A DNA stretch of 38,056 nt from Pelagibacteraceae bacterium AG-359-E06 (GTDB taxonomy: Bacteria; Pseudomonadota; Alphaproteobacteria; Pelagibacterales; Pelagibacteraceae): NCBI GenBank assembly GCA_003280495.1, contig QCET01000010.1:1-38056 (forward strand). Reading direction: 5' to 3'. Position 1 is the stretch's first letter, and every line of letters begins with the position of its first letter. The notes beneath the pieces were generated by a model. It had not been told where the DNA came from. It made no database searches and saw nothing but the letters and a program-made list of their open reading frames with translations. The translations under genes and the position numbers were made by a program. Shown here in pieces: positions 1 to 38,056 of the stretch.

Positions 1-203
1 GGACCAGGAATTTTTTCTGCCAGTTTAAAGTTTGAGTGTTTTTCAACTTGACAAAAATAATTTGTTAAAAATAATTCTGGTAGACATATTACTTTTGCAC
101 CCTTTTGGTGTGCTTTACGTATTTTATTTATTGCATTGTTCAGGTTTTTCACTCGAGAGGAAACCATTCTCATTTGTATTATTGCAATTTTTATATTAGA
201 CAT
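1..203 (-). CDS. aguB: N-carbamoylputrescine amidase-like protein (5' part only)
   Basis: This carbon-nitrogen hydrolase (nitrilase superfamily) runs off the left edge, so only the first 67 residues are visible. They open with IKIAIIQM and carry VICLPELFLTNYFCQ at residues 38-52, where Glu43 is the expected first member of the Glu-Lys-Cys triad. The pairing of the PELF block with a following YFCQ is characteristic of AguB, which hydrolyses N-carbamoylputrescine to putrescine in the agmatine route. The ATG overlaps the end of the upstream DHS-like gene by 8 bases (ATGTCTAA), so the two are probably translationally coupled in one polyamine operon. The specific substrate is inferred; another nitrilase amidase of polyamine metabolism is possible. 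Confidence 0.75.
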   Translation of the reverse strand, partial: MSNIKIAIIQMRMVSSRVKNLNNAINKIRKAHQKGAKVICLPELFLTNYFCQVEKHSNFKLAEKIPG

Positions 204-1221
204 CAAAGATATTTTGAAAATTCTTTTTTTTTCGGTTTTTCCAATTTCCAGTGTGATATGCATCGCTCGCAATTAGAGGTAAGACGGATGTAGCTTCTGC
301 AAATACCATTTGCTCTTCTTTGACATCTACTTTACCCCAAGAACTTGCTTCTTTTAAAGTGGAAGAACTACACGCTCCGTCTCTTGAGTCAGCGACTGTT
401 ATTTGAATAGCATATTTATGCATTTCAACATTTTTTCCTAATAATTCGGCACAAATAACCGTATCCTGAATAAAATTTTTAGGTACTCCTCCACCGATCA
501 TAAATAGCCCTGAACTTTTTGATTTAAGCTTTATTTCAGTTAATTCTCTAAATTCTTTAATAGAGTCAATTGTTATATGGTTTTTGGGCCTTTCTTCTTG
601 GTGCATTACTAATCCAAACCCAGCTGAGCTGTCTGTGAATGCCGGGCAGAATATTGGAACATTTTCCTCGTATGCTGTTTGAATTAAAGACCCCTTTTTT
701 TTGGCATTATTTTTTAGATATTCTCCTAGATATTTTATAAATTTTCTAGATGTGTATGGACCTGGCTCTAGTTTGTTAGCAATTTCACATACTTTTTTAT
801 CACAAGCTTGAAGCTCTTCTTCGTCTATATATGTATCATATATTCTATCTATATAATTATTCCTTAATAGGTTATCGTCCTGAAACTGTGAACCTTGGTA
901 ATGCTTAAATCCAAGAGCTTCAAAAAAATCCATATCTATTATTGATGCTCCAGTAGCGACAATTGCGTCGACCATATTATTTTTTACTAATTCCGAATAA
1001 AGATTCATACACCCAGCAGCCGAAGTCGAACCCGCGATCGTTAAAAAAATAGTACAATCTTTATCTGATAACATGTTATTATAAATTTTTGCTGCATTTG
1101 CTATCTCTCGAGATGTAAACGACATTTTGGACATCGCTTTTATTATAGGTCTAGAATCAAATGAAGTTATATCAATATGTTCTACTGGTGAATTTAGAAA
1201 ACTGGATTTATTATTATCCAT
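196..1221 (-). CDS. Deoxyhypusine synthase-like protein (bacterial polyamine aminobutyltransferase)
   Basis: This 341-residue protein belongs to the deoxyhypusine synthase family, NAD-dependent enzymes that move an aminobutyl group onto an amine. Visible family marks are ATGASIIDMDFFEALG (residues 89-104), CPAFTDSSAGFG (192-203), GGGVPKN (243-249) and EASSWGK (291-297). Lys297 matches the catalytic lysine of eukaryotic DHS (Lys329 in human). Bacteria lack the eIF5A substrate, so a small polyamine is the likely acceptor. Bacterial relatives are annotated as homospermidine-type or 1,9-bis(guanidino)-5-azanonane synthases. It starts 5 bases after the ornithine decarboxylase stop and overlaps the aguB-like gene, which supports a polyamine role. 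Whether it uses putrescine, spermidine or agmatine cannot be read from the sequence. Confidence 0.85.
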   Translation of the reverse strand: MDNNKSSFLNSPVEHIDITSFDSRPIIKAMSKMSFTSREIANAAKIYNNMLSDKDCTIFLTIAGSTSAAGCMNLYSELVKNNMVDAIVATGASIIDMDFFEALGFKHYQGSQFQDDNLLRNNYIDRIYDTYIDEEELQACDKKVCEIANKLEPGPYTSRKFIKYLGEYLKNNAKKKGSLIQTAYEENVPIFCPAFTDSSAGFGLVMHQEERPKNHITIDSIKEFRELTEIKLKSKSSGLFMIGGGVPKNFIQDTVICAELLGKNVEMHKYAIQITVADSRDGACSSSTLKEASSWGKVDVKEEQMVFAEATSVLPLIASDAYHTGNWKNRKKKNFQNIFDV

Positions 1222-1226
1222 TAATG

Positions 1227-2411
1227 TTATGCGAATAATGTTTTAATATTATTATTCTCATCAGCATTATAAATTGACATTATTGGATTATCCTCAACTT
1301 CGTGTATATCTGACGAATAGAAACCGTTAAATTTTGTTCTCATACTAATACCATACGCACCTAGTTGACCAATCTCGATGTAGTCACCCTGTTTTATATT
1401 ACTAGGTAAATTAAATGGACCTTTCATGTAATCTAAGCCATCGCATGTAGGGCCAAAAAAACTATAAGGTATGATACGCTTTGTAAAATTTTTATCAGGT
1501 TGAATAGCTTTTGATGGAAAAATAAACTTAGGTTGCCCTGCATCAAATAAAGATCCATACGTTCCATCATTAATATATAGACTTTGTTTTTTTCTTAATT
1601 CAACCTTAACAATTGTTGAACCACTTTCCGCAACGAGGGCTCTTCCAGGCTCGCAAATAAGTTCCACTTTTTTATTTAAATTTAGTTTTCCAATTCCTTT
1701 ATTTATTTCTTTTATGTAATGTTTTAAAGGTTGAGGGTATAAATCAGGATATGTAGTTGGGAATCCTCCGCCAACATTTATTATATCTGGTGTAATTCCT
1801 GTTCTTTTAATCAGCAAACCTATATCTTTTATCGCCTTTAAATATGAAATTGGATTCATACACTGTGACCCTACATGAAAGCTTACTGCAAGTTTTTTAG
1901 CGTAACTTTGAGCTAGCTTAATCAAATGTGTAGCTTCATTAACAGTTGCACCAAATTTTTTTGATAAATCAATTTCAGCATGCTCATTAGATGTTTGCAA
2001 TCTTAAGAAAAGATTTAAATCTTTAGCATTATTAGTTGACTGTAATATTTTATCCAGCTCATCTTTGCTATCGAAAGCAAAGTCCCTAACATTATATTTA
2101 AAATATGCTTCGCCAATGCTTTTTGAATTTTTAATTGTATGCATGAAGTAAATTCTAGCGTTTATTGATAATTTTTTTATGAGTTTGATTTCTTCTAGAG
2201 AAGCAGCATCAAAATTATCTATACCGCAAGAAATAATAGTTTTTAGGACTTTTTCATTTGGGTTACATTTGACAGCGTAAAGTACTTTACCTGGAAAATT
2301 TGCGTTAAACCAATTCGTAGCTGATTTAATGCTATCTTTTCTATAACAATATACAGGATCTACTGGTCGTAGTTGCTTAACCAGCTCTTCAACGGATCTA
2401 AACTTAGCCAT
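1227..2411 (-). CDS. Ornithine (possibly lysine/ornithine) decarboxylase, alanine-racemase fold
   Basis: A 394-residue PLP-dependent group IV decarboxylase that would convert ornithine to putrescine. It has the PLP lysine in YAVKCNPN (Lys48), HVGSQ (179-183), NVGGGFP (212-218), EPGRALVAESG (254-264) and the active-site cysteine loop GPTCDGLD (320-327), which is typical of ODC and L/ODC rather than of biosynthetic arginine decarboxylase. The length is normal for compact bacterial ODC. It is the first gene of the minus-strand polyamine operon. GAGAGG lies about 10 bases before its ATG, and a good promoter is visible upstream. Ornithine versus lysine preference is not decided by these motifs. 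Confidence 0.9.
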   Translation of the reverse strand: MAKFRSVEELVKQLRPVDPVYCYRKDSIKSATNWFNANFPGKVLYAVKCNPNEKVLKTIISCGIDNFDAASLEEIKLIKKLSINARIYFMHTIKNSKSIGEAYFKYNVRDFAFDSKDELDKILQSTNNAKDLNLFLRLQTSNEHAEIDLSKKFGATVNEATHLIKLAQSYAKKLAVSFHVGSQCMNPISYLKAIKDIGLLIKRTGITPDIINVGGGFPTTYPDLYPQPLKHYIKEINKGIGKLNLNKKVELICEPGRALVAESGSTIVKVELRKKQSLYINDGTYGSLFDAGQPKFIFPSKAIQPDKNFTKRIIPYSFFGPTCDGLDYMKGPFNLPSNIKQGDYIEIGQLGAYGISMRTKFNGFYSSDIHEVEDNPIMSIYNADENNNIKTLFA

Positions 2412-2443
2412 CTCATATAACCTCTCAATAGTTAAAAATAATT

Positions 2444-2471
2444 ATTATAAAAATAATTAATAATTCCCCAA
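2444..2471 (-). promoter_or_regulatory. Putative sigma-70-type promoter of the polyamine operon
   Basis: On the minus strand a perfect TATAAT (-10, plus-strand 2444-2449) lies 16 bases downstream of TTGGGG (a weak -35, 2466-2471). Transcription would start near 2437, giving a leader of about 25 bases before the decarboxylase ATG at 2411. The surroundings are very AT-rich, so a chance -10 match is possible. Confidence 0.4.
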
Positions 2472-2498
2472 TAAAGGATTTCTAAATTATGTAAAGAA

Positions 2499-2524
2499 TA
2501 AAATATTTTGGAAAAAATATTTTA
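2499..2524. repeat. Perfect 11-bp inverted repeat between the polyamine operon and regA
   Basis: TAAAATATTTT (2499-2509) and its reverse complement AAAATATTTTA (2514-2524) are separated by GGAA. The element lies in the 175-base divergent region between the decarboxylase and the RegA-like regulator. No U-run follows on either strand, and both flanking genes read away from it, so it is more likely an operator or AT-rich curved DNA than a terminator. It consists only of A and T, which raises the chance of coincidence. Confidence 0.35.
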
Positions 2525-2551
2525 TGGAAGCTGTTTTTTGACTTTGTGTCA

Positions 2552-2577
2552 CTTGATTATGATCATTTCTTGATTAT
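2552..2577 (+). repeat. 9-bp direct repeat just upstream of the regA start
   Basis: CTTGATTAT occurs at 2552-2560 and again at 2569-2577, 17 bases apart start to start, with the palindrome ATGATCAT (2559-2566) between them. The second copy ends 9 bases before the regulator's ATG. The position suits an autoregulatory site, or overlapping -35/-10 elements (TTGATT at 2553, TATATA at 2575). No binding protein can be named. Confidence 0.3.
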
Positions 2578-2586
2578 ATATAAATA

Positions 2587-3150
2587 ATGAAAATAAGCTC
2601 AAAAAAGCTAAATATAGCTGAATTTCAGGACAAATCTTTGCTGATTGTGGATGATGATGACCCGTTCAGAAATAGGCTAGGTAGGGCTATGGAAAACAAA
2701 GGGTTCAAACCTTTTCTTGCTAAAAGCGTTGAAGAAGCAATTATAATGGTTAAAAAGGCCCCACCAGCGTTTGCCGCTATAGACTTGCGCCTTTTAGATG
2801 GAAATGGATTAGATGTAGTTCAAGAAATCCATAAATTAAAACCTGACAGTAGAATCGTTATGTTAACAGGATATGGTAATTTACCCACAGCCGTTGCCGC
2901 AGTTAAAGCTGGCGCAATTGATTATATTTCTAAGCCAGCTGATGCAGAAGATGTAGAGGCAGCATTGTTAGCTGAACCAAATAAGAAGGCCGCACCGCCT
3001 GAAAATCCTATGTCAGCAGATAGAGTAAAATGGGAGCATATTCAAAGAGTATTCGAATTATGTAATCGCAATGTTTCCGAAACTGCTAGAAGATTAAAAA
3101 TGCATAGAAGAACCCTTCAAAGAATTTTATCTAAAAGATCACCTAAATAA
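2587..3150 (+). CDS. regA: RegA/ActR/PrrA-family response regulator
   Basis: This 187-residue regulator has an N-terminal receiver domain and a C-terminal Fis-type helix-turn-helix. The acidic cluster is VDDDD (21-25), the phospho-acceptor is Asp66 in AAIDLRL, the switch Thr is Thr94 in LTGYG, and the conserved Lys-Pro is Lys116-Pro117. The HTH NVSETARRLKMHRRTLQRIL (162-181) is close to the near-invariant ActR/RegA signature. The family controls redox-responsive genes for respiration, carbon and nitrogen metabolism in alphaproteobacteria. The cognate RegB/PrrB kinase is not in this window, so the gene is an orphan locally. Its 3' end overlaps the convergent bioY by 12 bases. Confidence 0.92.
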   Translation: MKISSKKLNIAEFQDKSLLIVDDDDPFRNRLGRAMENKGFKPFLAKSVEEAIIMVKKAPPAFAAIDLRLLDGNGLDVVQEIHKLKPDSRIVMLTGYGNLPTAVAAVKAGAIDYISKPADAEDVEAALLAEPNKKAAPPENPMSADRVKWEHIQRVFELCNRNVSETARRLKMHRRTLQRILSKRSPK

Positions 3151-3690
3151 TCTAAAATTAAATTTCGATATTATTACTGAAAGTAAAATTAATTTGAAAA
3201 TTTCAGCATAGATAAATGGATATAACCCAAATTCCAAAACTGGTTTATCCCAACCTATAATATTACCTAACCATAAAAGTCCTAAAATATAGATTGGCAA
3301 AACTGATAGTAATAATTTAAATAAGTTAGAAAAGAAATTTCTGTTGTAATTTTGTGTACCAGCTAAAAAGGAACTTATAATAAAACCAAGTATATATCCT
3401 CCTGTGTGCCCCACAATATAACTTATCCCTATACCCTTTTCAGGTGTATCAGTAAAAACTGGAAAACCTAATACGCCCTCAAAAATATATAAAGCAACCG
3501 TTGCTAAAGCTAATTTAGGTCCTAAATAATATCCTAAAAATAAAACTATGAAAGTTTGCATAGTCATTGGTACTGGAATAAAAGGAACTTTAATTTTTGC
3601 AGATAATGTAAGTAATAAAGTTCCTACAAACACTATAAGTATTAAATTCAACTTTCGCGTATAAATATTTTTTAATAAAATTTTATCCAT
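3139..3690 (-). CDS. bioY: BioY-family biotin transporter (S component)
   Basis: A 183-residue integral membrane protein with about five or six hydrophobic segments. The BioY core is clear: KVPFIPVPMTMQTFIVLFLG (34-53), LYIFEGVLGFPVF and GHTGGYILGF. BioY binds biotin and can work alone or with an ECF energizing module (BioM ATPase, BioN). Its start overlaps the upstream ATPase gene by 8 bases, so the two are co-translated. That ATPase looks like an ABC-2/CcmA type rather than BioM. The gene suggests that the cell takes up biotin. Confidence 0.9.
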   Translation of the reverse strand: MDKILLKNIYTRKLNLILIVFVGTLLLTLSAKIKVPFIPVPMTMQTFIVLFLGYYLGPKLALATVALYIFEGVLGFPVFTDTPEKGIGISYIVGHTGGYILGFIISSFLAGTQNYNRNFFSNLFKLLLSVLPIYILGLLWLGNIIGWDKPVLEFGLYPFIYAEIFKLILLSVIISKFNFRLFR

Positions 3691-4417
3691 TTTTTGTTAA
3701 GTTTAAAAAAACTTCCTCTAAATCCGGATTATCTTTTATCAATTCTTTGGTATAATTTAAAGCAATTAGTTCACCTTGATTTATAATAGCAATTCTATCG
3801 CAAATATCTTGAGCTTCTTTTAAATAATGAGTTGTATAAATAATCGTAACTCCTTGATCATTAAGTTTTTTGATTGAGTCTAATAGTTTTCTTCTAAGTT
3901 CTACATCTACACCAGCTGTTGGTTCATCTAAAATTAAAATTGGTGGTTTGTGCACCATAGCTTTAGCTACTAGTAATCTTCTTTTCATTCCTCCAGATAA
4001 ACTTCTAGAATATGCATCAGCCTTGTCTTCTAAATTAACTAATTTTAAAATTTCACTAGTTATTCTTTTGTCTTTCTCGACTCCGTATAATCCAGCCTGT
4101 ATTTCAAGTAATTCTTTAGGAGAAAAGTATGCGTCCACGTTTATCTCCTGAGGAACAATACCTAAAGATGCTCTGACATGTCGTGGATTTGCATCTAAAT
4201 CAAATCCCCAAACATTTACAAGACCTGACGTTTTAACTACAACTCCTGCTAAAATATTTATAAAGGTTGACTTACCAGCACCATTTGGACCAAGTAAACC
4301 AAAGATCTCTCCCTGTTTAATTGATAATGTTATATTTTTAAGCGCATCTACATTACCTGTTTTTGTGAGATATGTTTTACACACATTCTTAACTTCTAAT
4401 GCAATTGAGTTATTCAT
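3683..4417 (-). CDS. ABC transporter ATP-binding protein (ABC-2/CcmA-like)
   Basis: A 244-residue nucleotide-binding protein with Walker A GPNGAGKST (about 42-50), signature LSGGMKRRL, Walker B ILILDEPTAGVD and the H-loop TTHYLKEA. The DEPTAGVD block and the LSGGMKRR signature resemble exporter-type ATPases (DrrA/NodI/CcmA, COG1131) that pair with an ABC-2 permease. No permease of that type lies nearby; the only partner in the operon is bioY, overlapped by 8 bases. It could energize an unlinked permease or, less likely, act with BioY. Its start is 39 bases from that of the divergent polA. Confidence 0.85.
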   Translation of the reverse strand: MNNSIALEVKNVCKTYLTKTGNVDALKNITLSIKQGEIFGLLGPNGAGKSTFINILAGVVVKTSGLVNVWGFDLDANPRHVRASLGIVPQEINVDAYFSPKELLEIQAGLYGVEKDKRITSEILKLVNLEDKADAYSRSLSGGMKRRLLVAKAMVHKPPILILDEPTAGVDVELRRKLLDSIKKLNDQGVTIIYTTHYLKEAQDICDRIAIINQGELIALNYTKELIKDNPDLEEVFLNLTKNG

Positions 4418-4456
4418 AAATTAATGTTTATGATATGTTTAATTAATATTAAATCT

Positions 4457-7231
4457 ATGTCGATACAAAATAAACATTTATATTTAATTGACGGTTCAGG
4501 TTATATTTTTAGAGCATATTATGCATTACCCCCACTAACTAGAAAAAGTGATGGATTACCTGTTGGCGCTGTGAGTGGCTTTTGCAATATGTTGCAAAAA
4601 TTTCTCGAGCAAGCTAGAAACGATACTACTGATCAAAAACCGAGCCATATCGCAGTAATTTTTGATAGTGCCAGAAAAAACTTTAGAAATGAGATATATA
4701 AAGAATATAAAGCTAACAGGGATGACGCTCCAGAAGATTTAATTCCACAATTCGATTATATCAGAAAAGCAGTTAATGCATTTAATTTGCCATCAATAGA
4801 GATGCAAGGGTTTGAAGCAGACGACATAATTGCTACTTTTAAAAATTCTGCAAAAAAACAAAATATTAAAGTTACTATAGTCTCATCAGATAAAGATTTG
4901 ATGCAACTTGTAGACGATCAAACAAAAATGTTTGATCCAATGAAAGAAAAACTCATAGGATCAAAAGAGGTTAAAGAAAAATTTGGTGTTACACCGGATA
5001 AGGTTATAGATGTCCAGTCATTAGCAGGGGATTCAGTTGATAATATACCTGGTGTACCTGGTATTGGAATCAAAACTGCAGCTGAGCTTATAAATAAATT
5101 TAAAGATTTAGATGGACTTTTGAAAAATATTGATAAAATTAAACAACCAAAAAGAAGGCAGACTTTAAATGATAATAAAGATAAGGCGATAATCAGTAAA
5201 AAATTAGTAACTTTAGACGAGAATGTCCCAATTAAATATAAAATTGAAGACTTAATCTTAAAGCCACAAAATACTAAAAAACTATCTGATTTTTTACAAG
5301 AAATGGAATTTTCTCGTTTGTATAAAAAAATATCATCTCCTTCAAATGATATTAATCAAACTTCAAATGATATTAAAAAAGCTGAGACAAAAACTCAAAA
5401 AGGTAAAAATAATTATAATGTTATTTTAAAAATTGATGATTTAAAAAAGTATTTAAAAGTTTGCGAAGATAGAGGTTTTTTTGTTATTGATGTAGAAACA
5501 AATTCCTTAAATGCAGAAACAGCAGAGCTTGTAGGGTTGTCCATCTCCTGTAAAGAATTTGAAGCAATTTATGTACCCTTAAATCATAAAAACAAAAATG
5601 ATAAGTTAATTAAGTCGCAGCTCATTAGAGATGATGTTATTAACATCTTAAAGCCTTACTTAGAGGATGAAGGAATAATTAAAATTGGTCAAAATTTTAA
5701 GTTTGATTATAAAATTTTTAATAAGTTTGGAGTTAACGTGAGATCAATAGAGGATACGATGCTTCAATCTTATTCTTTAGACGCTGGCAAAAATAGACAT
5801 AACATGGACTTGTTATCCGATTTACATTTAAGTCACAAAACTATAAAATTTAAAGATATTGTTGGTACGGGTAAATCAGAAATAACCTTTGATTATGTCC
5901 CCATTGATATCGCCTCAGAATATGCATGCGAAGATGCAGATATCACTTTGCGATTATATAATATTTTTAAAGAAAGACTGTTTAAAGAAAGAGTATTAAG
6001 TGTTTACGAAAATCTTGAAAAACCAATGATAAAAATTCTAGCAAGAATGGAACAAGCTGGGATTAAAATTGATACTGATATACTAAACGATTTATCAAAT
6101 AACTTTAAAAAAGATTTAAGTCAGATTGAAAAAAAAATATTCAAAATCTCAGGCGAGGAATTTAACATTGGTTCAACTAAACAATTAGGTGATATTCTAT
6201 ATCAAAAATTAAAAATTTCTGGCACAAAAAAAACAAAAAAAGGTAACTTTGCTACAAATGTTTCAGTTCTTGAGGATCTTGCAAATAAGGGACATGAATT
6301 TCCAAATTTAGTTTTGCAGTGGAGACAAAAGTCTAAATTAAAAAGCACTTACACTGACGCTTTACCAGAGTATGTTGATGATAGCTCTAAAAGAGTTCAT
6401 ACATCTTTTTTACTTGCGGCAACAAATACTGGAAGGTTGGCTTCTGCAGAACCAAATTTACAAAATATCCCAATTAAAACAAATGAGGGAAAATTAATTA
6501 GATCGGCTTTTGTATCAGAAAAAGGATATCAATTAATCTCTGCAGACTACAGTCAAATAGAAATGAGAGTGTTAGCTCATATGGCAGACGTCAAGGAATT
6601 AAAAACCGCATTTAAAAACAAAGAGGATATACATAACATCACTGCGGGTCAAATATTCTCTAAGAAACCAAATGAAATTAATGAAGACATGAGAAGAAAA
6701 GCAAAGGCAATTAATTTTGGAATTATTTATGGAATTTCAGCATATGGTCTTGCAAAACAGATCTCTGTCTCTAATTCAGAAGCAGATGAGTTTCTTAGAT
6801 CATATTTTAAAAAATTTCCTGAAATTAAATCATACATGAATGAAACTTTAAAATTTTGTAAGAAACACGGGTACATAAAAACTTTATTTGACCGAAAATG
6901 TCATTTTCAGGGTATTAATGATAAAAATCACACAATAAGATCTTTTCAAGAAAGAGCAGCTATCAATGCACCTATACAAGGCACAGCTGCTGATATTTTG
7001 CGGTTTGCGATGATTAAAATAGATAAAAAAATTAATAAAAAGATAATTAATGCTAAATTGTTAGTTCAAATTCATGATGAATTACTTTTTGAGGTTAAAT
7101 CGTCTAATACCTCAGAGGTCTCCAAATTAGTAGTTCAACAGATGGAACATGCAACAGAACCAGAAATTAAGTTTTCAGTACCTCTAATTGTCGACATAAA
7201 TAGTGGAAAAAACTGGAATGAAGCACATTAA
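4457..7231 (+). CDS. polA: DNA polymerase I
   Basis: About 924 residues from the chosen start (MSIQNKHLYLIDGSG); an in-frame upstream ATG at 4424 would add 11 residues not expected in the family. The 5'-nuclease domain fills roughly residues 1-290 (EADDIIAT, SSDKDLMQL, GDSVDNIPGVPGIGIKTA). The 3'-5' exonuclease is intact: DVETNS (Asp345, Glu347), GQNFKFD and YACEDAD, so proofreading is expected. The polymerase domain has motif A ADYSQIEMRVLAH, motif B RRKAKAINFGIIYGIS and motif C QIHDELLFEV. It serves Okazaki fragment processing and repair synthesis. It is separate from the chvI gene by 43 bases. Confidence 0.97.
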   Translation: MSIQNKHLYLIDGSGYIFRAYYALPPLTRKSDGLPVGAVSGFCNMLQKFLEQARNDTTDQKPSHIAVIFDSARKNFRNEIYKEYKANRDDAPEDLIPQFDYIRKAVNAFNLPSIEMQGFEADDIIATFKNSAKKQNIKVTIVSSDKDLMQLVDDQTKMFDPMKEKLIGSKEVKEKFGVTPDKVIDVQSLAGDSVDNIPGVPGIGIKTAAELINKFKDLDGLLKNIDKIKQPKRRQTLNDNKDKAIISKKLVTLDENVPIKYKIEDLILKPQNTKKLSDFLQEMEFSRLYKKISSPSNDINQTSNDIKKAETKTQKGKNNYNVILKIDDLKKYLKVCEDRGFFVIDVETNSLNAETAELVGLSISCKEFEAIYVPLNHKNKNDKLIKSQLIRDDVINILKPYLEDEGIIKIGQNFKFDYKIFNKFGVNVRSIEDTMLQSYSLDAGKNRHNMDLLSDLHLSHKTIKFKDIVGTGKSEITFDYVPIDIASEYACEDADITLRLYNIFKERLFKERVLSVYENLEKPMIKILARMEQAGIKIDTDILNDLSNNFKKDLSQIEKKIFKISGEEFNIGSTKQLGDILYQKLKISGTKKTKKGNFATNVSVLEDLANKGHEFPNLVLQWRQKSKLKSTYTDALPEYVDDSSKRVHTSFLLAATNTGRLASAEPNLQNIPIKTNEGKLIRSAFVSEKGYQLISADYSQIEMRVLAHMADVKELKTAFKNKEDIHNITAGQIFSKKPNEINEDMRRKAKAINFGIIYGISAYGLAKQISVSNSEADEFLRSYFKKFPEIKSYMNETLKFCKKHGYIKTLFDRKCHFQGINDKNHTIRSFQERAAINAPIQGTAADILRFAMIKIDKKINKKIINAKLLVQIHDELLFEVKSSNTSEVSKLVVQQMEHATEPEIKFSVPLIVDINSGKNWNEAH

Positions 7232-7274
7232 AATAGTCTTATTTTTGTCTATTTTTGATATTATCGCATGAATC

Positions 7275-7976
7275 ATGACAAAAGTAATTGCGGTTGTAGA
7301 CGATGACAGAAATATTTTAACAAGTGTTTCAATGGCATTGGAAAATGAAGGTTTTAAAGTACAAACTTATCTGGATGGTGAGAGTGCATTTATTGGAATT
7401 TCAAGAACACCGCCTGACTTAGCAATAATAGATATAAAGATGCCAAGAATGAATGGTGAAGAACTTTTAAAAAAACTAAGAAAGAAAACAGATATACCCG
7501 TTATTTTTTTAACCTCCAAAGATGATGAAGTTGACGAATTACTTGGATTAAAATTAGGTGCAGATGATTTTATAAAGAAATCTGGTGGGTTTTCCATAAA
7601 AGTACTCATCGAAAGAATTAAAGTTCAGTTTAGAAAAAAAGATCAAAAAATAGTGCAAAATAAAAATATAATTAAACAAGGAAAATTAATGTTAGATCCT
7701 GAACAACTTGAGTGCGAATGGGACAATAAAACTTTACCAGATAAACTCACTACGACAGAATTTCAAATTGTTTATGAGCTTGCTAAAAGACCAGGTATAA
7801 TTAAAGAACGTTCCCATTTAATGACAATAGCTTATAAGGAAAGTAGTGATATTGAGGATAGAACAATTGATAGTCACGTAAAAAGAATTAGAAAAAAATT
7901 TAAAAAAATTGACAAGGAATTTTCATCAATAGAAACCAGATATGGTAGTGGATATCGCTGGAATGCTAATACATGA
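7275..7976 (+). CDS. chvI: ChvI-like OmpR-family response regulator
   Basis: A 233-residue OmpR/PhoB-type regulator. The receiver has VDDDR (acidic pocket), Asp53 in IIDIKMP, Thr80 and Lys102 in GADDFIKKS; the proline that usually follows this lysine is replaced by serine. A winged-helix DNA-binding domain fills the C-terminal 100 residues (TTTEFQIVYELAKRPG, DRTIDSHVKRIRKKF, ETRYGSGYRW). It overlaps the kinase gene chvG by ATGA. In Rhizobiales the ChvG/ChvI (ExoS/ChvI) pair responds to envelope and acid stress. That role is transferred by homology and by the shared gene order with ahcY and tsaE. Confidence 0.88.
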   Translation: MTKVIAVVDDDRNILTSVSMALENEGFKVQTYLDGESAFIGISRTPPDLAIIDIKMPRMNGEELLKKLRKKTDIPVIFLTSKDDEVDELLGLKLGADDFIKKSGGFSIKVLIERIKVQFRKKDQKIVQNKNIIKQGKLMLDPEQLECEWDNKTLPDKLTTTEFQIVYELAKRPGIIKERSHLMTIAYKESSDIEDRTIDSHVKRIRKKFKKIDKEFSSIETRYGSGYRWNANT

Positions 7977-9508
7977 TAACTAGATTATTATCATCCAAAT
8001 CATTACTAAATCAGTTCTTGGTTTTTAATCTTATGGCTTTTTTAATTCTTGGCTTTTTTACATTTCTTTATCTTTTGGCTATCGAACCTGAATTAATAAA
8101 TAAAACCTCAAAAAAACATCAAAACATAATCAGTAATATAGAAAGTAATTTAAAAATTCAAAAGATACAAAATAATTCAAATTCAATTAGAAAATTTCTA
8201 ACCAAGTCTAGTTTTATTTTAGACGAAATCGACCAAATACGTTTTTTTAATATTGATAAGAAACTAATTTTAGACTCTTTAGTTTTAGACTATGATAAAA
8301 GTATATTTTTTAGTGATACCAAAATTGAAATGAGTAAACTCAACGAAGAGATTACTTCAAAAAATCTATCTGAACAAAATTCAAATAAAGAAATGAATAT
8401 TAATTACGCGTTCTTAAAAAAAATTAATGTCGAGGATCAAAAAAATAAATTTTTAGTAGAGAAAGAGAACATTAATAATAATTTTATTATACATACGTCT
8501 TCATTGGTCTCTACGTATGATAACAAAAAAATTATTATAACTATTTCAGAGATATCAAATGATATTTTTTTAGCAATTGAAGAAAGAAAAAATTTTGTTT
8601 TAAGATCAGTGTTAATTGCGGTTATAGTGATTTCAATTTTTTCATTTTTCTTAAATCAATATATAATTAACCCTATTAGATTCCTTAATTTATATGCAAA
8701 AAAAATCTCGTATGAAAATCCTAAAAATAATAGTAATGATAATATTGTGAGTAGAGATGATGAAATTGGAAATTTATCAAGATCATTAACTAACATGACC
8801 ACAAAACTTTATCAAAGAATTGAAATGGCAGAAAGATTTGCATCTGATCTAACCCACGAAATTAGAAATCCTTTGGCATCGCTTAAAAGTGCATCAGAAT
8901 TATTAAACACAACAAAAGATGAAGACAAAAAAATAAAACTTTTAAAAATACTTTCTAACGATGTTGAGAGAATTGAAAGATTAATTACTGACTACTCTCA
9001 GGTTCTAAAAGATGAAGCTAGTCAATCCAGATCAGTTGCAAAAGAATTTAACTTAAAGGAAACGATTGAAAGTGTAATAGAAGATTTTAATGTTGACCCC
9101 AAAAACCTAGAAAAAAAAATAATTATTAAATTTGACCACAAACTACAAAATGGTTCTAAAATATTTGGTATAGAAAGTAGAATTGAGCAAGTTATTGCTA
9201 ACTTATTGGACAATGCAGTTTCTTTCAGCCCAAAAGATAGCAAGGTTTCAATTAAATTAGAAGAGTTAGACAATAATTATAGGATTAACGTTAGAGATGA
9301 AGGTACAGGTTTTGAAGAGAAAAATTTAGATAAAATTTTTGACCGATTTTATAGTTACAGACCCGAAGATACTAAAGGTAAACATTCAGGTTTAGGACTA
9401 AATATTGTTAAGAATATAATTGAGTCTCACAAAGGTACAATCAAAGCTTATAATTTAACAGAAAACAATGGAGCAGTAATTGACATCCAAATACCAAAAA
9501 ATACATAA
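7973..9508 (+). CDS. chvG: ChvG-like sensor histidine kinase
   Basis: A 511-residue membrane kinase. A short cytoplasmic start leads to a first membrane segment (about 16-37), a periplasmic sensor region of about 170 residues, a second segment (about 209-228) and a HAMP-like linker ending in DDEIGNLSRSL. The dimerization box is DLTHEIRNPLASLKSASEL with phospho-accepting His295. The ATPase domain has NLLDNAVSFSP, DEGTGFE and GLGLNIVKNI. The start overlaps chvI by four bases, which marks it as the cognate kinase. Downstream, ahcY follows directly, where hprK and PTS genes stand in most relatives. Confidence 0.88.
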   Translation: MITRLLSSKSLLNQFLVFNLMAFLILGFFTFLYLLAIEPELINKTSKKHQNIISNIESNLKIQKIQNNSNSIRKFLTKSSFILDEIDQIRFFNIDKKLILDSLVLDYDKSIFFSDTKIEMSKLNEEITSKNLSEQNSNKEMNINYAFLKKINVEDQKNKFLVEKENINNNFIIHTSSLVSTYDNKKIIITISEISNDIFLAIEERKNFVLRSVLIAVIVISIFSFFLNQYIINPIRFLNLYAKKISYENPKNNSNDNIVSRDDEIGNLSRSLTNMTTKLYQRIEMAERFASDLTHEIRNPLASLKSASELLNTTKDEDKKIKLLKILSNDVERIERLITDYSQVLKDEASQSRSVAKEFNLKETIESVIEDFNVDPKNLEKKIIIKFDHKLQNGSKIFGIESRIEQVIANLLDNAVSFSPKDSKVSIKLEELDNNYRINVRDEGTGFEEKNLDKIFDRFYSYRPEDTKGKHSGLGLNIVKNIIESHKGTIKAYNLTENNGAVIDIQIPKNT

Positions 9509-9524
9509 TTGATTTGTGTATTAA

Positions 9525-10832
<1,308 letters not shown>

Positions 10833-10837
10833 TTTGA

Positions 10838-11278
10838 ATGCAACAAATTACAGAAAAAGATCTATCTAAAATAGCAAAAAAAATATCTAATAAAGTTAAA
10901 AAAGGTGACTATATTTTTCTAGAAGGGGAGCTAGGTGTTGGAAAAACGACATTTGCAAAATATTTTATAAATCACTTTAACCAAAAATTTAAAAAAAAAA
11001 TTGTAGAAGTATTAAGTCCTACATTTAATATAGTACAGTATTATGATGTTAATAATAGAATTTCTATTGCTCATTATGATCTATATAGATTAAAATCAAA
11101 AAAAGATTTAGATAATATCGGAATATTTGATTATGAAGATCAGTTTATAAATTTAGTTGAGTGGCCAAAATTATTGAATAAAAAAAAAATTAATAAAATA
11201 AGCATTAAATTGAAATACGCTAATAATGAGAAAAGTAGAAAAATTTATATCAAAAATTTCGGAAGATTTAAAAATTAA
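10838..11278 (+). CDS. tsaE: tRNA threonylcarbamoyladenosine biosynthesis ATPase TsaE
   Basis: A 146-residue P-loop ATPase. Walker A is GELGVGKTTFAKYF (about 27-40), followed by LSPTFNIVQYY and IAHYDLYRLKS, and then EWP, which are the usual TsaE blocks. With TsaB, TsaC and TsaD it makes the t6A modification at position 37 of ANN-decoding tRNAs. It starts 5 bases after ahcY ends, and its last 53 bases overlap the amgK reading frame. The other Tsa proteins are not in the window. Confidence 0.93.
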   Translation: MQQITEKDLSKIAKKISNKVKKGDYIFLEGELGVGKTTFAKYFINHFNQKFKKKIVEVLSPTFNIVQYYDVNNRISIAHYDLYRLKSKKDLDNIGIFDYEDQFINLVEWPKLLNKKKINKISIKLKYANNEKSRKIYIKNFGRFKN

Positions 11279-12197
11279 ACCACGAAAAATTGTGGGTGAT
11301 GCATCTTTTCGATCATTTTACCGTTTTAATAAAAAAGGAAAAAAATTTATATTGATTTTTTGCACAAAAAATAAAAAATCAAATTTATACAATTACATTA
11401 AAATTAATAAAATTCTCATAAAATCTGGTTTCGCTGCACCCAAGCTTATAGATGAAAAAATTAAGAAAAATTATGTAATCGTAGAGGACTTAGGCTTAAA
11501 AAGTTTTAAGACCTTATTAAGTGGAAAGAAAAAACTAAAAAATTATAAAAAAATAATTGATTTGCTTATAAAAATTCAAAACGAAAATATGCTAAAAAAG
11601 GCACAAATTCCTTCTTACTCAAAAAATTTTCTTGATAATGAAACTAACATATTTTTTGATTGGTTCTTACCTATGAACTACAGTAATAAAAAAGCAAAAT
11701 TAATTAAAAATAAAATCAATAAAGAAATAAATAAGCTTTATAGCAAGTTAGAATTGAAGGACTCAGTTTTCGTTCATAGGGATTTTCATGCAGAAAATTT
11801 ATTAGTTAGTAAAAACAAAATTGGTATTATTGACAGCCAAGACGCAGTAAAAGGACATAAAAGTTATGATCTGACTTCCTTGATAGATGATGTAAGGATT
11901 AAATCATCAGAGTCTTTAAGATTAAATTTATTAAATTTTTATATAAAAAAAAATATCTCAAAAAAAGAAATTAAAAATTTTAAAAAATGCTACTATTTCT
12001 TTTCTGTACAAAGATTGTTAAAAATAATTGGTATATTTATAAGATTGTACAAAAGAGATGGAAAATATAAATATATTAAGTACATACCCAATACCTGGAA
12101 AATTCTCGATGAAAAACTAAAATATAATTATTTATATGAATTGAGAAATATTTTGAATCAATATTGTAATAAGAAGAAAAGAAAAATTAAAATATGA
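11226..12197 (+). CDS. amgK: N-acetylmuramate/N-acetylglucosamine kinase-like phosphotransferase
   Basis: A 323-residue aminoglycoside-phosphotransferase-fold protein. It has the early block GDASFRSFYRF, the catalytic loop VHRDFHAENLL and the metal-binding IGIIDSQDAVKG. AmgK phosphorylates the anomeric carbon of MurNAc or GlcNAc in the bypass route of cell-wall recycling. The assignment rests on the next gene, a MurU-like uridylyltransferase overlapped by ATGA. The ATG at 11226 lies 53 bases inside tsaE, and there is no later in-frame ATG before the conserved GDASFR block, so the overlap is probably real. A broader small-molecule kinase function is the alternative. Confidence 0.85.
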   Translation: MRKVEKFISKISEDLKIKPRKIVGDASFRSFYRFNKKGKKFILIFCTKNKKSNLYNYIKINKILIKSGFAAPKLIDEKIKKNYVIVEDLGLKSFKTLLSGKKKLKNYKKIIDLLIKIQNENMLKKAQIPSYSKNFLDNETNIFFDWFLPMNYSNKKAKLIKNKINKEINKLYSKLELKDSVFVHRDFHAENLLVSKNKIGIIDSQDAVKGHKSYDLTSLIDDVRIKSSESLRLNLLNFYIKKNISKKEIKNFKKCYYFFSVQRLLKIIGIFIRLYKRDGKYKYIKYIPNTWKILDEKLKYNYLYELRNILNQYCNKKKRKIKI

Positions 12198-12886
12198 ATA
12201 TTCAGAATGCCATTATTTTATGTGCAGGATTTGGTAAGAGAGTTATGCCATTAACAAAGAGCACTCCTAAACCATTATTAAAAATTTCTGGTATACATTT
12301 ATTAAACTACTCAATAAAATTTTTAAAGGAGATAGGGGTAAAAAATATCGCTATCAATACCCACTACTTAGCTAACCAAATTTCCGATTATGTAAACAAA
12401 TTTGATAATAAAATAAAAATTTTTTACGAAGAAAAAATACTAGATACTGGCGGAGCTTTAGTAAATGCTAAGACTTTTTTTACAGACGAACACTTTATAG
12501 TAATGAATAGCGACACTATTTGGCAAAAAAAATATGTTTCAAGCTTTAATATAATGAAAAAGAAATATTTTGATACTAAAGCTGAGGGAGCCTTATTGCT
12601 TACTACAAAAGAGTTAAGTTTTGATAAAAGATTACCATGTGATTTTGGCTTAGACGAAAAAGATTTATTATTGAACAATCCTAAGAACTATATTTTTACT
12701 GGTTGTCAAATTCTTAATAAAAAAGTACTTGAGAATAAGAGTAAATCTTTCTTTTCGGTAAGAGAAATATGGAGCGATTTGATTGTTAAAAATAAAATTA
12801 TAGGCCAAAAGCATGATGATAGTTTTTTACATGTCACTGATTTTGAAATTTATAATAAATTATTAAAACAGAAAATTACTTATTAA
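12194..12886 (+). CDS. murU: MurNAc-1-phosphate uridylyltransferase-like nucleotidyltransferase
   Basis: A 230-residue sugar nucleotidyltransferase with the N-terminal signature ILCAGFGKRVMPLTKSTPKP (about 9-28) and the later blocks LDTGGALVNA, VMNSDTIW and FTGCQILNKKV. MurU turns MurNAc-1-phosphate into UDP-MurNAc, letting cells reuse wall sugars without de novo MurA/MurB steps. Overlap with the AmgK-like kinase by ATGA supports this role over generic glucose- or mannose-1-phosphate transferases. Its 3' end overlaps the convergent gpmA by 11 bases. Confidence 0.85.
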   Translation: MNIQNAIILCAGFGKRVMPLTKSTPKPLLKISGIHLLNYSIKFLKEIGVKNIAINTHYLANQISDYVNKFDNKIKIFYEEKILDTGGALVNAKTFFTDEHFIVMNSDTIWQKKYVSSFNIMKKKYFDTKAEGALLLTTKELSFDKRLPCDFGLDEKDLLLNNPKNYIFTGCQILNKKVLENKSKSFFSVREIWSDLIVKNKIIGQKHDDSFLHVTDFEIYNKLLKQKITY

Positions 12887-13598
12887 AATAGATTTCTTTA
12901 GCTCTCGTTACGTCCATGTAGGAGTAATTAATTACTTTTAACTTATTATCTAAATCTATTTCAATAGGATTGCCAGTTGGTATCTCTAACTTAACAATCA
13001 TCTTATCGGAAATATTAAACAAATATTTACAAATAGCCCTCAAACTATTTCCATGAGCTGCAATCAAAACATTTTGTTCTGATTTTAAAACTGGTTCAAT
13101 ATTAGACTTAAAATATGGGACAGATCTCTCGTAGGTATTTTTTAAAGATTCTGTGTCTGGAATATCATTTGGATTTATTGAAGAATAGATTTTCATGTTT
13201 CTTGGATGATTTGGGTCATTTTTATCTAATGGAGGAGGGGGCGTGTTGAAACTTCTTCTCCATATCATAATTTGTTTCTCGCCATGTTTGTTTGCCATTT
13301 CTGCTTTATTCAGTCCTTGTAAAGCGCCATAATGCCTTTCATTAAGTTGCCAAGCTTTAGTTACATTTTTTATAGGCTTATCAAGCTCTTCTATAAGATT
13401 TAATAATGTCTTAATTGCTCTTTTTTGAAAAGACGTGAATGCAAAATTGAAAATTATATTTTTCTTATTTATTAAATACCCTGCTTTTTTTGCTTCGCTT
13501 ACTCCTTGTTCTGTTAAATCTGCATCACACCAACCAGTGAATCTATTTTCCAGATTCCATTGACTTTGTCCATGACGCAAAAGAATTAATTTAATCAT
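12876..13598 (-). CDS. gpmA: 2,3-bisphosphoglycerate-dependent phosphoglycerate mutase
   Basis: A 240-residue mutase that interconverts 3- and 2-phosphoglycerate. The phosphohistidine motif LLRHGQSQWN (His9) is followed by RFTGWCDADLTEQG, the active-site NERHYGALQG, and the second histidine in LIAAHGNSLRA. The length matches the dimeric GpmA class. It stands alone on the minus strand between murU and cutA, with only 28 bases to the divergent cutA start. It joins the output of the glycerate kinase at 33562 to lower glycolysis or gluconeogenesis. Confidence 0.96.
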   Translation of the reverse strand: MIKLILLRHGQSQWNLENRFTGWCDADLTEQGVSEAKKAGYLINKKNIIFNFAFTSFQKRAIKTLLNLIEELDKPIKNVTKAWQLNERHYGALQGLNKAEMANKHGEKQIMIWRRSFNTPPPPLDKNDPNHPRNMKIYSSINPNDIPDTESLKNTYERSVPYFKSNIEPVLKSEQNVLIAAHGNSLRAICKYLFNISDKMIVKLEIPTGNPIEIDLDNKLKVINYSYMDVTRAKEIYFNK

Positions 13599-13626
13599 TT
13601 TTAATTAATATGTTAAATTTTTAAAT

Positions 13627-13941
13627 ATGAGCAACCATGTAATTTTATATATAACATGTAAGAACAATAAAGAAGCTATTTTAATATCAGATAAACTCAT
13701 TAGTTCCAAATTGATTGCTTGTGCAAATATTATTAAAAACGTCGCATCAATATTTCGTTGGAAAAAAAAATTAACTAAAAATAAGGAAGTAATTTTACTT
13801 GCTAAAACGGCACAAAAAAACGTCAAAAGAATAGAAAAGACTGTTAAAAAATTACATTCATATGATATCCCTTGTATTCTATTTTTAGAAATCAAATATG
13901 GCAACAAAGAGTTTTTAAAATGGATTACAACAAACACTTAA
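13627..13941 (+). CDS. cutA: CutA-family divalent-cation tolerance protein
   Basis: A 104-residue small protein covering the whole CutA1 fold, with KLIACANIIKNVASIFRW (about 29-46), EVILLAKT, LHSYDIPCILFLEI and GNKEFLKWI. CutA is a trimeric PII-like protein, historically linked to copper tolerance, whose true molecular role is unsettled. It opens a tightly packed five-gene run; its last 22 bases overlap the VanZ-like gene. Confidence 0.9.
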   Translation: MSNHVILYITCKNNKEAILISDKLISSKLIACANIIKNVASIFRWKKKLTKNKEVILLAKTAQKNVKRIEKTVKKLHSYDIPCILFLEIKYGNKEFLKWITTNT

Positions 13942-14294
13942 AATTTGTTAAATACATTTTCTTCTTACTATTAATTCTTTTAATAGCAGTTTCAGTTTTC
14001 CCAGGCAATTTAGTAAACTTAATTTTAATAGGTGATGCATCAACTTCACCGTCGCGTGATAAGTTTAGTCACTTTATTTCTTATTTTGTTTTATCTATTT
14101 TTGCATATTTAAGTTTTTACAATACTCATAAATTTAGAAAAATTTTTATATTTTTAATGCTTCTTAGTATTATACTTGAAGTTGTACATTTAATCATTCC
14201 AAATAGGTATTATGAAAATTTAGATTTGTTAATGAATGTTTGTGGAGTTGTTGCGGTATCAGTATTCTTTTATTATAATAAAAAACATGAGTGA
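13920..14294 (+). CDS. VanZ-like small membrane protein
   Basis: A protein of about 124 residues with four predicted membrane segments. The start MDYNKHLKFVKYIFF is preferred to an ATG 48 bases upstream because it leads directly into the first hydrophobic segment. SRDKFSHFISYFVLSIFAYL matches the DK-x-x-H-x-x-x-Y/F pattern of the VanZ family. The later block LEVVHLIIPNRYYENLDLLMNVCGV fits too. VanZ relatives are linked to glycopeptide resistance and envelope lipids, but most have no tested function. It overlaps both cutA and the zeta gene. Confidence 0.7.
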   Translation: MDYNKHLKFVKYIFFLLLILLIAVSVFPGNLVNLILIGDASTSPSRDKFSHFISYFVLSIFAYLSFYNTHKFRKIFIFLMLLSIILEVVHLIIPNRYYENLDLLMNVCGVVAVSVFFYYNKKHE

Positions 14295-14595
14295 ATTTGA
14301 CAAAAGACAAAAAGGTTTTGAAAAAAAACATGTAATGGATGAGGAAAAGAAATTTAAAATTGAGTCGAGAAGAAACAAATATATTGGAGAATGGGTTTCA
14401 GATATTTTAAATTATAACGAAGATCAAAAAAAAAATTATATACAAGAAGTAATTAAAGCAGATTTTAAAGAGGCTGGTGACCAGGACGTTTTCAGAAAAT
14501 TAAAAGAAGATCTAAAGAGCAAAAATATACCTGATGAAGAAATCAGGAAAAAGATGGATGAACTTAATGAAAAAGCTAAAACTGATTTTAGTTAA
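14287..14595 (+). CDS. F1-ATPase inhibitor zeta subunit (DUF1476)
   Basis: A protein of about 102 residues starting MSEFDKRQKGFEKKHVMDEE. It contains the family core EKKFKIESRRNKYIGEW (about 18-34) and an acidic helical C-terminus (DQDVFRKLKEDLKSKNIPDEEIRKKMDEL). In Paracoccus denitrificans the zeta protein blocks ATP hydrolysis by F1FO-ATPase. The family is confined to alphaproteobacteria and is a useful taxonomic mark here. The start at 14287 overlaps the VanZ-like gene by 8 bases; the longer upstream extension of the frame does not resemble the family. Whether this one inhibits strongly cannot be read from the sequence. Confidence 0.88.
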   Translation: MSEFDKRQKGFEKKHVMDEEKKFKIESRRNKYIGEWVSDILNYNEDQKKNYIQEVIKADFKEAGDQDVFRKLKEDLKSKNIPDEEIRKKMDELNEKAKTDFS

Positions 14596-15214
14596 CTTTA
14601 TTATTACTTATTTTATTATTATAAATCCTATCAAAGCTCGAGACACTATTTCTGGAAAGGTAAGAGTAATTGATGGGGATACAATCGTTATAAACGGATT
14701 TTTTCAAAAAGCCGGGACACCTGGAAAAAAAATTAAGAATCAAAAGATAAGACTTTTTGGTATAGATGCACCAGAAATGAAACAAATTTGCAAAGATAGT
14801 TTTGCAAAAAAATACGAGTGTGGGGTAAAAAGTAAAGAGTTTTTAGAAAAATTAATTTTAAAAAAACTTATAACCCCAAAAAAATTTGGTGAGAAAGTTG
14901 AGAATAATTACAATGTTACTTGCATTAGTAAAGGCAAGGATAGATATGGCCGAATATTGGGAATTTGCGGGTATGATTATCTTAACGCGAATAGTTTAAC
15001 CTATAGTTTAAATGGTTACATGGTGAAAATGGGACATGCAGTAGCTTATAAAAAATACTCTAAGATGTTTGAGAATCTAGAAAATGAGGCTAAAGAAAAA
15101 AGTAGAGGTATTTGGTCGGGCAAATTCGAAAGACCTCATAATTGGAGAAAAAAAAATAAAACGAAAAAAAGTAAAATCCAAATTTCACTACCTCCTTTTG
15201 TAATTATAAGATAG
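14567..15214 (+). CDS. Secreted thermonuclease-like (SNase) protein
   Basis: A protein of about 215 residues with an N-terminal signal peptide (MKKLKLILVNFIITYFIIIN, likely cleaved after KA near residue 24). The staphylococcal nuclease domain follows: VIDGDTIVI, IRLFGIDAPEMKQ (catalytic Arg and Glu) and DRYGRILGICG (second catalytic Arg). The family cleaves DNA or RNA with calcium. In a marine oligotroph it may help scavenge nucleic acids, but that is inference. The chosen ATG lies 29 bases inside the zeta gene and gives a clean signal peptide; upstream in-frame ATGs at 14534 and 14558 would place charged residues ahead of it. Confidence 0.85.
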   Translation: MKKLKLILVNFIITYFIIINPIKARDTISGKVRVIDGDTIVINGFFQKAGTPGKKIKNQKIRLFGIDAPEMKQICKDSFAKKYECGVKSKEFLEKLILKKLITPKKFGEKVENNYNVTCISKGKDRYGRILGICGYDYLNANSLTYSLNGYMVKMGHAVAYKKYSKMFENLENEAKEKSRGIWSGKFERPHNWRKKNKTKKSKIQISLPPFVIIR

Positions 15215-15224
15215 AAATTTATTA

Positions 15225-15818
15225 ATGAAAAAAAATATTATCATTTGTTCACTATTTTTTTTTATTTCATCTTGTACATCAATTCCAAAAAACACGTTAA
15301 ATGTATGCAACATTTTTTCTGAAAAATATTTATGGTATAAATTTGCGAAGAAAACAGAGAGAAAATGGGGTGCGCCAATAGAGCTTCAAATGGCAATTAT
15401 AAAAAAAGAAAGTGGATTTGATTGGTTAGCAAAGCCTGAAAGAACTAAAATTTTTAAGATTATACCATGGAAAAGGCCATCAAGTTCATTTGGATACTCC
15501 CAGGCTGTAATTGGTACTTGGGATATGTATAAAAAATCTACAGGAAATACCTTAGCCTCTAGAGTATTATTTAAGGATTCTTCAGATTTTATAGGGTGGT
15601 ATGTTAATCAAACTTATAAAAGACTAAAAATTAGTAAAAAAAATTATTTTAGACAGTATTTGGCTTATCACGAGGGTTGGAAAAATTATAAGCACTATAA
15701 TAAAAAGTCTAATGTCGTAGGTTACGCAAAGCAAGTAAGTATTCAAGCTAAAAAATATAGGTCTCAATTAAATCGATGTAAGAGAAAATTAAATAAGAAG
15801 AAGTATATTATATTTTAA
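15225..15818 (+). CDS. Lytic-transglycosylase-like outer-membrane lipoprotein
   Basis: A 197-residue protein with a lipoprotein signal peptide; the lipobox is FISSC with the lipidated Cys at about residue 16. A goose-lysozyme/SLT-like core follows: LQMAIIKKESGFDW (Glu of KKESGF is the candidate catalytic acid), SSSFGYSQAVIGTWDMYKKSTG, and YLAYHEGWKNYKH. These fit family members that cut peptidoglycan without hydrolysis, releasing anhydromuropeptides. It may feed the recycling steps of amgK and murU upstream. The gene is 10 bases after the nuclease and overlaps the 3' end of the RND gene by 11 bases. Confidence 0.8.
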   Translation: MKKNIIICSLFFFISSCTSIPKNTLNVCNIFSEKYLWYKFAKKTERKWGAPIELQMAIIKKESGFDWLAKPERTKIFKIIPWKRPSSSFGYSQAVIGTWDMYKKSTGNTLASRVLFKDSSDFIGWYVNQTYKRLKISKKNYFRQYLAYHEGWKNYKHYNKKSNVVGYAKQVSIQAKKYRSQLNRCKRKLNKKKYIIF

Positions 15819-18800
15819 TCTGTTTTTTTAACTCAACTTCGACAGCATCAATTCTATCTGTATTTTTTCCAATCACTAAATACATGCTTGGAATAATATA
15901 CAAAGTAAAAAAGGTTGTAAAAATCATCCCCATAAAAATAACTACTCCAATTGTTAGTCTGCTGGCCTCACCGGGTCCACTACCTAAAATTAAAGGTAAA
16001 ACTCCTACGATAGTTGACAATGACGTCATCAGTATCGGTCTAAACCTGATTTTCGACGCTTCAAGAACTGCTTCTTGAATTTTTTTACCAGAGACTCTTA
16101 ATTGATTTGCAAACTCCACAATTAATATTCCATTTTTTGCAGATAAACCAATTAGTATTATTAATCCAATTTGACTGTAGATATTTATTGAGCTACCTGC
16201 AACTAGCAAACCAATTAAACCACCAAATATTGCAAATGGAACACTCAACATAATTGTTAAAGGATGTCTCCAACTTTCAAATTGCGCTGCCATTGCAAGA
16301 TAAGCTGTAATTAAGGCTAAAACAAAAATTATATACAAGTCAAAGTTTGTTTTCTTATATTCTTCTGATGCGCCTTTGTAAGAAACTCTTGCATCCTCTG
16401 GAAGTTTATCACTAACTATTTTGTTCAAGAATTTTAATGCCTCATCTATTGAATAGTTTTCCGAAATTCTTGCAGAAATTGTTACTGCTCGCTGTCGATC
16501 ATATCGACTTAGCAGTGGAGCTGTTGCCTTTTCTGATATACTTACAATATTTGAGATTGGAATTAATTTTCCGGAAGTATTTGACCTCACATAAATTTTA
16601 TTTAAATTCGACGGTTCTTGTCTGTTTTTAATATCGCTTTGTAGAACAATCGAGTATTCTTTGCCTTGCTTTGTGAATTTGGTAACTTTTCTTGAACCAA
16701 ACATTGTTTCAATCGATCTTCCGATAGCTTGAATACTCACTCCAAGATCTGCAGCTTTTTCGTTATTAATTTCAATGTTTAGTTCTGGTTTATTGAGATT
16801 ATAATCATCCTCTATACTTAATAAATTTGGGTTTTTCAAAGCCTCGGTTTTTACAATATTTTTCCAGTTTTCTAATTCTTCATAAGTATTTCCAAGAATT
16901 ACAAATTGAATTGGCTTTTCAACACCGCCAGCTCTAATTGCTTGTGGCATTACCGGGAAAGCTATGACCCCAGATACTTTACTGATTTTTTGAAATGAAT
17001 TCCTCAGTATAACCTTGCCGTCTCTTTTTCTATCACTCCAATTTTCAAGTAAAACCAAAATAAATGATGAATTAACTTGCTTACTACTTCTACCAAATCC
17101 AGGAACTCTTAAAAGAAGCCTTCTTATCTCACCTTTACCAACCTCTGGTAAAAACATTTTTTCTATTTCTTCTGCTTTTGATGCCGTATAGTTAAAACCT
17201 GACCCTTCAGGAGCTTTAACAATGATAAAGAAAACGCCCCTATCCTCTTTTGGCAACAGTTCTTTCTTAGTAATAAAGAAAAGTGATGACGTAATAATCA
17301 ATATGAAAACTAAAAATGTAATTATACTTTTCGATTTTGAAATAACGTATTTCAAACTATCAAAATATAATTTTTCTAAATTTTTAAAAAAATTGTTAAA
17401 TTTTGTTACTATATTTGATTTACTTTTTTTTACTTTTAAGTATTTCGAACCGATCATCGGTGATAATGAAAGAGCAACGAAACTCGATATACAGACAGCA
17501 AAAGACAAAGTCACAGCCATTTCAAGAAATAATTTACCTATTAAACCTTTGATGAAAACTAACGGTAAAAACACTGATACTAAAACGACAGTTGTTGCAA
17601 TAATTGGAAATGCCACCTGTTTTGAACCTTTGTAAGCAGCTACTAATCTATTTTCACCCTTTTCCATTCTTCTCGATATATTTTCTCCCATAACTATTGC
17701 GTCATCCACAACAATTCCAATTGCAAGGACTAATGCCATTAACGTAAATAAATTTAATGAGAAACCAGCAAGGTATATTGCGAGAAACGTTGAAATTAAC
17801 CCTACTGGGATTGTTACAGCCGGGATAATAACACCAGTCAAGTTTCCTAAAAATAGGTAAATTATAATTATGACGAGAACTATCGATATAAGAATTGTTT
17901 TATATACTTCAAATATAGCACTCTGAATGTACTCCGATCTATCGAATGAGATAGCTAAATCAGATCCTGGAGGCAGGGTAGGCCTTATCTTTTCTACTTT
18001 TTTCTTTATACTTTGTGCAACTTCAATCGTGTTTGCCGTCGATTGCTGATAAATTCCTATTCCTACCGTTTGATTGCCGTTACCTTTGAAAAGAGTATTG
18101 GTAGTTAGTGCACCAAACTCTACGCGAGCTATATCTTTTAATTTTATAATAGATCCATCAGGCGCTCTTTTAAGAACAAGTTCATTATAATCATTTAAAT
18201 TTTTGTATGCTTTTTGCACTTTTATAACTAGATCAACGTCTTTAGACTCAATTTTTCCAGCTGGAAATTCCACATTTTCAGTTTTTAATACATCTTCTAA
18301 TTCATCAGTAGTTATATTTCTTGCAGCCATAGCTACAGGATCTAACCAAAGTCTAAGTGACAATTGTCTTTCACCACCTAACCTAATTAATCCCACACCT
18401 GGAATATTCGCGAATTGATCTTTTAAATAACGATCAGCATAATCTGTTAATTCCAAATCTGACATTCTGCTACTTTGAAATGCAAGCCACATAGTTGTAC
18501 GTCTATTTGCTGAGGATTTATAAACTTGTGGTGGCTCGGCTTGCTCTGGCAGTTCATCGCTAATTCTTGCAACCCTATCTCTTACGTCATTAGCAGCTAC
18601 ATCTAAGTCAATACCTAAATCGAACTCTAGAGTGATAGATGATCTCCCATCTTCACTAATAGAGTCTATAGAAATTACTCCCGGCGTTCCTCCAATTCTT
18701 TCTTCAATTTTTTGTGTGATTTGTTTATCTATAATTTTAGCTGACGCACCGTCGTAATCAGTCCTAATATTAATTTTTGCTGTATCTATATCTGGCAGTT

Positions 18801-18906
18801 CACGTAGCGGAATCTTATTAAAGGTGAATACTCCAAATAAAACCAATACCAAACTCATTACAGTAGCAATTACTGGTCTTTTAATTGAAAGTTCAGTTAA
18901 AAACAT
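15808..18906 (-). CDS. RND-family efflux pump inner-membrane transporter
   Basis: A 1032-residue transporter starting MFLTELSIKRPVIATVMSLV, the usual HAE1 beginning. Two large periplasmic loops separate the first membrane helix from the later groups. Helix 4 has the paired aspartates of the proton relay in GIVVDDAIVMGENISRR. The C-terminal half shows AMAAQFESWRHPLTIMLSVP and GLSAKNGILIVEFANQLR. The closest styles are MexK, MdtB or AcrB-like multidrug exporters, driven by the proton-motive force. It is downstream of its adaptor (one-base overlap, TAATG). No outer-membrane TolC gene is linked. The exported compound is unknown. Confidence 0.93.
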   Translation of the reverse strand: MFLTELSIKRPVIATVMSLVLVLFGVFTFNKIPLRELPDIDTAKINIRTDYDGASAKIIDKQITQKIEERIGGTPGVISIDSISEDGRSSITLEFDLGIDLDVAANDVRDRVARISDELPEQAEPPQVYKSSANRRTTMWLAFQSSRMSDLELTDYADRYLKDQFANIPGVGLIRLGGERQLSLRLWLDPVAMAARNITTDELEDVLKTENVEFPAGKIESKDVDLVIKVQKAYKNLNDYNELVLKRAPDGSIIKLKDIARVEFGALTTNTLFKGNGNQTVGIGIYQQSTANTIEVAQSIKKKVEKIRPTLPPGSDLAISFDRSEYIQSAIFEVYKTILISIVLVIIIIYLFLGNLTGVIIPAVTIPVGLISTFLAIYLAGFSLNLFTLMALVLAIGIVVDDAIVMGENISRRMEKGENRLVAAYKGSKQVAFPIIATTVVLVSVFLPLVFIKGLIGKLFLEMAVTLSFAVCISSFVALSLSPMIGSKYLKVKKSKSNIVTKFNNFFKNLEKLYFDSLKYVISKSKSIITFLVFILIITSSLFFITKKELLPKEDRGVFFIIVKAPEGSGFNYTASKAEEIEKMFLPEVGKGEIRRLLLRVPGFGRSSKQVNSSFILVLLENWSDRKRDGKVILRNSFQKISKVSGVIAFPVMPQAIRAGGVEKPIQFVILGNTYEELENWKNIVKTEALKNPNLLSIEDDYNLNKPELNIEINNEKAADLGVSIQAIGRSIETMFGSRKVTKFTKQGKEYSIVLQSDIKNRQEPSNLNKIYVRSNTSGKLIPISNIVSISEKATAPLLSRYDRQRAVTISARISENYSIDEALKFLNKIVSDKLPEDARVSYKGASEEYKKTNFDLYIIFVLALITAYLAMAAQFESWRHPLTIMLSVPFAIFGGLIGLLVAGSSINIYSQIGLIILIGLSAKNGILIVEFANQLRVSGKKIQEAVLEASKIRFRPILMTSLSTIVGVLPLILGSGPGEASRLTIGVVIFMGMIFTTFFTLYIIPSMYLVIGKNTDRIDAVEVELKKQIKI

Positions 18907-19784
18907 TATTGAAATTTATTTATTCTTATTTTTGTACCTGTTCTGACCTTATTTGTGCCCTCTGCTAAAATTATATCACCTTCATTTAGTCCTTCTAAAA
19001 TTTCTATTTTACCATAATTTCGTTTACCGATTGTTACTTTTGTCCTAATAATTTTATCATCTACAATTTTGTAAACAAATTTATCTGTACTTTGAATAAT
19101 CAATGCTTGTTCTGGAACCCCTAACGATTGTGTTTCGTTAAAAATTAAATTTATATTTATTAGCATACCTGGGATTAATTTTTGTGATTTATTATCAATC
19201 TTTGCTTGTACAAGTATTGATCTCGTGGTCGGATCGACTCTTGAACTAATCGTCTCAATTTTACCGAAAAACTTTTCATCAAAAGCCGAAGTTGTAGCTT
19301 CAACTTTTAAATTTCTTTTTAGGATTTTAATATAATTCTCAGGTACTTTAATATCGACTTTTAATATCTTAATATCATCTAATGTTGCTATTATAGTTTG
19401 ATCACCTCCCAAAATTCCAGGAGTTATTTCTCTTTTACCAATCTTACCGTCAAACGGAGCTACCACTTTCCCAGAGGTTAACACCGCAATTGTAGATCCT
19501 TTTTTAATATTTTTGTAATTATTTAAATCTATTAATTTAATCAATTCATTTTTTTTTATTCTTATGGAGTAACTTCTGTTTGCTATTGCTGTACCAAATG
19601 TTTCAAGTTTATCGAAAAAGTTTGCTTTGCTAACTTTTGTTGCCACAATCCCTATTGGTTTTGATCGAGCCTCTTTAATTTTTTTTGATATAATGTTCGA
19701 CATCACCGCGCGACCTACTATTATCGAAGTGATAATAAAAATGATTACGGATAATATTGTAATAAATTTTGTTTTAGTTTTCAT
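18906..19784 (-). CDS. RND efflux periplasmic adaptor (membrane fusion protein)
   Basis: A 292-residue adaptor with an N-terminal membrane anchor (about residues 8-28). The lipoyl half-motifs are GKVVAPFDGKIGKREITPG; a beta-barrel and a membrane-proximal domain follow (RSILVQAKIDNKSQKLIPGM, GVPEQALIIQSTDKFVYKI, GLNEGDIILAEGTNKVRTGTKI). It is short for the family because the alpha-helical hairpin is almost absent between the two lipoyl halves, so contact with the outer-membrane channel may be minimal. It precedes the RND transporter and is translationally coupled to it. Transcription likely starts in the 75-base gap to the sulfurtransferase. Confidence 0.88.
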   Translation of the reverse strand: MKTKTKFITILSVIIFIITSIIVGRAVMSNIISKKIKEARSKPIGIVATKVSKANFFDKLETFGTAIANRSYSIRIKKNELIKLIDLNNYKNIKKGSTIAVLTSGKVVAPFDGKIGKREITPGILGGDQTIIATLDDIKILKVDIKVPENYIKILKRNLKVEATTSAFDEKFFGKIETISSRVDPTTRSILVQAKIDNKSQKLIPGMLININLIFNETQSLGVPEQALIIQSTDKFVYKIVDDKIIRTKVTIGKRNYGKIEILEGLNEGDIILAEGTNKVRTGTKIRINKFQ

Positions 19785-19859
19785 TTTATGATTTTAACAT
19801 TTCAACGTATAATTGAATACTTAAATATTTAAAACACGTAAAATTGTCTTAAAAAATAA

Positions 19860-20693
19860 TTATTTATTAATTAAACCCTCTCTAATGGCCCATTCAGTCC
19901 AAGAACCATCAAAAATTTTAAACTCTTTATTAGTTACAATTTCATATGCCTTTCCTATTAGACATGCTGTTACACCTGAACCACAGGAGAATACTACGTT
20001 TGTCTTTTCATCGATTTTATTTTTTGTGAAAATTCTTTGCAATTCCTCTTTTTTTTTATAACACCCAGTTACCTGGTCCACTAGGTCGGTATATGGTATA
20101 TTAATACTATTAGGTATAGATCCACTTTTTATTTCTTTACGTGGTTCAGGACTAGTCCCATCAAATCTTCCGCTAGGCCGTGCATCAACTAACACAAATT
20201 TTTGCTTAGTGATATTTTTTTTTACATCATCGTAACTGACAATATTTTCTCTTGTTAAATTAGCTTTATAAAATGTTGGAGATATTATTTTCGGATTTCC
20301 TTTTTCTATTGGTAACTTATCTAATTTCCATTTTTTTAAACCACCATCTAAAATTGAAACTTTTTTGTGTCCATAAGATTTAAACATCCACCACGCACGT
20401 GATGATGAAAAAATACCAAATGCATCATAAACAATTAAATGATTATTATTTTGCACTCCCAGTTTGCCAAGTTTTTCACTGAATTTTTCATTACTTAAAA
20501 GTGTATGAGGATATGGGCAGTCAATATCAGAAAATTTATCAATATCAAAATAGATTGAATCTGGTATTCGTTCTTTAATATATTCTTCTTTACCGTTTTT
20601 ACCTAGATTAGGTAAGTACCAACTACAATCTAAAATTTTTAAATCTTTATTATTTAGACTTGTGTATAACCATTGTGTATCTACTAAGCTCAT
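19860..20693 (-). CDS. sseA: 3-mercaptopyruvate sulfurtransferase (two-domain rhodanese)
   Basis: A 277-residue tandem rhodanese. The N-terminal domain (about 1-140) lacks the catalytic loop; the C-terminal one carries FSCGSGVTACL with the persulfide Cys237. The CGSGVTA loop favours mercaptopyruvate over thiosulfate (CRKGVTA type). It moves sulfur from 3-mercaptopyruvate to thiols or cyanide. It ends 75 bases before the efflux adaptor start and reads the same way; its start is 35 bases from that of the divergent EamA transporter. Confidence 0.88.
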   Translation of the reverse strand: MSLVDTQWLYTSLNNKDLKILDCSWYLPNLGKNGKEEYIKERIPDSIYFDIDKFSDIDCPYPHTLLSNEKFSEKLGKLGVQNNNHLIVYDAFGIFSSSRAWWMFKSYGHKKVSILDGGLKKWKLDKLPIEKGNPKIISPTFYKANLTRENIVSYDDVKKNITKQKFVLVDARPSGRFDGTSPEPRKEIKSGSIPNSINIPYTDLVDQVTGCYKKKEELQRIFTKNKIDEKTNVVFSCGSGVTACLIGKAYEIVTNKEFKIFDGSWTEWAIREGLINK

Positions 20694-20728
20694 TTAAATT
20701 TAAATTTTTTAGTATTATAATAAATCAT

Positions 20729-21613
20729 ATGCTCACTCAAAATCAACAAGGTATTATATTTATGTTGCTAAGTGTCATATGCTTTTCAACGATGGATATA
20801 CTAGTTAAATTTTTATCTGCATCTTATCCTATATTTCAGCTAGTTCTTTTCAGAGGTGTATTTGGTCTAATACCAATTTTTTTTATTATTCCTAAAAATC
20901 GCTATAAAAATTTATTTTATACTTCTAAAATTAAATTACATTCTGTTAGAGCTATTGCAGGAGCATTTGCAATGGTATTCTTATTTCTGGGATTAAAATA
21001 TTTGCCAATTGCAGATGCAATAGCAATTAGTTTTGCTGCACCAGTATTTGCAACTATCTTCTCAATTATATTTTTAAAAGAAACAGTAAGAATTTTTAGA
21101 TGGATAGCGATTATCACAGGACTTGTAGGAGTATTAATAATTTTAAAACCAGGTACAGATTTATTTTCTTTTTATGCTATTTATCCAATATTATTTTGCA
21201 TCGGTTTCGGCATAATATCTATTGCAATAAAAAAACTCTCATCTACTGAGCCTGATTACTTAATAGCTCTATATTTTACCGTAGTATTAATTATTATCGG
21301 ATCAATCAGTTGTTTTTTTCAATGGGAGACAGTTAAGCAACCAGATCTGATATTTTTGATTTTGATTGGTATATCAGGATCTCTTGGAAATATATTTCTG
21401 ACTAAATCAATAAGGCACGCTGAAGTATCAAAAGTTACACCAATTAAATATTTAAGCTTAATTTTTGCAACAATATCAGGTATTTTTATTTTTAATGAAA
21501 TTCCATCTTTGTATACTTTTTTAGGATCTCTGCTCATAATTGCTAGCACAGCAATTATAATAAGAAGAGAAGCTATAAGAAAAATTAAAACAACACCTAT
21601 AAGGCAAGTCTGA
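20729..21613 (+). CDS. EamA/DMT-family membrane transporter
   Basis: About 294 residues with ten predicted membrane segments in two EamA repeats. The first half has DILVKFLSASYPIFQLVLFRG and AIAISFAAPVFATIFSIIFLKE, the second VSKVTPIKYLSLIFATISGIFIFNE. The start MLTQNQQG at 20729 is chosen because the upstream extension of 23 residues overlaps the divergent sulfurtransferase gene. The family exports amino acids, metabolites or S-adenosylmethionine, and substrate cannot be inferred. It overlaps the next gene by one base (TGATG). Confidence 0.85.
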   Translation: MLTQNQQGIIFMLLSVICFSTMDILVKFLSASYPIFQLVLFRGVFGLIPIFFIIPKNRYKNLFYTSKIKLHSVRAIAGAFAMVFLFLGLKYLPIADAIAISFAAPVFATIFSIIFLKETVRIFRWIAIITGLVGVLIILKPGTDLFSFYAIYPILFCIGFGIISIAIKKLSSTEPDYLIALYFTVVLIIIGSISCFFQWETVKQPDLIFLILIGISGSLGNIFLTKSIRHAEVSKVTPIKYLSLIFATISGIFIFNEIPSLYTFLGSLLIIASTAIIIRREAIRKIKTTPIRQV

Positions 21614-22230
21614 TGGCAAAACCTTTATATTGGAAAAAAGCCAAAACGCATTTATCAAAAAAAGATAAAATTTTGAGAAAACTTATTATAAAATATAAAG
21701 GATCTTTAGTTTCAAGAGATGATGCATATTACTCACTTTTAAAATCCATAGTTGGTCAGCAGATATCGGTTGCAGCTGCAAATTCGGTTTGGAAAAAACT
21801 AGAGAAAAAAGCAAATAAAATTAGACCATTAAAAATTAGTAAATTAAGCAAACGTCAATTATCGTCATGCGGATTATCAAGACAAAAAATTGAATATATT
21901 AAAATTATAACTAAAAAATTTATTGATAAATCAATTTCTGTTCGGAAATTAAAACAATTAAGTGATGAAGACGCCATTAAATATTTAACTACAATTAAAG
22001 GAGTGGGAAAGTGGACAGCAGAAATGTTCTTATTTTTCAATCAATTACGACCGAATATATTTCCCGTGCAAGATATTGGATTGTTAAGAGCCATATCAAT
22101 TCATTATAAAACAAAATATCCACCAAACTCTAGTCAATTAAATTATTTTAGGAATAAATGGAGCCCATATTGTACTGTTGCAACCTGGTATTTATGGCGA
22201 AGTATTGATCCGGTTCCAGTAAAGTATTAG
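21613..22230 (+). CDS. DNA-3-methyladenine glycosylase II-like (AlkA family)
   Basis: A 205-residue HhH-GPD glycosylase. It has SIVGQQISVAAANSVWKKL (about 45-63), the helix-hairpin-helix TTIKGVGKWTAEM (126-138) and the catalytic aspartate Asp154 in FPVQDIGLLRAI. There is no C-terminal iron-sulfur cysteine cluster, which separates it from Nth and MutY. It excises alkylated purines in base excision repair. The protein corresponds to AlkA without the N-terminal domain, as in many alphaproteobacteria. It is coupled to the EamA gene by a one-base overlap. Confidence 0.88.
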   Translation: MAKPLYWKKAKTHLSKKDKILRKLIIKYKGSLVSRDDAYYSLLKSIVGQQISVAAANSVWKKLEKKANKIRPLKISKLSKRQLSSCGLSRQKIEYIKIITKKFIDKSISVRKLKQLSDEDAIKYLTTIKGVGKWTAEMFLFFNQLRPNIFPVQDIGLLRAISIHYKTKYPPNSSQLNYFRNKWSPYCTVATWYLWRSIDPVPVKY

Positions 22231-22238
22231 ATTGTTTT

Positions 22239-22760
22239 ATGGCAGAAAAACTTATTATAAGTTGGGATGAATACAACAAAACTGTTGAAGAATTAGCAGT
22301 TAAAATTCATAGTAGTGGTTTTAAAGTTAATTTATTAATTGGCATTATGAGAGGTGGCGCGCCTATCATAGATGTTTTAAGCAGAATATTTAAAATTAAA
22401 TGTGCATATTTGGCTGTTGAATCTTATACAGGAAAAAGTATCGAGGACAATCAAGGAGACATAGTATTTTCACGAGAACTAAGCTCTACTGCAAAAAATT
22501 TAGGAGGCAATATTCTTTTGTGCGATGACTTATCCGATACCGGGGTAACTCTCACCGAGAGTATTAAATGGCTAAAAAAATACGATCCTATCAAAAATAA
22601 TATCAACGAAATAAAAACCGCAGTTTTATGGAAAAAAAAACACTCTACTTTTGATCCAGATTTTTGTGCCAAGAAGCTTGATACAAATCCTTGGATTGTT
22701 CAACCATTTGAAAAGTACGAAGAAATTAGAATTGAAGATATAAAAAAAGGCACCACATAA
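22239..22760 (+). CDS. Purine phosphoribosyltransferase family protein
   Basis: A 173-residue type I PRTase. The PRPP-binding motif is ILLCDDLSDTGVTL (about 87-100), with LLIGIMRGGAPIIDVLSRIF upstream. The lack of extra domains suggests a hypoxanthine, guanine or xanthine salvage enzyme. Convergent to it is an AzgA-type purine permease, separated by a shared terminator, which supports purine salvage. The stop codon and the last codons lie inside that terminator stem. The exact base is not determined. Confidence 0.75.
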   Translation: MAEKLIISWDEYNKTVEELAVKIHSSGFKVNLLIGIMRGGAPIIDVLSRIFKIKCAYLAVESYTGKSIEDNQGDIVFSRELSSTAKNLGGNILLCDDLSDTGVTLTESIKWLKKYDPIKNNINEIKTAVLWKKKHSTFDPDFCAKKLDTNPWIVQPFEKYEEIRIEDIKKGTT

Positions 22761-22777
22761 AATATGTGGTGCCTTTA
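22745..22777. terminator. Bidirectional intrinsic terminator between PRTase and purine permease
   Basis: AAAGGCACCACAT (22746-22758) pairs with ATGTGGTGCCTTT (22764-22776), a 13-bp perfect stem with a 5-base loop in which A59 and T63 may also pair. A/T tracts on both sides allow termination in both directions. It serves the plus-strand phosphoribosyltransferase and the minus-strand permease. The left arm encodes the C-terminal Lys-Gly-Thr-Thr and the stop of the phosphoribosyltransferase. Confidence 0.85.
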
Positions 22778-22787
22778 AATCACGTTT

Positions 22788-24074
22788 TTAAACTGCAAAA
22801 CTTAGTATACTTAAAAGAGCAACTAACCATATCGCTGGGTTCACTCCTGCAAATTTACCAGTTAAAATTTTAATTGCTGCGTAAGAAATAAATGCAAGCG
22901 CTATACCATGACTGATACTGTACGTTAAAGGCATAGTGATCATAGCTAATACCGCCGGTGCTGATTCTGAAATATCATCCCACTCAATGTCGACAATATT
23001 TCTAACAAACAACACAGCTACATACACTAAGGCTGCACCATCAATTTGTTTTGGAAGTGATGTAGCAAGTGGCGCAAAAAATAAACAAGAAAGAAATAAA
23101 ACACCTATTACTAATGATGTCATACCTGTTCTTCCCCCTGCTTTTATACCTGAGCCTGACTCGATGTAACTTGTGACTGTAGTAGTTCCCAACATGGATC
23201 CTGCAACTGTTCCTACACTGTCCGATAACATTGCTTTCTCGATATCTTTTACTTTACCTTTAGAGTCAACTTTTCCTGCTACATTAGCTACTGAAGTTAA
23301 TGTTCCTGCAGTATCGAAAAAGTCCACAAAGAAAAGTGTAAATACTACGGTTACCATACCTGCTGATAAAGCTGCACCCATATCGAATGTTAGAAGATGC
23401 TTCATAGGAGGTATAGATCCGACTACTCCATTAAATTTAGCAAGCCCTAAAACCCAAGCTATTATACTAAATACTAATATACCTATTATGATATTGCCTT
23501 TAATTTTTAGCTTTTCTAAAACAATCATTGTTACAAATGCTAAACACGCCAATAAAACAATTGGATCCTTTAAGTTACCAAGTGTAACTAATGTTACAGG
23601 GTGATTTGCAGACACGCCCATAATTTGTAAGCCAATAATTGCTAGAAACAATCCTATACCTGCACCAATGCCTAATTTTAGACTTTTTGGAATTGAATTA
23701 ATTATCCACGCTCTTAAAGGCGTTAAAGAAATTAATAAAAAGGCAATACCTGCAACGAACACTGCACCTAATGCTTGATCAGGAGTATAACCCATACCTT
23801 TACAAACTCCATAAGCAATGAATGCATTTAAACCCATTCCAGGAGCTAATCCTACTGGCCAAGTTTTTCCATACGCTGCCATTATAAAGCAAGCAATTGC
23901 GGAAGCTAAAATTGTGGCTGTATAAACACCACCAAAATCAAATCCACCATCTTTTAGAATAATAGGATTTAAAAACATTATATAAGCCATGGTCAAAAAA
24001 GTTGTAATCCCAGCTGTAACCTCTGTTTTTAAATCTGTTTTATTTTGTTTAAATTTAAAATAATTTTCGAACAT
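22788..24074 (-). CDS. AzgA-like purine (adenine/guanine/hypoxanthine) permease
   Basis: A 428-residue nucleobase transporter with about 12-14 membrane segments. The start TDLKTEVTAGITTFLTMAYI and the blocks GLAPGMGLNAFIAYGVCKGMG, SLKLGIGAGIGLFLAIIGLQ, FVDFFDTAGTLTSVA and TTTVTSYIESGSGIKAGGRT mark the AzgA/PbuG branch (COG2252). Members take up adenine, guanine or hypoxanthine with protons. A clear Shine-Dalgarno sequence AAGGAG (plus-strand 24079-24084) precedes its ATG. Together with the convergent phosphoribosyltransferase it suggests scavenging of dissolved purines. I see no purine riboswitch in its leader. Confidence 0.9.
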   Translation of the reverse strand: MFENYFKFKQNKTDLKTEVTAGITTFLTMAYIMFLNPIILKDGGFDFGGVYTATILASAIACFIMAAYGKTWPVGLAPGMGLNAFIAYGVCKGMGYTPDQALGAVFVAGIAFLLISLTPLRAWIINSIPKSLKLGIGAGIGLFLAIIGLQIMGVSANHPVTLVTLGNLKDPIVLLACLAFVTMIVLEKLKIKGNIIIGILVFSIIAWVLGLAKFNGVVGSIPPMKHLLTFDMGAALSAGMVTVVFTLFFVDFFDTAGTLTSVANVAGKVDSKGKVKDIEKAMLSDSVGTVAGSMLGTTTVTSYIESGSGIKAGGRTGMTSLVIGVLFLSCLFFAPLATSLPKQIDGAALVYVAVLFVRNIVDIEWDDISESAPAVLAMITMPLTYSISHGIALAFISYAAIKILTGKFAGVNPAIWLVALLSILSFAV

Positions 24075-24113
24075 AAATCTCCTTATTTAAGGACTTTATA
24101 GTTATTGATTCTA

Positions 24114-24165
24114 AAATTTTAAACTTAAAACAACTTTAGATGTGGATTAAATTTCAAACTTAAAA
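24114..24165. repeat. 17-bp direct repeat in the permease-gshA divergent region
   Basis: AAATTTTAAACTTAAAA (24114-24130) recurs as AAATTTCAAACTTAAAA (24149-24165), a 16/17 match 35 bases apart start to start. It sits in the 117-base region between the divergent purine permease and gshA, so it could be a shared operator. The copies are AT-rich, and coincidence cannot be excluded. Confidence 0.35.
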
Positions 24166-24191
24166 TAAAATTCTGGTATAAGTTGAAAATT

Positions 24192-25526
24192 ATGAAAATA
24201 GACAAAAATGATTTAATTAATTTTTTTAATAATGGCTGTAAAAAGCCAGAGAATAGAATGATTGGCACTGAGCATGAAAAGTTCTTGTTTAATTTAACGA
24301 CATGCAAACCTGTAAACATCAGCGGACCCGAGCCCAATTTAGAAAGCATTTTTAAAAAATTAAAAGCTAATAATTGGAATGAAGTAAAAGAAAATGGTGT
24401 AACGATCGGATTTAAAAAGGAAAAATTAAATATTACTTTTGAACCTGGTTATCAAATAGAGTTATCAGGAGATACTCAGTCTAATATCCATCAGACCTGT
24501 GTTGAAGTAAATTCTTATTTAAAAGAACTTAAAAATATTTGTACTTCTATGGGTGTTGGAATAATTGGCATAGGTTTTATCCCTAATGTAAAAATTGAAG
24601 AGGTTCCTAAATTAGAAAAAAAAAGATATCAAATAATGAGAGATTATATGCCAAATGTTGGATCTTTAGGGTTAGATATGATGCATAGAACTGCTGCCAC
24701 TCAAATCAATATAGATTATACATCTGAAAACGATTTTAAAAAAAAATGTAAAGTAGCTAGTTGTATAGTACCAATTGCAGCCACGCTATTCTCAAATTCC
24801 CCATTTAAAGACAACAAATTAAATAATTTTTTATCTAATAGGTCTTATATTTGGCAGGATACAGATAAAAAGAGATCAGGGTTATTACCTTTCTTTTTTG
24901 AGAACAATTCTTTTGAAAAATATTGTGATTTTGCCTTAGATGTACCAATGTATTTTATACAAAGAGGAAAAGAAATAATTGATTGCAAAGGATTAAGTTT
25001 TAAAAAATTTTTAGTCAACTCCGAGAAGTCTTTAGAAAAATATGAGCCAACTTTAGATGATTGGAAAAATCATTTATCAACAATATTTACTGAAGTTAGA
25101 TTAAAACAATATTTGGAAATTAGATCTGCAGACTCTTGTTCTTGGTCGGGTATATGCTCCATCCCAGCCTTTTGGACTGGTATTTTATATCATGACCAAG
25201 TACTAGACGAAGCTTTTGATTACGTGAAGAACTGGAAATATGAAGAAGTTAATGATGCTTACCATGGGTTCGTATCAAAAGGGTTCAAAACAGAATTAGA
25301 TAAAAAAAATATTAAAAAGCATGCTGAATATTTTCTAAGTTTATCGAGAAAAGGGTTGGAATTAAGAAATAAACTTAACGCAAATAATGAAGATGAAAGT
25401 TGTTTTTTAAATGAGATCGAGAATATTATTAATAAATCCGAAACACCCTCTGAAAAATTGGCTTCGCGGTATAAAAATGTTTATAAGAATAATTTAAATA
25501 ATTTATTAAAAAATGAAGCTTTTTAA
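24192..25526 (+). CDS. gshA: Glutamate-cysteine ligase (GCS2/plant-type GshA)
   Basis: About 444 residues, first enzyme of glutathione synthesis: glutamate, cysteine and ATP give gamma-glutamylcysteine. Blocks include MIGTEHEKFLFNL (early substrate/ATP loop), ITFEPGYQIELSGDTQSNIHQTC, MMHRTAATQINIDY, DWKNHLSTIFTEVRLKQYLEIRSADS and SIPAFWTGILY. They match the alphaproteobacterial/plant GCL family, not E. coli GshA. The ATG at 24192 is preferred to an in-frame TTG nine bases earlier. The gene ends 14 bases inside gshB. Confidence 0.93.
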   Translation: MKIDKNDLINFFNNGCKKPENRMIGTEHEKFLFNLTTCKPVNISGPEPNLESIFKKLKANNWNEVKENGVTIGFKKEKLNITFEPGYQIELSGDTQSNIHQTCVEVNSYLKELKNICTSMGVGIIGIGFIPNVKIEEVPKLEKKRYQIMRDYMPNVGSLGLDMMHRTAATQINIDYTSENDFKKKCKVASCIVPIAATLFSNSPFKDNKLNNFLSNRSYIWQDTDKKRSGLLPFFFENNSFEKYCDFALDVPMYFIQRGKEIIDCKGLSFKKFLVNSEKSLEKYEPTLDDWKNHLSTIFTEVRLKQYLEIRSADSCSWSGICSIPAFWTGILYHDQVLDEAFDYVKNWKYEEVNDAYHGFVSKGFKTELDKKNIKKHAEYFLSLSRKGLELRNKLNANNEDESCFLNEIENIINKSETPSEKLASRYKNVYKNNLNNLLKNEAF

Positions 25527-26460
25527 AATAGCGTTCCAAATGGATCCTTTGAAAAACATTAATCAGAAGACCGATAGTACTTTAATGCTTATGTTTGAGG
25601 CGCATCTTAGAGGTTTTAAATTATTTCATTATCAACCGAAAGACTTGTATCTTGAAAATAATAAGGTTAAAGCTTCTGGTTATTTTTTTACGATTAAGAA
25701 AAGCGGCTCAAAATATTTATTTAAAAGGAAGACTGCACAACATATCGATCTAGAAAACTTTAATGTTGTTCTGATAAGACAAGATCCGCCGTTTGACTTA
25801 AATTATATAACATCAACATACTTTTTAGAAAAATTAAGTAATAAAGTTTTAGTTATAAACAAACCAAACTCTATCAGAAATCACCCAGAAAAACTTTCTA
25901 TGTTTGAATTTAAGCAATATATTGTAAACACGCTTATATCTTCTGATGTTAAAAATATTCTAAAATTTCACAAAAAAAATAAGATTTCAATTATCAAGCC
26001 TTTATATGGAAATGGGGGCGAGGGTATTCAAAAAATCTCTAATAATATTTCTAAAAGCAGAAGAATAATAAATACTACCTTAAAAAAATACAAATATCCT
26101 CTGATATGTCAAAAATTTATAAAAGATATTAAATTTGGTGATAGAAGAATAATCTTTATTAATGGAAATTACGAAGGTAGCGTTGCGAGAATCCCAAAAA
26201 AAAATTCAATTAAAGCAAATTTTCACGCTGGCGGAATTGCAAAAAAAACTGGACTAGTTTTTAGAGATAGAAAGATTATTAAATCAGTATCAAAATTTTT
26301 AAAGAAAAATAACATTTTTTTCGCTGGCATAGATGTTATCGGTAACTATCTAACGGAGATAAATATAACATCTCCTACAGGAATACAGGAAATAAACAAA
26401 TTAAATAATTCAAAATTAGAAAAGATATTTTGGAACAAAATTGAAGCGAAAATTAAATAA
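25513..26460 (+). CDS. gshB: Glutathione synthetase
   Basis: A 315-residue ATP-grasp ligase that joins glycine to gamma-glutamylcysteine. The N-terminal block KIAFQMDPLKNINQKTDSTL (about 5-24) and VVLIRQDPPFDLNYITSTYFL are diagnostic. The ATP-grasp parts are SIIKPLYGNGGEGIQKI, GDRRIIFINGNYEGSVARIP and the metal/glycine end FFAGIDVIGNYLTEINITSPTGIQEI. The overlap with gshA implies coupled translation. A hairpin follows directly at 26461. Confidence 0.95.
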   Translation: MKLFKIAFQMDPLKNINQKTDSTLMLMFEAHLRGFKLFHYQPKDLYLENNKVKASGYFFTIKKSGSKYLFKRKTAQHIDLENFNVVLIRQDPPFDLNYITSTYFLEKLSNKVLVINKPNSIRNHPEKLSMFEFKQYIVNTLISSDVKNILKFHKKNKISIIKPLYGNGGEGIQKISNNISKSRRIINTTLKKYKYPLICQKFIKDIKFGDRRIIFINGNYEGSVARIPKKNSIKANFHAGGIAKKTGLVFRDRKIIKSVSKFLKKNNIFFAGIDVIGNYLTEINITSPTGIQEINKLNNSKLEKIFWNKIEAKIK

Positions 26461-26484
26461 ATAGAGGCGGATTACCGCCCCTAT
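26461..26484. terminator. Terminator hairpin between gshB and hsp20
   Basis: ATAGAGGCGG (26461-26470) pairs with CCGCCCCTAT (26475-26484) around an ATTA loop: nine pairs and one A-C mismatch. The GC core is unusual in this AT-rich window. On the minus strand a T-rich tail (TTTATTTAATTTT) follows, so termination of hsp20 is best supported. On the plus strand the tail is only moderately T-rich. Confidence 0.7.
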
Positions 26485-26496
26485 CTATATTATATT

Positions 26497-26946
26497 TTAT
26501 TGTATTTTAATTACTTTTGGTTTTTTGGCTTCAGGAATTATTCTTTCCAGAGACACTTTCAAAAGTCCATCCTTTAATTCTGCGCTTTTCACTTCAGTAT
26601 CGTCAGCGATTGTAAAAGTTTTGCTAAAAAACCTTTTTGATATACCTTTGTGTAATACACCACTCTCGCTATCTTTTTTTTCAGAATTATTATCTTTTAC
26701 CGATTTAATAGTTAAAAGATTATCAGCATATTCAATGTTAATATCTTTTTTATTATAACCAGCTAAAGCCACCTCAACATCATATTTGTTTTCACCTGTT
26801 TTAACGATATTGTATGGCGGATAATTTACTGTTGGCGCGTTTAAATAATCATCTTCAAACATTTTTTCAAAATGATCAAACACGTTATCAAATCCAACCG
26901 AAACCGGTCGTAATTGATTAAATATAGATAAAGCATTCTTGTTCAT
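26497..26946 (-). CDS. Hsp20/IbpA-family small heat-shock protein
   Basis: About 149 residues from the start MNKNALSIFNQLRP, chosen because AAAGGAGG sits at ideal distance; a longer frame starting at 27003 would carry 19 extra residues without family similarity. The alpha-crystallin domain spans about 40-135: PPYNIVKTGENKYDVEVALA, INIEYADNLLTIKS, HKGISKRFFSKTFTIADDTE and AELKDGLLKVSLER. It is a holding chaperone for aggregated proteins. A heat-shock (RpoH-like) promoter lies upstream, over the end of ptrB. Confidence 0.93.
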   Translation of the reverse strand: MNKNALSIFNQLRPVSVGFDNVFDHFEKMFEDDYLNAPTVNYPPYNIVKTGENKYDVEVALAGYNKKDINIEYADNLLTIKSVKDNNSEKKDSESGVLHKGISKRFFSKTFTIADDTEVKSAELKDGLLKVSLERIIPEAKKPKVIKIQ

Positions 26947-26950
26947 AATT

Positions 26951-26959
26951 TCCTCCTTT
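26951..26959 (-). promoter_or_regulatory. Strong Shine-Dalgarno site that fixes the hsp20 start
   Basis: The minus strand reads AAAGGAGGAAATTATG. The AAAGGAGG core is among the strongest SD sequences in the window and points to 26946 as the start rather than 27003. Confidence 0.85.
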
Positions 26960-27009
26960 GTATAAGCAAGTACTTTAGAAGATCCCTTTAAGGCAATCTT
27001 CAATATTTT

Positions 27010-27037
27010 ATATGGTTATGATTTTATTTTTTTCAAG
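27010..27037 (-). promoter_or_regulatory. Candidate RpoH (sigma-32) promoter for hsp20
   Basis: The minus strand has CTTGAAA (plus 27031-27037), a 15-base spacer and CCATAT (27010-27015). This resembles the heat-shock consensus CTTGAAA...CCCATnT. The -35 element overlaps the stop codon of ptrB. Transcription would begin near 27003, leaving a leader of about 57 bases. Confidence 0.55.
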
Positions 27038-29108
27038 TGCTAACCAATTTACAAATCTTAAGGATAAAGGAGTAATCGAATGCTATTTCTTTGATACTTG
27101 CATCTCTTCCTGATTTGCCTCCATGTCCAGCTTCCATTTCAGTCTTCAGTAAAAGAAGATTTTGATCAGTTTTAAAATCTCTAAGCTTAGCAGTGAATTT
27201 GAGTGGTTCGTCGAATAGTACTCTACTATCATTTAAAGATGTCGTAATTAACATATTTGGATAGTTTTGTTTTTTTATATTATGATATGGAGCGTAGGAG
27301 AGGATATATTCAAAATGTTGTTTATTTTCTTTCGCATTTCCAAATTCAAAGAACTCTCCAGCAGTAAGGGGCAGTGTATGATCAAGATTTGTTGTTAATG
27401 AATCAACAAACGGTACAGCCAGTATCATGCCTAAAAATAAATTTGGTTTCTCATTTACTACAGCACCCATTAATAACCCCCCAGCAGAACCCCCATAGCC
27501 AATAATATTGCCTTCACTAGTGTATTTCTCTTTTATTAAAAATTCGGCCGAATCTATATAATCATTAAACGTATTTTTTTTATTCATCATTTTTCCATCT
27601 AACCACCATGACATTCCTCTCTCTGATCCTCCTCTTATATGAGCAGTTACCCAAATGATACCCCTATTTATGAGACTTAATGCCGATGTTGAAAAAGAGG
27701 GGTACATTGAAGATCCATAACTACCGTAACCGTATAATAATAATTTTGCATCACCATTCAAAAGTGTATCCTTATGATAAGTAATTGTTAAAGGTATACT
27801 TTTGTTGTCTCTGGATTTTGCATTAAGTCTTTTTACAATATAGTTTTTTGAATTATGACCTGAAGGAATTATTTTTTCTTTAACAAGCTTTTTTTCTTGG
27901 GTAGCAATATTATATTTATATATTCTTGCGGGGGTTTTTGGTGACTCATAACCGATATAAATATTATCAGTATTTTTATCTCTTTGGTATAAAGCAATAC
28001 TTGGGCTAATCACGGATTCATCTGTAATCGATAATTCACTTTCTTTCTCTGTTTCAAGGTCTCTTATTAAAACCCTAGATAAGGCATCTTTTACCTCTGA
28101 ACGTATCATCCATTTCTTAAGAAAAGTACACCCTCCAATGATTACCTGTTCTTTGGCGGGTATATAGTCTATCCATTTTCCAGGCTCTGAATGTTTTGAT
28201 TTACATATTTTGAAATCTAATGCATCTAAATTTGTTCTTATAATTAATTCATTATTCCATGAATTTGCGGAATATAAAATATCTCTTTGTCTTTTTCTTA
28301 TAATCTTTGGTTTCGGAATGTCTTCATCTCTTGAAAAAAACAAGACTTCAGATGTCGTATGATCCGAGGTTGAAATAAAATAATATTTTTCATCGGACGA
28401 ACTATCAATTGAGCATGAAAAAGATTTATCCATTTCTTCATATATCAATATATCTTCCTTTTCTTTGGTTCCAATCTTATGCCTATATATCTGTCTCGGC
28501 CTATGATTCTTATCTCTCTTAGAATAAAAGATAAATTTAGAGTCATATGACCACGTAATAGATCCAGATGTATGTGTTATCTCATCATCAAGGTCTTTAT
28601 TATTATCTAAATTTCTAATTTTAATTTTATAAAGTTCGCTACCTTTATCATCGACTGAATATGCTAATAATTTATCGTTATCTGAAACTTCAATATCGCC
28701 AAGACTAAAAAAAGTCTTTCCTTTAGCTTCTTCATCACCATTCCAATAAACTTCAATTTTATTGTTCGTGTGGCTTTGTCTTAGATAATTGGTATAATTA
28801 TTTCCCTTTTCATATTTTGACCAGTAGGTGTAATCTCTATCTATAAATTTTAAACTTTCGTCATCAAGTTTTATCCTACCTTTAATTTCGTTAAATAATA
28901 TATCCTGAGTCTTTTTTGTGTCTCTTAAATTAAATGTTGTATAATCATTTTCTTTTTCGAGATAATCTCTTACCTCAGGTAAAAGCTTCTTCTTATCAGT
29001 TAAAACCTCAAGAATATCTTTTTGGTGTACCCATGAATAATCATCTATGATTTCATATCCATGCAAATTTGTTACATTTCTTTTTTTTTTAAGTTTAGGT
29101 ATCTTCAT
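27033..29108 (-). CDS. ptrB: Oligopeptidase B (S9A family serine peptidase)
   Basis: A 691-residue protein of the prolyl-oligopeptidase family. An N-terminal beta-propeller (about 70-400) covers the catalytic domain. The triad is Ser541 in GYGGSAGG, Asp627 in SLNDSRV and His662 in GHGGKSGR. SWWLDGKMMNKKNTFNDYID and HIRGGSERG are usual for PtrB. It cuts short peptides after basic residues in the cytoplasm. There is no signal peptide. Its ATG is only 5 bases from that of the divergent J-protein gene, so its promoter must lie within that gene or be unusual. Confidence 0.92.
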   Translation of the reverse strand: MKIPKLKKKRNVTNLHGYEIIDDYSWVHQKDILEVLTDKKKLLPEVRDYLEKENDYTTFNLRDTKKTQDILFNEIKGRIKLDDESLKFIDRDYTYWSKYEKGNNYTNYLRQSHTNNKIEVYWNGDEEAKGKTFFSLGDIEVSDNDKLLAYSVDDKGSELYKIKIRNLDNNKDLDDEITHTSGSITWSYDSKFIFYSKRDKNHRPRQIYRHKIGTKEKEDILIYEEMDKSFSCSIDSSSDEKYYFISTSDHTTSEVLFFSRDEDIPKPKIIRKRQRDILYSANSWNNELIIRTNLDALDFKICKSKHSEPGKWIDYIPAKEQVIIGGCTFLKKWMIRSEVKDALSRVLIRDLETEKESELSITDESVISPSIALYQRDKNTDNIYIGYESPKTPARIYKYNIATQEKKLVKEKIIPSGHNSKNYIVKRLNAKSRDNKSIPLTITYHKDTLLNGDAKLLLYGYGSYGSSMYPSFSTSALSLINRGIIWVTAHIRGGSERGMSWWLDGKMMNKKNTFNDYIDSAEFLIKEKYTSEGNIIGYGGSAGGLLMGAVVNEKPNLFLGMILAVPFVDSLTTNLDHTLPLTAGEFFEFGNAKENKQHFEYILSYAPYHNIKKQNYPNMLITTSLNDSRVLFDEPLKFTAKLRDFKTDQNLLLLKTEMEAGHGGKSGRDASIKEIAFDYSFILKICKLVST

Positions 29109-29113
29109 TATTA

Positions 29114-29602
29114 ATGAATATTATAATATTTGGTTTTTTATTATTCGCTTTAATATACGGATTTCTGTGGCTAATGGCCAATGCCAAAAGTGAGACCTTT
29201 TCAACTTTTTTTAGATTAAGTACAATAATAACAGCAATAGTAATAATTGCAGGGTTATTTATTGCAGGAAAATATTTACTCTCACTCCCATTTTTTGCAA
29301 TTCTATCTGGAGCTATAAAGAAAAGATTATTGAATATTTTTAATATCATTTATTTATATAGACTGATATCAACAATCCTATTTTACAGCAGGACCAGACC
29401 TAATCAAAATTTTTCAAATTCCTATAAAGAGGTAAATAATGCTTATTCAATTTTAGGATTATCTCGTAATTGTACAAAAAAAGACATAATAGAAGCACAT
29501 AGGAAACTAATTAAAGAGGAACATCCAGATAAAAAAGGAAGCACAGAAAAAGCTAGTAAAATAAATCGTGCAAGAGATATACTATTAAAGATACATAGAT
29601 GA
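29114..29602 (+). CDS. Membrane-anchored J-domain protein (Pam18/DjlA-like)
   Basis: A 162-residue protein with two or three hydrophobic N-terminal segments (about 2-22, 36-52 and perhaps 54-66) and a C-terminal J domain (about 108-162). The J domain holds AYSILGL, the DnaK-activating HPD at 137-139 in KEEHPDKKGST, and INRARDILL. The layout, membrane anchor followed by a terminal J domain, is that of the alphaproteobacterial relatives of mitochondrial Pam18/TIM14. It should recruit DnaK to the inner membrane; the client is unknown. The start lies 5 bases from the divergent ptrB ATG. Confidence 0.85.
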   Translation: MNIIIFGFLLFALIYGFLWLMANAKSETFSTFFRLSTIITAIVIIAGLFIAGKYLLSLPFFAILSGAIKKRLLNIFNIIYLYRLISTILFYSRTRPNQNFSNSYKEVNNAYSILGLSRNCTKKDIIEAHRKLIKEEHPDKKGSTEKASKINRARDILLKIHR

Positions 29603-29718
29603 AAATTACGAAAATTTTGTATGGTATAATAATTTATTTCTTTATTAAAAATAAGATTATTGGTTTTACAATTTTAATCCCACTTATTTTCTTTTTTTTA
29701 ATTTTACTGTGTTTTTAA
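29599..29718 (+). CDS. Possible 39-residue single-span membrane protein
   Basis: An open frame that starts in ATGA overlap with the stop of the J-domain gene and runs 39 codons to TAA. The product begins MKITKILYGIIIYFFIKNK, then a very hydrophobic stretch (IIGFTILIPLIFFFLILL), a pattern of a basic start and one or two membrane helices. Its last 15 bases overlap the convergent glycosyltransferase gene. No family is recognised, and AT-rich sequence easily encodes hydrophobic runs. The ATGA coupling and the otherwise unexplained gap are the main support. Confidence 0.4.
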   Translation: MKITKILYGIIIYFFIKNKIIGFTILIPLIFFFLILLCF

Positions 29719-30624
29719 ATTAAAAAGATCTTTAAAATCTTTTTCAACACTATTAAAAACATGTTCAACGGTTATCTTGTCCATCGCTTTGCTTTGATGA
29801 GTGACGAATCTGTAACCCTCTGGAATAATTGCATGAATATTTTCAGTGTAAGAAGCATATAAGTTTGGTGTATCTCCAAATATTCCGTAACTTTTTAAAC
29901 CATATCCAGCTGCAAGATGCATGAAAGAAGTATCATTTCCAATGTATAATTTTCCATCTTGAATGTAATCTAAGCATGAAGTTAACTTTAAATCACATAA
30001 CGAAATAACGTTTTTAATATTTAAACCTTTTTCTATTTCTGTTGCATCAATTTTATCATCTGGACCACCTGCTAATATCAATCTGAAATCATATTTCTTA
30101 TTCAACTCACTAATCAAACGAATATACTTTGAAATACTCCATTTTTTTTGATAGCCACTACCGCCGATACCAATTACTAAATCATTTTTTTTTTCTGACG
30201 AAACTTTAGAAACTAACTTAAAGCGGTTCTCTATAGTTTTTTTATTTAAGCATCTAAGAGTAAAATTATAACCATCCTTAACGATATCGCTTTTTTTCTT
30301 AAAAAAACCATAAAATCTGACCTGTTTTGAGCCTGCGATTTTACATATTAATGGATATTTGATTCCGTAATGAAAAATAAATATTTTGTTAAATTTATTC
30401 TCTCTTACCCATTTAAAAAGTTGGAAATTACTCTGACCCAATTCTTCAAAATATTTAATTTGTTTTAAGTGAACATCATTGCTTAAAAAATCTTTTGCAC
30501 AACTTCTTTCCTTAGTAAGTAATGTGATTTTTGAGTTAAACGATTGCGAGATTTCATGTAAATATTTTAAATACAGGCATTGATCGCCTATTCCTGGTCT
30601 ATTTTGTATGATAAGAATATTCAC
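29704..30624 (-). CDS. Glycosyltransferase family 9 (heptosyltransferase-like) protein
   Basis: A 306-residue GT-B-type protein. The start NILIIQNRPGIGDQCLYLKY matches the GT9 N-terminus (RxxGIGDxxL), and LVIGIGGSGYQKKWSISKYIRLI and YIGNDTSFMHLAAGYGLKSYGIFGDT are the nucleotide-sugar region. GT9 proteins add heptose to LPS inner core; a different sugar in a simplified envelope is possible. It is convergent with the J-protein pair and 21 bases from the divergent polybasic protein. Confidence 0.8.
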   Translation of the reverse strand: MNILIIQNRPGIGDQCLYLKYLHEISQSFNSKITLLTKERSCAKDFLSNDVHLKQIKYFEELGQSNFQLFKWVRENKFNKIFIFHYGIKYPLICKIAGSKQVRFYGFFKKKSDIVKDGYNFTLRCLNKKTIENRFKLVSKVSSEKKNDLVIGIGGSGYQKKWSISKYIRLISELNKKYDFRLILAGGPDDKIDATEIEKGLNIKNVISLCDLKLTSCLDYIQDGKLYIGNDTSFMHLAAGYGLKSYGIFGDTPNLYASYTENIHAIIPEGYRFVTHQSKAMDKITVEHVFNSVEKDFKDLFNLKTQ

Positions 30625-30645
30625 GTTATTATTATAAAGAGTTTT

Positions 30646-31542
30646 ATGGTTAAAAAAAAGAAAAAAAGAAATAAGAAGAAAAAAAATATTTTAAAAAGAA
30701 AAAAGATAAAAAATTATATAAAGAGAAAAAATAAGTCAAAATTTAAAAGTCCTAAAAAAAAAAATAAAACTAAAGAAAGCCTAAAAAGCAAATTTAAGTT
30801 TTTTATTAACAAAATTTTAACTAAGTTTAAAATTTATGTAGAAAAAATAAATATTAGAATAGCAATATCGAAACTAAAAAAGATAGAAAAACTTCAAATA
30901 AAAGAAAAACAATTTCTTGAGTCAAAAGAGAGAAAAATACAAGATAGAAGGGATTTACTTTTAAAACAGATTAAGCAAGAGGAAAGATCTAAAATAGTTG
31001 AGCAAAAAGATCACTTATGGAAACTTGGTGATAGATTTAAATTAATTCGTGACAGGTATAAAGCTTATAAACAAAAACTCAGAGATCAGCAATTAGAAGA
31101 ATTAGAAATTAGAAGAAAATCACGTGAAGAAGCAAAAGCAATACTAGAGCAACAAAAAGCAGAAAACGAAGTAAAGAAAAAAGTTGAAGAGAGACTGGAG
31201 AGATACTCGAGAAATATGAAATCAATAGTATTTCAAATTAATAAAAGATATTTAGCTAGAAAAAGATCGCCCTTAAGATTTGTTGATAATATTGCTGAAA
31301 ATGGAGAGTGTTTTATAAAAAATGAAGACGCACCAACAGATAAAGATTACTTAATATTACTATTTATAAATGGAGATAGCGCCGTTGAAAGACTCTCTAA
31401 CCCAATATCAATTGAAGATAAAACCGATATGGGAAATATCAAAAAATTTGAGCCGAAAGATATTTTTGATGCTTCTGACTTTATAATCGAGAGACTTGCT
31501 ATAATGTTTGATAACGAACGGAAGCTTCAAAAATCTATTTGA
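30646..31542 (+). CDS. Polybasic coiled-coil protein of unknown function
   Basis: A protein of about 298 residues starting MVKKKKKRNKKKKN; an ATG 66 bases earlier lies inside the divergent glycosyltransferase gene. The first 53 residues after Met hold about 29 Lys/Arg and only one acidic residue. Residues about 70-190 are charged, Glu/Lys/Gln-rich and predicted as a long coiled coil (ESKERKIQDRRDLLLKQIKQ, LEELEIRRKSREEAKAILEQ). The last 100 residues are mixed and probably folded (YLILLFINGDSAVERLSNP, FDASDFIIERLAIMFDNERK). I recognise no family, signal peptide or membrane segment. A nucleic-acid or membrane-surface contact by the basic tail is a guess. Confidence 0.8.
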   Translation: MVKKKKKRNKKKKNILKRKKIKNYIKRKNKSKFKSPKKKNKTKESLKSKFKFFINKILTKFKIYVEKINIRIAISKLKKIEKLQIKEKQFLESKERKIQDRRDLLLKQIKQEERSKIVEQKDHLWKLGDRFKLIRDRYKAYKQKLRDQQLEELEIRRKSREEAKAILEQQKAENEVKKKVEERLERYSRNMKSIVFQINKRYLARKRSPLRFVDNIAENGECFIKNEDAPTDKDYLILLFINGDSAVERLSNPISIEDKTDMGNIKKFEPKDIFDASDFIIERLAIMFDNERKLQKSI

Positions 31543-31543
31543 A

Positions 31544-32314
31544 TTAACTTATTCTTGTTTTAACTTTACCTAATTTTTCAATATTTCCACTAAACAAACC
31601 TTTATATTTTATTGGTACAACACCCACGGTTGACCCGGTAAAAACATAAAAATTTTTATTGATAGACTTTCTTCTTCTGATTTTATTTATCAACCATACT
31701 AAAGATTTAATTGGACTATCATACACCGACTTTGTGTTGCCTTGTGTTTTTGAACCGGATTTTACATGCATAAGTTCAGTTTTAAGATTTGCAAAATTTA
31801 ATTTTTTATATTTTTTTTTAGATCCATTTATAAATTTTACGTTTGCTCCAAAATCACTTATTAAATCACCTAAAGTTTTTAATCCCCTTTTTTTTTGACG
31901 ATATCCTACAACCTCAATACAAGGACCCATAGATATAATATATTTACCTATATTTTTTTCAGTCATTTTATTTTTTGATAATAGAATTGATTTTTTTAAA
32001 TAGAAAAAAACTTCAAGCTCAATTCCTAAATTGTACTTGTTTATTTTAACTCTTGAATTAGATTTTAATAAATTTCTTTTATAAATCGAAGCAAAAAATG
32101 GTTCTTTTTCACCCCATTTTTTTAACATTGCTTTACCAGTTCCTCCAGCTTTAAACCCGACAATTTCAGATTTTATTTGTTCTTCACAGAGGCTTCTTAA
32201 GATGTTAGCTTGTTTCGAGCTATTGCAGAATTTCCTATTAATTGGGCTGATTAATTTTCCTCTTATAAAAGCATTAGATAACTTTTTTGCAGTTTTTTGA
32301 AGTTCTGTACCCAT
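31544..32314 (-). CDS. 2-keto-4-pentenoate hydratase-like (FAH superfamily) protein
   Basis: A 256-residue protein with the pattern of the MhpD-type hydratase/decarboxylase branch of the fumarylacetoacetate hydrolase superfamily. Matches are IVGFKAGGTGKAML (about 51-64), the metal ligands in NLGIELEVFFYLKKS, PCIEVVGYRQ, LGDLISDFGANVKFI and the C-terminal FTGSTVGVVPI. Such enzymes hydrate 2-oxo-pent-4-enoates in aromatic breakdown, but no other genes of such a pathway are here, so the substrate is open. It is Lys-rich compared with family members. The gene is convergent with the coiled-coil gene with one base between. Confidence 0.6.
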   Translation of the reverse strand: MGTELQKTAKKLSNAFIRGKLISPINRKFCNSSKQANILRSLCEEQIKSEIVGFKAGGTGKAMLKKWGEKEPFFASIYKRNLLKSNSRVKINKYNLGIELEVFFYLKKSILLSKNKMTEKNIGKYIISMGPCIEVVGYRQKKRGLKTLGDLISDFGANVKFINGSKKKYKKLNFANLKTELMHVKSGSKTQGNTKSVYDSPIKSLVWLINKIRRRKSINKNFYVFTGSTVGVVPIKYKGLFSGNIEKLGKVKTRIS

Positions 32315-32391
32315 ACTTAATCATCTCATAAAATATTAATTAATCAATAAATAAATATTTTAAGATCAATTTTTGAGGTAATATAAATATT

Positions 32392-32613
32392 ATGAAAAAT
32401 ATTGTTTGGTCAAAAGTTCCATGCGGTTTTTGTGAGGCAGCAAAGACATTACTAAAATCAAAAAATATAGAGTTTGAAGAGAGAATGATTGGCAAGGAAT
32501 GGACAATGGAACAATTCTTAGAGGCTGTTCCGGGCGCAAAAACCGTACCTCAAATTATTTTAGATGGTAAATTGATTGGAACTTACGAGGATCTCAAAAA
32601 TCATTTAAAATAA
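32392..32613 (+). CDS. Glutaredoxin-like protein with CGFC active site
   Basis: A 73-residue one-domain glutaredoxin. The active site is VPCGFCEAAK (Cys12, Cys15); TVPQIILDGKLIGTYEDL carries the cis-proline TVP and glutathione-binding loop. Most class I glutaredoxins have CPYC, so CGFC is a variant, although both cysteines are kept and the dithiol mechanism should work. It fits with the gshA-gshB pair in the window as the source of glutathione. It converges with the deacetylase-like gene across one base. Confidence 0.88.
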   Translation: MKNIVWSKVPCGFCEAAKTLLKSKNIEFEERMIGKEWTMEQFLEAVPGAKTVPQIILDGKLIGTYEDLKNHLK

Positions 32614-32614
32614 T

Positions 32615-33523
32615 TTATCTCGCAGTAATTAGCGTATTGCACGCTCTATGAAGAAATGAATGAAGCAGTACTAGTTTATCGAATGACTTGTTATATCCAC
32701 CTCCCAGAACCCCGCAAAGTGGAATTTTTTTGTTTACAAAATTTCTGATAACTAAATCTTCCCTTTTTTGTATTCCCTCTGTTGAAATATTCATTTTGCC
32801 TATACGATCATCAGTATGAATATCTACGCCTGCAACATAAAATACGAAGTCGAATTTCTTCTTATTAACAGTATTTAAAGCATTTTTTATAATTTCTAAA
32901 TATTCATTATCCTCAATATTATTTTCAATTTCGATATCAAGATTACTTTCTTGTTTCTTTAATGGATAATTTTTTTTTGAATGTATGCTAACTGTATAAA
33001 TATCATCGTATTTTTCTAAAATTTTAGCAGTACCATCTCCTTGATGAACATCTAAATCAAAAATAAGAATATTTTTTAAATTAAATTTATTTTTTAAATA
33101 TAATGCTGCTACGGCGACATCATTAAAGACACAATAACCGTTTCCTTGACCAGCAAAAGCGTGATGAGAACCACCAGCTGTATTACACGCCAATGAATAT
33201 TTTAATGCCAATTTAGAAGCAAGAACTGTACCACCAGTAGCAACAAACGATCTTCTCCTTACACTTGGAACCAATGGAAATCCCAGTTTCCTTATTTCAT
33301 CTTTTGATAAATTTAATTTTAGAATTTTTTCCACATAATCGTAACTATGTGCCCTACGAAGAGTATCTAAAGATACCTCTTTAGGTTCAAATATATTTTT
33401 TTCGTTTGCAATTCCATCTTTTTTAAGAAGTTTTATTAATTCACCAAATTTTTTGATAGGAAACCTATGATCATCACCAATTTGAGCAACATAATCAGGA
33501 TGATTTATAATTGGAACTTTCAT
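32615..33523 (-). CDS. Histone deacetylase-like amidohydrolase
   Basis: A 302-residue zinc-dependent deacetylase of the arginase/HDAC fold. Zinc and charge-relay positions are visible in GGSHHAFAGQGNGYCVFNDVAVAA, DLDVHQGDGTAKI and GVDIHTDDRIG, and LGGGYN closes the site. The start PIINHPDYVAQIGDDHRFPIKK fits the bacterial class IV-like branch. Bacterial members may act on acetylated polyamines or other acetylated amines, or on acetyl-lysine. With polyamine genes elsewhere in the window the former is tempting but unproven. Confidence 0.85.
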   Translation of the reverse strand: MKVPIINHPDYVAQIGDDHRFPIKKFGELIKLLKKDGIANEKNIFEPKEVSLDTLRRAHSYDYVEKILKLNLSKDEIRKLGFPLVPSVRRRSFVATGGTVLASKLALKYSLACNTAGGSHHAFAGQGNGYCVFNDVAVAALYLKNKFNLKNILIFDLDVHQGDGTAKILEKYDDIYTVSIHSKKNYPLKKQESNLDIEIENNIEDNEYLEIIKNALNTVNKKKFDFVFYVAGVDIHTDDRIGKMNISTEGIQKREDLVIRNFVNKKIPLCGVLGGGYNKSFDKLVLLHSFLHRACNTLITAR

Positions 33524-33561
33524 TGACTTAGGTTATTTTAAAATATCTGTAGTTATTTAAT

Positions 33562-34380
33562 ATGTTCAACAAACAATATAACAATATCATAGATAAACTA
33601 TGCGTCAGATTATTGCATATAAAAAAAAAGAATCGAAAAGTATTTATAGTTTTATCAGGGGCACAAGGATCGGGAAAAACTACATTAACTAGGAATCTTA
33701 AATACAAGTTAGCTAAAAACTATAAAGTTTTGAGTCTATCGATTGATGACTTTTACTTATCAAAAAGGGATAGAGAAATTTTGAGTAGTAGCAGTAGCCA
33801 ATTATTTAAAACAAGAGGAGTTCCAGGTACCCATAATATTAAAAACTTAGAAAAAGTTCTTAAAATATTCAAATCTGGTAAAAACAGAGCTTTTAGTATT
33901 CCTATTTTTTCAAAAGCAAAAGACGATATAGAAAAAAGAAGAAAAAATTTATTAAAGTTTCCTTATGACTTTTTTTTATTAGAAGGGTGGTGCAACGGGT
34001 ATAGAGGAGAGATAAATAAAAATTTAAATAAACCAATTAACTTGCTCGAGAAGAGATTTGATAAGAGTAGAATCTGGAGGAAAAATGTTAATATTTTTAG
34101 CAAAATTTATTATTTAAAAATTTATAAAAAAGCAGATTTTTCAATTTTTTTAAAAGTACCTAGTTTTAACAAAGTATTTTATTGGAGAAAAAAGCAAGAA
34201 ATGCAAATACCTAAAAAGTACAGAATGTCACCAAGGAAAATAAAAGAATTTATTTGTTTCTATGAAAGGATAACAAAAAATTTACTTTTTAATTTTAAGA
34301 AATATTTTGATTGTTATATTACTATTGACAAATTTCATAATTACAAAAGTTTAACTTACAAAAATGCCAAAAAAAGCTAA
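33562..34380 (+). CDS. P-loop D-glycerate 3-kinase-like protein
   Basis: A 272-residue P-loop kinase with Walker A LSGAQGSGKTTL (31-42), LSLSIDDFYLSKRDREIL, the substrate loop TRGVPGTHNIKNLEKVL, PIFSKAKDDIEKR and DFFLLEGWCNGYRG. These match the plant/cyanobacterial GLYK type of D-glycerate 3-kinase and its yeast homologue. It would make 3-phosphoglycerate from glycerate produced from glycine, serine or glyoxylate. It is followed by a 60-codon gene overlapping by 17 bases. Confidence 0.8.
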   Translation: MFNKQYNNIIDKLCVRLLHIKKKNRKVFIVLSGAQGSGKTTLTRNLKYKLAKNYKVLSLSIDDFYLSKRDREILSSSSSQLFKTRGVPGTHNIKNLEKVLKIFKSGKNRAFSIPIFSKAKDDIEKRRKNLLKFPYDFFLLEGWCNGYRGEINKNLNKPINLLEKRFDKSRIWRKNVNIFSKIYYLKIYKKADFSIFLKVPSFNKVFYWRKKQEMQIPKKYRMSPRKIKEFICFYERITKNLLFNFKKYFDCYITIDKFHNYKSLTYKNAKKS

Positions 34381-34546
34381 AGTTCTCTCTGATGATGGAG
34401 TTTATTTGGAAGTTGAAATAGAAAAATTCTATAATCACCTTCAAAGGTATCATGCATGTGGAACATCAATTCATGAGGAAAAAGGGCACTTTTTCACCGT
34501 AAATAATAATTTTAGAAAAGAGATTAAAAGGCTTGTTGAAAAGTAA
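34364..34546 (+). CDS. Small hypothetical protein (60 aa)
   Basis: A 60-residue protein that overlaps the end of the glycerate kinase gene by 17 bases, suggesting an operon. It starts MPKKAKVLSDDGVYLEVEIE and contains YHACGTSIHEEKGHFF, a cluster of one Cys and three His that could bind a metal. It has no signal peptide or membrane segment. I recognise no family. The metY promoter's -35 box overlaps its 3' end. Confidence 0.65.
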   Translation: MPKKAKVLSDDGVYLEVEIEKFYNHLQRYHACGTSIHEEKGHFFTVNNNFRKEIKRLVEK

Positions 34547-34561
34547 TTCATCATATATATT
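34533..34561 (+). promoter_or_regulatory. Putative sigma-70 promoter of the SAM-controlled metY transcript
   Basis: TTGTTG (34533-34538) and TATATT (34556-34561) are separated by 17 bases. Transcription would begin near 34567, at the first stem of the SAM-II aptamer, which is the expected layout. The -35 lies within the upstream small gene. Confidence 0.5.
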
Positions 34562-34565
34562 TAAA

Positions 34566-34610
34566 TAGTCGATTTGATACAGCTTGCGGACTAAGTAACA
34601 GCTAAAGCGG
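34566..34610 (+). ncRNA. SAM-II riboswitch aptamer in the metY leader
   Basis: The segment fits the SAM-II (metA) motif. P1 is TAGTC (34566-34570) with GACTA (34589-34593), five perfect pairs. Loop 1 has the conserved GATTTGATA, and GCTTGC (34582-34587) sits before the 3' P1 strand. The 3' pseudoknot strand is GCTAAAGCGG (34601-34610). SAM-II is an alphaproteobacterial and marine riboswitch that binds S-adenosylmethionine and lowers expression of methionine synthesis genes, which agrees with metY downstream. The pseudoknot pairs were judged by eye. Confidence 0.85.
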
Positions 34611-34623
34611 AACTTCCCAAAAG

Positions 34624-34669
34624 CTTAGGTAATTCATTTCAGACAGAAAAATGATAATTAACTAAGGAG
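34624..34669 (+). promoter_or_regulatory. SD-sequestering hairpin after SAM-II (possible tandem SAM-V)
   Basis: An imperfect hairpin hides the metY Shine-Dalgarno AAGGAG (34664-34669). CTTAG (34624-34628) pairs with CTAAG (34662-34666), AATT (34631-34634) with AATT (34656-34659) and CATTT (34635-34639) with AAATG (34649-34653), around a nine-base loop. CTTAG could instead pair with CTAAAGC of the SAM-II aptamer, giving an on/off switch. The AAATGATAA...CTAAGG part also resembles a second SAM-II/SAM-V-like core; a SAM-II/SAM-V tandem is known before metY in marine bacteria. Confidence 0.55.
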
Positions 34670-34675
34670 TAAAAA

Positions 34676-35974
34676 ATGACAACAAACAGTCAAAACCCAG
34701 AGACCATTGGTCTTCATGGTGGTACGTTTAGGAGAGACGAAAGTCAAACTTCTGTTGCAGTACCAATACATCAAACTACTTCATATCAGTTTAATTCTGC
34801 TGAGCATGCAGGAAATTTATTTGGATTGAAGGAGTTTGGAAATATTTACACCAGAATTATGAACCCAACTACTAATGTATTAGAGGAAAGAGTGGCTGCA
34901 TTAGAAGGTGGAGTCGCTGGATTGTGCGTAAGTTCAGGTCAAGCAGCATCAGCTTTTACGGTTCAAAATCTTTGTAATGCCGGAGATAATATAGTGGCAT
35001 CAACCGATCTATACGGTGGAACTGTAAACTTATTCAATAATACCTTAAAACAAATGGGTATTGAGGTTCGTTATGCTGATCCAGTTGATCCAAAAAATTT
35101 TGAGAAGGTAAGTGACGAAAAAACTAGAGCGTATTATGCTGAAACTTTACCCAACCCTTCTCTTAGAGTTTTTCCTATTAGTGAAGTTGCTGAAATTGGA
35201 AAAAGTAAAGGGATACCGCTAATTATGGATAATACTGCGTGTCCTGTGATCTGCAAACCAATAGAACACGGTGCAGCAATTGTTATGCATTCATTAACAA
35301 AATTTATTGGCGGTCATGGTACCAGTATTGGAGGAATAATCGTTGATTCCGGAAAATTTGACTGGTCAAAAAATAAAAAAAGGCATCCAAATATTTGGGA
35401 ACCAGATCCATCATACCATGGTGCCGTATGGGGTGATGCTGTTCCTCAGCTTACCGGAGCAAATATTCCATATATTATAAGAGCTAGAGTAGTTTTACTT
35501 CGAGATCTTGGATCAGCAATTAGCCCTTTCAATGCATTTCAAATCATTCAAGGACTTGAGACTGTTACATTAAGAATGAAACAACATTGTTCAAATGCTG
35601 AGAAGGTTAAAGACTTTTTATCGAAACACGATAAGGTTCAAAAAGTTATTTATTCAACATTACATAAAGGTGAGGTTGGACAAAGAGCAAAAAAATACTT
35701 TAATGGCGGCAATGGTGCTCTCATCGGTTTTGAATTAAAGGGAGGTCTTGAAGCAGGTAAAAAGTTTATCGATAATTTAAAGATGCTTTATCATGTAGCG
35801 AATATAGGTGATGCAAGATCACTAGCAATACATCCTGCAAGCACGACTCACTCTCAGCTATCTGAAAAAGACCAAATAGCTGCTGGAGTAACACCAGGGT
35901 ATGTGAGACTATCAATTGGAATTGAGCATCCAGACGATATTATTGCAGATATAGACCAAGCACTAAGTGCATAA
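34676..35974 (+). CDS. metY: O-acetylhomoserine aminocarboxypropyltransferase (sulfhydrylase)
   Basis: A 432-residue PLP enzyme of the Cys/Met metabolism family. It makes homocysteine from O-acetylhomoserine and sulfide. The start shows ETIGLHGGTFRRDESQTSVAVPI and NIYTRIMNPTTNVLEERVAALEGG. The PLP lysine is Lys209 in HSLTKFIGGHG, and the C-terminus has AIHPASTTHSQL. The length (about 430) marks the MetY branch rather than the shorter MetB/MetC. A strong SD lies 7 bases before the ATG and is probably controlled by the SAM leader. A terminator follows. Confidence 0.96.
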   Translation: MTTNSQNPETIGLHGGTFRRDESQTSVAVPIHQTTSYQFNSAEHAGNLFGLKEFGNIYTRIMNPTTNVLEERVAALEGGVAGLCVSSGQAASAFTVQNLCNAGDNIVASTDLYGGTVNLFNNTLKQMGIEVRYADPVDPKNFEKVSDEKTRAYYAETLPNPSLRVFPISEVAEIGKSKGIPLIMDNTACPVICKPIEHGAAIVMHSLTKFIGGHGTSIGGIIVDSGKFDWSKNKKRHPNIWEPDPSYHGAVWGDAVPQLTGANIPYIIRARVVLLRDLGSAISPFNAFQIIQGLETVTLRMKQHCSNAEKVKDFLSKHDKVQKVIYSTLHKGEVGQRAKKYFNGGNGALIGFELKGGLEAGKKFIDNLKMLYHVANIGDARSLAIHPASTTHSQLSEKDQIAAGVTPGYVRLSIGIEHPDDIIADIDQALSA

Positions 35975-35982
35975 CTTTTAAA

Positions 35983-36011
35983 AACAAGCCACAAAGTAAT
36001 TGTGGCTTGTT
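35983..36011 (+). terminator. Intrinsic terminator after metY
   Basis: AACAAGCCACAA (35983-35994) and TTGTGGCTTGTT (36000-36011) form a perfect 12-bp stem with a five-base loop AGTAA. The following AAAATATTT is only weakly T-rich. The stem starts eight bases after the metY stop and ends nine bases before the next gene's ATG, so partial read-through into the SDR gene is possible. Confidence 0.75.
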
Positions 36012-36020
36012 AAAATATTT

Positions 36021-36719
36021 ATGAATACAGAAAATTTAGCAGTTGTTATTGGCGGCACAGGCTCAATTGGAGGAGCAATTTCTGAACAAATTAGAAGTTT
36101 AGGTTTCAAAGAAATTATTAAAATTGGCAGAATGACTAACCCATCAATTGACTTTAATGATGAGCAAACAATTAAAAATGCAGCTGAGTTTATAAAAAAT
36201 AAAAAAAAAGCTATTTCAATTTTATTTGATGCTACTGGAATTTTACATGATGAAGAAAACAATCAAATGCCAGAGAAGACTTTAAAAAATATTAACTTAA
36301 AATTTGCGCAGAAAAATTTTTTAATCAATACAATTGGTCCGTCCTTATTGATTAAACACTTTGCTCCATTATTAGATAGTGAGCAGAAATCTGTCTTTGC
36401 TACATTGTCCGCAAAAGTTGGTTCAATATCGGATAATGGATTTGGTGGATGGTACTCTTATAGAGCTTCAAAGGCAGCTCTTAACCAATTAATAAAAACA
36501 GCTTCAATTGAAATGAAAATTAAAAATAAAAATTCGATCTTCATAGCTCTTCATCCAGGTACAGTTAAATCTAAATTATCAAAACCTTTTCAGAAAAGTA
36601 ATCTTAAAATACAGACACCTGAAGAATCTGCTGCTCATTTAATTACAATCATAAAAGAATTAAAGACATCAGAAACTGGAAAATTTTTTAATTGGGACGG
36701 TACGGAGCTACCGTGGTGA
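36021..36719 (+). CDS. Short-chain dehydrogenase/reductase family protein
   Basis: About 232 residues. The start at 36021 gives MNTENLAVVIGGTGSIGGAI, with the glycine-rich NAD(P) loop GGTGSIGGAI; the longer frame opens at a TTG within the terminator stem. Further marks are LFDATGILHD, FATLSAKVGSISDNGFGGWYSYRASKAAL (catalytic Ser and Tyr-x-x-x-Lys) and ALHPGTVKSKLSKPF. The style resembles the C-factor/cell-to-cell-signalling SDR group. Substrate unknown. It converges with the TPR gene across five bases. Confidence 0.85.
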   Translation: MNTENLAVVIGGTGSIGGAISEQIRSLGFKEIIKIGRMTNPSIDFNDEQTIKNAAEFIKNKKKAISILFDATGILHDEENNQMPEKTLKNINLKFAQKNFLINTIGPSLLIKHFAPLLDSEQKSVFATLSAKVGSISDNGFGGWYSYRASKAALNQLIKTASIEMKIKNKNSIFIALHPGTVKSKLSKPFQKSNLKIQTPEESAAHLITIIKELKTSETGKFFNWDGTELPW

Positions 36720-36724
36720 ACTAC

Positions 36725-37177
36725 TTAAAATAATTTTTTATATTTTTTACCAGAAATATAACCTTCTAATCTTGAATATTCTTTACATTTGCAACCTGCT
36801 AATTTTGCTAGAATTTGATTAGCCTGCTCTATTCTACCAGTATTAACGTATAGTTCTCCTAAATACTCTAAAGCTCCTTTATGTTTAGGATCTATATCCA
36901 ACGCAATTTTGTATTGTTTTTCAGATTTTTCAAAGTTGTTATTTTTTCTTAAACTAAATGCATATAAATTTATAATATCGGGATCATTTTGGAACTTCTT
37001 TGTAGAAAGTATTTCTTCCAATTTTTTTATAGCTTCACTATAGTTTTCTTTTTTAATTAATTTTTTTACTTTTGAGTAATTTTTTGGTTTTACAACTGTG
37101 TCATCACTATCACTGCCTGCGGCAAATACCGTATTTGTTAGACTAATTAGTAATAAAAATGTTAAAAGTGTTTTCAT
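36725..37177 (-). CDS. Secreted TPR-repeat protein
   Basis: A 150-residue protein with a Sec signal peptide (MKTLLTFLLLISLTNTVFAA, cleavage after about residue 19 or 20). Residues about 35-130 form tandem TPR-like helical pairs (ENYSEAIKKLEEIL, NLYAFSLRKNNNFEKSEKQY, KIALDIDPKHKGALEYLGEL, YVNTGRIEQANQILAKLAGC). The end CKCKEYSRLEGYI has Cys residues and could be a metal or disulfide site. It is periplasmic and likely a protein-binding scaffold. It is divergent from nadB with 32 bases between. Confidence 0.8.
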   Translation of the reverse strand: MKTLLTFLLLISLTNTVFAAGSDSDDTVVKPKNYSKVKKLIKKENYSEAIKKLEEILSTKKFQNDPDIINLYAFSLRKNNNFEKSEKQYKIALDIDPKHKGALEYLGELYVNTGRIEQANQILAKLAGCKCKEYSRLEGYISGKKYKKLF

Positions 37178-37209
37178 TGAACGTTGCTATATATATAAAT
37201 AAATAAATT

Positions 37210-38056
37210 ATGGAAAGTATTTATAAATCAGATGTTGTTATTGTTGGGTCTGGAATATCTGGACTTACTGTCGCAATATCCTTGTATCCAAGGAAAGTAA
37301 CTCTTGTTACTAAGCGCAAACTTGGAGAGATGTCCTCAAGTGCTTGGGCTCAAGGTGGAATAGCCGCGGCAGTAAGTGAGGAGGATTCGCCACAAAAACA
37401 TTTTGAAGATACAATTAAAGTAAGTGCAGGATTGAGTGATGAAAATTCTGTTAAAGAAATAACTGAGAAAGCAGTAAGTGTAGTTAATTTTTTAGAAAAA
37501 ATAGGAGTTATATTTGACAGGGAAAAAGGAGAATTATCTTTGTCAAAAGAAGCAGCCCACTCTCAGAGAAGAGTTTTAAAAGTTAACGGCGATCAATCAG
37601 GTAAATTTATTGTTGAAAAATTAATTAATTATGCAAGAAAACTTGGTCATATTACATTCGTTGAGAATGTTTCAATCGATCATATTACAAAAAATAATAA
37701 CAACGAGTGTACTGGAGTGATCGGTCATATTCATCAAGACCAAATAGTAGATAACATAGTTTTTTTTCAAGCTCCAAATGTCATTTTAGCTACAGGCGGC
37801 ATTGGAAGTATTTATGCATACACCACAAATCCGAGAGATGTTTATGGAGAAGGTATATCATTAGCAGCCACAGCAGGTGCAGAACTGGTAGATTTAGAAT
37901 TTGTGCAGTTTCATCCAACAGCACTTGATATAGGTGTAGATCCAAATCCGCTTCTTACAGAGGCAATTAGAGGGGAGGGTGCAACTTTGGTAGATGAAAA
38001 TAACAATAGGTTTATGAAAAAAATTCACGCCTTATCTGATCTAGCTCCAAGAGACA
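37210..38056 (+). CDS. nadB: L-aspartate oxidase (5' part, cut by the window edge)
   Basis: The frame is open to the right edge with 282 codons visible and no stop. The start MESIYKSDVVIVGSGISGLTVA is a FAD-binding Rossmann motif (GSGISGL). SSAWAQGGIAAAVSEEDSP, ILATGGIGSIYAYTTNPRDVYGEGI and LEFVQFHPTAL are diagnostic of L-aspartate oxidase over succinate dehydrogenase. It oxidises aspartate to iminoaspartate, the first step of de novo NAD synthesis with NadA. Partner genes would lie beyond the right edge. Confidence 0.95.
   Translation, partial: MESIYKSDVVIVGSGISGLTVAISLYPRKVTLVTKRKLGEMSSSAWAQGGIAAAVSEEDSPQKHFEDTIKVSAGLSDENSVKEITEKAVSVVNFLEKIGVIFDREKGELSLSKEAAHSQRRVLKVNGDQSGKFIVEKLINYARKLGHITFVENVSIDHITKNNNNECTGVIGHIHQDQIVDNIVFFQAPNVILATGGIGSIYAYTTNPRDVYGEGISLAATAGAELVDLEFVQFHPTALDIGVDPNPLLTEAIRGEGATLVDENNNRFMKKIHALSDLAPRD

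Follow-up and report, generated by a model that had tools for sequence, protein, structure and literature searches.

A single-copy SAR11 protein family with a polybasic tail, a long charged helix and a conserved C-terminal domain: a possible nucleic-acid tether

The window, meaning the whole stretch of 38,056 nucleotides that was analyzed, comes from the Pelagibacteraceae (SAR11) and carries a gene, present once in its own genome, for a 298-residue protein composed of a polybasic N-terminal tail, a long charged helix and a folded C-terminal domain (Table 1). The open reading frame list and translation place an ATG at the first codon of the frame. A TTG at position 30580 provides an alternative start that would lengthen it; the ATG at 30646 is the likely start, since the open frame of a same-genus orthologue begins one codon before its own ATG. 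Neither the sequence, read by eye, nor the AlphaFold2 model shows any sign of a signal peptide or membrane helix. Two relatives, L107 and L124, lack an ATG ahead of the basic tail and seem to use a non-ATG start.

Table 1. Positions of the polybasic-tail gene, its parts and its neighbors within the window
Feature	Position	Strand	Basis
Whole coding sequence, 298 aa	30646..31542	+	open reading frame and translation; one match in own genome
Polybasic N-terminal tail, residues 1-53	30646..30804	+	composition, pLDDT, codon selection in 63 relatives
Long charged helix, residues 41-202, weak coiled-coil tendency	30766..31251	+	AlphaFold2; heptad and salt-bridge tests
Conserved C-terminal domain with leading helix, residues 177-298	31174..31539	+	alignment, model pTM 0.82, dN/dS 0.02
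Presumed oligopeptidase gene	27033..29108		named from its sequence
J-domain gene	29114..29602	+	
Family 9 glycosyltransferase gene	29704..30624	-	
Convergent gene, possibly hydratase-like	31544..32314	-	weak NCBIfam matches

The glycosyltransferase gene is divergent from the polybasic-tail gene and starts 21 bases from it, while a convergent gene follows on the other side. For the product of this convergent gene, Pfam gave nothing at E up to 1. NCBIfam matches along its full length, weak and far short of the cut-off, are to 2-keto-4-pentenoate hydratase-type enzymes and hint that it may be a strongly diverged, hydratase-like protein; its gene is kept beside the polybasic-tail gene in several relatives. 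Beyond the glycosyltransferase gene lie a gene whose product combines a hydrophobic N-terminal half with a C-terminal J domain, which we take to be the layout of mitochondrial Pam18/Tim14, and a gene that presumably encodes an oligopeptidase. Homologues of the J-domain gene were found nearby in 13 of 15 relatives' stretches. Those of the presumed oligopeptidase gene were found in 14 of 15, and a contig end cuts the remaining stretch. The nearest same-strand genes upstream vary by clade, with DHDPS-like and CMAS genes in some and DsbA and HpcH in others. Conservation of gene neighbors, which the preliminary description had proposed to examine, thus holds for the place of the gene and fails for its same-strand upstream neighbors, which differ between clades and indicate no process.

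A whole-protein AlphaFold2 model built on 21 relatives (mean pLDDT 83.4, pTM 0.45) predicts disorder to about residue 40 (pLDDT 40-50 across residues 1-40), followed by a single helix of 162 residues with pLDDT mostly 86-97. The region after residue 202 is modeled with strands at 210-215, 221-226, 235-241, 254-258 and 266-268, and helices at 246-251 and 273-297. When folded alone, the C-terminal 122 residues gave a compact alpha/beta structure (mean pLDDT 88.6, pTM 0.82), bearing out the mixed, folded C-terminus of the preliminary description. The search for conserved residues that it had recommended for this region was also productive: 17 columns of the C-terminal alignment are invariant in 21 relatives. 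The invariant R189, S193, Q197 and K200 lie three to four residues apart on one helix, a spacing that suggests a partner face. Among 77 same-length pairs, which are not independent of one another, median dN/dS was 0.02 in the C-terminal domain, 0.10 in the helical rod and 0.38 in the tail. It is plausible that so nearly frozen a C-terminal domain is the part required to meet a specific partner. In one relative, L118, this domain is fused to unrelated sequence close to a contig end, which probably reflects a chimeric single-cell contig.

The middle of the protein had been described as a charged coiled coil of about 120 residues. The long helix stands, its length must be revised to the 162 residues modeled, and the coiled-coil label survives in part: the rod of the window protein has a modest local enrichment at heptad a/d positions (reached by 10 of 300 shuffles), whereas no global heptad period stands out. 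Equivalent enrichment in relatives was reached by one of 200 shuffles for L047 and L059 and by between 5 and 62 of 200 in seven others. An isolated single-alpha-helix (ER/K) rod was also considered; its salt-bridge score is 7 where shuffled sequences average -4, but 166 of 2000 shuffles reached that score, which does not make a clear case. The length ahead of the C-terminal domain ranges from 175 to 356 residues among relatives with an ATG start and a basic tail, as would be expected of a spacer.

The polybasic character of the N-terminus, where over half of the first 53 residues had been reported as lysine or arginine, is confirmed by direct count (29 residues, or 55%, with one acidic residue). 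Its rarity among neighboring proteins also holds. We ranked 50-residue segments by charge in 325 open reading frames of at least 90 amino acids, none touching an end, from the window and the stretches of 15 relatives. The 15 most positive segments belonged to the 15 uncut copies of the polybasic-tail gene, one per stretch, with a net charge of +24 to +34 in the best segment of each; the next best frame reached +17, and none of the 310 other frames has a comparable segment. A sixteenth copy of the gene, in L044, touches a stretch end and was left out. Measured up to the second acidic residue, the tail is 49 to 152 residues long in uncut relatives with a basic start. A query of eight genomes with the tail alone missed known copies in two of them (G010 and G022), and silence from such a search is therefore uninformative.

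Because AT-rich genomes inflate lysine, the preliminary description had been cautious about this composition, and it is possible to suppose that the tail is a by-product of base bias with no role of its own, leaving the work to the helix and C-terminal domain. The GC content of tail codons, 14% as opposed to 25% for the whole gene, is in keeping with this, as are the rapid evolution and variable length of the tail. The codons themselves argue otherwise. If mutation alone placed G, the first position (GAA) and the second (AGA) should receive it with about equal frequency, yet the tails of 63 relatives contain 1578 AAA, 281 AAG and 290 AGA/AGG codons as opposed to just 10 GAA/GAG. Over residues 2-60 of these relatives this amounts to 50% lysine, 9% arginine, 0.3% glutamate and 0.2% aspartate. 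Acidic codons a single step from AAA are thus nearly absent where arginine codons at the same distance abound, which answers the earlier caution and indicates that the tail is not the result of AT drift, with acidic residues having been purged. Selection keeps the charge of the tail and not its sequence, since acidic codons are rare despite a dN/dS of 0.38. Given also that 65 of 66 uncut relatives retain the basic start and that none of the 310 other frames matches it, we regard a role-less tail as highly improbable.

Within the 63 tails, 292 pairs of neighboring hydrophobic residues were counted where 318 were expected, a slight depletion that 7 of 300 shuffles matched. Isolated hydrophobic residues between basic pairs are more frequent than expected (104 as opposed to 79), a number that none of 300 shuffles reached. 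This depletion and isolation point to soluble disorder as opposed to a membrane-inserting helix. Alanine is absent from the tail of the window protein and makes up 0.9% of residues 2-60 in the 63 relatives. SPKK-like motifs and AT-hooks were considered as DNA signatures and rejected, the former occurring in 5 of 63 tails and the RGRP motif in none.

The protein query matched 51 of 60 genomes of the Pelagibacteraceae, the window's own included, and none of 40 from the sister family (51 of 100 overall). A C-terminal profile matched 230 of 297 genomes of the order, all in the Pelagibacteraceae and with one copy per genome among the matches listed; at least 14 genomes of the family have no match to it, two of which are 97% complete. 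In a sample of the class, 5 of 385 alphaproteobacterial genomes matched, all from the window's own family, and no relative was seen among those sampled outside it. Ten sister-family genomes searched to E 10 likewise gave no match, in a search that had no built-in positive control. A scan of named genomes, which depends on a pair of short motifs and would overlook distant relatives, matched 514 relatives, and the titles of the 80 that were kept name Pelagibacteraceae, Pelagibacterales, Pelagibacter, Fonsibacter, HIMB114 and unclassified alphaproteobacteria. Frames were uncut in 66 of these 80, and the three-part layout, whose conservation the preliminary description had left to be tested, is retained in 65 of the 66. 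The gene is thus single-copy and near-universal in the Pelagibacteraceae. A phage origin was rejected, as no relative was found in viral contigs with either the whole protein or the C-terminal alignment.

The earlier failure to place the protein in any known family, C-terminal domain included, is upheld by our searches of Pfam, NCBIfam, PHROGs and PDB sequences, which returned nothing worth keeping. The full protein matched only a phage tape-measure model (E 0.1) across Pfam (E up to 1), NCBIfam and PHROGs, and no PDB sequence at E up to 10. Residues 119-298 gave weak matches to DUF2570 (E 0.0035), fvmX5 (E 0.045), GvpL (E 0.076) and FloT (E 3.4e-4; 19.8 of 700 bits), all well below their cut-offs and mostly in the charged helix, and we therefore treat them as composition. 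Single members of the C-terminal alignment produced stray, unshared hits, such as ArlH at E 0.0016 in one of 21. Relative to the libraries searched, this is a new, lineage-restricted family, and we found no description of the protein in the literature outside subscription journals and supplements.

In structural searches with the C-terminal domain, the best Foldseek match had an E of 0.33 in the PDB and 0.095 among viral models. VIA ranked CapZ alpha first (8f8q_G, Z 8.5, rmsd 4.0, 103 residues aligned, 6% identity), with Med17 and frataxin (9jb5_B, Z 7.7, 6% identity; 4hs5_A, Z 6.9, 3% identity) close behind and the YjbR fold at Z 5.6; according to the VIA note, Z near 8 is the level of common arrangements and Z about 5 is background. 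CapZ alpha, of which the C-terminal half of the subunit fold is the part compared, frataxin/CyaY and YjbR align with the predicted SAR11 domain over a helix-antiparallel sheet-helix arrangement at 3 to 12% identity in the VIA rows, and none of the 21 relatives has a Pfam match to CapZ, frataxin or YjbR at E up to 1. To the eye, the first helix of the SAR11 domain, which bears the invariant R189, S193, Q197 and K200, looks basic to neutral, unlike the acidic first helix with which frataxin/CyaY binds iron. Class I type III secretion chaperones and YbjN have a fold of helix, three strands, helix, two strands and helix; the predicted order of elements here is much like it, and no such chain appears among the VIA matches listed. 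The models suggest a shared fold at most, and we claim no kinship.

A tail that conserves its charge as its sequence changes is consistent with non-specific polyanion binding, and the polyanions of the cytoplasm are DNA, RNA and the anionic membrane. We give even weight, for and against, to a reading of the protein as a cytoplasmic nucleic-acid tether of the Pelagibacteraceae. In this model, the charge of the disordered lysine tail would attach it to nucleic acid of any sequence, the long helix would probably self-associate and would set distance and valency, and the nearly frozen C-terminal domain would grip a conserved protein partner or dimerize. Such a tether would work like heparin-binding hemagglutinin (HbhA) of Mycobacterium tuberculosis, which is described in the accessible part of its source as a nucleoid-associated protein with an alpha-helical coiled-coil domain and a lysine-rich tail that is required for sequence-independent DNA binding (PMC10665949). 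The rod and lysine-rich tail are common to both proteins. However, according to the same part of that source, the HbhA tail is C-terminal with AKKA repeats whereas that of the SAR11 protein is N-terminal, HbhA has a short hydrophobic N-terminal segment of which none is apparent here, and no folded domain like the SAR11 C-terminus is described for it (PMC10665949). Family scans found no sequence relation between the two. Compared with HbhA and H1-like proteins, the SAR11 protein has the rod and disordered lysine-rich tail and lacks AKKA or PAKKA repeats, which supports a similar way of working and not membership.

GapR is a helical DNA-binding protein of Alphaproteobacteria. Its Pfam model (PF10073) spans 72 positions and has no match in the 298-residue protein. 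PF10073 was found in 70 of 96 genomes sampled across the class and in none of 97 Pelagibacterales genomes sampled, nor in the window's genome, and it seems that SAR11 lost, or never had, GapR; we found nothing relevant in the literature on GapR in SAR11. Since the sister family, as far as sampled, has neither protein, the SAR11 protein is not a simple GapR replacement. It has no HU/IHF (PF00216) match, and the window's genome contains three HU/IHF-type genes on other contigs. HU-type genes are present in each of 12 genomes tested (three in 11, two in one), and GapR in none of them.

As to what the tether would hold, we lean towards chromosomal DNA, as an architectural nucleoid protein, over ribosomal or messenger RNA. 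The HbhA precedent, together with GapR absence and the HU-type genes, makes a nucleoid role plausible and no more. Nothing in the tail is DNA-specific, as AKKA repeats are absent and SPKK-like motifs so few, and the three HU/IHF-type genes already in the genome count against a DNA tether. The more specific proposal of a lineage-specific architectural chromatin protein, in which an H1-style lysine tail, rod and conserved anchor organize the nucleoid of the GapR-less Pelagibacteraceae, is tentative, with the chances against it. An unlikely, if credible, alternative is a ribosome- or RNA-bound factor with its tail on rRNA and its C-terminal domain recruiting or blocking a partner, in ribosome assembly, hibernation or the membrane targeting of ribosomes. 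Ribosomal proteins typically carry lysine-rich disordered tails like this one, and hibernation factors occur among the weak fold matches (8fmw_W, Z 5.0; HPF, Z 4.5), although these scores are at background level and the identified neighbors reveal no operon link to translation genes.

A peripheral membrane scaffold, its tail on anionic lipids and its rod and C-terminal domain organizing something at the inner membrane, seems less probable again. Polybasic tails can bind anionic lipid, and the J-domain gene, with its hydrophobic N-terminal half, and the glycosyltransferase gene are conserved nearby. However, the latter is on the opposite strand and stands between the J-domain gene and the polybasic-tail gene, and the membrane is disfavored as a target because the tail hydrophobics are isolated, not clustered, and a hydrophobic anchor is absent from both sequence and model. 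SAR11 cells are curved, MreB is present in 12 of 12 genomes tested and CapZ alpha heads the structural matches, which might suggest that the protein is a rod of the cytoskeleton or of cell shape that works together with MreB. The Foldseek score is poor, however, and Med17 and frataxin come close behind CapZ at a Z typical of common arrangements, and we give this idea very little credence.

SAR11 genomes hold little more than a thousand genes, and streamlined genomes shed those that are not needed. That a single-copy, near-universal gene with a C-terminal dN/dS near 0.02 matches no described family in the libraries searched suggests a core SAR11 function that does not yet have a name. If the tether that we favor does bind the nucleoid, the protein would be a main candidate for DNA organization in these GapR-less alphaproteobacteria and, should it prove to be a chromatin protein, a nucleoid organizer of some of the sea's most abundant cells.
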